Source: Loigolactobacillus coryniformis subsp. coryniformis KCTC 3167 = DSM 20001
Lineage (GTDB): Bacteria; Bacillota; Bacilli; Lactobacillales; Lactobacillaceae
Assembly: GCF_002706425.1 (NCBI RefSeq)
Contig: NZ_CP017713.1
Coordinates: forward strand, 310,001-374,000
Direction: 5' to 3'
Length of the DNA: 64,000 nucleotides
The translations under genes were made by a program, and so were the position numbers. The notes beneath the pieces are model-generated. The model had not been told where the DNA came from, ran no database searches, and saw only the letters and a list, made by a program, of their open reading frames with translations. Positions 1 to 64,000 of this stretch are shown in pieces (the stretch's first letter is position 1; every line of letters begins with the position of its first letter).

Positions 1-631
1 CGCTTGCCCACCACGGTGTCCAATTCGAAATGGCCGAACTCTTGGCGCTGGTCGATACTTTTAGGCCGTTCATCAATACTCCGTCCGGCCAGACGCTTGT
101 GCTTGATCGAGTGATGATGTTTGGCACGGTGGCGAGTTTTTTCGAGTAGATCAAGATTGCGGACTTCAAGTAACTGGGCATCAATATAGTGGTATAGCGT
201 CTTGGTCGAGACCATCTCCTCAGGTTGATATAAGCCTTCAAGTTTGGCCCGTCCTACTACTGCATCAGGCGACCAACCATCTTGACGCAAATGAGTCGTA
301 AAATAGTCGATAAAATCAGCGACACCGACGAGTTTCAAGGTCGATGACAGTGGGCTCGATTAGCTTCGTACTTAGCTTGTGCTGTTTCTGGTGAGTATAC
401 AGCGTAATATTGGCGTTGACCATTCACTTTTTTTACTTGGTCGATCTCGCCGCGGCACAATTCATTATTGATTGTTTGATGACAAACATTAAGCGCTCTG
501 GCAATTGCACGATTGGAATAGCCTTGGCTGTGCAGCGTAGCAATTCTGCCTCGTTCAAACGAAGTTAGGTGCTGACCTTTTTTTCTGACTGTGGTATTCT
601 GTTCTTGCATCAAGACAATAACCTCTTTCAT
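1..631 (-). pseudogene. IS30-family transposase, N-terminal part, frameshifted
   Basis: Reading starts at 631 on the minus strand. The first 98 residues hold the IS30 N-terminal helix-turn-helix (TSFERGRIATLHSQGYSNRAIAR, split here as TSFERGRIATLH and SQGYSNRAIAR) followed by a YYAVYSPETAQAKYEANR segment. This frame stops at 335-337 just after HCHRP. The next frame continues without a break to position 1 and reads LKLVGVADFIDYF, then WSPDA-like, KTLYHYID and FGHFELDTVVGK motifs, which is the normal continuation of IS30 transposases. One base appears to be missing between CGACC and TTGAAA near 337-342. Either this copy is inactive or a programmed shift is needed; the former is more likely. Confidence 0.75.
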
Positions 632-690
632 TGTTTGTGTAGGAACATCAATGATAACAGAGATTTGTCTTGGTGTTTTTTATTTTATCA
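1..690 (-). mobile_element. IS30-family insertion sequence, partial, entering from the left edge
   Basis: The minus strand carries the first part of an IS30-type transposase, and the rest lies beyond position 1. The non-coding end of the element should fall in the AT-rich stretch after about 640; I could not identify the terminal inverted repeat or a target duplication, so the outer boundary is approximate. The element is read toward the window edge, away from the acyltransferase gene at 874. Confidence 0.7.
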
Positions 691-873
691 ATTAGCTAAA
701 AGTATTTGGCTAACTTGATTATAAAACGCGCGAATGATAATTCTCTGAAAATTACGGTATTTTTTTCATACTTCATTCAAATTTAGGGACTACAATGGAA
801 AATAACTAAAAAACTAATTTAACCTATCTTTTTAAATAGATTGTCTGTTGTGCATAAGGGAGGAGTTATTTTA

Positions 874-1872
874 ATGAGCGGGAAACGCCGGATTGCATGG
901 ATCGATATTGCCAAAGCAATCGGAATTATTGCTGTAGTTGTTGGACATGCATATCCCGAACACGATACTTTTTATAACGTTTTATATTGGTGGCACATGC
1001 CACTGTTTTTCATGATCGGTGGTTTTTTTCTCCGACCATTGCAAGTGGGACAGTTCAAAACCTTTGCTCAGCATAAATTAGTTCCGCTGCTACGTGAGTA
1101 TTTTGGTTTTGGCTTGTTTCTGACTTTAGTCAGTGCTTGGGTCACACCAGAAAAGCGGCAGGGTCTGGCACAAGGTCTAAGTGATTTGCTATATGGTGGT
1201 ACGCATCTAAATGGCGTGCTAAGCGCTTTTTGGTACATGACGGTTTACCTGCTGGCGGTCACGTTGTTGACTGTGATCATCTCCTTTGTACCGCAAAATT
1301 GGTTGCGTTGGCTGATCATTACAGTTGCTTTTTTAGTGGGCACGGCGTACTCTAATGCCGGTGATTTATTCGGCTTTGCTTTGCCTGGGGATGCGGATGT
1401 CACACTGTGTGCGCTATTTTATATGTACGCTGGTCGCGAGTTGTTCCGCTATCAGCGGCAGCGACTGCGTTCCAATTGGTGGCTGAGTGTGATTGTTGCG
1501 TTAAGTAGCGCTGGGATTATGGCCCAACAACTCGGTGTGATCGATCTACACTTGTACATGAAATCCCATGAGATCACGAGTCAATCATTGGCGCTGATCT
1601 TACCGTTAATTTTGTGCAGTGCCATTTTTATGTTAGCTTATTGGCTGCAATTTACACCTTTTGTTAATGGGCTGACTTTTGTCGGTAAACATACGATGAT
1701 CATCATGTATCTGCATAAATTAGTTTTCGCTATTTTTGAACGCTTGGCCGGCGGGTCATGGTTGCTTTTAGCAATAGCGGGGCTTATGATACCAATAATG
1801 GTGATGGTATCATTTGAGCGGTTAAAAGAGAGTCGACAGCGCTTGTTCTGGTTAACACCGCGCTTGCAATAA
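874..1872 (+). CDS. Acyltransferase 3 family membrane protein (O-acyltransferase type)
   Basis: Multi-pass membrane protein of 332 residues. It opens with the acyltransferase 3 signature RIAWIDIAKAIGIIAVVVGH, whose His25 is the family's catalytic candidate, followed by about ten hydrophobic segments including WWHMPLFFMIGGFF. Such proteins transfer acetyl or other acyl groups to cell-wall polymers, polysaccharides or secreted molecules; the acceptor cannot be read from sequence. The ATG at 874 is chosen because GGGAGGAG lies 8 bases upstream; an in-frame TTG at 841 has no ribosome site. Single gene, followed after 60 bases by a DUF915 hydrolase that may be co-transcribed. Confidence 0.8.
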   Translation: MSGKRRIAWIDIAKAIGIIAVVVGHAYPEHDTFYNVLYWWHMPLFFMIGGFFLRPLQVGQFKTFAQHKLVPLLREYFGFGLFLTLVSAWVTPEKRQGLAQGLSDLLYGGTHLNGVLSAFWYMTVYLLAVTLLTVIISFVPQNWLRWLIITVAFLVGTAYSNAGDLFGFALPGDADVTLCALFYMYAGRELFRYQRQRLRSNWWLSVIVALSSAGIMAQQLGVIDLHLYMKSHEITSQSLALILPLILCSAIFMLAYWLQFTPFVNGLTFVGKHTMIIMYLHKLVFAIFERLAGGSWLLLAIAGLMIPIMVMVSFERLKESRQRLFWLTPRLQ

Positions 1873-1932
1873 CCTATCGCTCAAGCCAAATGCAACAACT
1901 GCGAAATATTTATGAACAGGTGTGATCAAGCG

Positions 1933-2814
1933 ATGAAGAAGTGGCGGTTATGGGTGATCGGTTTATTTGGCACGTTTTGTTTAGCCGCGCTACTATTAAC
2001 GTGGTATCAGCGACAGCAACAAAACATGCGCTATTTGAGTGCGCATACGCCAACCCTTTTTGTGCATGGGTGGCGGGGAACTGCCCATTCAACGGATCAA
2101 ATGATCAGTGCTGCAGAAGAAGCGGGTGCGGCTAAGAAAGTTTTAACAGTGACAGTTACGCCGCAGGGTAAGCTGATCTATAGTGGTTATTGGCGCAAAA
2201 ATCAGCGTAATCCAATCATTCAGGTGATCTTCAGCAATAATCGCGCTGGCGAAGTACAGTATACGCGTTGGTTGATCAAATTAATGCGCGATTTAAAGCA
2301 ACGTTACCAAGTCGCACAAGTGAATCTGGTGGGACACTCGATGGGCGCTTACGCTGTGGTCGCCTATGCATTGAAGGTGGGTAATCAGGCTGCTTATCCG
2401 CGCTTGCATAAATTAGTTGCGATCGCAGGCCCATTTGATGGGATTGCTGGTCAAAAGTCAGCCACACATCCCGCTGATGGCACGACTTGGACTGACCGTT
2501 TCCATGAAAACCACTTGATGGCAAACGGGGAACCGTTGATCGTGCATTCTGAATATTTGCGATTAGAACACTTACGGCAAAATTTTCCGCGGCAAGCCAA
2601 GGTTCTGAATATTTATGGTGACCTCAAGGATGGTACTGATTCAGATAAGGTGGTTACTTTAGTATCAGCCACCTCGCTCCGTTATTTAGTTGCCAAGCGC
2701 GCCGCCAGCTATCAAACGCAGAAAGTCACTGGGCCTAACGCTGAGCACAGTCGGTTACATCAAAATAATCCTGTCGTTGACGGTGCTTTGATCGCGTTTC
2801 TGTGGGGAAAATGA
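1933..2814 (+). CDS. DUF915-type alpha/beta hydrolase with N-terminal membrane anchor
   Basis: 293 residues from the ATG at 1933, which has AGGTG 11 bases upstream (an in-frame ATG at 1912 has no clear ribosome site). Residues about 5-25 form a hydrophobic segment after MKKW, either a signal peptide or an anchor, placing the enzyme outside the membrane. TLFVHGWRGT marks the oxyanion region, GHSMGAYAVV carries the nucleophile Ser136, GDLKDGTDSD is the likely acid and HSRLH near the C terminus the likely base. DUF915 hydrolases are common in lactobacilli and their substrate is unknown; weak cutinase or lipase activity is possible. Confidence 0.82.
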   Translation: MKKWRLWVIGLFGTFCLAALLLTWYQRQQQNMRYLSAHTPTLFVHGWRGTAHSTDQMISAAEEAGAAKKVLTVTVTPQGKLIYSGYWRKNQRNPIIQVIFSNNRAGEVQYTRWLIKLMRDLKQRYQVAQVNLVGHSMGAYAVVAYALKVGNQAAYPRLHKLVAIAGPFDGIAGQKSATHPADGTTWTDRFHENHLMANGEPLIVHSEYLRLEHLRQNFPRQAKVLNIYGDLKDGTDSDKVVTLVSATSLRYLVAKRAASYQTQKVTGPNAEHSRLHQNNPVVDGALIAFLWGK

Positions 2815-2911
2815 GGGCAATTTTGCAAGCAAGCGCCGAATATGCTAAGATAGCTCTTGTTTTTACTATTCACGAAAACGACCTGTTAAAAAAGCAAAGG
2901 TGGCTTAATTG

Positions 2912-3106
2912 ATGAAGACAAAATGGAAGATTGCATTTGCGGCCTGCGTTTGTTTAGTCGTCTTGCTCGGAATTTTGGCAACCTTGCAGTTGCCCTGGGC
3001 GTTGACGCTAGTAAGCGTGGTTGCAACTTTACTGCTAGTCAGTATTGTTGTCGCGATCATCTCTTACGTTTTCGGCGTAATCGAGTCGAGTATTCGACGA
3101 AACTAG
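2912..3106 (+). CDS. Small membrane protein of unknown function
   Basis: 64 residues: a short basic start (MKTKWK) and two hydrophobic helices, roughly residues 6-27 and 30-56, ending in SSIRRN. The ATG at 2912 follows AAAGGTGG by 8 bases; TTG at 2909 directly before it is also possible. It stands alone between the hydrolase gene and a terminator. I recognise no family. It could be a DUF3955-like or stress-associated small membrane protein, but nothing decides this. Confidence 0.6.
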   Translation: MKTKWKIAFAACVCLVVLLGILATLQLPWALTLVSVVATLLLVSIVVAIISYVFGVIESSIRRN

Positions 3107-3120
3107 AATGACGATAAAAT

Positions 3121-3164
3121 AAAAGCAAGTAGCTGACGTACATAACGCCGCTGCTTGCTTTTTT
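3121..3164. terminator. Bidirectional intrinsic terminator
   Basis: A 13-bp stem, AAAAGCAAGTAGC pairing with GCTGCTTGCTTTT (one G-U pair), with T-runs in both orientations. It lies between the convergent small membrane gene and the UspA gene. Confidence 0.85.
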
Positions 3165-3176
3165 GCTACAATCGAT

Positions 3177-3653
3177 TTATTTTTCTAACGCTGTATGGTT
3201 ATCCAGCTTAGTTTTAACCACTAAAACATCAGGTAACGCATGCCGGTTAACGTATTCGGTTACTGAACCGACTAACACACGCTCCACCGCGTTTAAACCA
3301 GTGGCACCAATCATGATTAGATCATTATGGTGTTCTGCTGGAAAATCTTGTGCAATAACAGTTTTGGGACTACCAAAACGTACATGGATCGCGATATCAT
3401 CAAAGTTATCTGTTTCCTTAACTTTTTTAACGGTGTCTTCCAAATATTGTTGTGCATCTTCAGACATCTTATAAATTACATCGCCATCGATCAAGCCAGA
3501 ATAATTATAGCTGTACTGCTTGGTATCGAGAATATTTAATAAGTCAATGTGAGCTTGATTCCGCTTGGCAACAGAAACTGCTTTCTCTAAAGCTAATTCC
3601 GCTTCGTCGGAGCCATCCATGGGCACTAAAATGTTGCGATATTCTTGTAACAT
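3177..3653 (-). CDS. Universal stress protein, UspA family
   Basis: 158-residue cytoplasmic Usp-fold protein. It begins YRNILVPMDGSDEAE (Asp of the first strand) and carries the ATP-binding signature G-x2-G-x9-G-S near residues 117-131 (GATGLNAVERVLVGS), so it belongs to the ATP-binding subgroup. The ATG at 3653 is preceded by GGGGGAAG; an upstream ATG at 3686 lacks a ribosome site. Proteins of this kind bind ATP and help survival under stress; no partner is encoded beside it. A TATAAT box lies about 40 bases upstream on the minus strand. Confidence 0.9.
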   Translation of the reverse strand: MLQEYRNILVPMDGSDEAELALEKAVSVAKRNQAHIDLLNILDTKQYSYNYSGLIDGDVIYKMSEDAQQYLEDTVKKVKETDNFDDIAIHVRFGSPKTVIAQDFPAEHHNDLIMIGATGLNAVERVLVGSVTEYVNRHALPDVLVVKTKLDNHTALEK

Positions 3654-3689
3654 AATACTTCCCCCGCTTTCGTAATGTGGTAACAATTC

Positions 3690-3696
3690 TATTATA
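3690..3696 (-). promoter_or_regulatory. Probable -10 region of the UspA gene
   Basis: The minus strand reads TATAATAG at about 3697-3690, near a good leader length to the ATG at 3653. No convincing -35 is found at 17 bases; TTGACC lies only 10 bases upstream of the -10. Start site is therefore tentative. Confidence 0.4.
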
Positions 3697-3739
3697 GTCT
3701 AATTAGGGTCAACTTTTCAGCAAAAAAGTATAAAAAATG

Positions 3740-3840
3740 CCCACTAGCAAGTAGCAGGCACATCATCTTAAGAAGTGAGGATAAGCAGTCCTCGCTTCAA
3801 ATTTACCATTAAATTCAGCACAGGTAAATCTTTTTTGCTA
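3740..3840 (+). ncRNA. Candidate small structured RNA with terminator
   Basis: No gene occupies 3654-3996. Within it a 10-bp hairpin (GAAGTGAGGA pairing with TCCTCGCTTC, loop TAAGCAG, 3773-3799) is followed at once by a second stem ATTTACC/GGTAAAT (3803-3832) and CTTTTTTG, a plausible plus-strand terminator. Two hairpins and a T-run with no gene upstream on this strand suggest a short transcript. No promoter of consensus quality is visible, so this is only a candidate. Confidence 0.3.
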
Positions 3841-3996
3841 AAATTTCAGCCCGCAGCGCAAGATGAAACTCGGTCGGAAGCATGATGTTGGCAAGTGCAA
3901 CCGGCTTTATAATAAACTTATCAAGTAAAGTTAGACGGCAAGCATGTGCTAGTTTTTTGCATTTGCATCTTGCTTGTCAAGCAGAGGAGGCTAATT

Positions 3997-4179
3997 ATGG
4001 AAAGATTACACAAATCAGCGACTAACCGGATGGTTGCTGGCGTACTTGGCGGCTTTGCTGAGCGCTATGGGATCGATGCTACCGTATTAAGAATTATTTT
4101 CGCAGTTCTGGCCGTTGTGACTGTAGGTTTCCCAATGGTCGTTCTCTACGCAATTGCAGCTTTGATCATGCCCGATTAG
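3997..4179 (+). CDS. PspC domain protein
   Basis: 60 residues, almost entirely a PspC domain: short N-terminal segment LHKSATNRMVAGVLGGFAERY, then DATVLRIIFAVLAVVT and a second hydrophobic stretch ending in PD. PspC domain proteins sit in the membrane and are linked to envelope stress responses in Firmicutes. The ATG at 3997 follows AGAGGAGG by 6 bases and is preferred over ATG 3946, which would add an unusual Cys-rich hydrophobic extension without a ribosome site. A terminator follows at once, so the gene is probably monocistronic. Confidence 0.85.
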   Translation: MERLHKSATNRMVAGVLGGFAERYGIDATVLRIIFAVLAVVTVGFPMVVLYAIAALIMPD

Positions 4180-4197
4180 TTATTGATCATTTTCACC

Positions 4198-4222
4198 ACC
4201 GCGCAAGGTTGCGCGGTTTTTT
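4198..4222 (+). terminator. Intrinsic terminator after the PspC gene
   Basis: Stem ACCGCGCAA/TTGCGCGGT with a two-base loop followed by TTTTTT. Confidence 0.85.
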
Positions 4223-4297
4223 GTATTACTTGATACTTATCAAGTTGTTTTCCCACCAGATTCGATATATTAGGAAAAAGAGAGCGAGGCTAGACTT

Positions 4298-4705
4298 ATG
4301 ATCAATATGTATTTTCACACTAGTGATCCAGCAAAAAATAAAATGGTTCGTTGGTTTAAACGCCAGCATTTGAGTTTGCAGATCCGTAATATTTTGCAAA
4401 AACCGTTGAGTAAAGCGGAGATCACAAAACTTTTTTTAATGTCTGATAACGGTACTGATGATTTATTGGCGCAGCGTGCTAAGGCAACCCAGGCATTAGC
4501 GTTAGGTGATGATTTAACTTTTAACGAAATGGTCGAGGTTGTCCAGGCACATCCACAGATTTTAAAAAATCCGATCGTGTTTGATGAACATAGTTTGATC
4601 ACTGGCTTTAACTTGGAAAAAGTCGGCGTCTTCATTCCACAAAAGGAGCGCAAACGGGAGCGGTTATCTTTGTTTGGCCAACTTTATATGGCTGATTTGA
4701 TCTAG
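4298..4705 (+). CDS. Spx/ArsC-like protein lacking the redox CxxC
   Basis: 135 residues aligning along most of Spx: MYFHTSDPAKNKMVRWF at the N terminus, RNILQKPLSKAEI (Spx RNI..EPLS..EI), MSDNGTDDLLAQRAKA (Spx EDGTDEIIS.R) and PIVFDEHSLITGFNLE (Spx PIIIDEKRLQVGYN). Spx binds the RNA polymerase alpha C-terminal domain and uses a Cys-x-x-Cys switch to sense disulfide stress. Here those cysteines are Asp10 and Lys13 and the protein contains no Cys, so any role cannot be thiol-gated. Ribosome site AGCGAGG lies before the ATG. Single gene. Confidence 0.7.
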   Translation: MINMYFHTSDPAKNKMVRWFKRQHLSLQIRNILQKPLSKAEITKLFLMSDNGTDDLLAQRAKATQALALGDDLTFNEMVEVVQAHPQILKNPIVFDEHSLITGFNLEKVGVFIPQKERKRERLSLFGQLYMADLI

Positions 4706-4756
4706 TTTTTTATCGTTGGGAGTTAGGGTGTAAGCTAAAATGAAATCGTTTTTTTA

Positions 4757-4794
4757 TTGTAGCCGGACACTAAGTGCAAAGTGTCCGGCTACAA
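4757..4794. repeat. Perfect 15-bp inverted repeat with 8-base loop
   Basis: TTGTAGCCGGACACT (4757-4771) and its exact complement (4780-4794) flank AAGTGCAA. The stem is GC-rich, but no T-run follows it on either strand (A-rich tracts lie outside instead), so it is not a standard terminator. It sits 50 bases behind the Spx-like gene and 100 bases before the YhgE gene. Confidence 0.7.
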
Positions 4795-4895
4795 AACGCT
4801 AGTTTATTTGTAAAATGTTCTCTAGAGAAGTTTATGGATATTAAAAGTAGAGATTTGATTTTTAGATGAGTTTTAGGTGGGAAGGAATTTAAGTT

Positions 4896-7800
4896 ATGAA
4901 AATGGTCAAAAATGAGTGGCGGTTTATCCGGCACAACCGATTAATTCTGCTATCAGTGATCGTAATGACACTGATTCCGTTTCTTTACAGTGTCTTCTTC
5001 TTGAAGTCAGTTTGGGATCCTTATGGCGAAACAAAGAGTTTGCCAGTGGCGGTGGTCAATCAAGATCAGCCAGTCAAATACAATGGGGAAACCTTGAACG
5101 TCGGTAAACAAACGGTGCAAAAACTGAAAAATAATAACCAATTGGGCTGGCGCTTTGTTTCCGCTAAGCAAGCCGCTCAAGGGTTAAAAGATAAAAAATA
5201 CTATACGGTCATCACGCTGCCGAAGAATTTTTCGGCCAACGCAACGACCGCTTTGAATAAGAACCCTAAGAAAATGCAACTAACCTATAAAACCAATGAT
5301 TCGCTGAACTATATTGGTGAAGTCATTAGTTCAGTCGGTGCTTCTTCCTTGGATAAAGAGATCCGCGCGGCAGTGACCAATGCTTATGCCAGTGCGATGT
5401 TCGATCAATTACATGTGGTTGGTAAAGGGATGAACACCGCTGCCAAAGGCGCCACTCAACTGGATAATGGTTTAGTCACATTGAATGATGGCCTAGGCCA
5501 GTACACTGTGGCCGTTTCACAAGTTAACGATGGTGTACAGACTTTGAACGTTAGTGTGAAACCATTAGCGACTGGTGTGCAGCAATTGGCGACTGGCGGT
5601 AATCAATTAGCAACTGGGGTCAGCGCCTACACTGCCGGCGTTGGCCAATTAGCTAACGGGATTGGTACACTACAAAGTAGTGTTGGTCCGTTGGCTAGTG
5701 GTGTGCAGCAGTTGGCAACGGGTGGCAATAAACTAAATGCTGGCGTTGGTACGTACACTGCTGGTGTTAGTCAATTGGCTGGTGGCATTGGCACGTTGCA
5801 AAGCAGTGTTGGTCCGTTGGCTAGTGGTGTGCAACAGTTGGCTGATGGCGGTAATCAATTAACTGCCAAATCAAGTCAATTGAATAGTGGGGCACAACAA
5901 GTTTCTGGTGGACTTAGTACGTTACAAAGTAATGTGGGCCCATTAGCGACTGGGGTCGAAGGTTTAACGAAAGGTGCACAAAAACTAAGTGATAATTCCA
6001 CTAGTTTATCCACTGGTAGTCAGCAAGTTGCTGATGGTCTAAGTCAATTAAATGAAAAAACACCAGAGTTAACAGCTAAGGTTGACACACTAGACTCGGG
6101 TCTACAGGATTTATCGAGTGGTAGTCAAGAGTTAGTTAAAGGTATTCAAGCTATTAATTCTGGGATTGCTAAGAAAGATGATCAGTTGACTCAACTGCAA
6201 AGTGGTCTTGATAAGACCAATGCTGGAATCCAGGCTTTATACGCAGGTGTTAATGATTCTGCAACAACAGAAACCTTAAATAATTTGAGCGGACAGTTAA
6301 CTAAGATCAGTGCAGCAATTGCAACAACTAAAACGGGTTTGGCAACAATTGAGACTAACACATCGACTACTGCTAATGCATTACAGGAGATTGACACACA
6401 GGCAATTCAATCTAGTGATTTAACGGCTAGTCAAAAACAATCAATTTTAGGTGCGGTTGGCACTATTGCAAAGGCACAATCAAGTAATCAAACACAATTA
6501 CAAGCTTTACAAACTGCCTTGACGCCACTTTCGCAAATTAATACCAATGATTTAACTACTTTAATGCAGCGTGTTGCTACCCTTAAATCAGGGATTAATC
6601 AACTTTATACAGTCTATACTACTGGTAGTGGGGCAACCCCAAGTCTTTATAGTGGGGCATCGAGCACAATTACATCACTGAAGAGTATTGAAACTGCGAC
6701 TTCCAGTGAAAGCGAGTTGTACGGTGGTACTAAAAAATTAAGCACGGGTTTGGCAACGGCATCTGCTGGTGTAACTAGTTTGAATACGACTGTGTTACCG
6801 TCACTTACGACTGCTATTAGCCGACTCTCTACTGGTGCCGGTGAAGTTAATAATGGTATTACGACTTATACAAATGGTGTCAGCACGCTTAATGGTGGAT
6901 TAACTAAATTAAATAATTCTGTTCCAACCTTGACTAACGGTGTTAGCCAATTGGCCACAGGCTCTAATCAATTAGCATCTGGGGTCAGCCAATATACAAA
7001 TGGTACCAATAAGGTTGCGTCTGGCTTAAACACCATGAATGGCCAAGTACCAACATTAGTTTCCGGTGTCGGTCAGCTTTATACTGGTTCGCAAACATTG
7101 AATGCTAATTCAGGTACACTGAAATCTGGTACTAGTCAGTTAGCTTCCGGTTTAAACACTATGAACAGCCAAGTGCCAACGCTGGTTTCCGGTGTCGGTC
7201 AACTTTACACTGGGTCGCAAACATTAAATGCTAACTCAAGTACATTGAATTCTGGTACTAATCAATTAGCTGCTGGCTTGAATACGATGAACGCACAGGT
7301 ACCAACTTTAACCGCTGGTGTAGCTAAGTTAGCTGATGGTACTAGTCAGTTGAACAGCAAATCGGCTGAATTAACCGCTGGTGGCGATAAATTAAACGCA
7401 GGTTCTAATACCTTAGCAGTTGCTTTAACTGCCGGTGGTAAGAAAGTCAACGGTATTCAAACGACTGCTAAGACAGCCGATATGTTTGCTAGTCCGACTA
7501 AGTTAAGTCATAAGACGTATAGTTATGTACCTAACTATGGTCATGCCTTGGCGCCTTATGTTCTGTCACTGGCCTTATATGTTGGTGCGATCGTCTTTAA
7601 CTTTGCTTATCCGATCCGGAAAATCTCAACCAAAGGCCAATCAGCAACTGCTTGGTTCTTCAGTAAGGTTTCTGTTGGTGGCGTTGTTGCTATCATGATG
7701 GCCGTCATAGAAGCTAGCTTGATGTTAGCCTTTGGTCTACAAGTCGATCATATTGGGGCCTTTTATCTGATCGCAATCATCTTTGCTTTAGCATCGATGT

Positions 7801-8156
7801 TCCTTGTCATGTTGCTATCAATGGCCTTCGATAATCCAGGTCGCTTCGTGGCGATGGTCTTGTTGATGCTACAATTAGGTGGTTCTGGTGGGACGTTCCC
7901 AATGGAAATCACTAACTCGTTCTATAATGCGATTCATCCGTATATTCCGATGACGTACTCGATCCTTGGCTTCCGTCAAGCTATCACGTCTGGCTTAGGT
8001 AGTGGCCAGATATGGAGTTCGACTGGCGTCTTAGTGGGTATTCTAGTGGTCAGTCTCTTGTTATTATGGTGGATCATGCAGATCTTACAACGAATTCATT
8101 TAAGTGGTGTGTCCCAATTAGATGAAAATCAAAAATTACAAAAACTTGAACAATAA
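4896..8156 (+). CDS. YhgE/Pip domain membrane protein with long repeat region
   Basis: 1086 residues. A first membrane helix at about 15-37 is followed by the YhgE/Pip N-terminal extracellular domain (VAVVNQDQPV, YYTVITLPKNFS), then about 650 residues of near-repeats of the type LxxGxxxLxxGxxxL, predicted to be coiled-coil or helical. The C terminus (about 870-1070) has five to six membrane helices including GGSGGTFPMEITNSFY, typical of ABC-2-like membrane modules. Homologues include lactococcal Pip (phage receptor), B. subtilis YhgE and ESAT-6 secretion-related proteins, so envelope transport or surface exposure is likely. Ribosome site GGGAAGG before the ATG. Terminator follows; no operon partner. 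Confidence 0.88.
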   Translation: MKMVKNEWRFIRHNRLILLSVIVMTLIPFLYSVFFLKSVWDPYGETKSLPVAVVNQDQPVKYNGETLNVGKQTVQKLKNNNQLGWRFVSAKQAAQGLKDKKYYTVITLPKNFSANATTALNKNPKKMQLTYKTNDSLNYIGEVISSVGASSLDKEIRAAVTNAYASAMFDQLHVVGKGMNTAAKGATQLDNGLVTLNDGLGQYTVAVSQVNDGVQTLNVSVKPLATGVQQLATGGNQLATGVSAYTAGVGQLANGIGTLQSSVGPLASGVQQLATGGNKLNAGVGTYTAGVSQLAGGIGTLQSSVGPLASGVQQLADGGNQLTAKSSQLNSGAQQVSGGLSTLQSNVGPLATGVEGLTKGAQKLSDNSTSLSTGSQQVADGLSQLNEKTPELTAKVDTLDSGLQDLSSGSQELVKGIQAINSGIAKKDDQLTQLQSGLDKTNAGIQALYAGVNDSATTETLNNLSGQLTKISAAIATTKTGLATIETNTSTTANALQEIDTQAIQSSDLTASQKQSILGAVGTIAKAQSSNQTQLQALQTALTPLSQINTNDLTTLMQRVATLKSGINQLYTVYTTGSGATPSLYSGASSTITSLKSIETATSSESELYGGTKKLSTGLATASAGVTSLNTTVLPSLTTAISRLSTGAGEVNNGITTYTNGVSTLNGGLTKLNNSVPTLTNGVSQLATGSNQLASGVSQYTNGTNKVASGLNTMNGQVPTLVSGVGQLYTGSQTLNANSGTLKSGTSQLASGLNTMNSQVPTLVSGVGQLYTGSQTLNANSSTLNSGTNQLAAGLNTMNAQVPTLTAGVAKLADGTSQLNSKSAELTAGGDKLNAGSNTLAVALTAGGKKVNGIQTTAKTADMFASPTKLSHKTYSYVPNYGHALAPYVLSLALYVGAIVFNFAYPIRKISTKGQSATAWFFSKVSVGGVVAIMMAVIEASLMLAFGLQVDHIGAFYLIAIIFALASMFLVMLLSMAFDNPGRFVAMVLLMLQLGGSGGTFPMEITNSFYNAIHPYIPMTYSILGFRQAITSGLGSGQIWSSTGVLVGILVVSLLLLWWIMQILQRIHLSGVSQLDENQKLQKLEQ
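5550..5960 (+). repeat. Direct repeats within the YhgE gene, first block
   Basis: About 130-base units encode SSVGPLASGVQQLATGGN-type modules with TYTAGVSQLAGGIGTLQ between them. The copies beginning near 5670 and 5805 share long nearly identical stretches, which makes slippage and length variation likely. Confidence 0.75.
7015..7315 (+). repeat. Direct repeats within the YhgE gene, second block
   Basis: Two and a half units of about 120 bases encode QVPTLVSGVGQLYTGSQTL followed by NANSxTLxSGTxQLAxGLN. Bases differ at scattered third positions, so the duplication is not the most recent kind. Confidence 0.75.
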
Positions 8157-8162
8157 ATTTAC

Positions 8163-8195
8163 AGCTTAGCCGTTAAATCGGCTAAGCTTTTTTTT
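8163..8195 (+). terminator. Intrinsic terminator after the YhgE gene
   Basis: Perfect 10-bp stem AGCTTAGCCG/CGGCTAAGCT with loop TTAAAT and a run of seven or eight T. Confidence 0.92.
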
Positions 8196-8302
8196 GACAA
8201 ATTTACTTGTTGAAATGTTAAATTTGAAAAAATTTTTGACTGTATTTTTCCAAGTATAGCAAGCTTTTTTGGCGCTCGGCTTTGTGAAAAATAAAATTTA
8301 AT

Positions 8303-8343
8303 TTGACTTTTTTAAATCACTGCAATAAACTTTGAACATCAAA
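8303..8343 (+). promoter_or_regulatory. fab operon promoter with FabT-like operator
   Basis: TTGACT (8303-8308), 17-base spacer, TAAACT (8326-8331). The palindrome TTTGAACATCAAA (8331-8343) begins on the last base of the -10 and covers the expected start site. It matches the FabT operator type known from streptococci (TTTGA-N3-TCAAA), so repression by the FabT encoded in this operon, with acyl-ACP as co-repressor, is expected. Confidence 0.75.
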
Positions 8344-8381
8344 CTATTTCAGTTTGAAATTAAAGGTACGAGGTGAGATAT

Positions 8382-8822
8382 TTGTGCGTACTACAGGCAG
8401 CAGAGATTCAGCAATTGATCCCCAATCGGTTTCCGATTTGTTATATTGATCAAGTTGATGAGTTGGTGCCAGACCAACGAATTGTCGCAACTAAAAATGT
8501 TACGATCAATGAGGATTTTCTGCAAGGTTACTTTCCAGGACGACCGGAAATGCCAGGAACTTTGATCGTTGAAACTCTAGCTCAAGCAGCGTCAATTTTG
8601 ATTTTAAAGTCACCGCAGTTTGCACAACGAACAGCGTATATTGGCAGTATTCGTAATGCGATTTTTCACAAGCGTGTTCGCCCAGGCGCACGCTTACGCC
8701 TTGAAGTGGAATTGACTAAAGTCAAGGCGAATATGGGAATCGTCGCAACTAAAGCATCGGTTGACGGTGAGGTTGTTTGCACAGTAGAGTTACATTTTGT
8801 TGTGCAGCCAACAGTTGGTTGA
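8382..8822 (+). CDS. fabZ: FabZ-like 3-hydroxyacyl-ACP dehydratase with Tyr at the catalytic His
   Basis: 146-residue hotdog-fold protein at the head of the fatty acid operon. FabZ enzymes dehydrate 3-hydroxyacyl-ACP using His in GHFPG and Glu in VExLAQ. Here the motif is QGYFPGRPEMPG with Tyr50 (codon TAC), while Glu64 is kept; the usual IPHRYP is also IPNRFP. The second FabZ at 15152 has the normal residues. This copy may be inactive, a binding partner, or have altered chemistry such as isomerase-like activity. No ATG is available; TTG at 8382 lies 4-5 bases behind AGGTGAG and is preferred, and GTG 8373 lies inside that site. Confidence 0.82.
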   Translation: MCVLQAAEIQQLIPNRFPICYIDQVDELVPDQRIVATKNVTINEDFLQGYFPGRPEMPGTLIVETLAQAASILILKSPQFAQRTAYIGSIRNAIFHKRVRPGARLRLEVELTKVKANMGIVATKASVDGEVVCTVELHFVVQPTVG

Positions 8823-8847
8823 CATCCACGTCCAACACGGCTAATAT

Positions 8848-8860
8848 TTTGAATATCAAA
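8848..8860 (+). promoter_or_regulatory. FabT-like operator before fabT
   Basis: TTTGAATATCAAA, a perfect TTTGA-N3-TCAAA palindrome 26 bases before the fabT start. It is the second such box in the operon and points to autoregulation. Confidence 0.75.
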
Positions 8861-8885
8861 GTAATTAGCTGGGGAGATAAAAATA

Positions 8886-9326
8886 ATGACACCACAAGGA
8901 CAGCGTATCAACGACAAGCTTGTCGCCGTTTATAACGACATTGTTCAGCTAGAAGAAATTGAAATAAAGAAAAGTCAGTTCAAAGATTTATCGATCAAAG
9001 AGATCCATACGATCAATGCGATCGGGATGTATCATCGTAAAACCTCATCAGAAGTGGCACGAGCGCTGAAGGTAACACCAGGAACGTTAAGTGTTTCGAT
9101 CAATAACTTAGTGCGTAAAGGTTATGCTGAACGGTTGCGCAGTGATGACGATCGCCGCATCATTCATCTTGGTCTGACCCGCAAAGGGCGCTTGATGTAT
9201 CGGCTGCATCAGTCATTTCATCGCCAAATGGTGCAGAGCTTTCTTAAGGATCTAAATGAGCAAGAAGTAACGTTGGTGGAAAAAGCGTTAGATAATCTGC
9301 AACATTTCTTAGATGAGCATTCTTAA
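8886..9326 (+). CDS. fabT: FabT, MarR-family repressor of fatty acid synthesis
   Basis: 146 residues with a MarR winged helix: HTINAIGMYHRKTSSEVARALKVTPGTLSVSINNLVRKGYAER is the recognition region (about 55-98), followed by the wing DDDRRIIHLGLTRKG. FabT represses fab genes and binds DNA more tightly with long-chain acyl-ACP. Its place as second gene of the operon, and two operator-like palindromes upstream, support the name. Ribosome site GGGGAG precedes the ATG; fabH starts 17 bases after the stop. Confidence 0.92.
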   Translation: MTPQGQRINDKLVAVYNDIVQLEEIEIKKSQFKDLSIKEIHTINAIGMYHRKTSSEVARALKVTPGTLSVSINNLVRKGYAERLRSDDDRRIIHLGLTRKGRLMYRLHQSFHRQMVQSFLKDLNEQEVTLVEKALDNLQHFLDEHS

Positions 9327-9343
9327 ATAAAGGTGGTGATGTC

Positions 9344-10312
9344 GTGGGCGTAAAAATTGTCCAAACCGCACATGCCGTCCCAACTAAAATTATGACCAAT
9401 TATGATCTTAGTCAGATCATGGATACTTCAGATGAATGGATTCGCAGCCGCACTGGTATTAGCCAGCGGCACATTGCGACCACGGAAACAACCAGCAGTC
9501 TTTGTGGCCAAGTTGCAGAACAATTATTACAACAGGCACAGTTACCAGCGACCGCATTGGATTTTATTGTCGTTTGTACAATGTCGCCGGATTATTTTAC
9601 ACCCGCAACGGCCGCGGTCGTTCAAGGAATGATCGGTGCTACCAACGCGTTTGCTTTTGATTTAAATGCGGCTTGCTCTGGCTTTGTTTATGGCTTGAGC
9701 GTCGTACAGCATTATTTTCAGACTAATAAAGAGACCTATGGCTTGCTGATTGGTGGTGAAGTTCTATCGCGACTGATCAATTGGCAGGATCGTTCTACCG
9801 CAGTTCTATTCGGTGATGGCGCTGCTGGTGTTTTGCTAAAAAATAGTCACACACCGCATTTACTAGCTAGTGACTTAGCAACCTTCGGGGATCGTGGGGG
9901 GCAGTTGACAGCTGGTTATCGCGGTGGTGCCTCACAAATGGTTAATGGCATTAATCAAATTATGCCGTATTTTCAGATGGATGGGCGCGGTATTTATAGC
10001 TTTGCAACACGAGGCGTGCCGGCTTCAATTGAACGAGCTTTGCAACAGGCTAACTTAGTGGCCGACCAAGTGGATCATTTTATTTTACACCAAGCTAATA
10101 CCCGGATCGTTGCACAAGTCGCTAAAAGACTGCAACAACCGCTAAGTAAATTTCCACAGAATATGGCAGCTTATGGTAATACCTCAGCTGCTAGTATCCC
10201 ATTATTGCTAGATGAATGTGTCCATGCTGGCCAGATCAAGCCAGGAGACGTACTAGTGTTAAGCGGCTTCGGTGGTGGCTTAACTGTGGGTACACAAATT
10301 ATGATTTATTAA
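9344..10312 (+). CDS. fabH: 3-oxoacyl-ACP synthase III
   Basis: 322 residues. Condenses acetyl-CoA (or another primer) with malonyl-ACP to start fatty acid synthesis. The catalytic triad is visible: Cys111 in DLNAACSGF, His249 in FILHQANTRI and Asn279 in YGNTSAASIP; FGDGAAG is also conserved. Starts with GTG at 9344 behind AAGGTGGTGAT. Cytoplasmic. A gap of 154 bases to the ACP gene follows, holding only a possible tiny ORF. Confidence 0.96.
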   Translation: MGVKIVQTAHAVPTKIMTNYDLSQIMDTSDEWIRSRTGISQRHIATTETTSSLCGQVAEQLLQQAQLPATALDFIVVCTMSPDYFTPATAAVVQGMIGATNAFAFDLNAACSGFVYGLSVVQHYFQTNKETYGLLIGGEVLSRLINWQDRSTAVLFGDGAAGVLLKNSHTPHLLASDLATFGDRGGQLTAGYRGGASQMVNGINQIMPYFQMDGRGIYSFATRGVPASIERALQQANLVADQVDHFILHQANTRIVAQVAKRLQQPLSKFPQNMAAYGNTSAASIPLLLDECVHAGQIKPGDVLVLSGFGGGLTVGTQIMIY

Positions 10313-10339
10313 AACATGTCTAAAAAAGGTGTTCAGATT

Positions 10340-10390
10340 ATGAAAATAAGCGAATATAGTGGTCCGCTCGACCAGCGGCGCTACACGTAA
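10340..10390 (+). CDS. Possible 16-residue peptide between fabH and acpP
   Basis: ATG at 10340 behind AAAAAAGGTG opens MKISEYSGPLDQRRYT and then stops. The ribosome site is decent, but such a short frame can occur by chance and I know of no conserved peptide here. It could be a leader that tunes ACP expression, or a remnant. Confidence 0.2.
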   Translation: MKISEYSGPLDQRRYT

Positions 10391-10466
10391 TAATTTCCCT
10401 TTTTTAGCACGATTAGACCAGGTTATAAAAAAACTTTAAAACGATTCAACAATGGAGGCAACAAAC

Positions 10467-10703
10467 ATGGAAAAAACAGAAATCTTTAATCAAGTACAAG
10501 CAATCATTATGGAACAATTGGACAAAAGTGCGAATGAAGTCACTATGACTACTAATTTCAAAGAAAACTTAAATGCTGATAGTCTGGATGTTTTTGAAAT
10601 TATTAATGAAATCGAAGACGAATTTGATGTCAAAATCGAAACTGATGAAGAAATCGCTACTGTCAGTGATTTAGTGGATTTCGTTGCTAAACAAATTGCT
10701 TAG
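10467..10703 (+). CDS. acpP: Acyl carrier protein
   Basis: 78 residues, acidic four-helix ACP. The 4'-phosphopantetheine site is Ser39 in NLNADSLDVFE. Carries the growing acyl chain through the neighbouring Fab enzymes. The ATG at 10467 is 8 bases behind ATGGAGG; an in-frame ATG at 10452 lies within that site. Followed by a decayed copy of the GTGTTTGAAAAAGCG repeat before fabK. Confidence 0.95.
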   Translation: MEKTEIFNQVQAIIMEQLDKSANEVTMTTNFKENLNADSLDVFEIINEIEDEFDVKIETDEEIATVSDLVDFVAKQIA

Positions 10704-10704
10704 A

Positions 10705-10765
10705 GTTTGCTGAAAAAGCGTTTAGGTTAAGTTTGACTGTAAGAACTTTTCCAAACACGAGTTAG
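10705..10765. repeat. Decayed copy of a dispersed GTTTG-GAAAAAGCG / CTTTTCCAAACACG repeat
   Basis: GTTTGCTGAAAAAGCG (10705-10720) and CTTTTCCAAACACG (10746-10759) resemble the arms of the large inverted repeat at 51915-52026; the latter 14 bases occur identically at 52065-52078, and AGTTAG follows in both places. Confidence 0.5.
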
Positions 10766-10798
10766 TTATTTTTATTGAGATAGAAAGAAGGTGGGCCT

Positions 10799-11755
10799 GT
10801 GAGTCCTTTTATGCAATCGTTGGGCTTAAAGTACCCAATTTTTCAAGGTGGCATGGCCTGGGTAGCTAATGGTGAGTTGGCAGCGGCCGTTTCTAATGCC
10901 GGCGGTTTAGGTATTATTGGCAGTGGTCACGCACCGGCAACCGTAGTGGCGAAAGAGATCGCCACGGCTAAAGCGTTAACTGATAAACCGTTTGGCGTTA
11001 ATGTAATGTTGCTTTCACCACATGTTGAAGAAGTAGTGCAGGTGATTTTACAAGCACACGTTGCCGTGGTAACAACGGGCGCTGGTAATCCGGCAAAGTA
11101 CATCGCGGCATTTAAAGCAGCAGGAATCAAAGTAGTCCCGGTGGTACCTTCGGTTGGCTTAGCGCGAATTATGGCCCGAATCGGTGTCGATGCGGTAGTT
11201 GCTGAAGGCATGGAATCCGGTGGGCACATTGGTAGTATGACGACCATGACACTAGTGCCACAAGTCGTTGATGCAGTGGATATTCCAGTGATTGCAGCTG
11301 GCGGAATCGGCGATGGTCGCGGAGTTGCGGCAGCATTGATGCTAGGAGCAGCTGGCGTGCAAATGGGCACGCGCTTTTTAGCCGCTAAAGAATGTCACAT
11401 TCATGAAAAATATAAAAATGCGGTTTTAAAAGCGAAAGATATCGACACACTAGTCACTGGGGCCTATATTGGGCATCCAGCCCGAGTATTAAAAAATAAA
11501 ATGAGTCGTCAATTTTTAGTCGCAGAAAAAGCGGCAGCGTTGCAAGATGATCCTGATTTTGCGGCAGTAGAAGAGTTAGGCAATGGTAGTCTGCGGCGCG
11601 CAGTAGAAACCGGCGATGAAGTTACCGGTTCATATATGGCTGGTCAAATTGCCGGCCTGATCAAAACAGAAACCAGTTGTGCCACGATTTTGCAAGAGAC
11701 AGCAGCCCAAGCGCAAGCCTGCTTACAAAAAGGGCAAGCAGAGAATTATTTTTAA
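10799..11755 (+). CDS. fabK: Enoyl-ACP reductase II, FMN-dependent
   Basis: 318-residue TIM barrel of the nitronate monooxygenase/FabK group. Reduces trans-2-enoyl-ACP with NAD(P)H in the last step of each cycle; FabK replaces FabI in many lactic acid bacteria and is insensitive to triclosan. FQGGMAWVANGELAAAVSNAGGLGIIGSG at the N terminus (split: FQGGMAWVANG, AVSNAGGLGIIGSG), ESGGHIG, and VIAAGGIGDGRG with GVQMGTRF form the FMN phosphate and active sites. GTG start at 10799 behind AGAAGGTGG. Sits between acpP and fabD. Confidence 0.94.
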   Translation: MSPFMQSLGLKYPIFQGGMAWVANGELAAAVSNAGGLGIIGSGHAPATVVAKEIATAKALTDKPFGVNVMLLSPHVEEVVQVILQAHVAVVTTGAGNPAKYIAAFKAAGIKVVPVVPSVGLARIMARIGVDAVVAEGMESGGHIGSMTTMTLVPQVVDAVDIPVIAAGGIGDGRGVAAALMLGAAGVQMGTRFLAAKECHIHEKYKNAVLKAKDIDTLVTGAYIGHPARVLKNKMSRQFLVAEKAAALQDDPDFAAVEELGNGSLRRAVETGDEVTGSYMAGQIAGLIKTETSCATILQETAAQAQACLQKGQAENYF

Positions 11756-11797
11756 CGTGAATCATTATTAGTAGTGAAGTAGAAAGGAGCAATCACT

Positions 11798-12742
11798 ATG
11801 CAAGTTGCCTATTTATTTAGCGGCCAAGGTGCCGAGCGTGCGGGTATGGGTGCGGCCTTTTATCAGCAGAATGCGCAGTTTAAGCAAGCTTTTGATCAGG
11901 CCAGCCAAATTTTGGGAATCGATTTACCGCAGTTATGTTTTACGGCTGATCAACGTTTGCAGACAACGGCATACGCACAACCGGCGTTAGTCGCTCTGAA
12001 TTGGGCCATCTATCAGGCAGTTCAGGCCGAATTACCATCAGCTCAAGCGTTATTAGGTCTGAGTTTAGGGGAGTACGGTGCGTTGATTGCTGGTGGTCAG
12101 CTTTCGGTAGTTAATGGCTTAACGCTAGTCAAAGCCCGGGGTCGGTTAATGGCACAAGCCTGCCAAACTAATCCTGGAGCGATGGCAGTTGTCTTAAAAG
12201 CTAGGGCAGAACAAATTGAAGCTGCCTGTGTAGTAGGCCAACAAAGTGGTTTGGTGGCGGTGGCTAATTATAATTCACCACAACAGGTCGTCCTCAGTGG
12301 GACAACAGCCGGGGTGACAGCGGCCAGTAATTACTTACGTGAGCATGGTGTTAAACGCGTGTTGCCATTGGCAGTTAGCGGTGCATTCCATACGCCATTA
12401 ATGCAGTCCGCTGCTACCGCATTTAAACCATACTTAACGCAAAGTCGCTTTGCTACCGGTACGGTTCCAGTTTGGAGTAACACTACAGTAGCGCCATTTA
12501 CAGCAACTAAGCTAGCGGCTACTTTGAACCGACAAATGGTGCAACCAACTCATTTTGCGGCTTGTGTCACTGGATTGTCCAATCAAGGGATCGATACTTT
12601 TATTGAGTTAGGACCAGCACCAGTTCTGTCACGTTTAGTCAAACAGACCTTGCCAACGGCGAAAATCTATCAGATCGCAGATCCACAGACCTTAGCGGTG
12701 ACCGTTACAGAATTGGAGGTAGCACATGGATCTAACCGGTAA
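11798..12742 (+). CDS. fabD: Malonyl-CoA:ACP transacylase
   Basis: 314 residues. Moves malonyl from CoA to ACP. LFSGQGAERAGMG at the start, nucleophile Ser89 in LGLSLGEYGAL, and His198 in SGAFHTPLM form the expected active site. ATG behind AGAAAGGAG. Its 3' end overlaps fabG by 17 bases, which implies translational coupling. Confidence 0.95.
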   Translation: MQVAYLFSGQGAERAGMGAAFYQQNAQFKQAFDQASQILGIDLPQLCFTADQRLQTTAYAQPALVALNWAIYQAVQAELPSAQALLGLSLGEYGALIAGGQLSVVNGLTLVKARGRLMAQACQTNPGAMAVVLKARAEQIEAACVVGQQSGLVAVANYNSPQQVVLSGTTAGVTAASNYLREHGVKRVLPLAVSGAFHTPLMQSAATAFKPYLTQSRFATGTVPVWSNTTVAPFTATKLAATLNRQMVQPTHFAACVTGLSNQGIDTFIELGPAPVLSRLVKQTLPTAKIYQIADPQTLAVTVTELEVAHGSNR

Positions 12743-13454
12743 AACAGTGTTGATCACTGGCAGTTCGCGTGGTATTGGCGCGGCAATTGCGCTAGCATTT
12801 GCCCAAAAAGGAGCTAACATTGCGTTGAATAGCCGCCATGCTTTAGCTTCAGAACAAGTGGCTGCCATTCAGGCTTATGGTGTTGACTGTGTGGGGACCG
12901 TTGGCGATGTCACCCAGGATGCAGCGCAGATCATTGATCAAGTTCTAGCCCATTTTGGTCATTTGGATGTGCTGGTCAATAATGCGGGTATCACGGCCGA
13001 TAAATTATTGATCCGCATGCAGCCAGCAGATTTTGCGCAAACGATACAAACTAATTTGGTGGGCACTTTTAATATGATCCAGCATAGTTTGAAGCCACTG
13101 TTTAAACAGCGTTCAGGCTGCATTATCAATTTAGCTAGTGTGGTTGCGTTGACCGGCAATATTGGTCAAGCCAATTATGCGGCTAGCAAAGCAGGTATTA
13201 TCGGCTTAACTAAATCAGTGGCTCGTGAGGCGGCGTTGCGGCAAGTACGCTGTAATGCGCTAGCTCCAGGCATGATCACAACTGCTATGACAAAAGATTT
13301 AAGTACAAAAGTAAAAACACAAATTGAAACTGAGATTCCGCTAAAAAGATTTGGCACGCCAGAAGAAGTGGCCCAAGCTGCTATCTTTTTAGCCGAAAAT
13401 GATTATATGACAGGACAAACGATCGCCATTGACGGCGGAATGACCATGTATTAA
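12726..13454 (+). CDS. fabG: 3-oxoacyl-ACP reductase
   Basis: 242-residue short-chain dehydrogenase, NADPH-dependent. TGSSRGIG binds the cofactor, NNAG is present, and Ser138, Tyr151 and Lys155 give the catalytic triad. Reduces 3-oxoacyl-ACP to the 3-hydroxy form that FabZ uses. ATG within the fabD 3' end behind TTGGAGG. Confidence 0.94.
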   Translation: MDLTGKTVLITGSSRGIGAAIALAFAQKGANIALNSRHALASEQVAAIQAYGVDCVGTVGDVTQDAAQIIDQVLAHFGHLDVLVNNAGITADKLLIRMQPADFAQTIQTNLVGTFNMIQHSLKPLFKQRSGCIINLASVVALTGNIGQANYAASKAGIIGLTKSVAREAALRQVRCNALAPGMITTAMTKDLSTKVKTQIETEIPLKRFGTPEEVAQAAIFLAENDYMTGQTIAIDGGMTMY

Positions 13455-13481
13455 GTCCTAATTATGAAGGAGGTTTTCCGC

Positions 13482-14708
13482 ATGACGCAACGAGTAGTTG
13501 TCACCGGAATGGGCGCGGTCACACCTTTAGGTAACGATGTGACCACAACAATGAAAAATATTACTGCTGGGCAAGTCGGTTTTGCGCCAATCACCAAATT
13601 TGCAGCAGCGGCCACAGGAATCACTTTAGCTGGTGAGCTAAAAAACTTCGACGTGACTATGCGCTTGGATAAACGGTTAAGCAAACGCCTAGATCTTTTT
13701 TCCCAGTACGCACTTTATAGTGCATTGGAAGCCGCAGAACAAGCCGGCTTAACGGCCGAGACCGTTGCACCAGAACGCTTAGGTGTAATGATCGGCTCTG
13801 GGATCGGAGGCTTGACTACAATCGAGGCGCAGGTCACTAAGATGAATGCTAAGGGACCGCAACGCGTTTCGCCACTTTTTGTGCCGGAGTCGATTGCTAA
13901 TATGGCGGCAGGTAACGTCGCACTACAATTCAATGCACGCAATATTTGTACGGCAGTAGTCACAGCTTGTTCTTCAGGGACTAACGCAATCGGCGATGCT
14001 TTTCGTGAAGTTCAAAGTGGGCGTGCAGATATGATGATTGCAGGGGGTGCTGAAGCGCCAATCAATCAAATTGGTATCGCTGGTTTTGCTGCTTTATCAG
14101 CGTTATCGCCAGCAACTGATCCACAACGCGCCTCGATTCCATTTGATCAGGATCGTGCGGGTTTTGTGATGGGTGAAGGTGCAGGCATGTTGATTTTGGA
14201 AAGCTTAGCACATGCACAGCAGCGTGGTGCCACGATCTATGGTGAAATAACCGGTTACGGCAGTACTTGCGATGCTTTTCATATGACGGCACCTGATCCG
14301 GCTGGAACGCAGGCGGCGCGCGCAATGCAGTTAGCGATCGATGAATCCGGCGCAACCGCAGCTGACTTTGGTTATGTTAACGCGCACGGAACTAGTACTA
14401 AAGCCAACGATGCAGCCGAATCTGCGGCAATTAATCATGTTTTTACAACCCCAGTGTTGGTCAGCAGTACCAAAAGTATGACGGGCCATTTGCTCGGAGC
14501 TGCAGGGGCAATCGAGGCAGTGATCACATTAGCGGCCTTACGGCAAAAGCAATTGCCAGTCAACGTTGGCGTACAACAGCAAGATCCTGCTTGCCCAGTA
14601 ACACTGGTGACAGCGGAAAATTGCCAGCAAGAAGTGACTAATGCGTTGAGCAATTCATTTGGTTTTGGCGGTCATAATGCGGTACTAGCTTTGAGAAAGT
14701 GGGCGTGA
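13482..14708 (+). CDS. fabF: 3-oxoacyl-ACP synthase II
   Basis: 408 residues, thiolase-fold elongating condensing enzyme. Cys163 in VTACSSGTNAIGDA, His in NAHGTSTKAND and His in KSMTGHLLGAAG give the Cys-His-His site; GFGGHNA is near the end. The ATG at 13482 has AAGGAGG 8 bases upstream; the ATG at 13464 overlaps that site and is rejected. The stop is 4 bases before accB. Confidence 0.95.
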   Translation: MTQRVVVTGMGAVTPLGNDVTTTMKNITAGQVGFAPITKFAAAATGITLAGELKNFDVTMRLDKRLSKRLDLFSQYALYSALEAAEQAGLTAETVAPERLGVMIGSGIGGLTTIEAQVTKMNAKGPQRVSPLFVPESIANMAAGNVALQFNARNICTAVVTACSSGTNAIGDAFREVQSGRADMMIAGGAEAPINQIGIAGFAALSALSPATDPQRASIPFDQDRAGFVMGEGAGMLILESLAHAQQRGATIYGEITGYGSTCDAFHMTAPDPAGTQAARAMQLAIDESGATAADFGYVNAHGTSTKANDAAESAAINHVFTTPVLVSSTKSMTGHLLGAAGAIEAVITLAALRQKQLPVNVGVQQQDPACPVTLVTAENCQQEVTNALSNSFGFGGHNAVLALRKWA

Positions 14709-14712
14709 TCAC

Positions 14713-15117
14713 GTGACTAAAGATGAAGTCCAACAGTTGCTGCAGCAATTTGACCAAAGTAGTTTAAACGAGTTTGCGTTGAAAGATAATAATTTTGAGC
14801 TACATTTTGGTAAGCAAAGTGGTGCGGTTGTTAAGGATGATGCAACATTACCGCCAGCGGCAACTAATACGGATACAACAACGATCAAAGCGCCTTTAGT
14901 TGGTGTTGTTTACTTAGCGGCGGCACCAGAGCAGCCCGTTTATAAAAAAGTGGGCGATCACGTTGCTGCTGGTGAAGTGATCTGCGTCATTGAAGCGATG
15001 AAAATGATGAATGAAGTTAAAAGTGATGTTAGTGGCACAGTGACTGCTATTTTAGTTGAAAATGAAGCTATGGTTGATTTTCACCAACCTTTATTTGAAA
15101 TTGATCCTGAGTCCTAG
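14713..15117 (+). CDS. accB: Biotin carboxyl carrier protein of acetyl-CoA carboxylase
   Basis: 134 residues. N-terminal helical region, an Ala/Thr/Pro linker (about 43-58), and a C-terminal biotinyl domain with the biotinylated Lys97 in CVIEAMKMMNEV. Carries carboxybiotin between AccC and AccDA. Starts at GTG 14713, only 4 bases after fabF, so it relies on coupling to fabF translation; the ribosome site (AAAGTGGG) is inside fabF. Confidence 0.94.
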   Translation: MTKDEVQQLLQQFDQSSLNEFALKDNNFELHFGKQSGAVVKDDATLPPAATNTDTTTIKAPLVGVVYLAAAPEQPVYKKVGDHVAAGEVICVIEAMKMMNEVKSDVSGTVTAILVENEAMVDFHQPLFEIDPES

Positions 15118-15151
15118 TCACAAAATTTAATTATGCAAGGAGGAAATGATG

Positions 15152-15574
15152 ATGTTAAATACAACTGAGATCCAAGCGATTATTCCCCATCGTTATCCCA
15201 TGTTATTAGTCGATAAGGTGTTGGAACTTGTACCCGGTGAACGGGTCGTGGCCCAAAAAAATGTGACGATCAATGAACCTTTTTTTCAAGGCCATTTTCC
15301 TGGCAATCCAGTAATGCCCGGTGTTTTACAAGTTGAAGCTTTAGCCCAAGCAGGTGCGATCGCGATTTTGAGTTTGCCTGAGTTTACCGGGAAAACCGCT
15401 TATTTTGGTGGAATCACTAAAGCTAAGTTCCGACAAATGGTTCGGCCTGGTGATGTACTTCAATTAGAATTAACACTGACCAAGTTGCGCGATCATGCCG
15501 GTTGCGGTAAAGGGACAATCAAAGTCGCCGATAAAGTAGTTTGTGCTGCCGAGCTTGTTTTTGCAATTGAGTAG
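15152..15574 (+). CDS. fabZ: 3-hydroxyacyl-ACP dehydratase with intact active site
   Basis: 140 residues from the third of three consecutive ATG codons (15146, 15149, 15152), 8 bases behind AAGGAGG; 15149 is equally possible. [13 protein letters not shown], catalytic His48 in [12 protein letters not shown] and Glu62 in VEALAQAG are all present, unlike the first FabZ of the operon. In species with two FabZ one may act as a dehydratase/isomerase for unsaturated acids, which cannot be assigned from sequence alone. Confidence 0.94.
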
Positions 15575-15582
15575 GTGATTAA

Positions 15583-16977
15583 ATGTTTCAAAAAGTTTTA
15601 GTGGCTAATCGCGGTGAAATTGCCGTGCGCATTATTCGCACGTTACGTGAACTAGGTATCGCCAGCGTTGCAATCTATTCTGAGGCTGATGTAGAAAGTT
15701 TACACGTGCAGTTGGCAGATGAGGCAGTCTGCGTGGGCGATGCCGCTGCGCAAGCATCGTACTTAAATCGTCAGAATATACTAAGTGCAGCTATTTTAAC
15801 GGGCGCCGATGCGATTCATCCAGGCTTTGGCTTTCTAGCTGAAAATGCGGGTTTTGCCGAAATGTGCGCTGCTTGTCAGATTACATTTATTGGCCCACAG
15901 CCAGCGACGATTGAATTGATGGGCAATAAGGCGAATGCGCGCGAGTTTATGCGTCAAGCCAATATCCCGGTCATTCCTGGCAGTGACGGTTTCATTGCCG
16001 ATGTGGCTGCTGCCAAAGCGGTTGCTGCTAAAATTGGCTACCCATTCTTACTAAAAGCCGCTGCTGGCGGCGGTGGGAAGGGTATTCGCAAGGTGACCTG
16101 TGCTGCTGATGTAGCACCGCAGTTTATGGCGGCGCAACAAGAGGCGGAGTTGTCATTTGGCGATCAGCGGATGTATATCGAAAAAGTGATGACGGCTGCC
16201 AAGCATATTGAAGTTCAAGTCTTTCGTGATCAGCAAGGACACGTTGTTACTTTTCCTGAACGTGATTGCTCAGCACAGCGGCATCATCAGAAAGTTTTAG
16301 AAGAAAGCCCATGCGTTCTACTGACGCCATCTAAGCGCGAACAGTTGCTGGCACTCGCGCGTAAAGCCACAACAGCAATGGCCTATCTGAATACTGGTAC
16401 GTTGGAATTCTTAATGGATCAGCAGCAAAATTTCTATTTTATGGAAATGAATACGCGGATTCAGGTTGAGCATCCAGTGACTGAAATGGTCACCGGTATC
16501 GATCTGGTCCGTGAACAAATTTTGGTGGCTAGTGGCGCCGCGTTATCATTTCGCCAGCAGGATATTCAAATTCGCGGCCATGCAATTGAATGCCGGTTAA
16601 ATGCTGAAGATCCGCTGCAAAACTTTTTACCGGCTGCTGGGACAATCGATTATCTTTACTGGCCGTTAGGTGGATTGGGAATACGAATTGATAGCGGAGT
16701 TTATGCTGGTAGCACGGTTCCGCCATTTTATGATTCAATGATTGCTAAATTGATCACCTTTGCGCCAGAACGAACGCAGGCAATCGTTAAAATGTCACGT
16801 TTATTGCAAGAATTAGTAATTCACGGCATCACTACTAATCAACAGTTTTCGGCGGCTTTATTGACTGATTCAAGTTATTTGGCCGGTACGCTAACGACCA
16901 ATGAAATTAGTCAGCGCTTTTTGCCACAGTGGTTAGCGCAACAAAAGCTAGGGGATGAGCAACATGCGGCTGTTTAA
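15583..16977 (+). CDS. accC: Biotin carboxylase subunit of acetyl-CoA carboxylase
   Basis: 464 residues, ATP-grasp enzyme that carboxylates biotin on AccB. VLVANRGEIAVRIIRT opens the protein; AAAGGGGKGIRKV is the ATP-binding glycine loop; ERDCSAQRHHQKVLEESP and MEMNTRIQVEHPVTE are signature motifs. Length fits the family (about 450). The 3' end overlaps accD by 14 bases. Confidence 0.96.
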   Translation: MFQKVLVANRGEIAVRIIRTLRELGIASVAIYSEADVESLHVQLADEAVCVGDAAAQASYLNRQNILSAAILTGADAIHPGFGFLAENAGFAEMCAACQITFIGPQPATIELMGNKANAREFMRQANIPVIPGSDGFIADVAAAKAVAAKIGYPFLLKAAAGGGGKGIRKVTCAADVAPQFMAAQQEAELSFGDQRMYIEKVMTAAKHIEVQVFRDQQGHVVTFPERDCSAQRHHQKVLEESPCVLLTPSKREQLLALARKATTAMAYLNTGTLEFLMDQQQNFYFMEMNTRIQVEHPVTEMVTGIDLVREQILVASGAALSFRQQDIQIRGHAIECRLNAEDPLQNFLPAAGTIDYLYWPLGGLGIRIDSGVYAGSTVPPFYDSMIAKLITFAPERTQAIVKMSRLLQELVIHGITTNQQFSAALLTDSSYLAGTLTTNEISQRFLPQWLAQQKLGDEQHAAV

Positions 16978-17818
16978 ACGACGGCGTTACATCAAACTTC
17001 CAGCGCATGCTGAATTACAGCGACGCCGGGATCAAGTGCCAACAAATTTATGGCAACGTTGCCCAATTTGTCAGCAAACTTGCTATACCAAAGAACTCGG
17101 CCCTTTTAAAGTTTGCCCTCATTGTCATTATGGTCTGCGGCTAACAGCATGGGCGCGGTTAAAGCAATTGACCGCAACATTCACACCGTGGGATGAACAA
17201 TTGACTACACAGGATCCGCTGAACTTTCCGGGCTATGCAGAAAAGTTAGCCCGTGCTCAGGTAGTAACGCAATTAAATGATAGTGTGCTGACTGGACGTG
17301 CTAAAATTGGAACTTCGTTTTGTGCGCTAGGAATCATGGATGCTTATTTTATGATGGGCAGCATGGGGACGGTCACTGGTGAAAAAATCACACGTTTATT
17401 TGAGCGCGCGACCCAAGCGCGCTTACCGGTAGTGTTGTTCACTGCTTCTGGCGGTGCACGCATGCAGGAAGGCATTCATTCACTAATGCAAATGACAAAA
17501 ATAAGTCAAGCGGTAGCGGCACATAGCGCAGCTGGCTTACTTTATGTTGTGGTGTTGACGGATCCAACAACTGGTGGCGTGACGGCAAGTTTTGCCATGG
17601 AAGGCGATATTATTTTGGCTGAACCACATGCACTAGTTGGGTTTGCTGGTCGCCGAGTGATTGAGCAAACGATCAATGAACAATTGCCAGCTGATTTTCA
17701 GCGCGCTGAGCAGGTGCTGCAAGCAGGATTTATTGATCGTATCGTGCCCCGTGAACACTTGAAAGGTGAGTTAGCGCAGTTACTACAGTTGCATATTAGT
17801 GGAGGTGAGGTCAATTAA
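16964..17818 (+). CDS. accD: Acetyl-CoA carboxylase carboxyltransferase subunit beta
   Basis: 284 residues. A zinc ribbon (Cys33, Cys36, Cys51, Cys54: CPIC and CPHC) precedes the crotonase-fold transferase domain with FTASGGARMQEG and DPTTGGVTASFAMEGD. Forms the transferase with AccA. ATG 16964 follows AGGGGATGAG and is preferred to ATG 16955, which overlaps that site. Its stop TAA overlaps the probable accA start region. Confidence 0.95.
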   Translation: MRLFKRRRYIKLPAHAELQRRRDQVPTNLWQRCPICQQTCYTKELGPFKVCPHCHYGLRLTAWARLKQLTATFTPWDEQLTTQDPLNFPGYAEKLARAQVVTQLNDSVLTGRAKIGTSFCALGIMDAYFMMGSMGTVTGEKITRLFERATQARLPVVLFTASGGARMQEGIHSLMQMTKISQAVAAHSAAGLLYVVVLTDPTTGGVTASFAMEGDIILAEPHALVGFAGRRVIEQTINEQLPADFQRAEQVLQAGFIDRIVPREHLKGELAQLLQLHISGGEVN

Positions 17819-18590
17819 ATGGGGTAAAAAAACGGCTAACGAAATCGTTGCTGCCGCGCGTGCCACGACCAAAATAACACCGCTAGAATTGGCGTCGTTG
17901 CTCTTCACTAATTTTATTGAATTACATGGCGATCGTGCTTTAGGGGATGATCCGGCAATTTGTGGCGGCTTGGCTTACTTGGGCGCACAACCAGTAACGG
18001 TGATTGCAACCGTTAAAGGCCAACAGTTGGATCAGAAGATCACCACGCATTTTGGTAGTCCAGAACCAGCGGGTTATCGTAAAGCATTGCGGTTAATGCA
18101 ACAAGCTGCTAAATTTAATCGGCCAGTGATCAACTTAGTGGATACGCCTGGTGCTTATCCAGGTAAGGAAGCTGAGCAACATGGTCAAGGGGCCGCAATT
18201 GCGCAAACTATTTTAGCGGCCAGTCAGTTACCGGTACCGTTGATCACTATCATTACCGGTGAAGGTGGTAGTGGCGGTGCACTAGCTTTAGCCAGTGCTG
18301 ATCAAGTTTGGATGTTGGAAAATAGCATTTACGCGATTCTATCACCAGAAGGTTTTGCATCAATTTTGTGGAAGGATGCCGCGCGTGCACCCGAAGCTGC
18401 TGAATTAATGCAATTAACGCCGACCAAACTTTATCAACATGGTATTATTGATGCCATTATTCCTGAGCGGTCGCCAAAGCGTTTGGCGGCTGTGCTGCAA
18501 AAAAAGTTACAGCACGAGTTAAGTCAATTGCAATCATTGACGCCAGCGTCTTTATTGGCACAACGACAGCAAAGGTTTCGACAATATTAA
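17799..18590 (+). CDS. accA: Acetyl-CoA carboxylase carboxyltransferase subunit alpha
   Basis: About 258-263 residues, shorter than the 310-320 of Gram-negative AccA but normal for lactic acid bacteria. FIELHGDRALGDDPAICGG, NLVDTPGAYPGKEAEQHGQG, ITGEGGSGGALALA and AILSPEGFASILWKDA are signatures. The start is unsettled: the frame opens with GTG 17799 and GTG 17805, but both lie at or inside the ribosome site GGAGGTGA (17801-17808). The codon at ideal distance is ATT 17814, which overlaps the accD stop as ATTAA. Coordinates give the longest possible frame. Confidence 0.92.
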   Translation: MEVRSIKWGKKTANEIVAAARATTKITPLELASLLFTNFIELHGDRALGDDPAICGGLAYLGAQPVTVIATVKGQQLDQKITTHFGSPEPAGYRKALRLMQQAAKFNRPVINLVDTPGAYPGKEAEQHGQGAAIAQTILAASQLPVPLITIITGEGGSGGALALASADQVWMLENSIYAILSPEGFASILWKDAARAPEAAELMQLTPTKLYQHGIIDAIIPERSPKRLAAVLQKKLQHELSQLQSLTPASLLAQRQQRFRQY

Positions 18591-18622
18591 AAGGCAGCGG
18601 AAAATTTTCCGCGCCTTTTTTT
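18591..18622 (+). terminator. Terminator of the fab/acc operon
   Basis: AAGGC-GCGGAAAA pairs with TTTTCCGC-GCCTT, followed by a T-run. It closes the 10-kb operon. Confidence 0.9.
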
Positions 18623-18655
18623 AGTCTAAAAAGTAAAGCAAACCGCTTTCTTTGG

Positions 18656-18661
18656 TATAAT
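18656..18661 (+). promoter_or_regulatory. Extended -10 promoter of the 18695 gene
   Basis: TGGTATAAT (TG one base before TATAAT), about 27 bases before the ribosome site. The -35 region is weak, as is usual for extended -10 promoters. Confidence 0.55.
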
Positions 18662-18694
18662 ATAGCTATTGTAACAGAATGGAGGCAAAATTTA

Positions 18695-18916
18695 ATGGCA
18701 GTCTATCAATCATCCGTCGTACTTTCACCACAGGATTATGCACATTTAGGTGTAACCGCAGACGATTACGCAAAGCAACTAATGGCGCAACAATTCACTG
18801 AATTACTTGCTCGGACCATCACCAGCACAGAAGTGGAAGTCTACGACCGGCAAGCGCTACCAGGTAAAACAGAAGCAGTCGAATATTTTGGTCAATTAGC
18901 AGCCAAGCAATCATAA
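18695..18916 (+). CDS. Small cytoplasmic protein of unknown function
   Basis: 73 residues, no membrane segment or signal. VVLSPQDYAHLGVTADDYAKQLMAQQFTE suggests a helical acidic protein; VEVYDRQALPGKTEAVEYFGQLAAKQS follows. I do not recognise a family. Strong ribosome site TGGAGG before the ATG and a good promoter support expression. The next gene (19008) has its own promoter, so this is a single-gene unit. Confidence 0.7.
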   Translation: MAVYQSSVVLSPQDYAHLGVTADDYAKQLMAQQFTELLARTITSTEVEVYDRQALPGKTEAVEYFGQLAAKQS

Positions 18917-18929
18917 TTTGTATATTGAT

Positions 18930-18955
18930 TCTCGCTTAACGGCAACCTATAATAG
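18930..18955 (+). promoter_or_regulatory. Consensus-like promoter of the 55-residue gene
   Basis: TTGATT, 17-base spacer, TATAAT in the stretch TTGATTCTCGC...CAACCTATAAT, about 50 bases before the ATG at 19008. Confidence 0.65.
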
Positions 18956-19007
18956 ACACATCCAGCAAAAATAGGTGGGCGATTAGTTCGTAGTTGGAGG
19001 CGAGAAT

Positions 19008-19175
19008 ATGCGGAAGATCCATTTAAGGAATCGGGCTAAGGATCGTAAGTTATCTGAAACTGGGTCACACGATTTTAAAGATATGGTGCGCGCGTCGCAG
19101 CAATCAAGTCACGATTTTCGTCGCTTACAAGATAAATTTGCTAAATTGATCGTTAATTATAAAAAGAAACCATAG
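19008..19175 (+). CDS. Small basic protein of 55 residues, unknown function
   Basis: MRKIHLRNRAKDRKLSETGS opens a hydrophilic, Lys/Arg-rich chain ending KLIVNYKKKP; no cysteines, no membrane segment. Evidence that it is real: a consensus-like promoter (TTGATT-N17-TATAAT), ribosome site TTGGAGG 7 bases before the ATG, and a strong terminator 4 bases after the stop. The charge pattern could suit nucleic-acid or ribosome contact, but this is speculation and I recognise no family. Confidence 0.6.
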   Translation: MRKIHLRNRAKDRKLSETGSHDFKDMVRASQQSSHDFRRLQDKFAKLIVNYKKKP

Positions 19176-19178
19176 AAT

Positions 19179-19227
19179 TAAAAAGAAGAGCCGCTGACAA
19201 TATTATGCCAGTAGCTCTTCTTTTTAA
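19179..19227. terminator. Bidirectional terminator between the 55-residue gene and ohrR
   Basis: AAAAGAAGAGC pairs with GCTCTTCTTTT; both orientations are followed by T-runs. Confidence 0.88.
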
Positions 19228-19232
19228 CTGAT

Positions 19233-19691
19233 TTAGATTTTTAGTGTATCGGTGTTTTCTGTAAATTGTTGTAAGTGAGCAGTGATCAGATCGACTTCTT
19301 TTTTCAGGTCGTTATACTGTTCCGGCGTGAAGTTAAGGTGAGTCAAACAGTTATTAACCCGATCGTAAATTGTATCGCGTTGTGATAATGCTTTTTGTGT
19401 CAAATGGATCAAGACACGACGTTCATCCACCGTATCCCGCCGCCGTTCGACCCAATCGTCCTTCTCTAAGCGCTTCAATAGCGGGGTCAGTGTACCGCTA
19501 TCAAGGTTAAGGTAATGACCAAGATCATTGACGGTTAAGGTATCATGTTCCCACAACGTTAATAACACAATAAATTGCGGATAAGTTAAATGGAAAGGTG
19601 CCAAGGCAGTTGCATAGTATTTATTATATTGTTTTTGCGCCGTGTAAAGTGAAAAGCAAAGTTGCTCTTCCAAACGAATTGGCTTTGTCAT
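19233..19691 (-). CDS. OhrR-type MarR regulator
   Basis: 152 residues matching the organic peroxide sensor OhrR: LEEQLCFSLYTAQKQYNKYY carries the reactive Cys12, followed by LTYPQFIVLLTLWEHDTLTVNDLG, LDSGTLTPLLKRLEKDDWVERRR (recognition helix) and DERRVLIHLTQKA (wing). OhrR represses the peroxidase gene ohr until Cys is oxidised. No ohr lies in this window, so the target must be elsewhere. ATG at 19691 with GGGG about 7 bases upstream. A perfect 7+5+7 palindrome upstream is a possible autoregulatory site. Confidence 0.85.
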   Translation of the reverse strand: MTKPIRLEEQLCFSLYTAQKQYNKYYATALAPFHLTYPQFIVLLTLWEHDTLTVNDLGHYLNLDSGTLTPLLKRLEKDDWVERRRDTVDERRVLIHLTQKALSQRDTIYDRVNNCLTHLNFTPEQYNDLKKEVDLITAHLQQFTENTDTLKI

Positions 19692-19725
19692 AATATGTCC
19701 CCCTATTTCACAATTAAGGCTGTCG

Positions 19726-19744
19726 ATCAGTAAAAACTACTGAT
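19726..19744. promoter_or_regulatory. Palindrome upstream of ohrR, possible operator
   Basis: ATCAGTA-AAAAC-TACTGAT, perfect arms, ending 35 bases before the ohrR start. Further upstream TGTGAC/GTCACA occurs four times (19749, 19776, 19806, 19822), two of them forming GTCACAAA-N6-TTTGTGAC. Confidence 0.4.
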
Positions 19745-19937
19745 AAATGCTGTGACCATTCTTGTGCCGAAAATCATGTCACAAAAAACTCGGCTCGATT
19801 AGCTGGTCACAAAGTACCTTTTGTGACTTAAAAAACGGTTCAACTTGGCTCTGTATTATATTTTACACAACTTTATTGTATTAGTCAGCACCTTTGCTCA
19901 ATTATTATTGAAAACTCAATTAGTAACGCTTTTGCAT

Positions 19938-19973
19938 GAAAAAAACTGGGTCATATTTAATGGCCCAGTTTTA
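19938..19973 (-). terminator. Terminator of the MerR/RacA-like gene
   Basis: On the minus strand AAAACTGGG pairs with CCCAGTTTT followed by further T, 15 bases after the stop at 19989. Confidence 0.8.
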
Positions 19974-19988
19974 CTGATGACGTTATCT

Positions 19989-20678
19989 TTAATCGCGCCC
20001 AAAAAATTTCGCCCAAAAGCTTTTCTTTGGAGCAGTGATTGCGGAAGAGCTGGCCATTGATAGGCTGGACGCCGAAGCCGGCTTAGGCGCTTGACTTGCA
20101 GTGCTGGTTGCCGAAGCAGCACTTGGTGCAACCGCTGCGCTGCTAGTAGCAACTGATTGACTGGCTGCAGTGGTGCTAGCGGCATTACGAACTTCGATTG
20201 CTTTCAGCAAATGTTCGTAATTATGATTGGTTTCGTCTAATTGTGTTTTCAATTGGTGGATCTGGGTGACTACTTCAGCGTTTTGATCAGTCAGCTGTTT
20301 CAATGTATAAAGAATCGGCGCTAGACTATCGCTGCTGATCTGTGGCGTTGCACTAGTAGCTGCAGTAGTTGCTGGTACTGTTGCGGCGCTAGATTCTGCA
20401 GGCTCAGCAGATTTAATGATCTGTTGTTCAAAAACCTCACTGATTGCGTCTTTTAAAGTCTTGCTATGTTCTTTTTTTATTTGATTCACTCGGGCGAGAT
20501 CAGCAATGTTTTGCGCCGAATATAGGCGACCGTTGTTCTGATCACGATGAAAATAATCCGCACGTCCAGTTGTTTTCTCAACTAATCCAGAATAAGCACG
20601 CAAAGTTTGAGGGCTAATATCTAATTCGTCGGCTGCTTGTCTAGGTGTTTGATACTCCTGACCCGAAACGTTTTTCAT
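19989..20678 (-). CDS. MerR-like DNA-binding protein with low-complexity linker and amphipathic C-terminal tail
   Basis: 229 residues. About 8-75: MerR-type helix-turn-helix (TPRQAADELDISPQTLRAYS, GRLYSAQNIADLARVNQIKK). About 76-170: helices likely to coil (LKQLTDQNAEVVTQIHQLKTQLDE). About 170-215: Ala/Ser/Thr-rich linker. The last residues, KKSFWAKFFGRD, form a basic amphipathic helix like membrane-binding tails. The architecture recalls RacA/DUF3967 proteins that tie DNA to the membrane, so a chromosome-organising role is inferred, not shown. ATG behind AAGGATG. Palindrome TAAGCGCGCTTA lies 32 bases upstream. Confidence 0.65.
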   Translation of the reverse strand: MKNVSGQEYQTPRQAADELDISPQTLRAYSGLVEKTTGRADYFHRDQNNGRLYSAQNIADLARVNQIKKEHSKTLKDAISEVFEQQIIKSAEPAESSAATVPATTAATSATPQISSDSLAPILYTLKQLTDQNAEVVTQIHQLKTQLDETNHNYEHLLKAIEVRNAASTTAASQSVATSSAAVAPSAASATSTASQAPKPASASSLSMASSSAITAPKKSFWAKFFGRD

Positions 20679-20709
20679 GAAAAATCATCCTTTTTAATTA
20701 ATAGCTGGT

Positions 20710-20721
20710 TAAGCGCGCTTA
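20710..20721. promoter_or_regulatory. 12-bp palindrome upstream of the MerR-like gene
   Basis: TAAGCGCGCTTA. The same core AGCGCGCTTA recurs at 20792-20801 and a shorter TAAGCGCTTA at 21322-21331. Could be a binding site of the adjacent regulator. Confidence 0.4.
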
Positions 20722-20798
20722 GAACGGCGCTTGATTAATTATACCGCACTAACTAAGACTTGTCAGGCAGTTTTGGCTAAAGAAATCACCTAGCGCGC

Positions 20799-21038
20799 TT
20801 AGTTTTGCTTTTGGCGCTGACGATAAAAGCTGATCAAGGTCATCAAGATAACAAAACTGAAGCCAAAGAAAACCGCGACAGCCTTACCAACCGCAACCAA
20901 GCCATTGATCTCTAAGGCACAATAATAAGCAAAATAAGCAATGACATTAACAACTAGACTGGCTAAACTATTCAATTTAAGTGTGGTCAGGATACCAATA
21001 ATAATAAAACCGATCGTACATAATAAGGATAAAAGCAT
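20799..21038 (-). CDS. Small membrane protein of unknown function
   Basis: 79 residues with three hydrophobic stretches (about 1-18, 26-42 and 48-71) and a positively charged end FYRQRQKQN. ATG behind AGAGAGGTG. No family recognised. It lies 120 bases upstream of the MerR-like gene on the same strand and could share a transcript with it. Confidence 0.6.
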   Translation of the reverse strand: MLLSLLCTIGFIIIGILTTLKLNSLASLVVNVIAYFAYYCALEINGLVAVGKAVAVFFGFSFVILMTLISFYRQRQKQN

Positions 21039-21363
21039 ACATAAACACCTCTCTGCTCATTTTTGTGTCTAAAATACTGGCTATTACAGTGCTGCGACTT
21101 AAACTTGCCGGGTTTTTAACGAAGACTAATCTGCGCCTACTTATTATTTTTTACCCTGTTGCTAGAATGGCCGGCATCTGTAATGTAAAAGTTAACTGCG
21201 TTATTATTTTCTAATAGTGTTAGGATGAACGTATTGAAAATTATATTTTTAATATTCTTTAGCTAGCGTAACAGGATTCGTGAAAAAATTCCATAGGTAG
21301 CTGCTTTCTGTTACAATGGAGTAAGCGCTTAAGCTGAAATTCATAAATAGTGAGGTTTTTTCG
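21039..21363. other. Intergenic region between divergent genes
   Basis: 325 bases, AT-rich, no ORF of note. A probable plus-strand promoter for the XRE gene is TTCCAT-N17-TACAAT ending near 21316, followed by the palindrome TAAGCGCTTA (21322-21331), which lies where an operator would. Confidence 0.4.
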
Positions 21364-21888
21364 ATGGCAGAAGTTTCGGGCATTGAGGGCTTGAGCAGAC
21401 GGCAAGAGAATATATTAGAACTTGCAGCGCAACTAGTAAAATTACGTGAACAAAAAGGCATTTCTCGTGAAGAATTGGCGAAAAAAACTAATATGACACC
21501 GGCGATGGTCGCACGAGTAGAAAACTTAGAATATTTACCAACGCTCAAGACATTATCTAAAATGGCGATCGGGCTTGATTTAAAATTAGGCTGGATCGAT
21601 AATACGACTGGCCAACAATCGATTGCCAAAGTTGAACTACCACCAACTTGGAAAGACGAAAATTTGGCGATCGATCGTGTAGAATTGGCGCGCGCGGAGG
21701 ATAATTTACAGCGCTTAACGCTTAGTCCCAGTGATCATTTACGAGTGAAGCCAGCACCAGTACAAGCCGACGTTGCGGATCTGATTTTGGAACAAAAAGG
21801 TCAGGTCCGGATGATTGCGAGTGCCATTCCGCTGCTTCAAGCCGAATTACTGCAGCGACGTCTAACTCGCCAATATGAACTTAAATAA
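21364..21888 (+). CDS. XRE-family helix-turn-helix protein
   Basis: 174 residues. About 15-75 is a classic XRE/Cro domain: LAAQLVKLREQKGISREELAKKTNM, TPAMVARVENLEYLPTLKTLSKMAIGLDLKLGW. The C-terminal 100 residues (RVELARAEDNLQRLTLSPSDH and onward) match nothing I know and may bind a ligand or partner. ATG behind GTGAGG. Single gene; no toxin or phage gene adjoins it, so antitoxin or phage repressor roles are not supported. Confidence 0.75.
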   Translation: MAEVSGIEGLSRRQENILELAAQLVKLREQKGISREELAKKTNMTPAMVARVENLEYLPTLKTLSKMAIGLDLKLGWIDNTTGQQSIAKVELPPTWKDENLAIDRVELARAEDNLQRLTLSPSDHLRVKPAPVQADVADLILEQKGQVRMIASAIPLLQAELLQRRLTRQYELK

Positions 21889-22011
21889 TTGAGCAGAACA
21901 TTTGCTGGTAAAATTTGTGTTGTGTACAATGTAATTGCTGGATGAGAATAACTTCAGTCGCAACGGTTAAACTATGGGCAATGATCATAGTGAGAGAATG
22001 GAGGAATCTGA

Positions 22012-22377
22012 ATGTTTTTAACTATTACAGATGCAGCAAAAGAAAAATTAGCAAAATATTTAGTCGCCGATAAACAAATTATCTTAGATCTTGATGATGG
22101 TGTTGGTAAATTTTCCAAGGTTGGCTCCTGTGCGTTAAATCTCAGTTATCGCTTATTGATCGTTGATGCAGCTGAAGATATCAGTGAAGATTATTCTGGT
22201 ACGCTGGACAGCACAGTTGGCACTTTGCGCATTAAGCCGTACTCGACACAATATCTGGATGAAGATATGCGGTTGGATGTTAATCCGCGGCTTAATACAT
22301 TAGGCTTATTCAGTGAAAGTGAACAAATGGACCCTAACGTGAATATTGTTGATATTACTAAAGAAATCAATGCTTAA
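22012..22377 (+). CDS. HesB/IscA-like core domain protein, iron-sulfur biosynthesis family
   Basis: 121 residues. Begins MFLTITDAAKEKLAKYL as HesB/IscA-like domains do and ends in ITKEINA. The three conserved cysteines of true A-type carriers are missing; only one Cys (VGSCALN) is present. This divergent group is common in lactobacilli and is annotated by similarity as iron-sulfur biosynthesis; a real cluster-carrier role is doubtful. ATG behind AATGGAGG. Own terminator. Confidence 0.7.
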   Translation: MFLTITDAAKEKLAKYLVADKQIILDLDDGVGKFSKVGSCALNLSYRLLIVDAAEDISEDYSGTLDSTVGTLRIKPYSTQYLDEDMRLDVNPRLNTLGLFSESEQMDPNVNIVDITKEINA

Positions 22378-22390
22378 ATTGGTGATAATA

Positions 22391-22421
22391 AGCGGCTGCC
22401 TATGAGGTAGTCGTTTTTTTT
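22391..22421 (+). terminator. Intrinsic terminator
   Basis: CGGCTGCC/GGTAGTCG stem with G-U pairs, then TTTTTTTT. Confidence 0.75.
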
Positions 22422-22569
22422 GCTGCGTTTTGTTTTTTTATAATGAAATCGATTGCATTTTAAATGGAATAGACTATGCTGGGTGTAGCTTTAGTTTATG
22501 TCGTGTTTTTTGCCGCAATAACGGTCGATACTAGGCACACTTAAATTTTTAACTTTAAAAGGAGGCTTC

Positions 22570-22794
22570 ATGATGAAATTACTTGGGAGTTTAGTGATCA
22601 TTGTTGCTAGTTTAGGCATTATCTATGGTGGATTACGTTATATACGTTTCAGTAAAGCTGCTTTTGCTAAAGCCAACGTTAAAGTTGATTTTACTAAAAC
22701 GCCAGCTGCGGTCGGTTTTGCGCCGGGTATTATTGGTGCGATCATCATGCTAGTCGGTTTTGCAGGCTGTGTTTGGGGCTTAATGTTATTCTAA
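22570..22794 (+). CDS. Small membrane protein of unknown function
   Basis: 74 residues with two membrane helices (about 3-22 and 51-72) separated by a basic loop RFSKAAFAKANVKVDFTKT. ATG 22570 or the adjacent ATG 22573 behind AAGGAGG; the second has the better spacing. Own terminator. No family recognised. Confidence 0.65.
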   Translation: MMKLLGSLVIIVASLGIIYGGLRYIRFSKAAFAKANVKVDFTKTPAAVGFAPGIIGAIIMLVGFAGCVWGLMLF

Positions 22795-22803
22795 TCTTGT
22801 TTT

Positions 22804-22834
22804 GGGAACCAGCATTAGTTGGTCCTTTTTTATT
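22804..22834 (+). terminator. Intrinsic terminator
   Basis: GGAACCAG/TTGGTCC imperfect stem followed by TTTTTT. Confidence 0.65.
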
Positions 22835-22894
22835 TTCTTAGTTCTATGCTATGATTAAATTTATGAAAGCGGATCAATATTTGGAGGATGAGTA

Positions 22895-23713
22895 ATGTAT
22901 AAACTGATCGTATGTGATTTAGATGAAACTTTATTGGATCGTGACGCACGAATTTCGAAACAAAATGAACAGGCAATCAAGACGTTTGTTGCGCAAGGTG
23001 GCCATTTTGTGCCGAATACTGGGCGTAGTTTTTTATCGATCCAAGATGATTTGCAGCAATTAGGCTTGTTGCAGCAGCCAGGTCAATACGTTATTTCCTA
23101 TAATGGCGGTGCAATTGTGGAGAATGCCGGTAACCAGGTTTTGACGACCAATCCGCTTGATTTTGCCACCGTTAAGAAGATCTATGATATTGCCCGTGCA
23201 GAGCAGGTCAGCGGGCATATTTACACGTTGGAAAATCTGTATGTTTGGCAGCCAAGTGTGGCGGAACGGCAGTATTTGGATCAGCGTGGGGTTAAATATA
23301 TGCCGGTGCCTGATGACAGCTTAGACTTTTTGCGCACGCAACCGTTGATGAAAATTATTTTACAGGATGACGATCCGGCACGACGTGAAGCGCTTGGTCA
23401 AGCAATTCCTAAACAGGTAACAACACCGCTAGCAACGACTTTTTCATCAGGTCGTTATGTTGAATTTAATCACGTGGCTGCGGATAAAGGTAAGGCAACG
23501 CTGCAATTGGCAGCTAAATTAGGGGTTAAGCCGGATGAGATCATGGCGCTAGGCGATAATAGTAATGATCTGGCCATGATCACTGCCGCTGGGCTAGGCG
23601 TTAGTGTGCAAAATGGAACAGATGTGGTCAAGGCGGCGGCTGACTATGTGACGACCGCAGACCATGCGCATAGTGCCGTGGCTGAGGCAATTGAAAAGTT
23701 TGCCTTGCACTAA
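22895..23713 (+). CDS. Cof-type HAD hydrolase
   Basis: 272 residues. CDLDETLLDRDARIS carries nucleophile Asp8 and acid Asp10; TGRSF is motif II, Lys in VAADKGKATLQLA motif III, and LGDNSNDLAMI motif IV. Cof proteins dephosphorylate sugar phosphates or pyridoxal phosphate; YidA-like, but the substrate is not deducible. ATG behind TTTGGAGG. The aldo-keto reductase follows after 53 bases. Confidence 0.9.
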   Translation: MYKLIVCDLDETLLDRDARISKQNEQAIKTFVAQGGHFVPNTGRSFLSIQDDLQQLGLLQQPGQYVISYNGGAIVENAGNQVLTTNPLDFATVKKIYDIARAEQVSGHIYTLENLYVWQPSVAERQYLDQRGVKYMPVPDDSLDFLRTQPLMKIILQDDDPARREALGQAIPKQVTTPLATTFSSGRYVEFNHVAADKGKATLQLAAKLGVKPDEIMALGDNSNDLAMITAAGLGVSVQNGTDVVKAAADYVTTADHAHSAVAEAIEKFALH

Positions 23714-23766
23714 AAAATTGGTTATGCTGAAACTGGTTTGAAACAACACAGAAGGGAAGTTATTTT

Positions 23767-24615
23767 ATGGGACAAACGATTCCAGAAGTTACGCTAAATA
23801 ATGGTGTTAAAATGCCACAATTTGGTTTAGGTGTATTTAAAGTTGATAATGCCGCTGATATTAAAAATTCGATCAAGTGGGCGTTGGCTGACGGTTATCG
23901 CCTGATCGATACGGCTATGATCTATCAAAATGAGCAATGGGTTGGCGAAGCAATCAAGGAAAGTGGCGTGCCACGTGAAGACTTGTTTATCACTTCAAAA
24001 TTGTGGAACTCAGATCGTGGCTATGAGGGCACAAAGGCAGCATTCGCAGCAAGTTTACAGCGTTTAGGCTTAGATTACTTGGATCTATATTTGATCCACT
24101 GGCCAGCTGATGGTTATGTTGAATCGTGGCGGGCAATGACTGATCTCTATCATGAAGGTAAAATTCGGGCGATCGGTGTTTCTAATTTTGAACCCCATCA
24201 TATCGATGACTTATTAGCACATTCCGATGTGGTTCCAGTGGTTGATCAGATCGAAACGCATCCACTCTTCCAGCAAAAGGAATTGCATCGTTATTTAGCC
24301 AATCATCAGATCGTCCATGAAGCTTGGGGACCTCTAGGCCAAGGTAAGAGTAATATTTTGGTGGATCCGGTTTTAACTAAGATCGCTGCTAAATATAATA
24401 AAACCACCGCACAAGTTGTTTTGCGCTGGCATATTGACCGTGGGGTAATCGTTATTCCTAAGTCGATTCATGAACAACGTCTGGCCGAAAATGCCAATAT
24501 TTTTGACTTCGCGTTAACTGATGAAGAAATGCAGGCTATCGCTGGATTAGATCAAAATAAGCGTTTAAGCCGTGATCCAGACGATACAGAATGGTTGAAA
24601 AAAACGCAAGAATAA
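23767..24615 (+). CDS. Aldo/keto reductase
   Basis: 282 residues, NADPH-dependent TIM barrel. Catalytic tetrad Asp48, Tyr53, Lys78, His111 (DTAMIYQNE, ITSKLWN, LIHWPADG) and IGVSNFEPHHIDDL are all present; IPKSIHEQRLAENANIF binds the cofactor. Closest to the family that includes 2,5-diketo-gluconate reductases and glyoxal/methylglyoxal reductases. ATG behind AGAAGGGAAG. Confidence 0.92.
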   Translation: MGQTIPEVTLNNGVKMPQFGLGVFKVDNAADIKNSIKWALADGYRLIDTAMIYQNEQWVGEAIKESGVPREDLFITSKLWNSDRGYEGTKAAFAASLQRLGLDYLDLYLIHWPADGYVESWRAMTDLYHEGKIRAIGVSNFEPHHIDDLLAHSDVVPVVDQIETHPLFQQKELHRYLANHQIVHEAWGPLGQGKSNILVDPVLTKIAAKYNKTTAQVVLRWHIDRGVIVIPKSIHEQRLAENANIFDFALTDEEMQAIAGLDQNKRLSRDPDDTEWLKKTQE

Positions 24616-24616
24616 G

Positions 24617-24656
24617 TAAAATGGGCCGCTGACTTAATGTCAGTGACCCATTTTTT
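24617..24656. terminator. Bidirectional terminator
   Basis: AAAATGGG(CC)GCTGAC pairs with GTCAGTGACCCATTTT, between convergent genes. Confidence 0.85.
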
Positions 24657-25035
24657 AAATATCGAGATAACCAAGAAACATCGCGACAACTAAGATGATC
24701 AGAACGGTGCTAGTGATCGCCACGTACAGGCGGTCATTTTCTTTAGCAAACGCGTAGATCGAAACCACAACCCGCAACACTGGCGTTAAAATTAAACAAA
24801 ATATGCCTAACATAATAATGGCGAAGGGTTTGAATTGAATCAAGCCGTGAAAAATAGCGCCAAAATGCGTAGGAAAATTCTGACCACTATAACCACTATG
24901 GCCGGTAAACAAAAGGAGGAGTAGACCGATGCCGATAATGATTGCTGAGATCAGCACGCCAATCTGTAAGATGACGCCAATGATCTTCTCAACTTGTGCC
25001 ATTTCTGTATTTGTTTGTTCTTTATTTGGCTGCAT
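24655..25035 (-). CDS. DUF1634 membrane protein
   Basis: 126 residues: hydrophilic start (EQTNTEMAQVEKI), then three membrane helices (about 17-45, 70-92, 103-122). DUF1634 proteins usually lie next to a TauE/SafE exporter gene, as here: its ATG overlaps the exporter stop by one base (TAATG), which implies coupling. Likely an accessory subunit of the exporter. Confidence 0.85.
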   Translation of the reverse strand: MQPNKEQTNTEMAQVEKIIGVILQIGVLISAIIIGIGLLLLLFTGHSGYSGQNFPTHFGAIFHGLIQFKPFAIIMLGIFCLILTPVLRVVVSIYAFAKENDRLYVAITSTVLIILVVAMFLGYLDI

Positions 25036-25880
25036 TAGAAGCTCACCCCGAATCCTTTAAGAATCATTTCGCCGCCAATATAGATCAGTAAGGGGACGAA
25101 AATGATCCGAATCCATCGTGCTGGTAATCGTTGCATGATCCGTGTACCTAACGTGGCACCAATCAGTACGCCAACGGCCAATGGTGCTGCGATCTGCGGT
25201 AAAATTGAGCCATTAAAAAAGTAAACGGTCGCGCTAGCTGCTGCGGTAACACCCATCATCAAATTGCTGGTGGCACTAGAGGGTTTTAACGGCATCTTCA
25301 TGACAGTATCCATCGCCATAACTTTGAATGGCCCGCTACCGATACCTAACATGCCACTAGCTAAACCAGCACCAAACATAACGCTTAAACCACCAGGAAT
25401 ATGCTCGACTTGATAATCGACTTGCTGTTGCGTATTTTTATCATAATAACTGCTGTTGAGCCGCAACTTTTCTGCCAGTGGGTCCGGCTGTGTCTTATGC
25501 AACACTTCACTGCCGGCACGTAATTTGCGGTACATATTCCAAGAAGAAAAAAGTAATAGACCGCCAAATAAAACATATAGAAAATTAGGGTGTACCACAC
25601 CGACTAAAATGGCGCCGACGATTGCGCCGACAGTTGTTGCAATTTCCAAAAACATTGCAACACGCAAATTTAATAAATCATCTTTAATATAAGCGATAGT
25701 TGCACCAGAGCTAGTCGCAATGACTGAAATTACACTGGCACCAATTGCGTATTTGATATCTAAACCAAAGCCTAGCGTTAAAATCGGCGTAATGATAATG
25801 CCACCGCCAATACCAAGAATCGCGCCTAAAATACCGGCTAAAATACCGATACCAAAAATAATCAATACTGTTTGTAACAT
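25035..25880 (-). CDS. TauE/SafE family sulfite or sulfonate exporter-type permease
   Basis: 281 residues and about eight membrane helices. GILGAILGIGGGIIITPIL and MFGAGLASGMLGIGSGPFKV are the two internal repeats typical of the family (DUF81). Substrates of such permeases are sulfur-containing anions or sulfoacetate; nothing here fixes it. ATG behind AGAGGGGCG. First gene of a two-gene unit with DUF1634. Confidence 0.88.
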   Translation of the reverse strand: MLQTVLIIFGIGILAGILGAILGIGGGIIITPILTLGFGLDIKYAIGASVISVIATSSGATIAYIKDDLLNLRVAMFLEIATTVGAIVGAILVGVVHPNFLYVLFGGLLLFSSWNMYRKLRAGSEVLHKTQPDPLAEKLRLNSSYYDKNTQQQVDYQVEHIPGGLSVMFGAGLASGMLGIGSGPFKVMAMDTVMKMPLKPSSATSNLMMGVTAAASATVYFFNGSILPQIAAPLAVGVLIGATLGTRIMQRLPARWIRIIFVPLLIYIGGEMILKGFGVSF

Positions 25881-26227
25881 AGTCGCCCCTCTTTTTATAG
25901 TTGATCAAGCGTGACCAAACACGACACGCCAATTAATAAGGATGGTTTGCCATATTCTAGTTTAACATATTCCTGTAATAACGCACTTTTTTCCGGCTGA
26001 GCAAGTTGATAGAAGTAATGGACAACTCATGTTAAAATCTAGCCATATTTAGCAGGTAACACTTATTGTTAGATTTTACTTGCTGTTAAGTACGGCGTGG
26101 GGGAATATTTTAGTAACGCTGCGCTTGATAATTAGTGAATAAATTATAGTCTAAATATTAATAACGCTTTTGTTACTTTTTTAGTACAATATGTAAGGGC
26201 AAACAAAGCGAAAGGTCGTGAATAGAA
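25881..26227. other. Intergenic region between divergent exporter and sortase genes
   Basis: 347 AT-rich bases without an ORF. A TACAAT hexamer near 26185 may be the -10 of the sortase gene; no good -35 is placed. I see no riboswitch or repeat. Confidence 0.4.
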
Positions 26228-26908
26228 ATGTCTAAGCGAGTTCGTAAATGGATCATAAATATTGGTATCGGAATCTTATTGATTGTTGGTTTAGCACTGG
26301 TATTTAATGAGCCAATCAAGAATTGGGTCATCAGTAACATGACACAAAATCACATTGAGCAGTTGACTAAAAAGAAAGTGACTGCTAATGCTAAGAAGAA
26401 GACCACGTTTAATTTTAAACAAGTTAAATCCTTAGGCGTTAATGAGGTGGCTCATGCTGCGGTAAATCAGGATGGCGTTTTGACCATTGGTAAGATGGCT
26501 ATACCAAGTATCGACATGCGTTTACCGATTGTTAAGGGCTTGTCAAATGATGCACTGGCAACTGGTGGGGCAACGATGAAAGAAGATCAGAAAATGGGTC
26601 AAGGCAATTATGCATTGGCTGGTCACTACATGTTGAATAATGGTGCTAATTTATTTTCACCATTGGATAATATTCAAATAGGCACAACTATGTACATTAC
26701 GGACTTGACAAAAGTTTATCAATATAAAGTGACGTTCAAAAAAGTGGTCAACCCGTATGCAACTGAACTGATCGATGATGTGCCTGGTAAAAAGTTATTA
26801 ACGTTGATTACTTGTGCGGACGGTGGGGTCAATCGGTTAGCGGTTCAAGGAAAGCTGATTGCGACAACTAAAGCAACCAAGACTAATCTTGTAGTGTTCA
26901 ATAAATAA
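26228..26908 (+). CDS. srtA: Class A sortase
   Basis: 226 residues. N-terminal membrane anchor (about 8-27), then the sortase beta-barrel with His133 (LAGHYMLN), Cys196 (LLTLITCADG) and Arg203 (NRLAVQGK). Cleaves LPxTG-type sorting signals and links surface proteins to peptidoglycan outside the membrane. No substrate gene lies nearby, fitting a housekeeping sortase. ATG behind GAAAGG. Confidence 0.93.
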   Translation: MSKRVRKWIINIGIGILLIVGLALVFNEPIKNWVISNMTQNHIEQLTKKKVTANAKKKTTFNFKQVKSLGVNEVAHAAVNQDGVLTIGKMAIPSIDMRLPIVKGLSNDALATGGATMKEDQKMGQGNYALAGHYMLNNGANLFSPLDNIQIGTTMYITDLTKVYQYKVTFKKVVNPYATELIDDVPGKKLLTLITCADGGVNRLAVQGKLIATTKATKTNLVVFNK

Positions 26909-26952
26909 TAGTCGTATGAATTGGTGTTTGCGTGCGCTAAGGGAGTATAGAT

Positions 26953-27897
26953 ATGAAAAAAGGCGTCTTGTTGGTCAATTTAGGAACACCGGAAACGCCG
27001 ACAGCAGCGGCTGTGCGCACTTATTTAAGTCGTTTTCTGGCTGATCGACGGGTGATCGATTTGCCACGACCGCTATGGCTACCGATTCTGTATGGCATGA
27101 TTTTACCCATGCGGCCGCCGCGTTCAGCAGCCTTATATCGGAAAATCTGGACCAAGCAGGGGTCGCCGCTGCTACTTTATACACAAGCACAGGCACGACA
27201 GTTACAAGCCTTGTTGCCGGAATCTGTTGTACGTTACGCGATGTGCTATAGTGAGCCGACTGTAGCCACGGCATTGCAAGAGATGCAGGCCGACGGAGTC
27301 ACTGATCTGACGGTAATTCCACAATATCCGCAGTATTCGACCACGACTGTTGGTTCAGTGTTTGACCAAGTTACAGCGTATTTTAGGCAAACGGCGACAT
27401 CGCCGCAATTGCATTTTGTGAGTTCTTTTTATCAGGAACCAAGTTATATCCATGCATTGGCGAATCAAATTAAACGAGCTCTAAAACAGCAGCCAGCGGG
27501 GCATTTAGTTTTTTCATACCATGGTATTCCGCAACGATACGCTGACCAAGGTGACCCATACCCGCAACAATGTGAGCAGACAACAAAACGGGTAATGGCG
27601 TTGGTCGGGGACGTACCATATACGCAGTCCTACCAATCTAAATTTGGCCCCGGACAATGGCTACAGCCAGCTACCGCGCAAGTGATGCGTACATTGCCCC
27701 AACAAGGTGTTAAGCAAGTGATCGTGATCACACCAGGATTTGTTGCTGATTGTTTGGAGACCTTGCAGGAAATCGATCACGAAAATCGCGGTTATTTTAT
27801 GCAAAGTGGTGGTAGCGAGTTTACCTATTTACACCCATTCAACGGTAGTCCTACTTTTACCCGTCTGTTAGCCACGATTGCAGTTGGTCAAGCGTAA
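26953..27897 (+). CDS. hemH: Ferrochelatase family protein (coproporphyrin ferrochelatase type)
   Basis: 314 residues. LLVNLGTPETPTAAAVRTYL, IPQYPQYSTTTVGS, FSYHGIPQRYADQGDPY (metal-site His) and SKFGPGQWLQPAT are family motifs, and ITPGFVADCLETLQEI holds the conserved Glu. Inserts iron into a porphyrin; in Firmicutes the substrate is coproporphyrin III. No other haem gene is in the window, and lactobacilli generally lack the pathway, so this is probably an orphan acting on imported or leftover porphyrin. ATG behind AAGGGAG. Confidence 0.92.
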   Translation: MKKGVLLVNLGTPETPTAAAVRTYLSRFLADRRVIDLPRPLWLPILYGMILPMRPPRSAALYRKIWTKQGSPLLLYTQAQARQLQALLPESVVRYAMCYSEPTVATALQEMQADGVTDLTVIPQYPQYSTTTVGSVFDQVTAYFRQTATSPQLHFVSSFYQEPSYIHALANQIKRALKQQPAGHLVFSYHGIPQRYADQGDPYPQQCEQTTKRVMALVGDVPYTQSYQSKFGPGQWLQPATAQVMRTLPQQGVKQVIVITPGFVADCLETLQEIDHENRGYFMQSGGSEFTYLHPFNGSPTFTRLLATIAVGQA

Positions 27898-27969
27898 CCA
27901 TTTTGAAGTGATTGTGGTACACTTAAAAGTAGTTATTGCGATTAAATTGGTGAAGGATGGTGCATTGAC

Positions 27970-28164
27970 ATGAGTGAATCACGGGAATTAAGTGCGTTAG
28001 CGGAACAGATTATTCAATACCAAAAACGTCACGATCAGACTGATAATGAATTGGCATTTAATAGTCACGTTTCGGTAGAACATATTCACGCTATAAAAGC
28101 GATGGAGATGACGCCGCCGGCCGATGACGTTAAACGCATTCAAGAGTATATTCAAGGTAAATAA
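27970..28164 (+). CDS. Small protein of unknown function
   Basis: 64 residues, hydrophilic and helical: LSALAEQIIQYQKRHDQTDNE, then AFNSHVSVEHIHAIKAMEMTP, which has a helix-turn-helix-like rhythm. Small lactobacillal proteins of this appearance are known without a function. ATG behind AAGGATGG. A terminator follows directly. The SAM-riboswitch transcript described below runs toward it from the other strand. Confidence 0.65.
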   Translation: MSESRELSALAEQIIQYQKRHDQTDNELAFNSHVSVEHIHAIKAMEMTPPADDVKRIQEYIQGK

Positions 28165-28166
28165 AC

Positions 28167-28206
28167 AAAAAGCGTGGACTGAAAATTAATTCGGTCCACG
28201 CTTTAT
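28167..28206. terminator. Bidirectional terminator
   Basis: AAAAGCGTGGAC pairs with GTCCACGCTTT; serves the 27970 gene and the minus-strand 49-residue gene. Confidence 0.88.
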
Positions 28207-28208
28207 TT

Positions 28209-28358
28209 CTATTTATCACTAACTTTTTTAGTTTGCTCGTGAGCAACTAAGGCTGCTTTTAGAGCCTGCTGAATTAGGTGTGCAGTCACATCATTGTTGA
28301 TCTTTTTGTCTGTCCGTCCGGTAATTTTCCGCCGGAAATTCTCTTCAACTAAACGCAT
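28209..28358 (-). CDS. 49-residue protein under SAM riboswitch control
   Basis: MRLVEENFRRKITGRTDKKI is followed by NNDVTAHLIQQALKAALVAHEQTK and ends KKVSDK: a charged, helical protein with no Cys, Met only at the start, and no membrane segment. GGAGG lies 8 bases before the ATG. It is the only gene between the S-box expression platform and a terminator 2 bases behind the stop. Methionine-related genes usually follow an S-box; this product matches none I know. It may be a regulator or small partner, or the transcript itself may matter. Confidence 0.6.
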   Translation of the reverse strand: MRLVEENFRRKITGRTDKKINNDVTAHLIQQALKAALVAHEQTKKVSDK

Positions 28359-28393
28359 TGTAAATTCCTCCAATCAAAAATGATTGAAAATAA

Positions 28394-28427
28394 AAACGCC
28401 CCTTTAGCCTTGGCTGAAAGAAGCGCT
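28394..28427 (-). terminator. Expression platform terminator of the S-box leader
   Basis: On the minus strand CGCTTCTTT-CAGCC-AA-GGCT-AAAGGGGCG forms a long hairpin followed by TTTTTATTTT. It would stop transcription when SAM is bound. Confidence 0.8.
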
Positions 28428-28444
28428 GGAATACGTACATTGTG

Positions 28445-28548
28445 CTCCTTATCTACTCAGCTACTTGCTGCTGGAATTAGCACCTTGCTTTGTGGTAGGT
28501 TGCTGTGCTGTCATCGGGCCAGATCCCTCAAGCACTCTGGATAAAGAC
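28445..28548 (-). promoter_or_regulatory. SAM-I (S-box) riboswitch aptamer
   Basis: Read on the minus strand: P1 arm CTTTATC, then the conserved GAGGGATCTGGCCCGATGA block, GCACAGCAACC, GGTGCTAATTCCAGCAG, and the closing P1 arm GATAAGG. These are the SAM-I consensus elements in order, including the kink-turn and pseudoknot regions. A terminator follows at 28394-28427. Binding of S-adenosylmethionine is expected to switch the downstream 49-residue gene off. Confidence 0.92.
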
Positions 28549-28566
28549 GTTCTTAATTTCACTGTT

Positions 28567-28595
28567 AGTGTAGCAAGTTTTATTTGTAAATGCAA
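28567..28595 (-). promoter_or_regulatory. Promoter of the S-box transcript
   Basis: TTGCAT (28595-28590), 17-base spacer, TACACT (28572-28567) on the minus strand, placing the start about 15 bases before the aptamer. Confidence 0.65.
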
Positions 28596-28748
28596 ACGCT
28601 ATCCATTATGCGGAATAGTGATGGGAATTTTTACCGTAATATAATTTTAAAGTTATGTAAAAAGTAGCTTTTTATATAGCAAGTGCTACAATTAAGAATT
28701 AAGTAAGCGATTTCTTATATCTGTTATTTTGGTACGGAGGTGATCGGT

Positions 28749-29561
28749 TTGCGTAAAATTAGTTTTGCGGCTAAGGGTTCAGCTGAAGAGCAAGATTGGT
28801 TGAATGACTGGGCAAAGTTAGGCTGGAATTTGCGGCATGTTTCAGGATATGTTTATTCGTTTAAGCAGCAAAGTTTTCCAGTATTCATTGCCACACGTTA
28901 TTTAACGACGTTACCAGAACGGACAACTGATGATAATATCATTCAAGATGTGGCATTGAAGACACCGCAACTATTTGTGCAGTATGCAGCGGTGGCCAAG
29001 CGCGCGCATGCTAGTCCGAAAACAGCCGCTGATGACATCGTCAGCGGGAAAATCATAGCGGCAGCGCGGCAACGTCTGTTGAAAGCAGAGTTACTGTGGG
29101 CTTTGTTGGGGTTTCTGGCAATATTTAGCCGGATGGTTTATTTGAATGTTAGTGGGTTTACAGCACCTAGTGGGATGGGTATTTTAGGTAGCCTGATGTC
29201 TAGTGTCCCGTTTTTAGGCGGCTTATTACTCTGGCTAGTAGGTCTTGCTGGACTCATAAGTATCAATCATCAAATCGGGCAGCGTGATCGACAGTATCGC
29301 CTGCTCAACAATGACTTCGCAAATGCAGCGCTAACAGCGAAGTACGTAACACTTACCAGTACTGCCGCCCAAATCGACTTAACACCGGTAGCTGATCTGG
29401 GTCGGTGGCAACTATTATCAGTCAAGGCTGGCGATTTCCATTATCGCCTGTAAACTTTATTGACTGATGATGAAATCGAGCAACAAGTGACTGCTAAATT
29501 ACCGACAGTACAACGGGTAACGGTCACTAAGTGGTTAGGATTTATGTATATACCAATCTAA
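28749..29561 (+). pseudogene. DUF2812 membrane protein interrupted by an in-frame stop
   Basis: The frame from TTG 28749 (7 bases behind ACGGAGG) encodes 234 residues: a soluble N-terminal DUF2812 part (KISFAAKGSAEEQDWLNDWAKLGWNL), two membrane helices at about 118-136 and 150-180, and a soluble tail ending FHYRL at TAA 29451-29453. The same frame then continues for 35 codons, TLLTDDEIEQQVTAKLP, TVQRVTVTKWLGFMYIPI, to TAA 29559. The continuation looks like real protein, so TAA 29451 is probably a nonsense change. The truncated product may still work. DUF2812 genes often pair with PadR regulators; none is seen here. Confidence 0.65.
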
Positions 29562-29624
29562 TATTCATAGGATAAGTTATAAACTAAAGTAATAACAGTA
29601 ATTAATATACAGGAGGGGATTATT

Positions 29625-29825
29625 ATGTTTGAACGTTTAGGCGGGATAGGTTTTTTATTGATTTCACTTTGGCAATTTTATGCTTTTTATAATTCATTTC
29701 GGACGATTCACCAAAAAGGAAATCAAGCTACTTCAGCTTTTGCTAGCTTAGCTATTTGGTACGGTCTTGCGTTCGGGATTGTTTTTTTCCTATTGGGAAT
29801 TGCATTGTTAATGGGTGCTTTTTAG
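29625..29825 (+). CDS. Small membrane protein of unknown function
   Basis: 66 residues with two membrane helices (about 6-25 and 41-64) joined by a loop RTIHQKGNQATSAFAS. Excellent ribosome site AGGAGGGG before the ATG and a terminator behind it. No family recognised. Confidence 0.65.
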   Translation: MFERLGGIGFLLISLWQFYAFYNSFRTIHQKGNQATSAFASLAIWYGLAFGIVFFLLGIALLMGAF

Positions 29826-29848
29826 CTGTCTAATTACTGATAAAATTT

Positions 29849-29886
29849 GATCCAGGATCGGTTCATACCGGTGCTGGATTTTTTTA
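29849..29886 (+). terminator. Intrinsic terminator
   Basis: ATCCAG-ATCGGT/ACCGGT-CTGGAT stem followed by TTTTTTT. Confidence 0.85.
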
Positions 29887-29966
29887 TTGGCAAAATGCTG
29901 GTTGATTTAAGTAACAGTTTACCAAAATAATAATTTAAATTTTAATCATGCGCAGCTGATAATTTA

Positions 29967-30010
29967 TGTTATACTAGAAAACGTCGCGAATAAATACACA
30001 ACATGTTGTG
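29967..30010 (+). promoter_or_regulatory. pnuC promoter with downstream palindrome
   Basis: Extended -10 TGTTATACT near 29967-29975, then the perfect 14-base palindrome CACAACATGTTGTG (29997-30010) about 20 bases downstream, where a bound repressor would block transcription. The regulator is unknown. Confidence 0.5.
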
Positions 30011-30079
30011 CCTAAACTTTAAAATTATCAATTAGAATACTATATATTCTGGTTGATGTTTATATAGAGGAGACACATA

Positions 30080-30841
30080 ATGAGCAATTATATTAAATTT
30101 TTATCCCATCAATTACAAGGCTGGCCGCAGCAAAATTACTATTTGTTTTTCTTTAGTTTAGGGTGTCAGGTCATGACTTTAGTCAATACACCGATCACGC
30201 CATTGACGATTTTGACCTTTATTGGTACGACACTAGGCGTTTTATGTGTCTTGGCGATCAATGCCGCTAAGTCGGTTAACGGTTGGTTAGGTATTTTATC
30301 AGCAATCTGCTTTATTATCACCGGCTATGCTGCTAAAAATTACCTTAGTATTGGTGAACAACTTGCGTACATGGTTACGCTAGATATTCCGGTGTTGCTT
30401 AGTGCTAGCTGGAATGTTAACATGGCCGCGAAAATTCGTAAATTTACAGCTAGCAGCTGGACCATTGCGGTAATCGCTACAGTGATCGTTTATGGGGTTT
30501 CTGGTTATTTGATTCAAGCATTCACAGATGATCCACGGCCATGGATCGATGCCATCAGTTTTTCAATTAGCTTAAGTGCTGGGGTGATCTGCTTCCTACG
30601 CTTCAACAATCAGTATTTTTGGTGGGTCGCTTCTGGTCTAGCGCAAATGGTACTTTGGTTTATTTCCTTCCGCCAAGGCTCCGCAACATTAGCTATGTTT
30701 ATTAATAGTTCGATCTACTTGGCTAATGATGTTTTAGCGTTCACCGTTTCACCATGGTACAACAAAAAAGAGCGGGCGCGCGTTGTTGCGCAAGAAACTG
30801 AGTATGCCGCTAAATTAAATTTAGATAAATCTAGTCTATAG
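30080..30841 (+). CDS. pnuC: PnuC-type nicotinamide riboside/mononucleotide transporter
   Basis: 253 residues with about seven membrane helices. NQYFWWVASGLAQMVLWF and INSSIYLANDVLAFTVS near the C terminus match the PnuC substrate-binding helices. Imports an NAD precursor by facilitated diffusion, trapped by phosphorylation inside. ATG behind AGAGGAG. Single gene; palindrome in the leader suggests regulation by NAD status. Confidence 0.9.
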   Translation: MSNYIKFLSHQLQGWPQQNYYLFFFSLGCQVMTLVNTPITPLTILTFIGTTLGVLCVLAINAAKSVNGWLGILSAICFIITGYAAKNYLSIGEQLAYMVTLDIPVLLSASWNVNMAAKIRKFTASSWTIAVIATVIVYGVSGYLIQAFTDDPRPWIDAISFSISLSAGVICFLRFNNQYFWWVASGLAQMVLWFISFRQGSATLAMFINSSIYLANDVLAFTVSPWYNKKERARVVAQETEYAAKLNLDKSSL

Positions 30842-30842
30842 T

Positions 30843-30886
30843 AAAAAGACGTTTAGCAATTGATACCGTTGCTAAACGTCTTTTTA
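30843..30886. terminator. Bidirectional terminator
   Basis: AAAAAGACGTTTAGCAA/TTGCTAAACGTCTTTTT-type stem of 16 bp between convergent pnuC and cadD-like genes. Confidence 0.92.
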
Positions 30887-30897
30887 GTTCACTCAAC

Positions 30898-31500
30898 TTA
30901 TATAAAATGTTGAATCGTACCACTTTCCCAGATGATCAGACAACCTAGACCAATATAAATCAATGCCATGATCCAGTTGCCGTAGCGGGCTAGGAAAACT
31001 TTAACAAAGCTAAGATGAGCCGATTTTTCACCTAGCGTGACCAGAATGTAAATACAAATAATAAAAATTACTAAAGTGACCAATAATTGCCAAAAGGTCA
31101 AGGAAACAAAGTAGGGGACAAATAATCCGATATTATCGGCACCGCAAGAAGCTATCGTGGTAATTGCCACTGTTGCCACTAAGCTTTTGTTCTGGCGTTG
31201 ATCTAATTTTTCATTGACTTCGGCGGCTTCGTCTTCATCGCTGAGTAAATACTTGATGCCAAAGAAAATTGGGATCAATCCCAATAAACCGAGCAGCCAT
31301 TTTTGCGGGACATAGTGCAAAACAAAGGCAAAAAAGAGGCTGATGCCAATTAAACAAAGTGAGCCGATGTATTGGCCGATATAAATGTTACGTCGGGCGT
31401 TGCGGCCGGGATATTTAGAAAATAACAGCATTAGAATCACGAGTAGATCTAACGCAGTTGAGGTATAGAGAATAATGGCGGTAAGAATTGTTTTCAGCAT
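30898..31500 (-). CDS. CadD-family cadmium resistance transporter
   Basis: 200 residues, about five to six membrane helices. Starts ILTAIILYTSTALDLLVILMLLF and has GQYIGSLCLIGISLFFAF, an acidic cytoplasmic loop LSDEDEAAEVNEK, and TTIASCGADNIGLFVPYF, the CadD signature with a Cys that could bind metal. Proposed to export or sequester Cd(II) or other cations. ATG behind AGGAGG. No cadC/cadX regulator adjoins it. Confidence 0.87.
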   Translation of the reverse strand: MLKTILTAIILYTSTALDLLVILMLLFSKYPGRNARRNIYIGQYIGSLCLIGISLFFAFVLHYVPQKWLLGLLGLIPIFFGIKYLLSDEDEAAEVNEKLDQRQNKSLVATVAITTIASCGADNIGLFVPYFVSLTFWQLLVTLVIFIICIYILVTLGEKSAHLSFVKVFLARYGNWIMALIYIGLGCLIIWESGTIQHFI

Positions 31501-31578
31501 AAAGTGTCCTCCTGTAACTGCCTACATTATAACGGGTTTTATAGTTCTCGCCTAGCGCTGAAAAAATATTTTTAGGTG

Positions 31579-31607
31579 TTGACAAGCTTAACTTGTGATG
31601 GTATTCT
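31579..31607 (+). promoter_or_regulatory. Promoter of the metE T-box transcript
   Basis: TTGACA (31579-31584), 17-base spacer, TATTCT (31602-31607): near-consensus. Confidence 0.85.
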
Positions 31608-31613
31608 CTAGCC

Positions 31614-31902
31614 ACTGATTAAAAATAAATGAGAACGTTAAGACGAGAAGAGTAATTGCTGAGAGCAACGGCAGAGAGTTCCGGTTAGTGAAAAGGAATG
31701 GTGCGATGGCAATGAAGATGAACTCCGAGCGTTTGGTAGCGAGCTACGGTTAGTTACCAACGGTTGTGCCCGATACAGCACCACAGTCTGTTGTTCATAC
31801 AACGCACTGGTAGAGTCTAACGCTGTGAAACGTTAGAAAAATAAGGTGGTACCGCGATCGCGAAAGCGTCGTCCTTTGTTATACAAAGGATGGCGCTTTT
31901 TT
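31614..31902 (+). promoter_or_regulatory. T-box leader, methionyl-tRNA type, upstream of metE
   Basis: The conserved T-box AAGGTGGTACCGCG is at 31843-31856, followed by the terminator stem GCGTCGTCCTTTG/CAAAGGATGGCGC and a T-run (31864-31902). Stem I carries ATG triplets at 31712 and 31718 in the expected specifier region, consistent with tRNA-Met and the downstream methionine synthase gene. Uncharged tRNA would stabilise the antiterminator and allow metE expression. Confidence 0.9.
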
Positions 31903-31932
31903 TAGTGCAATTATATGGGAGGATGAGAAAAT

Positions 31933-34221
31933 ATGGTAAAAAGTAGTAATCAAGGTTATCCACGGTTAGGTGAAAAACGGGAATGGAAATTCTTACTGGA
32001 GCATTTATGGAGTCATAAAATTGATGAAGCTGAATTCACGGCACAAACGAAAGCTTTGCGGTTAGCAAACTTAAAGAAGCAGCAAACTGCTGGTGTTGAT
32101 CTGATTCCAGTTGCTGATTATTCGAATTATGATCACGTATTGGATACGGCAGTTGCTTTTGGCGCTGTACCGCAACGTTTTGGTAAGTTCACAGAAAAGC
32201 TAAGTTTAGCTGACTATTACAGTGTTGCCCGCGGAACTAAGGATGCTGTCGCCGCAGAAATGACAAAATGGTTCAACACCAACTATCACTACATTGTTCC
32301 AGAACTCGACCACGTTCAATTTAAATTGTTAGATAATCGCTGGTTGACTTATTATAACGAAGCTAAAGCTGCGCTCGGTATTGATGGCAAACCAGTTATT
32401 CTTGGCCCAGTTAGTTTCTTGAAGTTGAGTAAAGTTAACGATGAATATGTCCGTGGTGAACTTTTAGCTCAATTACTGGATGAGTTACTGCCCCTTTATG
32501 TGCAGATCTTCCATGAATTAGCTGCCGCCGGGGCCAAATGGATCCAACTGGATGAACCAACTTTGGTCACTACTGATAAAGCGGAACTTGATCTGTATCG
32601 GCATGCGTTGGAAGTATTGCATGAAGCGGCACCTGAGGTCAATGTGCTAGTGCAAACTTACTTTGCCTCGTTGGATTATTACACGGAGATCGTTAATTTG
32701 CCGGCTGAAGGCTTTGGGCTTGATTTTGTCCATGACCATGGTGAAAACTTGCAAGCATTGCAAGCACATGGTTTCCCTGAAACTAAAGTGTTAGCTGCTG
32801 GTATCGTTGATGGGCGTAATATCTGGCGCAGTGACTTAACCGCTAAGCAAACTTTGGTCAGCCAGTTACGGAAAAAGGTAGCCAGCGCGCAATTATGGTT
32901 ACAACCATCTAATTCATTATTGCATGTGCCGATCACTACCGCTAACGAACATAAGTTGGATCCAGTGATCAAAAATGGTTTAGCTTTTGCTGATCAAAAA
33001 TTGGCTGAGATCGTTACTTTGACGAAAGCGGCTAACGGTGCTGATGTTACCGCCGACTTACAGGCGAGCCAGGCAGTATTAGATCAATTAAATCATTCAG
33101 AACACCGGAATAATCCAGAAGTCGCCCAAGCCGTCAAAGCCATTTTGGCTGCACCAACGGAACGGCATTCAGCTTACCCAGAGCGGGTCAAAGCACAGAA
33201 AGTATTGCACTTACCGCTGTTACCAACCACAACGATTGGTAGTTTCCCACAATCGGCTGAAGTCCGTTCTCACCGGAAAGCTTGGCGTAAAGGGGACTTA
33301 TCGACAGCCGACTATCAAGCCTTTTTGGATCAAGAAGCTAAGCGTTGGCTTAAAATCCAAGAAGATCTCGACATCGACGTGCTGGTTCATGGTGAATTTG
33401 AACGGACTGACATGGTCGAATACTTTGGTCAAAAATTGAAAGGCTTCACGACTACGCAAAATGGTTGGGTGCAAAGTTATGGTTCCCGCGGCGTTAAGCC
33501 ACCAGTTGTCTTTGGGGATGTACAATGGACGGAACCAATTACCGTGCGCGATACGGTTTTTGCCCAAGAGCAGACTGACCGTTTAGTTAAAGGGATGCTG
33601 ACTTCGGCCGTAACCATCATTAACTGGAGTTTTGTTCGTGATGATTTGGCGAAGAATCTTGTTGCTGATCAAATCGGGCTGGCTTTACGTCATGAAGTGC
33701 AGGCGTTAGAGGATGCTGGTATTAAGATCATTCAAGTTGACGAACCAGCCTTACGCGAAGGCTTACCACTGAAGCCGCGTTACCGGGCTGACTACTTGGC
33801 TAACGCTGTCAAAGCGTTCAAGATCACCACAACTGGAGTCAAAGACGAAACGCAGATCCATACGCATATGTGCTATTCCGATTTTGAAGATATTTTGCCG
33901 GCCATTAGTGCGTTGGATGCTGACGTGATCTCGATCGAATCGTCACGGTCACATGGTGAAAGTATCAAAGCATTTGAACAAACGAAATACGACAAGCAGA
34001 TCGGCCTCGGTGTTTACGATATTCACAGTCCACGGGTGCCATCAGTTGAAGAAATTGAACAGAATATCGACCGCGCTTTACAAGTGATTGACGTTCATCA
34101 ATTCTGGATCAACCCCGATTGCGGCTTGAAAACACGTAAAGAACCGGAAACCATCGCCGCATTACGCAACATGGTGCAAGCACGTAATCAAGTTTGCGCA
34201 AAATTAGGCGTAACTGAGTAG
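31933..34221 (+). CDS. metE: Cobalamin-independent methionine synthase
   Basis: 762 residues, normal MetE length, with N- and C-terminal TIM barrels. [12 protein letters not shown] opens the protein; the C-terminal half has [22 protein letters not shown] and the zinc ligands in [10 protein letters not shown] and [10 protein letters not shown]. Transfers methyl from 5-methyl-THF polyglutamate to homocysteine. ATG behind TGGGAGG; controlled by the T-box leader. The next gene makes its methyl donor. Confidence 0.96.
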
Positions 34222-34300
34222 TGCGTGTTTGCGCAAATTGAGTTGCAGGCGGACTTAGCTTGCGCCGATTGTAGAACCAATCAAGGAAGGGGGATTAGGG

Positions 34301-36154
34301 ATGAGTTTCAAGGAAGCACTGCAACAACAAGTATTGATCGCTGATGGTGCGATGGGGACCCTTTTATATAGTCAATATGACGTTAACTCTGCATTTGAAG
34401 GTTTAAATTTGACCCACGGTGGCGATATTCTCAAGATTCATCAAGCCTACATTGCGGCAGGCGCCGATGTGATCCAAACTAATACGTATGCGGCCAATCG
34501 CATCAAGCTTAATCGCTACGGTCTAGCCGATAAAACGAAAGCAATCAACGAGGCCGCGGTTAGTTTGGCCCATACTGCGCAGATCGCTGCTGAACATCCA
34601 GTGTATGTTTTAGGCACGATCGGTGGCATCGCTGGGGTCACGGATACGGAGATCGAACCGTTGACGGCGGAAGAAATTGATGCTGGTGTACAAGAACAGG
34701 CAACCTATTTATTGCAGACTCAAGCTATTGATGGTCTTTTGCTGGAAACTTACTATGATATCAATGAATTGAAGCGGGCGCTCAAAATCGTGCGCGCGCT
34801 GACTGATCTGCCAGTGGTTGCTAATGTGACAATGTATGAGCCAGGGGTATTGCAGGATGGTACGCCATTAAATACTGCGCTACAAGATCTGGCTGCATTA
34901 GGTGCTGATGTGGTGGGGGCCAACTGTCGCTTAGGACCGTACAATATGAGTCGTGCTTTTGAAAGTGTTGCGTTACCGAAAACAGCTGCTTTAGCGATCT
35001 ACCCTAATGCAGGCTTACCCGATGTCCAAAACGGTAAAACGGTTTACGATAGCCCAGCTGAATATTTTGAAAATTATAGTGATACCTTCCGGCGGCAGGG
35101 GGCACATTTGATTGGTGGCTGTTGTGGAACGACACCAGCGCACATCAAAGGCTTAGTTGCGGGATTACAGTCACGCCAACCGGTAACCACTAAAAAAGTG
35201 ACCTTGCCTGCAGCTGAGGCGGTGCCAACAGCAGCCGACCCGCGGCAACATGATTTTCTCCAACGGGTGCAACATGAAAAAGTAGCGTTGGTCGAACTTG
35301 ATCCACCGAAAACTTTTACTACAGCGAAGTTTTTCCGCGGCGCTCAAACGTTAAGTCAAGCTGGGGCTGGTGCGATCACGTTATCGGACGGTCCGTTGGC
35401 CAATCCAACGATCAGTAATGTAGCGTTGGCGGCACAGCTAAAATACCAATACGGCATCACGCCGCTGGTTCACCTGACCACCCGCGATCATAATTTGATC
35501 GGCTTACAGTCGGAGATCATGGGGCTACACACGTTAGGTATCGCTAATATTTTAGTAATCACTGGTGATCCAGCTAAAGTCGGCGATCTACCGGGGGCAA
35601 CTTCGGTTTATGATTTACATTCAGTTGAATTGATGCAGATGATCAAGAAATTCAATGCCGGTATTTCCCCAACGGGCCGTAATTTACAGGAAAAAACTAA
35701 TTTTGCTGTCGGCGGGGCTTTTAATCCTAATGTCCGCAACGTTGAACGCGCCTGCAAAATGATCACCCGAAAAACGGCGTACGGCGCCGACTTTATTATT
35801 ACGCAACCAATTTTTGATATTACCAAGGTTCACGAATTGCGTTTAGCCTTGGACGAACAGGGCATCACCACACCGATTTTTGTTGGCGTTATGCCATTAT
35901 TATCCTTCCGCAATGCCAATTTTTTGCATCATGAAGTTCCGGGAATTCGTTTAGCTGACGATACGTTGGCACGGATGCAACAAGCAGAGGCGGATGGTAA
36001 TGAACGCGAGGTTGGTTTGCAGATTGCCAAAGAAACGATTGATGCGATCTGCGCGGACTTTAACGGTGTTCATATTAATACACCACTACGCCACCACGAG
36101 ATCTCACTAGAATTATTGAATTATGTTCAAGCTAAAAATGCCGTGAGCGTTTAA
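34301..36154 (+). CDS. Bifunctional homocysteine S-methyltransferase / 5,10-methylenetetrahydrofolate reductase
   Basis: 617 residues. About 1-300: homocysteine methyltransferase barrel (DGAMGTLLYS, QTNTYAANRIKL) with zinc Cys in GANCRLG and GGCCGTTPAHI. About 320-610: MetF domain (VELDPPKTFTTAKFF, LTTRDHNL, ITGDPAKVGDLPGATSVYD, FIITQPIFD). Resembles B. subtilis YitJ. The reductase half makes 5-methyl-THF for MetE; the other half can use S-methylmethionine or SAM. It follows metE by 79 bases with no terminator, so both share the T-box transcript. Confidence 0.93.
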   Translation: MSFKEALQQQVLIADGAMGTLLYSQYDVNSAFEGLNLTHGGDILKIHQAYIAAGADVIQTNTYAANRIKLNRYGLADKTKAINEAAVSLAHTAQIAAEHPVYVLGTIGGIAGVTDTEIEPLTAEEIDAGVQEQATYLLQTQAIDGLLLETYYDINELKRALKIVRALTDLPVVANVTMYEPGVLQDGTPLNTALQDLAALGADVVGANCRLGPYNMSRAFESVALPKTAALAIYPNAGLPDVQNGKTVYDSPAEYFENYSDTFRRQGAHLIGGCCGTTPAHIKGLVAGLQSRQPVTTKKVTLPAAEAVPTAADPRQHDFLQRVQHEKVALVELDPPKTFTTAKFFRGAQTLSQAGAGAITLSDGPLANPTISNVALAAQLKYQYGITPLVHLTTRDHNLIGLQSEIMGLHTLGIANILVITGDPAKVGDLPGATSVYDLHSVELMQMIKKFNAGISPTGRNLQEKTNFAVGGAFNPNVRNVERACKMITRKTAYGADFIITQPIFDITKVHELRLALDEQGITTPIFVGVMPLLSFRNANFLHHEVPGIRLADDTLARMQQAEADGNEREVGLQIAKETIDAICADFNGVHINTPLRHHEISLELLNYVQAKNAVSV

Positions 36155-36156
36155 AT

Positions 36157-36203
36157 AAATAAAGCAGTTCTGCCGATAAGTTGGTGGAACTGCTTTATTT
36201 ATT
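36157..36203. terminator. Bidirectional terminator
   Basis: AAATAAAGCAGTTC pairs with GAACTGCTTTATTT, between the met operon and the convergent HAD gene. Confidence 0.9.
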
Positions 36204-36208
36204 TGGGT

Positions 36209-37015
36209 TTATTTTAGTAGGTTTTCGATCGTATCCAGCACGCCAAAATGATTATTGTCTAAGCGAGTAACGAAGCTGGCTTGTTGCTGCACTGCGGGTT
36301 CAGCGTTCAACATGGCATAGCCATATTTGGCCCGGCGCAACATTTCTAGATCATTATAGTTATCGCCAAAGGCTGCGACCTCATCCGGTGTCAGTTGCCA
36401 ATAATCTTCTAGCTGCTGTAGGCCAACGCCTTTGTTGATGCCGGCAGGGATAACGTCGATACTGCCAAAACCACTAGCAGTTGCGTGAAAAGCACCAGGA
36501 AACTTAGCGTTTAAATAGTCGGCTTTGGCTTTGATATCCTCGTGTTTCCACGCTACGTTAACTTTATAAATATGATCAGTCACTTGCCCGATATCATCGA
36601 CTAATTGCAGATTACTGATAAAGTAACGCAATTCAACATCGTTGACGTCCGGGTCAGTCCGATTCATATAACTAGCCTGTTGGCCCGATAGTCGAATCGA
36701 ATCAGGTTGCAACAGCGGATCGTCATGTAAGATACGCAATAGTTGCTGCATTGTTTGCTGTGGTAGCCGCGTTTCCGCCACAATCGTCTGTTGATCCATG
36801 ATCAAAGCGCCATTTTCAGCCATGAAGGTGTTGATGTGAGAGCGGGCAGCGAAAATATCGACTAAATGGCCGTAGTGATTGCCACTGGCGATTGCAAAAT
36901 GGATCTGGCGCCGCCGCATTTCCTGCAATAATTCATTAAAGCGGTCGATCGCGTATTCATGTTGGTCGTTGAGAAAAGTGCCATCAATATCGGTTGCAAT
37001 TAATTTTATCGTCAA
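36209..37015 (-). CDS. Cof-type HAD hydrolase, copy 1
   Basis: 268 residues: IKLIATDIDGTFLND (nucleophile and acid Asp), IASGNHYGH motif II, Lys in GINKGVGLQQLEDYW, and FGDNYNDLEML motif IV. TTG start at 37015 behind GGAGGTTGGCGAC; upstream ATG 37066 has no ribosome site. A very similar paralogue lies at 40766 on the same strand, with matching upstream bases CGGTACAATAGAG. Substrate unknown; SupH/YkrA-like sugar or nucleotide phosphatase. Confidence 0.88.
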   Translation of the reverse strand: MTIKLIATDIDGTFLNDQHEYAIDRFNELLQEMRRRQIHFAIASGNHYGHLVDIFAARSHINTFMAENGALIMDQQTIVAETRLPQQTMQQLLRILHDDPLLQPDSIRLSGQQASYMNRTDPDVNDVELRYFISNLQLVDDIGQVTDHIYKVNVAWKHEDIKAKADYLNAKFPGAFHATASGFGSIDVIPAGINKGVGLQQLEDYWQLTPDEVAAFGDNYNDLEMLRRAKYGYAMLNAEPAVQQQASFVTRLDNNHFGVLDTIENLLK

Positions 37016-37072
37016 GTCGCCAACCTCCAGAAATAAGTTATCTCTATTGTACCGTAGAAAGCGCATTCTGTG

Positions 37073-38497
37073 TTAACGAAAGCGATAACCGATTTTACGC
37101 CCAAAACTGGTTAGTTCGTTGAGCACAGGTGCGGCTAATAGTTTCAAGGCGATTAAATAAGTGAGCCCGCCTGCGCTGACCGCCAAAATAAGTCCGGCAA
37201 AATTATGTACCGGCAGTAGGTGTAATAGGCTAAACATAAGCAGCCCGCTGAGTAAATATTTCCAGGTTGCAGTAAAAAGTTGCCGGCGGCTAATAAAATC
37301 ACGCACCGCGTGCAGTTGATAGGCAGTCACACTAAATTCAGTCAATACTGTCGCCACGGCTGCACCTAACGCACCGGCGAGTGGAATTAAAATCAGATTA
37401 GCGCCTACGCTGATGATGGCGCCGAGAAAAACCGAGCGGGTGTACGCCTGGTTACGATTAAGTGGCAATAACAGTTGCACGCCAGTAACGTTGCCCCAAG
37501 CAATCAGTAGAATAGCTGGTGCTTCCACGACTAGCAGCTGTCCGGTGAGGGTGTAGCCACTTCCTAAATACCAGCGACTAAAACTTGGTCCCAGCGCGGC
37601 GATCCCCAAAGTAAGTGGCACGGCTAATGCAGTTGTGAAATCGAATGAACGATATAAATTTCGTTTGATCGCCGTGTACTGATGTTGGGCAACTTGATTT
37701 GCCATATGCGGTAAAATAACGGTACCCGAAGCGGTGACAATACCGATCACTAGCCGGATCACCCGATCAGCATAACCGTAATAGCCCACCGCCGCCATTG
37801 AAACCAACCAACCCAATAAGTTGCGATTAAGGCTTAAGTAGATCTGCGTGGCGATCGTCGGTAAAAATAAAGTCAGACTACCACGTAAATGGCGGAAAGG
37901 CTGCAGTTGTCGTAGTGGGATGCGCTGAATTTGCTTGGTTAAATAAGGCCACATGGTTAGATTACCCAGTAGGCTGCTACCGGTATTAAATAAAATGTAC
38001 AACCAGAGGTCAGCGGCTGAATGAACCAATGTAAAAGTAAGCCCAATCGCCAGCAAACGGACTAAAGCGTTCCGCAGCACAACCTTGCCAAAATCTTCCA
38101 TACCCATGAAATACCAAGAGATATCAAACGCAGCCGCCGGTAAAATCAAAGCTTGAAGCAATAAATAAGTGCGGTATTGATCAGTGAATAACCAATAAAG
38201 CATGAAGGCGCCAAAAGCTAAGCTGAGCGTCAGTAGCTGTAAGCAAGTGATCTCCCAAAATAAGCGCGAGCGCACAACTTTGTTATCGCGCTGGTAAGCT
38301 AACGTACGATTAGCGTATAGCCCAATACCTAGCGTACCGAAAATTAGAAAGTAATTGACAGCAGCACCAGTGTAATCACTAATGCCTACACCGGTAACGC
38401 CGATTACACGCGAAACGTAGGGTACAGTGATCAACGGCAAGATCAGTAATAATAAATTATAGCTTAGGTTATATAGCCAGTTTTTAATTAATTTCAT
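37073..38497 (-). CDS. Polysaccharide flippase, Wzx/RfbX type
   Basis: 474 residues with about 12-14 membrane helices. LLLLILPLITVPYVSRVIGVTGVGISDYTGA is the RfbX N-terminal signature (split: LLLLILPLITVPYVSR, GVTGVGISDYTGA). MATE-like flippases move undecaprenyl-linked sugar units across the membrane. No glycosyltransferases adjoin it, so the glycan is unknown. The ATG at 38497 follows AAGGGATC; it lies in a hairpin that could hide ribosome site and start codon. Preceded by the LytTR regulator gene. Confidence 0.85.
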   Translation of the reverse strand: MKLIKNWLYNLSYNLLLLILPLITVPYVSRVIGVTGVGISDYTGAAVNYFLIFGTLGIGLYANRTLAYQRDNKVVRSRLFWEITCLQLLTLSLAFGAFMLYWLFTDQYRTYLLLQALILPAAAFDISWYFMGMEDFGKVVLRNALVRLLAIGLTFTLVHSAADLWLYILFNTGSSLLGNLTMWPYLTKQIQRIPLRQLQPFRHLRGSLTLFLPTIATQIYLSLNRNLLGWLVSMAAVGYYGYADRVIRLVIGIVTASGTVILPHMANQVAQHQYTAIKRNLYRSFDFTTALAVPLTLGIAALGPSFSRWYLGSGYTLTGQLLVVEAPAILLIAWGNVTGVQLLLPLNRNQAYTRSVFLGAIISVGANLILIPLAGALGAAVATVLTEFSVTAYQLHAVRDFISRRQLFTATWKYLLSGLLMFSLLHLLPVHNFAGLILAVSAGGLTYLIALKLLAAPVLNELTSFGRKIGYRFR

Positions 38498-38537
38498 CAG
38501 TAATGATCCCTTCCATGAAATAGATCCATTACTGATG
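38495..38537 (-). promoter_or_regulatory. Hairpin covering the flippase ribosome site and start codon
   Basis: Minus strand: CATCAGTAATG-G-ATC pairs with GATCATTACTGATG, one bulged base, loop TATTTCATGGAAG. The final ATG of the right arm is the start codon, and the ribosome site GGAAGGGAT straddles loop and stem. Translation should depend on opening this structure, or the repeat is a protein site. Confidence 0.6.
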
Positions 38538-38557
38538 TTAAGCGTTTTGTAACTCAT

Positions 38558-38595
38558 TTAGCAGTCAACAACGGTCAACGTTACTAAACGCACGG
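38558..38595 (-). promoter_or_regulatory. Possible LytTR-type direct repeats and promoter before the flippase
   Basis: The minus strand reads AACGTTGACCGTTGTTGAC, in which CGTTG recurs closely, as in AgrA/ComE-type binding boxes; TTGACC could be a -35. The neighbouring LytTR regulator is the obvious candidate binder. The consensus match is loose. Confidence 0.3.
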
Positions 38596-39339
38596 TCAGC
38601 GTAATAAATGATTAAGTGCCGCCACTTTGCGGAAAGCTACTAGACAACTCTGCTGATCGGGAAAGTAAGCCACTCGTTTAGCCGTGTCAAAACTGACGAT
38701 CGTTTGCGGATTTAACAAAATACTACGGTGAGCTAAAAATAAGTGCGGGTATTTGGTGGCTTGTTCGCTTAGTTTACCGATGAATTCGGCTTGACGTTGT
38801 TGCGCATGAATGATCAATTTACCGGTATTACCGGGAGCAGTTTCTAAAAAGTAAAGTTGTGCAAACGGAATTTCATAGTAACGTTGGCCGATCCGATAAC
38901 CAAATTTTTGTGTATTGATAACGATCGTTTGGTTATACCGCTGCACGGCCAGCTGAATATCTGCACGTAATTGAGCTTCCACTAGCGTCATACCCTTATC
39001 CTTTAGCAAATAATCCATTGGCGCAATTTTGCGTTCAAAGGTGAGAAAAGCCATCTCGGTGTGGGTGGTCATGAAAATAATCTGCGCGTCAAAAAAGCGT
39101 TCGCGAACCCAAACCGCTAAATCAAGCCCAGCCGTTAGCTCCGTACCGATTTCAATATCGAATAAAAATAAGCCGTGCGTCTGCGGATTCTGTACTAAAT
39201 AATCCTGAATCGCTGCTGGTGTGGCGGTGACGACTGCTAATTGCATATCTAATTCATCGATCATGATCTGGGTGCGTACAACTTGCTGATAGTAAAAACG
39301 CTGCTGGGGATTATCTTCGAGAATAAAGGTGGTCAACAT
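38596..39339 (-). CDS. LytTR-family response regulator, AgrA-like
   Basis: 247 residues. Receiver domain about 1-130: phosphoacceptor Asp in LFLFDIEIG, MTTHTEM and Lys in YLLKDKG. LytTR DNA-binding domain about 145-245: YYEIPFAQLYFLETAPG and FLAHRSILLNPQTIV. Start ATG 39339 behind GGAGGCAAATTG, overlapping the kinase stop (TGATG). Belongs with the kinase upstream; probable target is the flippase operon or its own. No signal peptide gene was found. Confidence 0.88.
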   Translation of the reverse strand: MLTTFILEDNPQQRFYYQQVVRTQIMIDELDMQLAVVTATPAAIQDYLVQNPQTHGLFLFDIEIGTELTAGLDLAVWVRERFFDAQIIFMTTHTEMAFLTFERKIAPMDYLLKDKGMTLVEAQLRADIQLAVQRYNQTIVINTQKFGYRIGQRYYEIPFAQLYFLETAPGNTGKLIIHAQQRQAEFIGKLSEQATKYPHLFLAHRSILLNPQTIVSFDTAKRVAYFPDQQSCLVAFRKVAALNHLLR

Positions 39340-40634
39340 CAATTTGCCTCCATAAAAGTTAGAATCACACGAAATTCAGTTGCGGTTTGGCTTATATCTA
39401 ACAATAAGTTTGGCTGTTGTTCAGCTAATTCACGTAGACTGGCTAAACCGGTACCACGCTCAGTTCCTTTTTGTGAGTAACCGTAGTCAAATAAATGACC
39501 AAAGTTAGGTGCAGTCGCAAAGTTGTTGGCGACGATCAATTCAGCGTCGCCGTTTGGGTAACTGAACAAAGCGACCTGAACAGCTGGTGTCGTAGCGCTT
39601 TTAGCGGCCTCAAGCGCATTGTCGAGAATGATACCCAGCATTCGAATTTGTGCCACTGAGATCGGTGCCGCTAAAGCGAATGGCTTAGTTAGCTCTAATT
39701 TGACCGTCACCGCATCCTGTTGTGCTTGGGCTAACTTTTGCAGTAAAATGCTGCGCAACGGCTTATCGGCAATCAAATCTAAGTTGGCAAATTGTGGCGC
39801 TACTTGTAATTGAGCGTTGGCGTTATCCAGAATCTGCTGGAAATACTGTTGTAGTTCTGGTTGCTGACTTTCGTTAACGTAGGTCTGTAATGACAGTAGA
39901 ATATTTTGCTGGTCATGTTTGAATTTACGCAAAGTGCGGTCATTTTTTTCAATCGCTTGGGCGTAAACTAATAAATTCTGATAATCACGTTGCGCAACCA
40001 ATTGTTCGTTACGTAAATTAAAAATCTTCAGAAAATAAACGAAAATAAAGGCGGTCAGCAAAATTAGGCTACTGAAACCGGCAATCAGTAAACTACGACT
40101 GGCCGTATTCAATTGGTAAAAATCGATCAACCATAATAATGCGGATAAGGCACTAAAGCAGATCAGCAAAAGGGCGAGAAAATATTTTTGTACTTGGACT
40201 TGGCGGAAAATACTGGTGATCGCCGCAAAAATTTTCAGATAGTGCAATAAAATAATAAAGCCACCGATCAAGCCGTAATCAATCATTAAACTAATTATGT
40301 TTGTGTAATCAGTGAGTGCGGGCCATAATTTACCGCTAGCCACCGCAAAAATCGTAGCTAAACTGACAAAAATCAATTGTAAGCTTAGCGCTGAACAGAA
40401 CTTGACCAACTCAGTCAACACCGGCCGCTTTTTCTGTTGAAGGACATAATAGCTTAAGTAACAAAGAAGCAGTAGCACAAAAACGATTCGGCCCCAAAAT
40501 AGCAATAAACTGCCGAAAAGTAAACTCAATAAAATTGCGTAGCCGCGAATACGCCAGGTTCGGCGCTCGACAGCAATGTAGTCCGCTAATAAGTGAACGC
40601 CTAGTATCAGTAGGCAAGAAATGATCCAGTTCAC
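39339..40634 (-). CDS. Sensor histidine kinase, AgrC/GHKL type
   Basis: 431 residues. About 1-210: six to seven membrane helices as in peptide-pheromone kinases. LRKFKHDQQNILLSLQTYV carries the phosphorylated His; IILDNALEAAKS is the N box and GTERGTGLASLRELAE the G box. GTG start at 40634 behind AAGGAG. Phosphorylates the LytTR regulator next to it. Unlike agr or pln loci no processing protease or peptide precursor is visible, so the stimulus is unknown. Confidence 0.88.
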   Translation of the reverse strand: MNWIISCLLILGVHLLADYIAVERRTWRIRGYAILLSLLFGSLLLFWGRIVFVLLLLCYLSYYVLQQKKRPVLTELVKFCSALSLQLIFVSLATIFAVASGKLWPALTDYTNIISLMIDYGLIGGFIILLHYLKIFAAITSIFRQVQVQKYFLALLLICFSALSALLWLIDFYQLNTASRSLLIAGFSSLILLTAFIFVYFLKIFNLRNEQLVAQRDYQNLLVYAQAIEKNDRTLRKFKHDQQNILLSLQTYVNESQQPELQQYFQQILDNANAQLQVAPQFANLDLIADKPLRSILLQKLAQAQQDAVTVKLELTKPFALAAPISVAQIRMLGIILDNALEAAKSATTPAVQVALFSYPNGDAELIVANNFATAPNFGHLFDYGYSQKGTERGTGLASLRELAEQQPNLLLDISQTATEFRVILTFMEAN

Positions 40635-40732
40635 GATGGCAACTCCTTAATTGGTTTCTTTTAGCATACTCGATTTGGGGCTATTTTGCAGAACCAGCTC
40701 GGTGAGCGTCCTTAATTAGTAGTTTAACGTCA

Positions 40733-40768
40733 AAAAAATAGAGCAACCAAATCGGTTGCTCTATTTTA
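40733..40768 (-). terminator. Terminator between HAD copy 2 and the kinase operon
   Basis: AAAATAGAGCAACC pairs with GGTTGCTCTATTTT, T-run on both sides. It isolates the kinase operon from the HAD gene upstream. Confidence 0.9.
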
Positions 40769-41578
40769 ATTTTGTTTCAATATTTGATCGATCGTATCGA
40801 GCACGCCAAAGTGATTGTTATCCAAGCGGGTAACGAAAGCAGCTTGCTGTTGAACTTCTGGTACAGCATTACACATTGCATAGCTGTATTTAGCACGATT
40901 CAACATTTCGAGATCATTGAAATTATCCCCAAAAGCGGCGATGTTAGCGGCCGTTAAATGCAAGTGATCTTCTAACTGTTGTAAGCCAGTCCCCTTATTG
41001 ACGCCACCAGCGATAATATCGATACTACCAAAACCGCTGGCAGTTGCGTGAATTACACCGGGAAACTTAGCGTTAAGGTAATCCGCTTTGGGTTTAAGCG
41101 GTGTATGATTCCAGATCGCGTTTAATTTGTAAATATGATCGTCGACTTGGCTAATATCTGGTACCAGCTTGAGATTATTATAAAAATATTTGATCTCGGG
41201 TGTCGTTGTTGCGGCTTCGGCTGCATTCATGTAGCTGGCATGTTGACCAGATAGGTGAATCGATTCCGGCTGTAAGTTAGGGTCGTCCTTTAATTGGCGT
41301 AATAATTGCTGAATAATAGTTGGTGCCAATCTTGATTCAGCAATGACTTGACCACGATCCATGGTTAAAGCGCCGTTTTCAGCGATAAAAGTGACGATTG
41401 GCGATTTAGTCCCAAAAATCATTTGTAAATGACTATAGTGATTACCACTGGCGATGGCGAAGTGGATCTTGCGGTGCTTTAATTCTTGTAATTGTTCGTT
41501 GAAACGGTCGATCTCATACTGATGTTGATCGTTTAAAAAAGTGCCATCCACGTCTGTGGCGATTAGTTTGATTGTCAA
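40766..41578 (-). CDS. Cof-type HAD hydrolase, copy 2
   Basis: 270 residues, closely resembling the 36209 gene throughout: IKLIATDVDGTFLNDQHQYEIDRFNE, IASGNHYSHL, INTT-type middle with HIYKLNAIWN, and FGDNFNDLEMLNRAKYSYAM. TTG start at 41578 behind GGGAGG, the same start codon as copy 1. Both copies carry CGGTACAATAGAG upstream, so the duplication included the promoter. The two copies bracket the flippase and two-component genes. Confidence 0.87.
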   Translation of the reverse strand: MTIKLIATDVDGTFLNDQHQYEIDRFNEQLQELKHRKIHFAIASGNHYSHLQMIFGTKSPIVTFIAENGALTMDRGQVIAESRLAPTIIQQLLRQLKDDPNLQPESIHLSGQHASYMNAAEAATTTPEIKYFYNNLKLVPDISQVDDHIYKLNAIWNHTPLKPKADYLNAKFPGVIHATASGFGSIDIIAGGVNKGTGLQQLEDHLHLTAANIAAFGDNFNDLEMLNRAKYSYAMCNAVPEVQQQAAFVTRLDNNHFGVLDTIDQILKQN

Positions 41579-41651
41579 AAAAGTACGGCCTCCCAAAAAT
41601 CTGATGGCTCTATTGTACCGCTTGAACCGGGCGCTGGCTATCAGATTTTAA

Positions 41652-42848
41652 TTATAGCTTAGCGTACTTTGGCTGCGCCAACACTCGCGTCAAAATTTGG
41701 CCTAAACGTTTGACACCAAGTTCGATCGTTGCCGTGTCTAGGTTGGTAAAATTGAGCCGGAGACCGTTAGCTTGATGACTAACTGGGAAAAGACTTGCGC
41801 TGGGGACGTAAGCGACTTTGGCTTGTGGTAAAATCACTTGCTTCAGTAATTCGCCAGTGTCGATATCAGCGGGTAAGGTTAAATAGATGAAGAAGCCGCC
41901 ACGCGGACGAGTGAAGTTAACGGCAGCTGGCAGGTAATGATCTAGTGCATTTAGCATGGTTGCCATTTTAGCAGCATATGCCTGATTCATTTTGGCAATA
42001 TGATCGCTGAGGTCATGTTGGTCTAAATATTGATCAATTGCGCTCATAACCAGAGTAGAGGATTGGACGTCATTACCGAGTTTTAATTCAGTTAGGGGCA
42101 CCAACAACTCTGGTGTGGTGACTAACCAACCTAAACGCAATCCTGGCGATAAAATTTTAGAAAAGCTACCTAAACTAATAACGTGATCAGTGGTATCTAG
42201 ACTAGCTAGTGAGGGTAACGACTCACCACTGAAGCGCAGATCGCGGTAGGGGCTGTCTTCTAAAATAATGACATCATAGCGTTGCGCCAAACGTAATAAA
42301 GCTTGACGTTTCGGTAATGATAGTGTGCTGCCAGTTGGATTTTGAAAATCGGGAATCGTATAAATAAATTTAACGTGGTGCGTCATTAACGTTTTCTGTA
42401 AAACGTTCAGATCCATACCGTCGTCTTGCAATGGCACTTCGTAATAAGTGGGCTGATAGGCATCAAAAGCAGAAAGTGCACCTAGATAAGTGGGCGCTTC
42501 AACCACAACACCATCGCCTGGATCAAGTAATAACTTTGCTGTTAGGTCGAGACCTTGCTGCGCACCTTGAGTCAGTAAAATTTCAGCAGCAGTAAAAGTC
42601 CGTCGTGGAGAACTGATGTGTTGCGCGATTTTAGCGCGGAGACTTTTTAAACCAGCGGCACCACTATATTGCAAGGAGGTGCTATCGGTTAAACTAGATG
42701 CAAAGGCGCTTTTTAATTCGGCTTGCGGAAATAAATGATTGTTAGGATAGCCGGCGGCAAATGAAATCAGCGCTGGGTCATTGGCGTAAGTAAAGATATC
42801 ATTTAGTCCGTTGTCGCAAGGTTGAATTCGATTTGCAAATTTTACCAT
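41652..42848 (-). CDS. PLP-dependent aminotransferase, fold type I
   Basis: 398 residues. FAAGYPNNHLFP, TQGAQQGLDL, PDFQNPTGSTL, LEDSPYRDLRF and SLGSFSKILSPGLRLGW (Schiff-base Lys) match the 2-aminoadipate / aromatic aminotransferase group (MocR-like catalytic part without a DNA-binding domain). Probably transaminates aromatic or branched amino acids with 2-oxoglutarate. ATG behind GAGGG. Divergent from a LysR gene 445 bases away that may control it. Confidence 0.88.
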   Translation of the reverse strand: MVKFANRIQPCDNGLNDIFTYANDPALISFAAGYPNNHLFPQAELKSAFASSLTDSTSLQYSGAAGLKSLRAKIAQHISSPRRTFTAAEILLTQGAQQGLDLTAKLLLDPGDGVVVEAPTYLGALSAFDAYQPTYYEVPLQDDGMDLNVLQKTLMTHHVKFIYTIPDFQNPTGSTLSLPKRQALLRLAQRYDVIILEDSPYRDLRFSGESLPSLASLDTTDHVISLGSFSKILSPGLRLGWLVTTPELLVPLTELKLGNDVQSSTLVMSAIDQYLDQHDLSDHIAKMNQAYAAKMATMLNALDHYLPAAVNFTRPRGGFFIYLTLPADIDTGELLKQVILPQAKVAYVPSASLFPVSHQANGLRLNFTNLDTATIELGVKRLGQILTRVLAQPKYAKL

Positions 42849-43293
42849 GGTAATCCCTCCAATAATTAATTACAGTGTCGTTTACGAGTTGTTGTCTATT
42901 ATGATAAAATGAACGCAGTAATAAGTAAAACTCAGCTTTTTCATATTTAGATGAAATATATTCATCAGTATATTATTTGACGGCGTGTATTGAAAAAGCG
43001 CCAAGATTTTGAGCAGCTGGTCCTCGCACCCCGTACTTCATCTGGCCGCTAAACATTGAAACGTTGTTTGTACATAGTGAAGACAATAGAAAAAATTTAT
43101 TTTCAGTGTCGATTTAAGACTGCTAGTTAACTTGAAGATTACGAACTATTAAAAATCCGATCTACTATCAAACGATCGAATTGATCAATAATTTAGGTAG
43201 TTCATTTTCAGAACTCGTACAACCCAATGTGAAATTTTCGTCATTATACTTGGTTACTGGTAAAGTCGGTGCGTTATTAAGGAGGAAATTTGA
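42849..43293. other. Long intergenic region between divergent aminotransferase and LysR genes
   Basis: 445 AT-rich bases without a gene. Contains the palindrome GATGAA-ATATA-TTCATC (42950-42966), which could bind the LysR protein, and GTGTATTGAAAAAGCG (42985-43000), a fragment of the dispersed repeat. No terminator-antiterminator pair or riboswitch was seen. Confidence 0.5.
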
Positions 43294-44187
43294 ATGTCCA
43301 CTTTCTCATACGAAATTTTTCATGCAGTCGTAGAACGTAAAACCTTTTATCAGGCCGCAGTCGCGTTAAATGTAACTCCCAGTGCGGTCAGTCATTCGAT
43401 CAATCAACTAGAAAATGAACTTGGTTTTCCGTTGTTTATTCGTAACCGCACTGGCGTGGAATTGACCAGTGATGGTAAACGTATTTTGCCGATCGTGCAG
43501 GAAATCCTAAATACGGAAGAACGCTTACGTCAGGAAGCGGCCAACATCAATGGGTTAAATGCAGGCTCGATTCGGATCGGTGCTTTTAGTAGTGTGTGTA
43601 TCAGCTGGTTACCGCCGATCATTCAGAAATTCAAGCAGCAATATCCGGATATTGCGATCAGTATTGTCCAAAGTGATTTCAACGATATTGTCAATCAAGC
43701 TAAAATTGGTACGATCGATATCGGTTTTTCCGCTTTGCCGATTGCTGATCCATTGGTGGTCACGCCGCTGATTGCTGATCCGATTTTCTGTATTACACCG
43801 CAAAATTTTGTTCCGGCACATAAAAGTTATATTACCGCTGCTGATGTGGCTAATCAGGATTTTATTTTGCAGCAAACCGATTATGATCGTGACACTAAAC
43901 GCGCGCTGGATCGTTACAATGTGCGGCCGAATTCGTTACGCTACAGTATTGATGATCAATCAATTTTAGCCATGGTTGAAAGTGGTCTTGGCATGGGTAT
44001 TTTACCAGAGTTAGCCTTACAAAAATTATCCGGTAATGTGAATATTTATCCATTTGATCAAGACTTTCATCGTACGGTAGCTTTAGTGGCCAATAAGGTC
44101 CAAGCCGTCGCGCCATCAACAAAAAAAATGTTGCAGGCGATCAAAGCATATATTGATCAACGATATCCAGAGAATTTACTGGCATAA
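43294..44187 (+). CDS. LysR-family transcriptional regulator
   Basis: 297 residues. N-terminal helix-turn-helix: FHAVVERKTFYQAAVALNVTPSAVSHSINQLENELGFPLF; the rest is the effector-binding domain (GSIRIGAFSSVCISWLPPI, ESGLGMGILPELAL). The typical arrangement would make it a regulator of the divergent aminotransferase gene. ATG behind AAGGAGG. Ligand unknown. Confidence 0.92.
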   Translation: MSTFSYEIFHAVVERKTFYQAAVALNVTPSAVSHSINQLENELGFPLFIRNRTGVELTSDGKRILPIVQEILNTEERLRQEAANINGLNAGSIRIGAFSSVCISWLPPIIQKFKQQYPDIAISIVQSDFNDIVNQAKIGTIDIGFSALPIADPLVVTPLIADPIFCITPQNFVPAHKSYITAADVANQDFILQQTDYDRDTKRALDRYNVRPNSLRYSIDDQSILAMVESGLGMGILPELALQKLSGNVNIYPFDQDFHRTVALVANKVQAVAPSTKKMLQAIKAYIDQRYPENLLA

Positions 44188-44191
44188 GAAA

Positions 44192-44233
44192 AGGGTGGGA
44201 TGGTCGGCTTTTAGCAGCGACTCATCCCACCCT
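44192..44233 (-). terminator. Terminator of the P-type ATPase gene
   Basis: AGGGTGGGATG pairs with CATCCCACCCT; the minus strand continues TTTTCTT. May also serve the LysR gene. Confidence 0.8.
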
Positions 44234-44239
44234 CTGTGT

Positions 44240-46879
44240 TTAATCTAAGTCATATTCGGCACTTGATTGTGCGGTTCTCTGTTTTCGTTTTAAGCGGAAG
44301 TACTTAGTGATCTCGAGACAGATCACTGAGCCAAAAATTGCTGGCACCGTGATCCACCATGCAGAAGTGGATAAATTGGTGAGAGCGAAAGCTTGCTGAA
44401 GCCAGGGCACAAAGGCGGTGGCCAAAACTAGACTGATCGCGATGGTGACACTGATATTTAAGGGACGATTATGCTTGAGTGTGCGCCAACTCAGCATTTG
44501 ATGGGTTTTGATCGGATAAACGTCGATCACTGAGCCCAATGCCAGTACCAGAAAGGCCATCGTCATTCCTTGTTCCTGCGAACCGCCAGTTAAGCTGAAA
44601 CGGCCAAGGTAGTAAACGCCGCCGACTAATAGCGTGAAGACTAAGGCCCGTAACCCTAACCGCCAACCGAGACCATCGGCAAATAACGAGCGATTTTTGC
44701 TAACTGGCGGTTGTTGCATGTTATCGCGATCACCAGGTTCGTAACCGATATAAAAGCCGGGGAGTCCGTCGGCTAGTACGTTGATCAGCAATAGCTGTTC
44801 GGCAATGAGAATAGTGCCCCAGCCGAGACTGACGCTGATCAGCATCAAGAAGATCTGAGCAAAGTTGACACCGACTAAGAATTCGATCGCTTTTAAAATA
44901 TTATGGTAAACGGTGCGGCCTTCTTCGACCGCATCGAGGATCGTGGCAAAATTATCATCGGTGAGGATCATGTCGGCGGCATTTTTAGAAACGTCGGTCC
45001 CAGTGATCCCCATTGCGATACCGACATCAGCGGCTTTCAGCGCGGGTGCATCGTTGACGCCATCACCGGTCATAGCAATCGTGGCGCCGTTAGCTTGCCA
45101 AGCGGTAATGATCCGCAATTTGTCTTCCGGAGAAACACGGGCAAAAACACTATAGTCGGCAATATTATCTTTTAGTTCACGATCACTTAGCTGGCGTAAT
45201 TCGGCACCGCTGATTGCTTGATCACCGGCTTGCAAGATGCCAATATCACTAGCAATTGCTTTGGCGGTGGCTAAATGATCACCAGTGATCATTACCGGTT
45301 TGATGCCGGCTGCATGAGCTTTGGCAATCGCTGCGGGTACTTCAGGGCGTGGTGGATCAATTAAGCCAATTAAGCCAACTAGGGTCAGTTCTTGCTCGAT
45401 CTCGGCCCAGTCAGCTGTCGGTTTAGTGGAAAATTCACGATAGGCGATCCCTAAAATACGTAAGGCGTTGGCCGCAAAATCGTTGTGTACCCGCATCATT
45501 TCTTTTGGTTGCTGTGCCAGTTGTAGTCGATCGATGGCGCCTTTGACGATCACGACATAATGACCGTCAGGCGTTTCGTGTAAAGTTGCCATGGTTTTCT
45601 TAGTTGAATCGAAAGGATCTTCATCTAAACGTGGATAATCTTTTTCAAAGTCACGACGGTGCAAATTGAATTTTTCCAGGAGATGAACAATTGCTAGTTC
45701 GGTTGCGTCGCCATGGGCTTCACCGTCATCGGTTACTTCAGCATTGGTAGCTAGGCCCATATACGTAAAGGCTTGCTGTTGCTCAGGCGTCAGTTCATTT
45801 AGATCATCTATTTTCTGTACTGGCTGTTCAGGTTGCCAAAAGCGGGTGATCGTCATTTTATTTTGTGTTAACGTTCCTGTTTTGTCGCTGGCGATCACAT
45901 TCACATTACCGATTGTTTCTACCGCAGTCATTCGGCGAATAATTGCCCGGCGCTGCGCCATTTTACGTACCCCATGAGTTAAACTTAGGGTGACGATCAC
46001 CGGTAGTGTTTCGGGAACGGCAGCGACGGCTAATGAAATTCCGATCAACAAACTATCAGCCATATTATCTTGATACAAGAAAAAGTTTAAAAGAAAAATC
46101 AGTACACCGGCAATTAAAGCAATGGTGGTCAAACGCAACGCTAACTGAGATAAGCGTTGTTGTAGCAAGGTTTTTTGTTTTTTAGTTTTGTTCAGCAATG
46201 TGGCGATCTTACCAAGTTCGGTATGCATTCCGGTGGCGGTCACCACGAAGCTACCGTTACCTTGCGTGACTGCCGTGCCGGAGAAAACTAAGTTAAAACT
46301 ATCGCCAATACTGTCGGGGTCAGCCGCCAAAGTTTCCGTTTGTTTACTGATGGCTTCACTTTCGCCGGTCAAAATGGCTTCGTCGATGGTCAAATTCTGC
46401 GCCGTTAACAATCGACCGTCAGCTGGTACACTATTACCCGCAGTCAGTAAAACAATGTCGCCGGGAACTAATTCGGGTGCAGGTAAAGTCGTTTTAGTGC
46501 CTTCCCGTAAAACAGTAACGGTCGGAACGTGTAGATCTTGCAAAGCTGCTAATGCTTTTTCCGCGTGATGTTCTTGGAATAAAGTAATAACGACATTTAA
46601 AACGATGATCGCGCCGATGACGATCACTTTCAGCCAAGAACTATCGCTGGTGATAGCTAAGTATGCTGCGATCCCGGTGGCGATCAATAAGATAATGGAG
46701 GTAATATCGGTAAGCTGCTGAATGACCTTGCGCCACAGCGGGATTGGGGGCGCTGCGGCAAGTTCATTGGTGCCAGCAATAGTGCGTTGTTTGTCGACCT
46801 GTGCTTCAGACAAGCCTTGTTGGGGGTCAACTTGGTATTCGCGGCAAATGTCACTGCCGCTGCGAGTGGCATGTGTCAT
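44240..46879 (-). CDS. Cation-translocating P-type ATPase, calcium-type
   Basis: 879 residues, ten membrane helices. N-terminal cation ATPase domain, TGES actuator (ILTGESEAIS), AAVPETLPVIVTLSL in helix 4, phosphorylated Asp in IASDKTGTLTQNKMT, KGAID nucleotide-binding region and MTGDGVNDAPALKAADVGIAMG. Fits type II (SERCA/PMCA-like) pumps of Firmicutes that export Ca2+; other divalent ions cannot be excluded. ATG behind AAGGAGG. Confidence 0.92.
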   Translation of the reverse strand: MTHATRSGSDICREYQVDPQQGLSEAQVDKQRTIAGTNELAAAPPIPLWRKVIQQLTDITSIILLIATGIAAYLAITSDSSWLKVIVIGAIIVLNVVITLFQEHHAEKALAALQDLHVPTVTVLREGTKTTLPAPELVPGDIVLLTAGNSVPADGRLLTAQNLTIDEAILTGESEAISKQTETLAADPDSIGDSFNLVFSGTAVTQGNGSFVVTATGMHTELGKIATLLNKTKKQKTLLQQRLSQLALRLTTIALIAGVLIFLLNFFLYQDNMADSLLIGISLAVAAVPETLPVIVTLSLTHGVRKMAQRRAIIRRMTAVETIGNVNVIASDKTGTLTQNKMTITRFWQPEQPVQKIDDLNELTPEQQQAFTYMGLATNAEVTDDGEAHGDATELAIVHLLEKFNLHRRDFEKDYPRLDEDPFDSTKKTMATLHETPDGHYVVIVKGAIDRLQLAQQPKEMMRVHNDFAANALRILGIAYREFSTKPTADWAEIEQELTLVGLIGLIDPPRPEVPAAIAKAHAAGIKPVMITGDHLATAKAIASDIGILQAGDQAISGAELRQLSDRELKDNIADYSVFARVSPEDKLRIITAWQANGATIAMTGDGVNDAPALKAADVGIAMGITGTDVSKNAADMILTDDNFATILDAVEEGRTVYHNILKAIEFLVGVNFAQIFLMLISVSLGWGTILIAEQLLLINVLADGLPGFYIGYEPGDRDNMQQPPVSKNRSLFADGLGWRLGLRALVFTLLVGGVYYLGRFSLTGGSQEQGMTMAFLVLALGSVIDVYPIKTHQMLSWRTLKHNRPLNISVTIAISLVLATAFVPWLQQAFALTNLSTSAWWITVPAIFGSVICLEITKYFRLKRKQRTAQSSAEYDLD

Positions 46880-46988
46880 GTTGAGTCGCCTCCTTTATTG
46901 GCTTCAGAAATGAATAAACCTACAATTTAATTGTAACAAGCAGTTAAATTAATTGTCAAAATATGTACTAGCAAAGTCGATCAAAAAA

Positions 46989-47012
46989 GCGCCACCGAAT
47001 ATTTGGTGACGC
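46989..47012 (-). terminator. Terminator of the acetoin reductase gene
   Basis: Minus strand GCGTCACC-AAATATTC-GGTGGCGC followed by TTTTTT. Confidence 0.82.
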
Positions 47013-47021
47013 AGGACACGG

Positions 47022-47795
47022 TTAACTCATATGCAGACCACCATCGACGGTGATCGTTTGACCAGTAATATAGTCTGAACGGTCATTAGCCAAAAAAGTG
47101 ACTAAATTGGCGGCATCTTCTGGTTCCTCAATGCGCCCTAAAGCAATGCGCTCGCTAAACTGTTTCAATGCGGTTTGCCGATCGGTTTGGTCTAATTTTT
47201 CGGTTTGTGCGTTGACTAATTCCCATAATGGACTGTTAACAATACCTGGTGAATAAGAATTGACTGTGATATGATAAGGCGCCAGTTCTTTGGCGGCTGC
47301 TTGGGTCAAACCACGGACAGCAAATTTGCTAGCAGAGTATGCACTGAGCAGGGGCATTCCCTCCATGGCGCCTAAACCAGCGGCGTTAATAATTTTGCCG
47401 CCGTGTTCTTGCTTTTTCATGAACCGCGCCGCTGCTTGAATACCGAACAGGACACCTTTAACGTTAACTGCCATTAAATCGTCCACTTCTTTATCAGTAA
47501 CTTGCTCAACAGGACCGACTTTAACGATACCGGCATCATTGACCATGACGTCGATATGGCCATGCTCGGTGACGACTTGCTCAACTAAATGTTGGACATC
47601 ATGTTGGTAAATGACATTCGTTTGGTAGGCTGCTGCACGATGGTGTTGCTGGTGAATTTCTTTGACGGTACGTTGTGCGGCAGCGAGGATAATATCGGAA
47701 GCAGCCACGAAGAATCCGTCGGCGGCTAAAGCTTTAGCGATGGCGCGACCAATACCCTGTCCGGCGCCGGTGATGACTGCAATTTTTTGTGGCAT
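47022..47795 (-). CDS. Short-chain dehydrogenase, acetoin/diacetyl reductase type
   Basis: 257 residues. TGAGQGIGRAIAKAL binds NAD(H), NDAG follows, and the active site is in AGLGAMEGMPLLSAYSASKFAV (Tyr and Lys of YSASK). The whole chain resembles (S)-acetoin-forming diacetyl reductases and butanediol dehydrogenases, which regenerate NAD in C4 metabolism. ATG 47795 behind AGGAGG; the frame extends upstream without a ribosome site. Extended -10 TGCTATACT upstream. Confidence 0.88.
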   Translation of the reverse strand: MPQKIAVITGAGQGIGRAIAKALAADGFFVAASDIILAAAQRTVKEIHQQHHRAAAYQTNVIYQHDVQHLVEQVVTEHGHIDVMVNDAGIVKVGPVEQVTDKEVDDLMAVNVKGVLFGIQAAARFMKKQEHGGKIINAAGLGAMEGMPLLSAYSASKFAVRGLTQAAAKELAPYHITVNSYSPGIVNSPLWELVNAQTEKLDQTDRQTALKQFSERIALGRIEEPEDAANLVTFLANDRSDYITGQTITVDGGLHMS

Positions 47796-48026
47796 ATTAA
47801 TAGTTCCTCCTATGAATATGGTTTCAGGTTTAGTATAGCATCGATATGCGTTTATGTTTAAGCAAACGCTAGCTTTGGTTGTCCCGCTTGTCAAAGCTGG
47901 GTCAACAGCTTATACTAAAATGTATTGTTGAAGTCGTTATAATACGGTAATGAATTCTAAGTTAATCACTAATGTATAAATAATCTATATCAATGAATAA
48001 TCAATGCATATAAGGGGCTACGAAAA

Positions 48027-48584
48027 ATGAAAAAAGAAACTGTCAAATCATGGCTGTGGGTCGTGATTGATATTGTGATCGTCGTAGGTGTGGCAATGTT
48101 ATTGCGCACTTTCCTGATCACGCCACATAATGTGGATGGGCCTTCAATGGAACCTAATTTTATGGACAATGATCGCGTGCTAGTTTGGCGCCACCCCACA
48201 CTTAAGCGTGGGGATGTGGTGATTCTACACGCACCAGATGGATCGTTATATATCAAACGAATTATTGGTTTACCGGGCGATACCGTGACGTCAAAAGATG
48301 ATGTAATGTACGTTAATGGTAAGAAATACGATGAACCTTACTTGAACAGTTATAAGACACAATGGGCGGATGATAACAACGGTTTGTTCACGCAAAACTT
48401 CTCGTTAAGCACATTGAAAGCAACGAATTATGCCAAGAAGGTACCGCAGGAATCATACTTTGTCATGGGTGATAATCGGCCGATTTCAAAGGATAGCCGA
48501 ATGATCGGTTTTGTTAAACGTAATAAAATTGAAGGTAAAGTCGTTTGGCGTTATTGGCCACTGAACAAAATGTCGATTTATTAG
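48027..48584 (+). CDS. lepB: Signal peptidase I
   Basis: 185 residues. One membrane anchor (about 9-28) and a catalytic domain outside: Ser40 in VDGPSMEPNF and Lys77 in LYIKRIIGLPGD form the Ser/Lys dyad; MGDNRPISKDSR is the C-terminal signature. Removes signal peptides of secreted proteins. ATG behind AAGGGG. Terminator follows. Confidence 0.95.
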   Translation: MKKETVKSWLWVVIDIVIVVGVAMLLRTFLITPHNVDGPSMEPNFMDNDRVLVWRHPTLKRGDVVILHAPDGSLYIKRIIGLPGDTVTSKDDVMYVNGKKYDEPYLNSYKTQWADDNNGLFTQNFSLSTLKATNYAKKVPQESYFVMGDNRPISKDSRMIGFVKRNKIEGKVVWRYWPLNKMSIY

Positions 48585-48613
48585 TGTGTATCATTAAGTT
48601 AATGACTAACAGC

Positions 48614-48655
48614 GAAGGAGTTGGACGTAATTTACTTACGTCTAACTCCTTTTTT
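48614..48655 (+). terminator. Terminator of the signal peptidase gene
   Basis: AAGGAGTT-GACGTAA pairs with TTACGTC-AACTCCTT, then TTTTTTG. Confidence 0.88.
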
Positions 48656-48803
48656 GTACTTCTGAACCGTATAGTTAAACCGGGTTCCATAAGGCAACCT
48701 TATTAGCGGAGTAGCTGGAATGTCATACGCTCCTTTTTTGCGCATTGTTTTCATTGCGGCGGCGTGCTAGATTAAAGCTAAAATGATGAAAGTAGTGACT
48801 TGA

Positions 48804-49637
48804 ATGAAAAAGGATGGGCACAGCCATACAGAATTTTGTCCCCATGGTAGTGGCGACGACGTTGAATTGATGATCCAAAAGGCTATTAAATTTGGCTTTA
48901 GCGAATACAGTATTACCGAGCACGCGCCGTTACCACCGGATTTTAAGCACGATTACGCTGGTGCGATGACTGGCTTGACTGAAGCCTCAATGGCGTTGAA
49001 TGATCTACCAGCTTATTTCAAGAAATGCCAGCAATTACAAGCAAAATATCGCGGGCAAATTAAAATCAATATTGGTTTTGAACTAGATTTTTTGCCCACT
49101 CAAGTCGCTTGGACCCGTGATTTTTGGGCTGAGTATGGCCCACAGACGCAAGATAACGTACTTTCAATTCATTTTATGCAAGGGGCAGCTGCTAAGTTTT
49201 GGTGTGTTGATGATACTACCGCTGACTTCAAAAAAGGCTTACTCGATCCACAAAATGGTGATGCTCAGGCCTTATACGGCCAATATTTACAGGCGTTGCT
49301 GGTTGCCGTACAGACTGATTTAGGCCCCCACGCACCAACACGATTGGGACACATGACTTTGATTAAAAAATTCCAAGACTATTTTAATTTACCAACTAAA
49401 TTTAATGCGACCAATTTGGCCTTAGTTGATCAATTATTTGCTAGTTTAAAACAGCGCCATTTTAGTTTGGATCTAAATACTGCTGGGTTATATAAGCCTT
49501 ACTGTAATGAGACTTATCCTTATTCTGACTTGATTCTACGGGCACAAGCGGCAGGTATTCCGTTAATTTATGGTTCAGATGCTCATAGTATTGCCGAAGT
49601 TGGTCATGCCTATCATCAGATCGAAAAATTTGTATAA
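48804..49637 (+). CDS. hisJ: Histidinol-phosphatase, PHP type
   Basis: 277 residues of the PHP metallophosphatase fold. Metal ligands are seen in DGHSHTEFCPHG, ITEHAPLPPDF, FELDFLP, SIHFM and IYGSDAHSIAEVGHAY. Hydrolyses histidinol phosphate, the step otherwise missing from the hisZGDBHAFIEC operon downstream. It lies before the his T-box leader and therefore has its own control. The ribosome site is weak (AAAGTAGTG). Confidence 0.9.
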   Translation: MKKDGHSHTEFCPHGSGDDVELMIQKAIKFGFSEYSITEHAPLPPDFKHDYAGAMTGLTEASMALNDLPAYFKKCQQLQAKYRGQIKINIGFELDFLPTQVAWTRDFWAEYGPQTQDNVLSIHFMQGAAAKFWCVDDTTADFKKGLLDPQNGDAQALYGQYLQALLVAVQTDLGPHAPTRLGHMTLIKKFQDYFNLPTKFNATNLALVDQLFASLKQRHFSLDLNTAGLYKPYCNETYPYSDLILRAQAAGIPLIYGSDAHSIAEVGHAYHQIEKFV

Positions 49638-49643
49638 AGCCGC

Positions 49644-49672
49644 TTGACTTTTTGAAAACAACTGCTATTATG
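49644..49672 (+). promoter_or_regulatory. Promoter of the his T-box transcript
   Basis: TTGACT, 16-base spacer, TATTAT, directly behind hisJ. Confidence 0.65.
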
Positions 49673-49674
49673 AG

Positions 49675-49998
49675 AACAACATTAAAAATAAAATGAAGTT
49701 TTGATTAGAAAAAGTAGCAAGCAAATGTTTCGAGAGAGTATCCAGACGGCTGTGAGGATATAGCATAACTTGTGAACACACATCTATGAACTTTGGCGCT
49801 GAATCACAGTAAGCACCAACGCAGGGTCTGCGTTAAAAACTGTTACAAGTTAATTTGATTCTAGTGTGATTATTCAGCGCACGTTTTAAAAATGACACTT
49901 AATTTGCAACTTGAGGTCTGGCCTGTAAGGTCCAGATAAACTTGAGGTGGCACCACGATCATTCGTCCTCGTAAGCGATAAGCTTGCGGGGATTTTTT
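49675..49998 (+). promoter_or_regulatory. T-box leader of the histidine operon
   Basis: T-box sequence TTGAGGTGGCACCACG lies at 49942-49957. The terminator stem CCTCGTAAGC/GCTTGCGGGG with TTTTTT follows (49967-49998). CAC and CAT triplets at 49777-49783 in the stem I region suit a histidine specifier. The T-run is followed after one base by the 5' end of a group II intron, and hisZ starts 2.2 kb further on. The leader should antiterminate when tRNA-His is uncharged. Confidence 0.87.
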
Positions 49999-49999
49999 G

Positions 50000-51906
50000 G
50001 TGCGCCCGGCATGGGCGTCAACTAGGTGGTGAAAGTCCACTGCGGGCCGTAGTAGTCGGAACCGCTAGCCAAAGGCAAGGCCTTTATCGTGAGGTGAAGA
50101 CTGAAGGAAGCCTGATGAGCAAAGTACTGCACCGATGAACAAGAAGCAGCTATAAGGCCGGAAGTAACTGGATAAGGTGGCCAAACACACTGAAGTCCGA
50201 TACTACCCGAAGTTACGACAGTAAAGCTGACGGTGACATGGTACGAAAGTTGACGTTCTTACCCGGGGAGACCTGTACACACAATCCTGATTTTCTTAGG
50301 GAATACCCAAATGACAAGGAAATATGAGTTCAAAGCAAGTCAGAAATGGCTGGTTAAGTGTACAGGAGTCAGCCGAGGTCATAGTAGTGGGTAACCATGA
50401 AGGACCAAACAATAATAACTCATATTGCGACTGGAAGTGAAGACGATGCGAAAATCGCAGAAAACAGAACAAGCTGACCGCCAGCGGATGATAGGTCTGG
50501 AAGACCAAAGACAAACTGGGGCGCGTAGTATCGCCTCCGGTGAAGGAGAAAAGATGAGTGGCACTCAGTTTCAAGCATTAGTTTTGGCCCGCAACAACCT
50601 GAATTTGGCTTATCAACGTGTGGTCAGGAACAAAGGGGCGGCCGGAGTTGACGGTATGACCGTTGATGAATTGAAACCGTACCTGAAAGTACATCGCGAA
50701 GAATTACTCGCAGAATTGGCCAATGGGACTTATAAACCGGCACCAGTCAAGCAAGTCTCAATTCCAAAGCCCAACGGTGGAACGCGTAAGCTTGGCATTC
50801 CGACCGTGATCGACCGGCTAGTCCAGCAGGCCGTGGCCCAGGTCCTTTCGCCGATATATGAACAGATCTTCGCCAACAATAGTTTTGGTTTTCGACCCCA
50901 ACGCAGTGCACATGACGCAGTTCAACAGGTCGTTCAGCTAGATAATGCGGGTTATCACTATGTGGTTGATCTGGATTTGAAGGCCTACTTCGATACGGTT
51001 AATCATGACATGCTTATGAAGTTTCTCAAGCAGCGAATTAGTGACCGCTGGATACTACGGCTCATTCGCCGTTTTCTGACTAGTGGCACCATGAATGGGC
51101 AATTGTTTGAACGCAGTGAGAAAGGCACACCGCAAGGCGGGCCGATCTCGCCACTGTTAGCGAATATTTATCTCAACGAATTCGACCAAGAACTAGCTAG
51201 GCGCGGTCATGAATTTGTCCGTTACGCCGATGACTGCAATATCTTTGTTAAAAGTCCACGCGCGGGCCAACGAGTCCTCGCTAGTGTGACTCGTTTTCTC
51301 GAGCATGAGTTAAAACTCACGCTCAATCAGGAAAAGACACAAGTGGTCGCCACCAACAGAATGAAGTTCTTAGGTTTTACGTTGGGCCACACTAAAGGCA
51401 GGGCTTTTCCCTATCCGGTGTGGTCAGCGAAGCAGCGAGTTAAACAAGCATTGAGGCGGCTGACTAAGCGTAATCGTGGTGTATCCGAAGACCAAATAAT
51501 GGCAGAGATTCGTCAAAAGATGCGCGGTTGGTTGCAGTATTACAGCTTGGGTAGAATGAAGCGGTTCATCACGGAATTAGATGCGTGGCTGCGGTCACGT
51601 ATTCGCCAGTACATTTGGAAACAATGGAAGAAAGCCAAAACTAGAGAGAACAACTTGAGCGGATTAGGATTTACGAAAGATGAAGCTAAGCTATCCGCTA
51701 ACACGCGTAAAGGGTACTGGCGGACAGCGCATAGTAAAACGCTGTGCCGTACCCTAACTAACAAAGAGCTGGAACGTCGTGGACTCATTAACTTGAGTCA
51801 GACGCTCCAGCAAATTCAGAGTGCTTAAATTATTGAACCGCCGTATACGGAACCGTACGTACGGTGGTGTGAGAGGACGGTAACTTACAATTACCTCCTA
51901 CTCGAT
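50000..51906 (+). mobile_element. Group II intron, bacterial class C, inserted behind the his T-box terminator
   Basis: The 5' end GTGCGCCCGGCATGGGCG is the group II start. Domain V is recognisable near 51835-51905 (CCGTATACGGAACCGTACGTACGG, split arms CCGTATACGG and CCGTACGTACGG, then GTGAGAGGACGG), ending CCTACTCGAT. The internal ORF is a class C reverse transcriptase. Class C introns insert just behind intrinsic terminator hairpins, which is exactly the site here. Length about 1.9 kb, typical and apparently intact. The 3' boundary is certain to a few bases only. Confidence 0.9.
50446..51828 (+). CDS. ltrA: Group II intron reverse transcriptase/maturase
   Basis: 460 residues. MRKSQKTEQADRQR is a frequent start of these proteins. 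RT motifs: NKGAAGVDGMTVDE, IPKPNGGTRKLGIPTVIDR, FGFRPQRSAHDA, DLDLKAYFDTVNH, GTPQGGPISPLLANIYL and the catalytic YADD at about 260-263; then the maturase domain (MRGWLQYYSLG) and GYWRTAHSKTLCRTLTN at the C terminus. No H-N-H endonuclease, as in class C. Promotes splicing and target-primed reverse transcription. ATG 50446 chosen; ATG 50554 has a better ribosome site (GAAGGAG) but would drop the conserved start. Confidence 0.93.
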   Translation: MRKSQKTEQADRQRMIGLEDQRQTGARSIASGEGEKMSGTQFQALVLARNNLNLAYQRVVRNKGAAGVDGMTVDELKPYLKVHREELLAELANGTYKPAPVKQVSIPKPNGGTRKLGIPTVIDRLVQQAVAQVLSPIYEQIFANNSFGFRPQRSAHDAVQQVVQLDNAGYHYVVDLDLKAYFDTVNHDMLMKFLKQRISDRWILRLIRRFLTSGTMNGQLFERSEKGTPQGGPISPLLANIYLNEFDQELARRGHEFVRYADDCNIFVKSPRAGQRVLASVTRFLEHELKLTLNQEKTQVVATNRMKFLGFTLGHTKGRAFPYPVWSAKQRVKQALRRLTKRNRGVSEDQIMAEIRQKMRGWLQYYSLGRMKRFITELDAWLRSRIRQYIWKQWKKAKTRENNLSGLGFTKDEAKLSANTRKGYWRTAHSKTLCRTLTNKELERRGLINLSQTLQQIQSA

Positions 51907-51914
51907 TATTCAGA

Positions 51915-52026
51915 GTGTTTGAAAAAGCGATTAGACACTGGAACGTAGCCTAGCTTAGCGATAAGATACGCGCAGCGAATCGTTAGCTAAGCGTAGCTAG
52001 GTGGAAGTGGCTGCTTTTTCAAACAC
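51915..52026. repeat. Large inverted repeat of the GTGTTTGAAAAAGC family
   Basis: Arms GTGTTTGAAAAAGC (51915-51928) and GCTTTTTCAAACAC (52013-52026) are perfect complements. Inside them CCTAGCTTAGCGAT and ATCGTTAGCTAAGCGTAGCTAGG form further imperfect stems, giving one long branched hairpin. It lies between the intron and hisZ, so it is in the his leader transcript. Related pieces occur at 10705-10765 and 42985-43000. Confidence 0.75.
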
Positions 52027-52111
52027 GTTTCCGCAAACCCAGTTAGCTAAGCGCAATAATCTGCTTTTCCAAACACGTTTCCACAAACCCAGTTAGCCAA
52101 GCACAATAATT
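52012..52111. repeat. Two tandem 50-base direct repeats before hisZ
   Basis: Two units with period exactly 50 (for example AAACACGTTTCC at 52021 and 52071, CAAACCCAGTTAG at 52034 and 52084), differing at about five positions. The first unit includes the right arm of the inverted repeat. A partial third copy (CCGTAAACACATTTTC) may begin at 52115. Confidence 0.75.
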
Positions 52112-52167
52112 ATTCCGTAAACACATTTTCACCAATCATCAACTCAAAAAAGAAAGGGGCACTGACC

Positions 52168-53310
52168 ATGTTGAATCGTAATTTACCAGTCGGTACGCGC
52201 GATGAATTTGGTGTCGTCGCACAGGCTAAAGAAAAAATTACCGGCCAGATTCAAACTTACTTTCGCAGCCGTGGTTTTCAAAAATTGACCACACCGTTAC
52301 TTGAATATAAGGCGGTGTTCAGCTCAATGGAGCAACAAACTTATCAGCCCTACCAGTTACTAGATGAGCACGGGGAGACCTTGGTTTTACGGCCTGATCT
52401 AACTTTACCGGTGGCACGGGTGATGAGCACCACCGGTATCAAGACGCCAGTCAAATGGTATTACAGTGGCGAGGTTTTCCGAGTCAAAAAGCGCTTATCC
52501 GGCAGCTATAACCAGCAAACACAGGCCGGAATTGAAATTATTGGTTATCGTTCGTTAAAAGCCGAATGGGAGTGTTTGACTGCTGCAATCGAACTTTGTC
52601 AGCAATTGGCGGTCAGTGATCTCCACGTTGAGTTAGGCCACGCCCGTTTTGTTAAGGCGGTGTTACAGGCATTACCGTTGAATACCCTGCAACAAGCAAC
52701 TTTGCAACGCACATTATTCAGTAAAAACGTCACTGCCTATCAAGCTGTGATCGCGCCACTAGCGGATGATCCCTTTTATCCCTTTTTACAAGTTTGGCCG
52801 TGGTTGTTTGGTGATTTTGAGCAGGTACTCGCTAAATTAGAGCTGTTACCGGCAATGCCTGAGTTACAGTCGATCATGCAAGAATTATCCGCTACTCAAG
52901 CCTTTTTACAGCAACAATTTCCCCAGCAAAAAATTGAGCTAGATCTATCGATCGAATCGCCGCAGGCTTATTACACAGGGATGATTTTTCACGGTTATAG
53001 CGATTCGACGGCCGAATTTTTGTTCAGCGGTGGGCGTTATGATCAGTTGTTATCCAGCTTTCAAAATACGCTGCAGCCTGCTGTTGGTTTAGCTTTTGAA
53101 GTTGATCAATTAGCGCAATACACGGCGGTCACCACGACAACGCCCACGACTTTGATCTACTTTGATGAAGCCAGTTGGGGTGCGGCACAACAAATTTTGC
53201 AGCAACAACCAAATAGTAGTTTGTGTTTGGCGGAAACTAAGCACGAAGCGGAGCGAATCGCTCGGCAAACCAACAGTAGACTGATCGACGTCACGGAGGT
53301 GCAACCATGA
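52168..53310 (+). CDS. hisZ: ATP phosphoribosyltransferase regulatory subunit
   Basis: 380 residues, histidyl-tRNA synthetase-like without aminoacylation. RNLPVGTRDEFG, LVLRPDLTLPVARV, WYYSGEVFRVKK, QAGIEIIGY and FSGGRYDQLL correspond to HisRS motifs. Forms a hetero-octamer with the short HisG and gives histidine feedback. ATG behind AGAAAGGGG. First gene after the T-box, intron and repeats; overlaps hisG by 4 bases. Confidence 0.94.
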   Translation: MLNRNLPVGTRDEFGVVAQAKEKITGQIQTYFRSRGFQKLTTPLLEYKAVFSSMEQQTYQPYQLLDEHGETLVLRPDLTLPVARVMSTTGIKTPVKWYYSGEVFRVKKRLSGSYNQQTQAGIEIIGYRSLKAEWECLTAAIELCQQLAVSDLHVELGHARFVKAVLQALPLNTLQQATLQRTLFSKNVTAYQAVIAPLADDPFYPFLQVWPWLFGDFEQVLAKLELLPAMPELQSIMQELSATQAFLQQQFPQQKIELDLSIESPQAYYTGMIFHGYSDSTAEFLFSGGRYDQLLSSFQNTLQPAVGLAFEVDQLAQYTAVTTTTPTTLIYFDEASWGAAQQILQQQPNSSLCLAETKHEAERIARQTNSRLIDVTEVQP

Positions 53311-53939
53311 GTGCATTGAAAATTGCTTTGACCAAAGGCCGTACCGAAAAACAAGTACTGCCGTTACTGGAAGCTAGCGGTATTGATTGTACAGCGATCC
53401 GCAATAAGCAGCGGCGGCTGATTTTTAACGATTTGCCTGATTATCATTTTATCCTGGCAAAAGGGCCGGATGTGCTGACTTACCTCAATCGCGGTGCGAT
53501 GGATATCGGTATCGTCGGTAGTGATATTTTGGAAGAACAGCACAACGAACAATACGAAATGCTTGATCTGCAAACGGGTAAATGTCATTTCGTCTTAGCG
53601 TCGACGCCGAATTTCGATCCTTATCAGGTCAAACGCAAAATTATCGCCACTAAATACCCGAACATTACTCAACGATATTTCCGTAGTATCGGTGAGGATG
53701 TGGAGATCATCAAGATCGAAGGCTCAGTGGAATTAGCGCCGCTAGTCGGTTTAGCCGATGCGATCGTCGATATTGTCGAAACCGGCACCACCTTAAAAGA
53801 AAACAACTTACAAGTTTTCGCAACTTTACAGTCGGTCTCGACGCGATTAGTCGTTAACCGGTTAGCCTTAAAGCAACATCAAAATGCGATCCAGCAATTG
53901 ATCACAAATTTACAGCAAGCAATTCAAACGGAGGTCTAG
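53307..53939 (+). CDS. hisG: ATP phosphoribosyltransferase catalytic subunit, short form
   Basis: 210 residues, lacking the C-terminal regulatory domain and so dependent on HisZ. LTKGRTEKQVLPLLEASG, DIGIVGSDILEE and the PRPP loop ADAIVDIVETGTTLKENNL are present. Catalyses the first committed step, ATP plus PRPP to phosphoribosyl-ATP. Overlaps hisZ by ATGA and is followed by hisD after 3 bases. Confidence 0.95.
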   Translation: MSALKIALTKGRTEKQVLPLLEASGIDCTAIRNKQRRLIFNDLPDYHFILAKGPDVLTYLNRGAMDIGIVGSDILEEQHNEQYEMLDLQTGKCHFVLASTPNFDPYQVKRKIIATKYPNITQRYFRSIGEDVEIIKIEGSVELAPLVGLADAIVDIVETGTTLKENNLQVFATLQSVSTRLVVNRLALKQHQNAIQQLITNLQQAIQTEV

Positions 53940-53942
53940 CAC

Positions 53943-55229
53943 ATGGAAATTTTACAACAATCATTGGCGGAACTTAAAAAACAAGTGAATCAACGGACGC
54001 AACAAGCGACTCATCCCGAAGTTGAAGCCAGCGTCGCGGCAATTTTGGCTGATGTCCAAGCAAATGGCGACACCGCCTTGCGGCAATACAGTGAAAAATT
54101 TGATGGCGTGACCCTAACTGATTTGCAAGTGCCACAAGCGGAGATCGATGCGGCTTATAATAACAGCGCGCCAGAATTACTGGCGGCTTTAAAATTAGCC
54201 CAGCGCAATATTACTTCCTTCCATAAAAAGGAAATCAGCTATGGCTTCATCGACAGTGAGCGTCCTGGCGTGATCCGCGGTCAAAAAGTGACGCCGTTGG
54301 CCGCTGTTGGCTTGTATGTCCCCGGCGGAACAGCCGCTTATCCCTCAACGATCATGATGAGCGCGATCCCCGCTAAATTAGCTGGTGTCAAAAAAATCGT
54401 CATGGTAACTCCACCACAAAAGGAGGGTATCAACCCTGCCGTTTTAACTGCTGCTAAATTAGTTGGTATCGATGCGATCTACCAAGTTGGTGGCGCACAG
54501 GCTGTTGCGGCGTTGGCTTACGGCACGGAAACCATTCCGCAAGTCGATAAAATTATGGGCCCCGGTAATATTTTTGTTGCGACCGCTAAGAAACAAGTAT
54601 TTGGTAAGGTCAGTATCGATATGATCGCTGGACCTTCGGAAATCGGGATTATCGCTGACGACAACGCCAAGCCAGCCCAAGTCGCCGCGGATCTGTTGTC
54701 ACAAGCCGAACATGACAAGTTAGCTCGGCCGATGTTGGTCACACCAAGTTTAGTTTTAGCCCAAGCCGTTAACGTTGAATTAGAAAAACAATTAGCCACG
54801 TTACCACGTCAAGAAATTGCCCGCGCATCATTAGATAATGAAGGGTTTATTGCAATCGTGGCTTCGTTAGCTGATGCGTTTACGTTGATGAATGCTATTG
54901 CACCAGAACATTTGGAAGTTCAAGTTGCGGAACCGATGCAATATTTGGCACAAATCGAAAATGCCGGCTCTGTTTTCTTAGGTAGTACAGCCTCTGAGCC
55001 GCTCGGGGACTATGTCGCTGGTCCGAACCATATTTTACCGACTAGTGGTACGGCGCGTTTCTTCTCCCCATTAGGTGTGTATGATTTCGTCAAGCGCACG
55101 CAATTTATTCAATACACGGCCGCCGCGTTGCAGCCAGAAGCCAGTGCCATCACGACTTTGGCGCGGACGGAAGGTTTGGAAGCCCACGCCCGGGCGATTG
55201 AAGCTCGTTTTCCTAATGCGAAGTCTTGA
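53943..55229 (+). CDS. hisD: Histidinol dehydrogenase
   Basis: 428 residues. GLYVPGGTAAYPSTIMMSAIPAKLAGV, GGAQAVAALAYGTETIPQVDKIMGPGNIFVA (signature, split at will: GGAQAVAALAYGTE, KIMGPGNIFVATAK), IDMIAGPSE and DLLSQAEHD hold catalytic and zinc residues. Oxidises histidinol to histidine with two NAD. Ribosome site GGAGG overlaps the hisG end. Confidence 0.95.
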   Translation: MEILQQSLAELKKQVNQRTQQATHPEVEASVAAILADVQANGDTALRQYSEKFDGVTLTDLQVPQAEIDAAYNNSAPELLAALKLAQRNITSFHKKEISYGFIDSERPGVIRGQKVTPLAAVGLYVPGGTAAYPSTIMMSAIPAKLAGVKKIVMVTPPQKEGINPAVLTAAKLVGIDAIYQVGGAQAVAALAYGTETIPQVDKIMGPGNIFVATAKKQVFGKVSIDMIAGPSEIGIIADDNAKPAQVAADLLSQAEHDKLARPMLVTPSLVLAQAVNVELEKQLATLPRQEIARASLDNEGFIAIVASLADAFTLMNAIAPEHLEVQVAEPMQYLAQIENAGSVFLGSTASEPLGDYVAGPNHILPTSGTARFFSPLGVYDFVKRTQFIQYTAAALQPEASAITTLARTEGLEAHARAIEARFPNAKS

Positions 55230-55272
55230 TCAAGTTGTATCGGAACAAAAATAACCACGAAGAGGTGTAAGG

Positions 55273-55857
55273 ATGAGACAAGCAAAAATAACGCGTAATA
55301 CACAGGAAACGCAAATCACGGTTGCTTTAAATTTAGATGATGCCAGCACGATCAAAATCAATAGCGGCATCGGGTTTCTCGATCACATGTTGAATGCTTT
55401 TGCTAAACACGGCCGCTTCGGCTTGATTGTTGAAGCTAAGGGCGATCTCAATGTTGACCCACATCACACTACCGAAGATATCGCGATCGTACTTGGTCAG
55501 TGTTTTAAGCAAACTCTCGGTGATAAGGCCGGGATCGAACGTTTTGGCACCGCCTTTGTACCGATGGATGAAACTTTGGCTCGTGTGGTGATCGATTTAT
55601 CCGGCCGCTCGTATTTAGTTTTTGACGCTGAGTTAACCAATCCGCGCTTAGGCACTTACGATACCGAAGTGACGGAGGACTTTTTCCAAGGCTTCGCGTT
55701 TAACGCTGAGTTGAATTGTCATGCTACGGTATTATACGGTCGCAACACGCATCATAAAATCGAGGCGCTATTCAAAGCCCTCGGACGAGCAATGCGTGGC
55801 GCGGTGGCAATCAATCCCGAAGTCAAAGGCATTCCATCGACTAAAGGGGTGATCTGA
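55273..55857 (+). CDS. hisB: Imidazoleglycerol-phosphate dehydratase
   Basis: 194 residues. Metal-binding repeats [33 protein letters not shown]-equivalent [29 protein letters not shown]. One of the usual positions reads FNAELNCHA. Monofunctional, without the phosphatase domain, consistent with a separate HisJ. ATG behind AGAGGTGTAAGG. Stop overlaps hisH start by one base (TGATG). Confidence 0.94.
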
Positions 55858-56468
55858 TGTTAGTGATCGTTGATTATGATACCGGTAATACCCGCAATTT
55901 GAAAAAGGCGCTGGATTATCTCGGCATCGCCAACCAACTTTCCAGTGACCCAGCGACGATTTTAGCCGCCGATGGTTTGATTTTACCCGGCGTTGGCGCT
56001 TTTCAAAAAGCAATGGCGGCGTTAGCAGAACGTGGCCTAGTCACCGTTTTGCAAACGGCTGCCCAACAAGGGAAACCAATTTTAGGGATCTGCTTGGGCA
56101 TGCAATTATTAGTTGAAACGGGTTACGAATTTGGGATCACCCGCGGTCTTGGTTTATTACCCGGTGAAGTGGTGCCGATCCCCGCTGATAATGGGCTAAA
56201 AGTACCCCATATGGGTTGGAACACCAATCAAGTCTTGCAGCCTAATCCGGTGGCTGACGTTTTTGATCAGCAAGCAACTTACTTCGTACACTCATTTTAT
56301 GTCCAAACAGCGGCGAAGAATATTATCGCCCAAACCGATTACGGCGTGAAAATTCCCAGCATCATTCAACAAGATAACGTGATGGGGATGCAATTTCACC
56401 CCGAAAAAAGCGGTCAGGTTGGCCTACAAGGCTTGGCACGCTTCAATAAGGAGTTGGTTCGCATATGA
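55857..56468 (+). CDS. hisH: Imidazole glycerol phosphate synthase subunit, glutamine amidotransferase
   Basis: 203 residues, class I glutaminase. Catalytic Cys in ILGICLGMQLLVE and His/Glu in QFHPEKSG; VPHMGWNT and HSFYV are typical. Supplies ammonia to HisF. Starts on the hisB stop and overlaps hisA by 4 bases. Confidence 0.95.
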   Translation: MLVIVDYDTGNTRNLKKALDYLGIANQLSSDPATILAADGLILPGVGAFQKAMAALAERGLVTVLQTAAQQGKPILGICLGMQLLVETGYEFGITRGLGLLPGEVVPIPADNGLKVPHMGWNTNQVLQPNPVADVFDQQATYFVHSFYVQTAAKNIIAQTDYGVKIPSIIQQDNVMGMQFHPEKSGQVGLQGLARFNKELVRI

Positions 56469-57199
56469 AGTTATATCCCGCAATCGATTTAAAGAATGGT
56501 CGCAGTGTCCGGCTGTATCAGGGGCAATTTGACCAAGAAACGGTGGTCAATAATTCGCCGCTACAACAGGCCAAGCAGATCGCAGCTGCTGGCTTGACCA
56601 ATTTACATTTAGTTGACCTTGATGGGGCCAAGGATGGCCGCCCGGTGAACCAAGCGATTATTGCTGCGATCGTCGAACAAACACCCCTACAAGTCGAAAT
56701 CGGCGGCGGTATTCGCACCTTAGCGCAGATCGAAACCTATCTGAACTTGGGTGTTACCCGAGTGATCATTGGCTCGGCAGCTTTGACTGATCCTGAATTG
56801 GTCACTACCGCGGTCAAAAAATTCGGCGCCGCTAAAATTGTTGTCGGTATCGATGGTAAGCAGGGTAAAGTCGCTACCGAAGGCTGGTTGGCGCAAAGCC
56901 AAGTCACGATGGCTGACCTAGTCGCTGCCATGCAAAAAGTCGGTGTACAAACGTTTATCGTCACCGATATTGAGCGCGATGGCACCTTACAAGGTCCTAA
57001 CCAAGCACAGTTAGTTGAACTCGCCGCACAATTTCCGATGGCAACTTTTGTGGCTTCCGGTGGGGTGCGCGATGCCCGCGATCTTAAAAATCTAGCGGCA
57101 GCGGGCATTGAGCACGCAATCGTCGGTAAGGCACTTTATGCCGGTAGCGTGACCCTAGCCGAGCTGGCTGAGCTTAGTCGGAATAAATCTGAATTGTAA
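56465..57199 (+). CDS. hisA: ProFAR isomerase
   Basis: 244-residue TIM barrel. YPAIDLKNGRSVRLYQG, LVDLDGAKDGRP, EIGGGIRT and ITDIERDGTLQGPN (catalytic Asp residues) are all seen. Isomerises phosphoribosylformimino-AICAR-phosphate. ATG inside the hisH end behind TAAGGAG. Confidence 0.95.
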   Translation: MKLYPAIDLKNGRSVRLYQGQFDQETVVNNSPLQQAKQIAAAGLTNLHLVDLDGAKDGRPVNQAIIAAIVEQTPLQVEIGGGIRTLAQIETYLNLGVTRVIIGSAALTDPELVTTAVKKFGAAKIVVGIDGKQGKVATEGWLAQSQVTMADLVAAMQKVGVQTFIVTDIERDGTLQGPNQAQLVELAAQFPMATFVASGGVRDARDLKNLAAAGIEHAIVGKALYAGSVTLAELAELSRNKSEL

Positions 57200-57226
57200 A
57201 AACATACGAAAAAGGGGGTTGACCAT

Positions 57227-57985
57227 ATGTTAGCTAAACGAATCGTTCCCTGTTTAGATGTCGATCATGGCCGAGTGAAAAAAGGTGTTAACTTTGTGGA
57301 TCTGACCGATGTTGGTGATCCCGCCGAAATCGCCGCAGCATACGAGCAACAAGGGGCCGATGAATTAGTCTTTCTCGACATCACGGCAACCAATGAAGCC
57401 CGCCGCGCAATGGTCGATACCATCGAAAAAGTGGCGGCACAAGTGTTCATGCCTCTAACCGTTGGCGGCGGCATTAAAAGTGTAGCTGATATGCAAGCTT
57501 TGTTAAAGGCCGGCGCCGACAAGATTGCTTTGAATTCAGCTGCAGTGACGCAGCCGGAATTGATCCAAGCCGGCGCTGAAAAGTTTGGCAGTCAATGTAT
57601 CGTGGTGGCCATCGATGTTCGCTGGGATGAAGCCACCCAAGAATATCGGGTTTACGTCAATGGCGGTCGTAAAGCTGCTGATCTAGAAGCAATCAGTTGG
57701 GCTAAAAAAGTGGTCGCTTTAGGTGCTGGTGAGTTACTGGTTACCAGCATGGATCGCGACGGCACTAAATCCGGCTATGATTTGAAATTGTATCAGGCAC
57801 TGACTGCGGCGGTCAATGTGCCGATCGTCGCTTCTGGCGGCTGTGGTAAATTAGCTGATTTCAACACCCTTTTTGCGGAAACTGACGTTGATGCTGCTTT
57901 AGCCGCCTCAGTTTTTCATTACGGCGAGCTAACCATTCCGCAAGTTAAACAAAGCTTGCGGGAACAAGGGGTGACTGTCCGATGA
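57227..57985 (+). CDS. hisF: Imidazole glycerol phosphate synthase subunit, cyclase
   Basis: 252-residue TIM barrel. [19 protein letters not shown] holds a catalytic Asp, LTVGGGI the phosphate site, and [15 protein letters not shown] the second Asp. Works with HisH. ATG behind AAAGGGGG. Overlaps hisI by 4 bases. Confidence 0.96.
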
Positions 57986-58311
57986 TCCAACTTGATTTTA
58001 GCAAATTACCGCAACAATTACTGACCACTGTCATCACTGACGCAAGTAACGGCCAAGTTTTGATGGTGGCGTATATGAATGAGGAAAGTTGGCAAAAAAC
58101 GTTAGCCAGCGGTGAAACTTGGTTTTGGTCGCGCAGCCGCCAAGCGTTATGGCACAAAGGTGAAACCAGCGGCAATACACAAAAAGTGGTGGCGATCCGC
58201 GTTGATTGTGACGCCGATACCTTGTTGATCAGCGTTACCCCAGCTGGGCCAGCCTGCCATACCGGCCACTATAGTTGTTTTTATCGTGATATTGAAGGCA
58301 ATGAAATTTAA
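57982..58311 (+). CDS. hisI: Phosphoribosyl-AMP cyclohydrolase
   Basis: 109 residues. Metal ligands in [25 protein letters not shown] and [12 protein letters not shown]. Monofunctional, so HisE is a separate gene behind it. ATG overlaps the hisF stop. Confidence 0.95.
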
Positions 58312-58330
58312 TTTAAAGAAGGCAATAACT

Positions 58331-58651
58331 ATGCAAACAGTCGAAGAACTTTATCAATTGATCCTACAACGGAAAAGTAATCCCGAAAAAGGTTCGTATA
58401 CCGATTATCTATTCACTAAAGGTTTGGATAAGATCTTGAAAAAAGTCGGCGAAGAATCCACCGAAGTCATCGTCGCCGCTAAAAATCCCAGCGATGACGA
58501 ATTTGTGTATGAAGTCAGTGATTTAGTCTATCACGTGCTGGTTTTAATGGCTGACCGCGGGATCAGTGTCGATGATATCAAAACCGAGTTGGCTAAGCGT
58601 GAAGGGCTAATGAGCAAAACACAAGAACGCCGCGAGATCGATAAATTATAG
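58331..58651 (+). CDS. hisE: Phosphoribosyl-ATP pyrophosphatase
   Basis: 106 residues, all-alpha MazG-like fold. [30 protein letters not shown] (key KVGEESTE metal site) and [14 protein letters not shown] are conserved. ATG 58331 behind AAAGAAGG; in-frame ATG 58286 overlaps hisI and lacks a site. Catalyses the second pathway step. Confidence 0.94.
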
Positions 58652-58692
58652 ATTGATATTATCCGAAAAAAGTGAGTAGAGGAGGAACTGCG

Positions 58693-59769
58693 ATGCTGAA
58701 AAAAACGGTCAGTCAGTTACAACCGTACGTGCCAGAAACGCCATTGCCGGAGCTAGAAAAGCAGTTAGGCTTAGCTTCAGTGGTTCGATTATCGGCTAAT
58801 GAAAATCCATTTGGCACTTCACCAAAAGTCCAACAAGCTTTACAGAATTGGGACTTTAGCAACAGCCGCTATTATCCCGATGGCGATGCGGCAGCGTTGC
58901 GTCAAGCGGTTGCCGACTACGTTAAGGTGGCGCCGGAACGGCTGTTATTTGGCAATGGCCTTGACGAAGTGATCGAACTTGTTTCCAGGACTTTTTTGGA
59001 AACTGGCGATGAAGTTTTGGAACTCGGGCCGACTTTTTCCGAGTACAAATTACACGCGCAAATTGAAGATACAATTGTCCACGATGTGGCAGTACAAGCG
59101 GATGGTATCGCTGATTTGACCGCACTGGCTGCCGCAATCACGCCGAAAACGAAACTAATTTGGTTGTGTAACCCGAATAATCCAACTGGGACCGCTGTAC
59201 CCCAAACAGAGATCGCTAAATTTATGGCGCAAGTGCCGCGGACGGTGTTAGTGTTGATCGATGAAGCCTATATTGACTTTGTTGACAAGCTAGCGACCTA
59301 TACGGCGTTACCGTTATTAGATCAGTACGATAATTTAATGGTTTTGCGCACTTTCTCAAAGGCGTATGGTCTAGCTAACTTCCGCGTCGGTTACGCCGTG
59401 ATGCCACCTAAATTAGCGCCGAGCTTGCAGTCGGTGCGCTTACCGTATAACTTAAGTGCGATCGCCCAATTAGCCGCTCAGGCCGCCTTAGCCGATCAAG
59501 CCTTTTTACAAGCGACAGTCACCCGCGTGCGCCAAGCGCGGCAGCAATGGGAATGCTTTTTGCAGCAGCACGGCTTTACTTTCTATCATTCACAAGCTAA
59601 TTTCACCTTTTTCCAAGCACCACATGCGCTGAAATTAGCCGATTACTTACTGCACAACGGCTTTATCGTACGCACTGGTTTACGGCCAGATTGGTTGCGG
59701 ATCACTTTTGGTACTGCGGAGCAGAATGAAAAGCTACAACAATTGATTCTAGCGTTTTATGAGAAATAA
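58693..59769 (+). CDS. hisC: Histidinol-phosphate aminotransferase
   Basis: 358 residues, PLP fold type I. RLSANENPFGTSPKV, GNGLDEVIEL, WLCNPNNPTGT, IDEAYIDF and LRTFSKAYGLANFRVGYAV with the Schiff-base Lys. ATG 58693 behind AGAGGAGG. Last gene of the operon; a strong terminator follows. Confidence 0.95.
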   Translation: MLKKTVSQLQPYVPETPLPELEKQLGLASVVRLSANENPFGTSPKVQQALQNWDFSNSRYYPDGDAAALRQAVADYVKVAPERLLFGNGLDEVIELVSRTFLETGDEVLELGPTFSEYKLHAQIEDTIVHDVAVQADGIADLTALAAAITPKTKLIWLCNPNNPTGTAVPQTEIAKFMAQVPRTVLVLIDEAYIDFVDKLATYTALPLLDQYDNLMVLRTFSKAYGLANFRVGYAVMPPKLAPSLQSVRLPYNLSAIAQLAAQAALADQAFLQATVTRVRQARQQWECFLQQHGFTFYHSQANFTFFQAPHALKLADYLLHNGFIVRTGLRPDWLRITFGTAEQNEKLQQLILAFYEK

Positions 59770-59770
59770 A

Positions 59771-59824
59771 TAATCGTCAGCTATCAACTTCCTAATGAAG
59801 GCGTTGATAACTGACGATTTTATT
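59771..59824. terminator. Bidirectional terminator at the end of the his operon
   Basis: AATCGTCAGCTATCAAC pairs with GTTGATAACTGACGATT (near-perfect) and T-runs lie on both sides. Confidence 0.92.
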
Positions 59825-60206
59825 TTGCGCTGATCACCACGCGATAATCCAGCGGCCGTTTACTGCCTAAAATAACCAACCGTTGCTCTGGCAAGCGAAC
59901 TAAGTTTACTTGCGCCGACTCAGTCTCATAGTGCCAACTAAAGCCAGTTGAATTATAATCAATGCTTAAACAAGGTAGTTGTGATTCTGGAATTGGCCAA
60001 CGTAGGTGCTGCTGCGGCGTGTGTAGCTGTAAATGATGTCTGGTGACCGTGAGCCGACTGATCTGTCGGCGTTGATTATCGGTCGGTAAGTACAGTATTG
60101 GCTGCTGGCCAACACCGAAATTTAATTCTAAGTGAAATTCAGGGGGTGCTGGCGCCAATAAAACGCGTTCAGCACCATGAAGATAGCCATTAAAGACTTG
60201 CTTCAT
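59820..60206 (-). CDS. Hypothetical protein behind the isoaspartyl peptidase gene
   Basis: 128 residues from ATG 60206, or 137 from GTG 60233; neither has a good ribosome site and both overlap the peptidase 3' end (60190), so translation is probably coupled. The chain is mostly beta-like, with LLAPAPPEFHLELNFG, PILYLPTDNQRRQISRLTVTRHHL and a C-terminal YRVVISAK. No membrane part, no known motif. Confidence 0.6.
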   Translation of the reverse strand: MKQVFNGYLHGAERVLLAPAPPEFHLELNFGVGQQPILYLPTDNQRRQISRLTVTRHHLQLHTPQQHLRWPIPESQLPCLSIDYNSTGFSWHYETESAQVNLVRLPEQRLVILGSKRPLDYRVVISAK

Positions 60207-61095
60207 CGATCGTTGTTGTATTGTGGGAGCCACGCTCAGCAGTGAAAACAGTGGGTTCTAGCTGGTCAGTAGCAACGACAAAAGTGAATTCAGTATTGGT
60301 CGCTACACCCCAATTACCAGCTTTGTCCAAAGCAACTACGGATACGGCACCGATATGACCACTGCGATGATAAAGTTCATCAACAAACGGATAAACGGCT
60401 TGGTCGCAGGCTTCTTGTGGGGTAGCACCAGCGCGGATCAATTCATTGATCTTAAATGGCAGCATGCCCTTCATCAAATCCTCGCCTAATCCAGTGGTAA
60501 CCACGCCAGCCACCTTATTATCGCAATAAAAACCAGCACCAGGCAGTGGCGCATCACCGACGCGGCCTTTAGCTTTCATAAAAATACCCGTTGTTGAAGT
60601 CCCCGTGTGCAGCCGCCCACGGTAATCAAGACTGATCACAGAAACGGTATCATGGGTATTCAACACGTCATGGCGGGTAGCATTTTTACGTACTTGCTTG
60701 CCCCAGAAAGCCTGCATTTCAGGGGTCAGCATGTTTTTATTCGTGAAGCCGTGTCGTTGTGCATAAGCATCAGCACCGCTGCCGGCTAAAAAGTTATTTA
60801 GTTGTTCATGCGATAAATTACGCGCGACCGCGATCGGGTGTGCGATATCGTGTAAGGCAGCCACGGCGCCAATACTTAATGTGTCACCGTTCATAAAGGC
60901 AGCATCCATTTCTACAGCACCTTCAGCATTGGGTAGACCACCGTAGCCGACCGTATTAAAAGCTGGATTGCTCTCGACATCTTCAATTGCTGTTTGGACC
61001 GCATCCCCGCTTGGCCGCCCTTCACGCAGCTGCTCTGCGGCTTTAGTGACCCCATCCAGGCTCATTTGCCACGTTGAAATAATTCCCCAAGTCAT
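60190..61095 (-). CDS. Isoaspartyl peptidase / glycosylasparaginase family Ntn hydrolase
   Basis: 301 residues. Self-cleaves to alpha and beta chains before Thr150 in HDTVSVISLD, the new N-terminal nucleophile; TSTTGIFMKAKGRVGDAPLPGAG and GLGED are substrate-site motifs. Hydrolyses beta-aspartyl peptides or asparagine derivatives in the cytoplasm. ATG at 61095 behind AAGGGGG. It stands between a possible 52-residue gene upstream and an uncharacterised gene downstream, all on the minus strand. Confidence 0.9.
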   Translation of the reverse strand: MTWGIISTWQMSLDGVTKAAEQLREGRPSGDAVQTAIEDVESNPAFNTVGYGGLPNAEGAVEMDAAFMNGDTLSIGAVAALHDIAHPIAVARNLSHEQLNNFLAGSGADAYAQRHGFTNKNMLTPEMQAFWGKQVRKNATRHDVLNTHDTVSVISLDYRGRLHTGTSTTGIFMKAKGRVGDAPLPGAGFYCDNKVAGVVTTGLGEDLMKGMLPFKINELIRAGATPQEACDQAVYPFVDELYHRSGHIGAVSVVALDKAGNWGVATNTEFTFVVATDQLEPTVFTAERGSHNTTTIDEASL

Positions 61096-61143
61096 ATGGA
61101 TTCCCCCTTAAGTAAGGTTTGATTTTAGTTAAATATAAAAATG

Positions 61144-61178
61144 AAAAACGTGCGCCAGCAATTTGCGGCAGCACGTTT
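61144..61178 (-). terminator. Terminator between the 52-residue frame and the peptidase gene
   Basis: Minus strand AAACGTGC-TGCCGCAAATTGCTGGC-GCACGTTT followed by TTCATTTTT. Confidence 0.75.
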
Positions 61179-61181
61179 GAG

Positions 61182-61340
61182 TCAAGCAACGACTAAATTG
61201 GGTAATCGCAACTGTTTTTCGCTGGCGCGCAACGCCAAAATATAGCCATTCTTGATAATCAACGTATAACGAACGTTGGGCTGTAACTGTAGTCGTTGGC
61301 CCAGATAATTATAAATTGGTAAAGCTGTGCTTGTAGCGAT
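61182..61340 (-). CDS. Possible 52-residue protein with ATC start codon
   Basis: The minus strand has a perfect AAGGAGG (61353-61347), six bases, then ATC at 61340, opening a frame that ends TGA 61184-61182: ALPIYNYLGQRLQLQ, PNVRYTLIIKNGYILALRAS, EKQLRLPNLVVA. The frame has an upstream stop 7 codons or fewer before ATC and no ATG, GTG or TTG at usable distance; CTG lies too near the site. A terminator follows the stop. It looks like real protein, so either ATC is used, ATG mutated to ATC, or a base is wrong. Confidence 0.45.
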   Translation of the reverse strand: MATSTALPIYNYLGQRLQLQPNVRYTLIIKNGYILALRASEKQLRLPNLVVA

Positions 61341-61514
61341 GCTCAGCCTCCTTCATTTATTACTATCTTCATTGTACTGATTATCAAGTGAAATATCAGC
61401 GATTTAGGCGCCAATTTTGTTTACAATTTGGTAACATTTTTTAGAATGCTTAAAAAAGCACTTGCTCAGCTGATTTTCCAGCACATTGATGCTACTTGGC
61501 TAGTGTGAAATGTG
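61341..61514. other. Intergenic region
   Basis: Holds the ribosome site and a probable TACAAT -10 of the 52-residue frame, and AT-rich sequence before the oxidoreductase stop. A weak inverted repeat near 61465-61510 (GTGCTTTTTT/TAGCAC-like pieces) is not a clear terminator. Confidence 0.35.
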
Positions 61515-62375
61515 CTAGTCGGCGATGATCTCGATCACAAGTTTGCCTTGCGTATGACCAGCTTCCAGTAAACGATGTGCGGTGATCATACTAAGTTCAG
61601 AGAAGGGGAGACAACGGCCCAGTGGGACTTGTAATTTATTGTGACTTAGCAGATCGACTAAATGCTGTAACTCAGTACCATCTGGGACTAAATTAAAATC
61701 TTCCTGTGTCGCTAGATAGCGGCCATTTGCACTAAGTAAGTTCGTTGTAATTGGTTTGGTCGTTAAGTCGAGTATTACGTCGTATTGCTGCTGCATAGCA
61801 GTGGCTGCATCGACTAAATTAAAATCAGATTCCTGAGTGGTTTCGGGAGTGATGGCCGTAACTTCAGCACCAATACCCGCAGCTAGTTGAGCGGCCAATT
61901 GTCCAGTACAACTGGTGAAGTCGTTGATCAAAACATGTTGCTCATTTTCGACCGCTAAATGCATTACGATCGTTTGCCAAGCAGTTAACCCGGCAGTTGG
62001 TAGCGCAGCCGCTGTACGAAAGGCAACGTTGTCTGGTTTATAAGCTAGGTTGGCCGCATCGACTGCAACATACTCAGCTGCTGCACCGGGAGTCGTCAAT
62101 GGTAGACGAGCAAGTACGGCGTCACCGACTAAGAAATCAGTGACGGCACTGCCAGCCGCAACGATGGTTCCTGCTAGATCCCAACCTAAGGTTAAGGGAA
62201 AATTTGCTGGAATTTGTGCAAGCAGTTGACCTGTACGCAATTGAATATCCAATTGGTCAATTGAAAAAGCATGCACTTTAACCAGTACTTGATGCGCAGA
62301 AATTTCTGGTTGTGGTTGTTCCGTCAAGGTCAACGCCTTTGCGGAACCGAATTGATTAATTACCATTGTCTGCAT
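61515..62375 (-). CDS. Zinc-free MDR-family NADP(H) oxidoreductase, quinone-reductase-like
   Basis: 286 residues, somewhat short for the family (about 300-330). GroES-like N-terminal part: MVINQFGSAKALTLTEQPQP, VHAFSIDQLDIQLRTGQ, LTLGWDLAGTIVAAGSAVTDFLVGDAVLA. The nucleotide-binding loop usually reads GAAGGVG; here it is LINDFTSCTGQLAAQLA, so cofactor binding may be altered. No zinc ligands. ATG 62375 with AGAGG about 11 bases upstream; ATG 62399 is an alternative. Single gene. Confidence 0.82.
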   Translation of the reverse strand: MQTMVINQFGSAKALTLTEQPQPEISAHQVLVKVHAFSIDQLDIQLRTGQLLAQIPANFPLTLGWDLAGTIVAAGSAVTDFLVGDAVLARLPLTTPGAAAEYVAVDAANLAYKPDNVAFRTAAALPTAGLTAWQTIVMHLAVENEQHVLINDFTSCTGQLAAQLAAGIGAEVTAITPETTQESDFNLVDAATAMQQQYDVILDLTTKPITTNLLSANGRYLATQEDFNLVPDGTELQHLVDLLSHNKLQVPLGRCLPFSELSMITAHRLLEAGHTQGKLVIEIIAD

Positions 62376-62531
62376 AACCTGATAGCCTCTATTCGTCATT
62401 AATTATATTCCATTATTATACAATTAGTTGTCGATGTCCAAGATATTGGCATTTATGCGTATTTATTGCCAGTATTTATGATCAATGTTAATTTGTTCTT
62501 AATCATAACGATAAAATGGAGGCGTAATAAA

Positions 62532-62957
62532 ATGAACGAATTTGATGTCCAGAAGCGTTATCTGCAGTGTGTCACTTATATGATCACAAAGTTAAAAATG
62601 TTTGATCAAGGTTTTCGCGATTATGAAGGCCGTTACTTGCATATCATGGATACACGCGAAGCAACTACTGGAGAATTAGTGGAACTCAAAACTAATTTTA
62701 AACGTAGCTTGATCAATTTCGGTAGTTTAGTTGATCGCTTCCAGGAATTAGAAGCACCCACACAATATCAACAGCAACATCAGCATTTAATTTGGATCTA
62801 TCGTGATTATGCTGCTGCTGTTTGTGATATGATCGATGCTTTTAACGTTACTGATTATGCGATTTGTCATACCAAACAAGATAGTGGTCACGCCCAACGA
62901 ACACGTAGTCTGACTGATGTTAAACAATTATTGGCCGAAGAATATCAGATTGCTTAA
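62532..62957 (+). CDS. Hypothetical cytoplasmic protein
   Basis: 141 residues, helical, acidic: NEFDVQKRYLQCVTYMITKLK, GRYLHIMDTREATTGELVELK, FGSLVDRFQELEAPTQYQQQ, IYRDYAAAVCDMIDAFNV. ATG 62532 behind AATGGAGG; frame opens further upstream without a site. No family recognised, no operon partner. Confidence 0.65.
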   Translation: MNEFDVQKRYLQCVTYMITKLKMFDQGFRDYEGRYLHIMDTREATTGELVELKTNFKRSLINFGSLVDRFQELEAPTQYQQQHQHLIWIYRDYAAAVCDMIDAFNVTDYAICHTKQDSGHAQRTRSLTDVKQLLAEEYQIA

Positions 62958-63163
62958 TATGTACTGAAAATAGGCGCTTTTACCCAATTATGACTAAAAT
63001 TTGCATGATTTTTTGAGCTCGTTTAGGCGAATCAAGCTGGGATTAGTCCAGTTAGGCAGATTCTTTGGCGTAGATAGCGGTTCAATGTTAAATTGATGAT
63101 GAGCAGCGCAAAAAGTAATTTCTGTAATAACTTTAATGTCAGTGAGTCTAAGGGGGCTTATAG

Positions 63164-64000
63164 ATGATGTTCGATGTGCTATTTATTGGTAGTGGTCAAG
63201 GTGCCTGGAACGGTGCGATTCCCATGAGTCAAGCGGGGTTAAAAGTTGCAGTGGTCGAAGAAGATTTATTTGGCGGTGTTTGCAGCAATCGTGGGTGTAA
63301 CGCTAAAATTACATTAGATAAGCCAGTGGAATTGGTGCGTAATATTGAACAGTTGCAGGGGCGCGGGTTTGATAGCGTACCCCAGATCAACTGGCCTGAT
63401 TTGATGGCGCATAAGCATGAAGTGATTGGTCGGCTAGCGGCAAGCAACGAACAAAAATTGGTTAAAGCTGGTGTGCAAGTGATCAAAGGCCATGCCACCG
63501 TCACTGCTGCTGATACCGTCACAGTCGGGGCAACCGAATATAATGCAGAGAAAATTGTGTTAGCCCTTGGTCAGTTGCCGCATCGTTTGGATATTCCTGG
63601 TCAAGCTTATCTGCGGGATAGTACCGATTTCATGGCATTGACTCAGATGCCAGAACGGGTGACGATCATTGGCGCTGGCTATGTTGGAATGGAATTTGCG
63701 GCAATCGCTAATACAGCCGGGGCTGAGGTTAATGTGATCGTTAAAGGTCATCAGCCACTGCGCGAATTTTATCAACCTTACGTTGAACGATTAGTTGTCA
63801 GCTTACGTGAACGCGGCGTGCGCTTTTTCTATGATCAACAAGTCGAGTCAGTGACAGAGTCAACATCTGGTTTGTTACTGCAAGGGACTAATCAATTTGC
63901 TTTGGAAAGTGACTATATTCTTGATGCCACCGGCCGTGAACCTCATGTGACGGACAGTGGCCTAGAGAATATTGGTATCGCGACCAATGCAAATGGGATC
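63164..64000 (+). CDS. FAD-dependent pyridine nucleotide-disulfide oxidoreductase, cut by the window edge
   Basis: 279 codons open to the end. FDVLFIGSGQGAWNGAIPMSQAG binds FAD (degenerate GxGxxG as GSGQGA), GGVCSNRGCNAK has the redox Cys pair of the glutathione reductase/dihydrolipoamide dehydrogenase family with the usual PSK changed to NAK, IIGAGYVGMEFAAIANTAGAEV binds NAD(P)H and ILDATGREPHV follows. ATG 63164 or 63167 behind AAGGGGG. The C-terminal half with the His-Glu pair lies outside. Confidence 0.85.
   Translation, partial: MMFDVLFIGSGQGAWNGAIPMSQAGLKVAVVEEDLFGGVCSNRGCNAKITLDKPVELVRNIEQLQGRGFDSVPQINWPDLMAHKHEVIGRLAASNEQKLVKAGVQVIKGHATVTAADTVTVGATEYNAEKIVLALGQLPHRLDIPGQAYLRDSTDFMALTQMPERVTIIGAGYVGMEFAAIANTAGAEVNVIVKGHQPLREFYQPYVERLVVSLRERGVRFFYDQQVESVTESTSGLLLQGTNQFALESDYILDATGREPHVTDSGLENIGIATNANGI

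Follow-up and report, generated by a model that had tools for sequence, protein, structure and literature searches.

A full-length group IIC intron lies directly behind the his-operon T-box terminator in Loigolactobacillus coryniformis subsp. coryniformis KCTC 3167 = DSM 20001, as an earlier first-pass annotation had observed. This arrangement very probably arose by terminator-seeking retrotransposition into a conditional terminator, which would leave the T-box gating both the intron and the his operon; it does not look like a domesticated switch. The window, the whole stretch of 64,000 nt that was analysed, comprises forward-strand positions 310,001-374,000 of contig NZ_CP017713.1 (assembly GCF_002706425.1). 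On its + strand the order is T-box leader, terminator, group IIC intron, palindromic repeat and hisZ, and a pattern combining the T-box with the intron start matched once in the window and in 0 of 100 shuffles. The features are as follows:

48804..49637, + strand: PHP-domain phosphatase ORF, 277 aa, upstream neighbour (Pfam PHP, PF02811, 8.2e-18)
49644..49671, + strand: candidate sigma-70 promoter for the leader, TTGACT-16-TATTAT (consensus scan, 10/12)
49692..49973, + strand: T-box leader (RF00230, 100.0 bits, full model 1-219)
49944..49971 (extent approximate), + strand: antiterminator, GAGG - bulge TGGCACC - ACGA / TCGT - CCTC (sequence, fold)
49965..49998, + strand: conditional intrinsic terminator, doubling as the intron's 5′ exon hairpin (sequence, fold)
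49996..49999, + strand: IBS1 (TTTG), the 3′ end of the 5′ exon (4 nt), which can pair with CAAA (50182-50185)
50000..51906, + strand: full-length group IIC intron, 1907 nt, GTGCGCCC ... CTCGAT (Rfam, genome copies, empty sites)
50182..50185, + strand: EBS1 (CAAA), domain I loop (position, complementarity to IBS1)
50554..51828, + strand: intron-encoded reverse transcriptase/maturase, 424 aa (RVT_1 1.5e-46, GIIM 8.2e-17)
51836..51906, + strand: intron domain V/VI (RF00029, 49.3 bits)
51915..52026, + strand: long palindromic repeat between intron and hisZ, with perfect 14-nt arms (51915-51928 / 52013-52026)
52168..53310, + strand: hisZ, first gene of the his operon (Pfam tRNA-synt_His 2.4e-59, sequence)

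The gathering score of RF00230 is 93. The specifier, read from the Rfam alignment, is CAC (His). The last base of the UGGC bulge would pair with G73; the tRNA-His of the genome has C73, and this mismatch weakens the histidine assignment a little. In congeners the variable base of the UGGN motif is C, U or A, and it seems to be unconstrained here. The antiterminator (32 nt folded) takes the expected shape at -6.8 kcal/mol. The terminator stem has 12 pairs (49965-49993) closing a 5-nt loop, two pairs more than the first-pass annotation had given it; the T-run (49993-49998) ends where that annotation had placed it and is followed by G at 49999. At -19.7 kcal/mol this fold exceeds the isolated antiterminator in stability by some 13 kcal/mol. 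Since the 5′ strand of the terminator, GTCCTC (49965-49970), is common to the antiterminator, the two structures are mutually exclusive, and the hairpin is conditional, as had been proposed. The candidate promoter is the only sigma-70-like site on the + strand in 49600-52200 and lies upstream of the T-box; its TTGAC and TATNAT are kept in six aligned congeners. The PHP-domain ORF, presumably hisJ/hisK-like, adjoins the leader in congeners too.

The intron begins two bases past the T-run. Matches to RF02001 (50083-50257, 128.3 bits), RF01998 (50332-50405, 58 bits) and RF00029 all exceed the gathering scores, and the group II RNA core including domain V/VI is present. The reverse transcriptase/maturase ORF starts with ATG at 50554, contains a YADD motif and has no internal stop; Pfam at E <= 0.001 gave RVT_1 and GIIM alone, with no endonuclease domain. 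The boundaries were set by 15 copies with differing flanks together with the empty sites of relatives, which bears out the earlier placement of the intron start at 50000. No ORF is interrupted by the intron.

Leader and hisZ are found without an intron at the same site in six of seven congeners, and thus 50000-51906 is an insertion; this is the comparison of his leaders that had been proposed as a check. The seventh congener (G006) is uninformative, its match consisting of a 58-nt T-box stretch only, with no hisZ match in the locus. Conservation of the intron site was considered and rejected on the same comparison, and a T-box-intron arrangement conserved across relatives, a mark of a riboswitch-controlled intron, was not found among them. 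All 15 full-length copies in the genome are preceded by a hairpin and TTTTTTG and followed by T, in agreement with the earlier statement that class C introns choose terminator hairpins. The window copy is identical to six others and therefore recent, which leaves little time for selection. Judged by sequence, the insertion looks recent and opportunistic, and the seven identical copies imply that the intron is mobile. A copy 99.7% identical is carried on a Lactiplantibacillus pentosus plasmid, also behind a hairpin and TTTTTTTG. Fifteen near-identical copies can confuse assembly, but the contig is single and closed, each copy has unique flanks on both sides, and all junctions obey the TTTTTTG / T rule; that the insertion is an artefact of assembly or annotation is hardly credible.

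Insertion behind terminator hairpins is the known rule for IIC introns. An active IIC intron of the genome would have retrotransposed by this rule into the his-operon T-box terminator, the target being the terminator hairpin and a T-run whose final TTTG pairs with the EBS1 CAAA. Position, pairing and empty sites are observed, and the hairpin would have been recognised as DNA. By the standard T-box mechanism, with charged tRNA-His most transcripts should stop ahead of the intron; upon histidine starvation the antiterminator should form and the polymerase continue into the intron, past the palindromic repeat and on through hisZ and beyond. Intron and his operon probably share one histidine-gated read-through transcript, so that they would be switched on together.

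The hisZ start lies 261 nt beyond the intron (260 in the first-pass annotation). Upstream of hisZ, within the 3′ exon, is its own AAAGGGG, which resembles a ribosome-binding site. Because this site is in the 3′ exon and the intron breaks no reading frame, hisZ could be translated whether or not the RNA has been spliced, and probably is; splicing is probably dispensable for it. The terminator is far more stable than the antiterminator alone, and therefore the exon hairpin could re-form once the polymerase has passed; splicing, where it occurs, would probably follow this re-formation in the read-through RNA.

These points bear on a stronger reading, in which formation of the antiterminator deprives the intron of its exon hairpin, precisely the transcripts made under starvation are poorly spliced, and the resulting change in hisZ expression is exploited by the cell or the intron. 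The strand common to the two folds is consistent with it, as is the use by IIC introns of a stem-loop that defines the 5′ splice site (PMC7161350). Against it stand the stability of the terminator, the readability of hisZ without splicing and the recency of an insertion missing from six of seven congeners. In B. subtilis the RNase cut in T-box leaders lies just upstream of the terminator. RNases Y and J can cut T-box leaders of this species (PMC3542257), and a similar cut might free the hairpin. We consider this reading very unlikely. Of the earlier interpretation, the insertion and the mutually exclusive folds stand, and coupling of tRNA-His charging to intron transcription is a reasonable inference. 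Its regulatory coupling of splicing is not supported, given folds of -19.7 versus -6.8 kcal/mol, hisZ's own ribosome-binding site and the recency of the copy. Nothing in the analysis shows a domesticated switch; the arrangement looks like an opportunistic one.

The same layout occurs elsewhere. A second copy in the genome follows the terminator of a TPP riboswitch and precedes thiM, and two of the 15 copies thus follow Rfam-recognised switches (T-box, TPP). In a collection with one genome per species, a strict pattern matched nine stretches, of which five were kept as further T-box/IIC junctions. The T-boxes of L036, L039 and L040 are above the gathering score, and those of L032 (74.3 bits) and L034 (82.7 bits) are under the gathering score of 93, with E of 3e-14 or better. 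At L040 the contig end truncates the intron match; at L034 the contig likewise ends inside the intron, which Rfam did not call and which was accepted on the alignment of its first ~90 nt with the others. L033, L035, L037 and L038 were rejected, since Rfam matched neither a T-box nor a group II intron in them at E <= 0.001. The five junctions are a lower bound, because the pattern has low sensitivity: of 30 T-box loci in the genome its T-box half caught 12, and of 29 intron loci its intron half caught 18. Within the family, Lactobacillaceae, 2 of 397 genomes scanned have the junction pattern: the source genome and G192, where the match has the sequence of L034, Ligilactobacillus salitolerans. 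EBS1/IBS1 pairing is CAAA/TTTG in the window, AAAA/TTTT in L032 and ATAA/TTAT in L036; in L039 it extends to three of four positions only. In Alloiococcus otitis the intron, whose ORF reads as N in the sequence examined, stands between the T-box and the only valS detected, an argument that genes placed behind such introns are still expressed. Besides L. salitolerans, such introns also lie in Alicyclobacillus montanus, Lederbergia galactosidilytica and an Alkaliphilus bin.

Harm to the operon, with read-through strongly lowered or hisZ dependent on a promoter inside the insert, and T-box control lost or weakened, is unlikely. A terminator-like site (51993-52014) within the long hairpin between intron and hisZ could cut read-through into hisZ, and the T-box-to-hisZ distance is 2.2 kb versus a short spacer in congeners. 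The downstream his operon ORFs are nevertheless open, and the layout is tolerated ahead of valS and thiM. Moreover, the consensus scan, which can miss promoters, found no promoter-like site on the + strand in 49672-52200, nor therefore in 51907-52167, where a separate hisZ promoter would, by the first-pass annotation, have counted against its reading; the scan is weak evidence, its six sites on both strands not exceeding the shuffle mean of 3.6 (sd 1.9). Partial matches to the palindromic repeat occur elsewhere in the genome.

Earlier surveys placed IIC introns right after terminators (PMC8919778). The window intron resembles these in its RNA pieces, a reverse transcriptase/maturase without detected endonuclease domain, short EBS1-IBS1 pairing and its position directly after a terminator hairpin and T-run; those introns stand behind the end of a gene, whereas here the terminator is conditional, belongs to the leader of an operon, and has the intron separating the switch from the gene it regulates. 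A published case has a group IIC ribozyme behind the terminator of a SAM-I riboswitch, and its authors considered it a selfish insertion (PMC9481103). Both cases consist of a conditional leader, an uninterrupted terminator stem and then a IIC intron. The window leader differs in being a T-box, which senses tRNA and is ON under starvation, and our analysis adds empty sites, full intron boundaries and the TPP and valS examples. In Clostridioides difficile a c-di-GMP-II aptamer changes the splice site of a group I intron and the ribosome-binding site (PMC3984707, PMC9481103). There too a ligand-sensing leader precedes a self-splicing intron within the 5′ untranslated region; in contrast, the window intron is a mobile group II element, and T-box control of splice-site choice is not indicated. 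tRNA-His T-box leaders of his genes share the leader architecture, the antiterminator/terminator pair and the downstream his operon, but here an intron and a palindromic repeat separate terminator and first gene. The T-box and TPP leaders join SAM-I, the one riboswitch/IIC case found in the literature covered; the insertion rule itself is known. Terminator-seeking mobile elements can thus come to lie between a metabolic switch and the genes under it with the operon not visibly broken. Such loci are natural constructs for asking whether a IIC intron in the cell needs its 5′ exon hairpin to splice, the hairpin here being one that a tRNA or TPP can switch off.

A further idea, rather speculative, is that copies behind conditional terminators serve as the expressed source copies, making the retroelement nutrient-gated, with strong transcription under a shortage of histidine, valine or thiamine pyrophosphate. 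Most copies, behind constitutive terminators, would then be nearly silent; starvation would raise intron RNA and maturase, hence splicing and new insertions, and the exon hairpin would return only after tRNA release or leader cleavage, a built-in delay.

Enrichment of conditional terminators as targets was rejected for want of evidence: the two of 15 in the genome compare with none in either set elsewhere. RF02001 is present in 45 of 121 genomes of the source organism's class. At 29 loci (one per genome, gathering scores) no T-box or riboswitch was found just upstream in the direction of the intron. A motif search brought the set to 89 loci, with 60 extra sites from five genomes; removal of five without a found 5′ end and four duplicates left 80 distinct sites, none of which had the T-box motif (at most one mismatch). 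On these sequences the T-box/IIC junction is recurrent yet rare. A hairpin of -7 kcal/mol or below is present at 78 of the 80 sites. The L169 intron follows 6S RNA, and at L164 a c-di-GMP-I riboswitch lies on the strand opposite to the intron.

The his leader region (window positions 49640-52170) consists, in order, of a candidate promoter, a T-box leader, its terminator, a group IIC intron, a palindromic repeat and hisZ:

Upstream of the leader: ORF with a PHP phosphatase match
49692-49973: T-box leader (Rfam, 100.0 bits)
49944-49971: antiterminator
49965-49993: terminator, 12 pairs, with a T-run to 49998
50083-50257, 50332-50405 and 51836-51906: group II intron pieces (three Rfam matches)
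51915-52026: palindromic element between intron and hisZ, whose 14-nt arms (51915-51928 and 52013-52026) match perfectly
52168-53310: hisZ (match to the histidyl-tRNA-synthetase-like family)

The intron ORF carries reverse transcriptase and maturase domains; the domain search did not detect an endonuclease domain. The reading frames next after hisZ are intact and, as named from their translations, would be hisG, D, B, H, A, F, I, E and C.

The first-pass annotation had described the intron behind the T-box terminator as an insertion, and comparison with congeners bore this out. The leader served as query against seven congeners. In six of them leader and hisZ lie near each other without an intron, and the alignment passes from the terminator T-run directly to a short spacer. 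The seventh (G006) yielded a 58-nt T-box match alone, with no hisZ match in that locus, and is uninformative. The 2.95 Mb source genome contains 15 full-length copies of the intron and a sixteenth, diverged RF02001 match. All 15 are preceded by TTTTTTG, followed by T, and have a hairpin immediately upstream (40-nt folds of -10.2 to -22.3 kcal/mol). The window copy is one of seven with the same sequence; another six show differences at 3-5 positions, and the last two have one extra base. A 99.7% identical copy, likewise after a hairpin, is present on a Lactiplantibacillus pentosus plasmid. The intron at the his leader is a recent insertion.

The 5′ exon ends in TTTG, which can pair with CAAA at 50182-50185 in the EBS1-bearing loop. 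This complementarity speaks for the 5′ boundary as placed and for targeting of the ordinary IIC kind. In T-box/IIC junctions of other species the corresponding pairings are TTTT/AAAA (L032) and TTAT/ATAA (L036, Alloiococcus otitis), and in L039 only three of the four positions pair. Passages of earlier surveys place class C introns directly after intrinsic terminators (PMC8919778, PMC4424553), and an excerpt of PMC7161350 describes a IIC intron whose 5′ splice site is defined via a stem-loop. One copy in the source genome lies behind tRNA genes (L003), and one in another genome behind 6S RNA (L169). In the source genome the nine copies at positions under 1.54 Mb all lie on the + strand and the six beyond 1.84 Mb all on the - strand, the pattern that would result if replication direction guided insertion or survival, with the origin assumed at the contig start.

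Two of the 15 copies follow switches recognised by Rfam, the T-box and a TPP riboswitch. In the latter locus (L015, G000:C1:978230-983144; feature at L015:1368-3447) the intron separates the riboswitch (73.5 bits) and its terminator from thiM, the hydroxyethylthiazole kinase gene, which starts 32 nt past the intron and is followed by a thiD-like gene. A strict pattern joining a T-box end to a IIC start was scanned through one genome per species (84,980 species). It gave nine stretches, of which Rfam and alignment confirmed five (Alicyclobacillus montanus, Ligilactobacillus salitolerans, A. otitis, Lederbergia galactosidilytica and an Alkaliphilus bin); by the same evidence the other four were chance matches. 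In A. otitis (L036), where the intron ORF is N in the sequence and valS was read downstream, valS begins at 3020, behind a domain V/VI that runs to 2989; a search found one full-length valS, the eight remaining matches being 25-37% identical. At the other four junctions the sequence stops within the intron or soon after, before any regulated gene. A. otitis has another intron copy (L122, G010:C1:133324-133497), 20 kb from the T-box/valS copy; it comes soon after a gene (130428-132710) that the valS query matched in part and that is probably ileS. Among insertion loci elsewhere, none of 29 was behind such a switch by Rfam and none of 80 behind a T-box by motif; insertions of this sort are thus rare, with no sign of a preference for conditional terminators. 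The source genome has a high number of T-box matches, 44 at E up to 0.01 and 16 above the gathering score.

Among the passages returned by a full-text literature search, none described a T-box terminator with a IIC intron after it. A passage of PMC9481103 reports a group IIC ribozyme located after the uninterrupted terminator of a SAM-I aptamer, and its authors regard this as a selfish insertion; the kind is thus known, with the T-box and TPP cases as new members. The nearest true coupling in the excerpts is a c-di-GMP-controlled group I intron (PMC3984707), the coupling of which has no counterpart seen at the his site. It may be that real expression is confined to copies that follow conditional terminators, in which case intron mobility would depend on starvation. 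The T-box copy belongs to the seven identical ones and the TPP copy does not, which is neutral toward this reading.

By analogy with the standard T-box mechanism, charged tRNA-His would favour the terminator and stop transcription ahead of the intron, whereas uncharged tRNA-His would stabilise the antiterminator and let RNA polymerase enter the intron and the his operon. The histidine assignment is based on the his genes and on CAC, which the Rfam alignment puts at the specifier. Against it counts the T-box bulge UGGC, which would match a G73 discriminator, the tRNA-His of this genome having C73. C73 of tRNA-His pairs with G-1. The last UGGN base (within 49946-49957) is C, U or A among congeners, varying as if without constraint, and tRNA-His may not make use of the discriminator contact.

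It had also been proposed that the antiterminator removes the exon hairpin and could so change splicing of starvation transcripts. In read-through RNA the antiterminator would initially take up part of this hairpin. Folded in isolation, the antiterminator has -6.8 kcal/mol vs -19.7 kcal/mol for the terminator, so the hairpin may re-form after the tRNA departs. The terminator was the more stable fold at all five other junctions, in L032 by just 0.9 kcal/mol with a truncated stretch folded; in L034 (L. salitolerans) the antiterminator stretch folded without the canonical shape. Leader cleavage, known for thrS of B. subtilis (from a passage of PMC3542257), could by analogy aid re-formation. The 3′ exon carries AAAGGGG, similar to a ribosome binding site and common to near congeners, ahead of hisZ, whose translation would therefore need no splicing. 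On these folds and this motif the coupling is physically possible, if unproven, and its effect on hisZ probably small.

A consensus scan found no sigma-70-like + strand site at 49672-52200, a weak result since counts were near shuffle level; the sole such site of the scanned stretch is upstream of the T-box. The palindromic element contains a terminator-like site and may lower read-through. About 20 partial matches to it, mostly of 70-80% identity, occur elsewhere in the source genome, and congener G007 has a piece of it in the same hisZ leader; it may be one of the small repeats of this genus, either non-autonomous mobile or regulatory in nature. The window also holds a SAM riboswitch at 28446-28547 on the - strand (75.4 bits).
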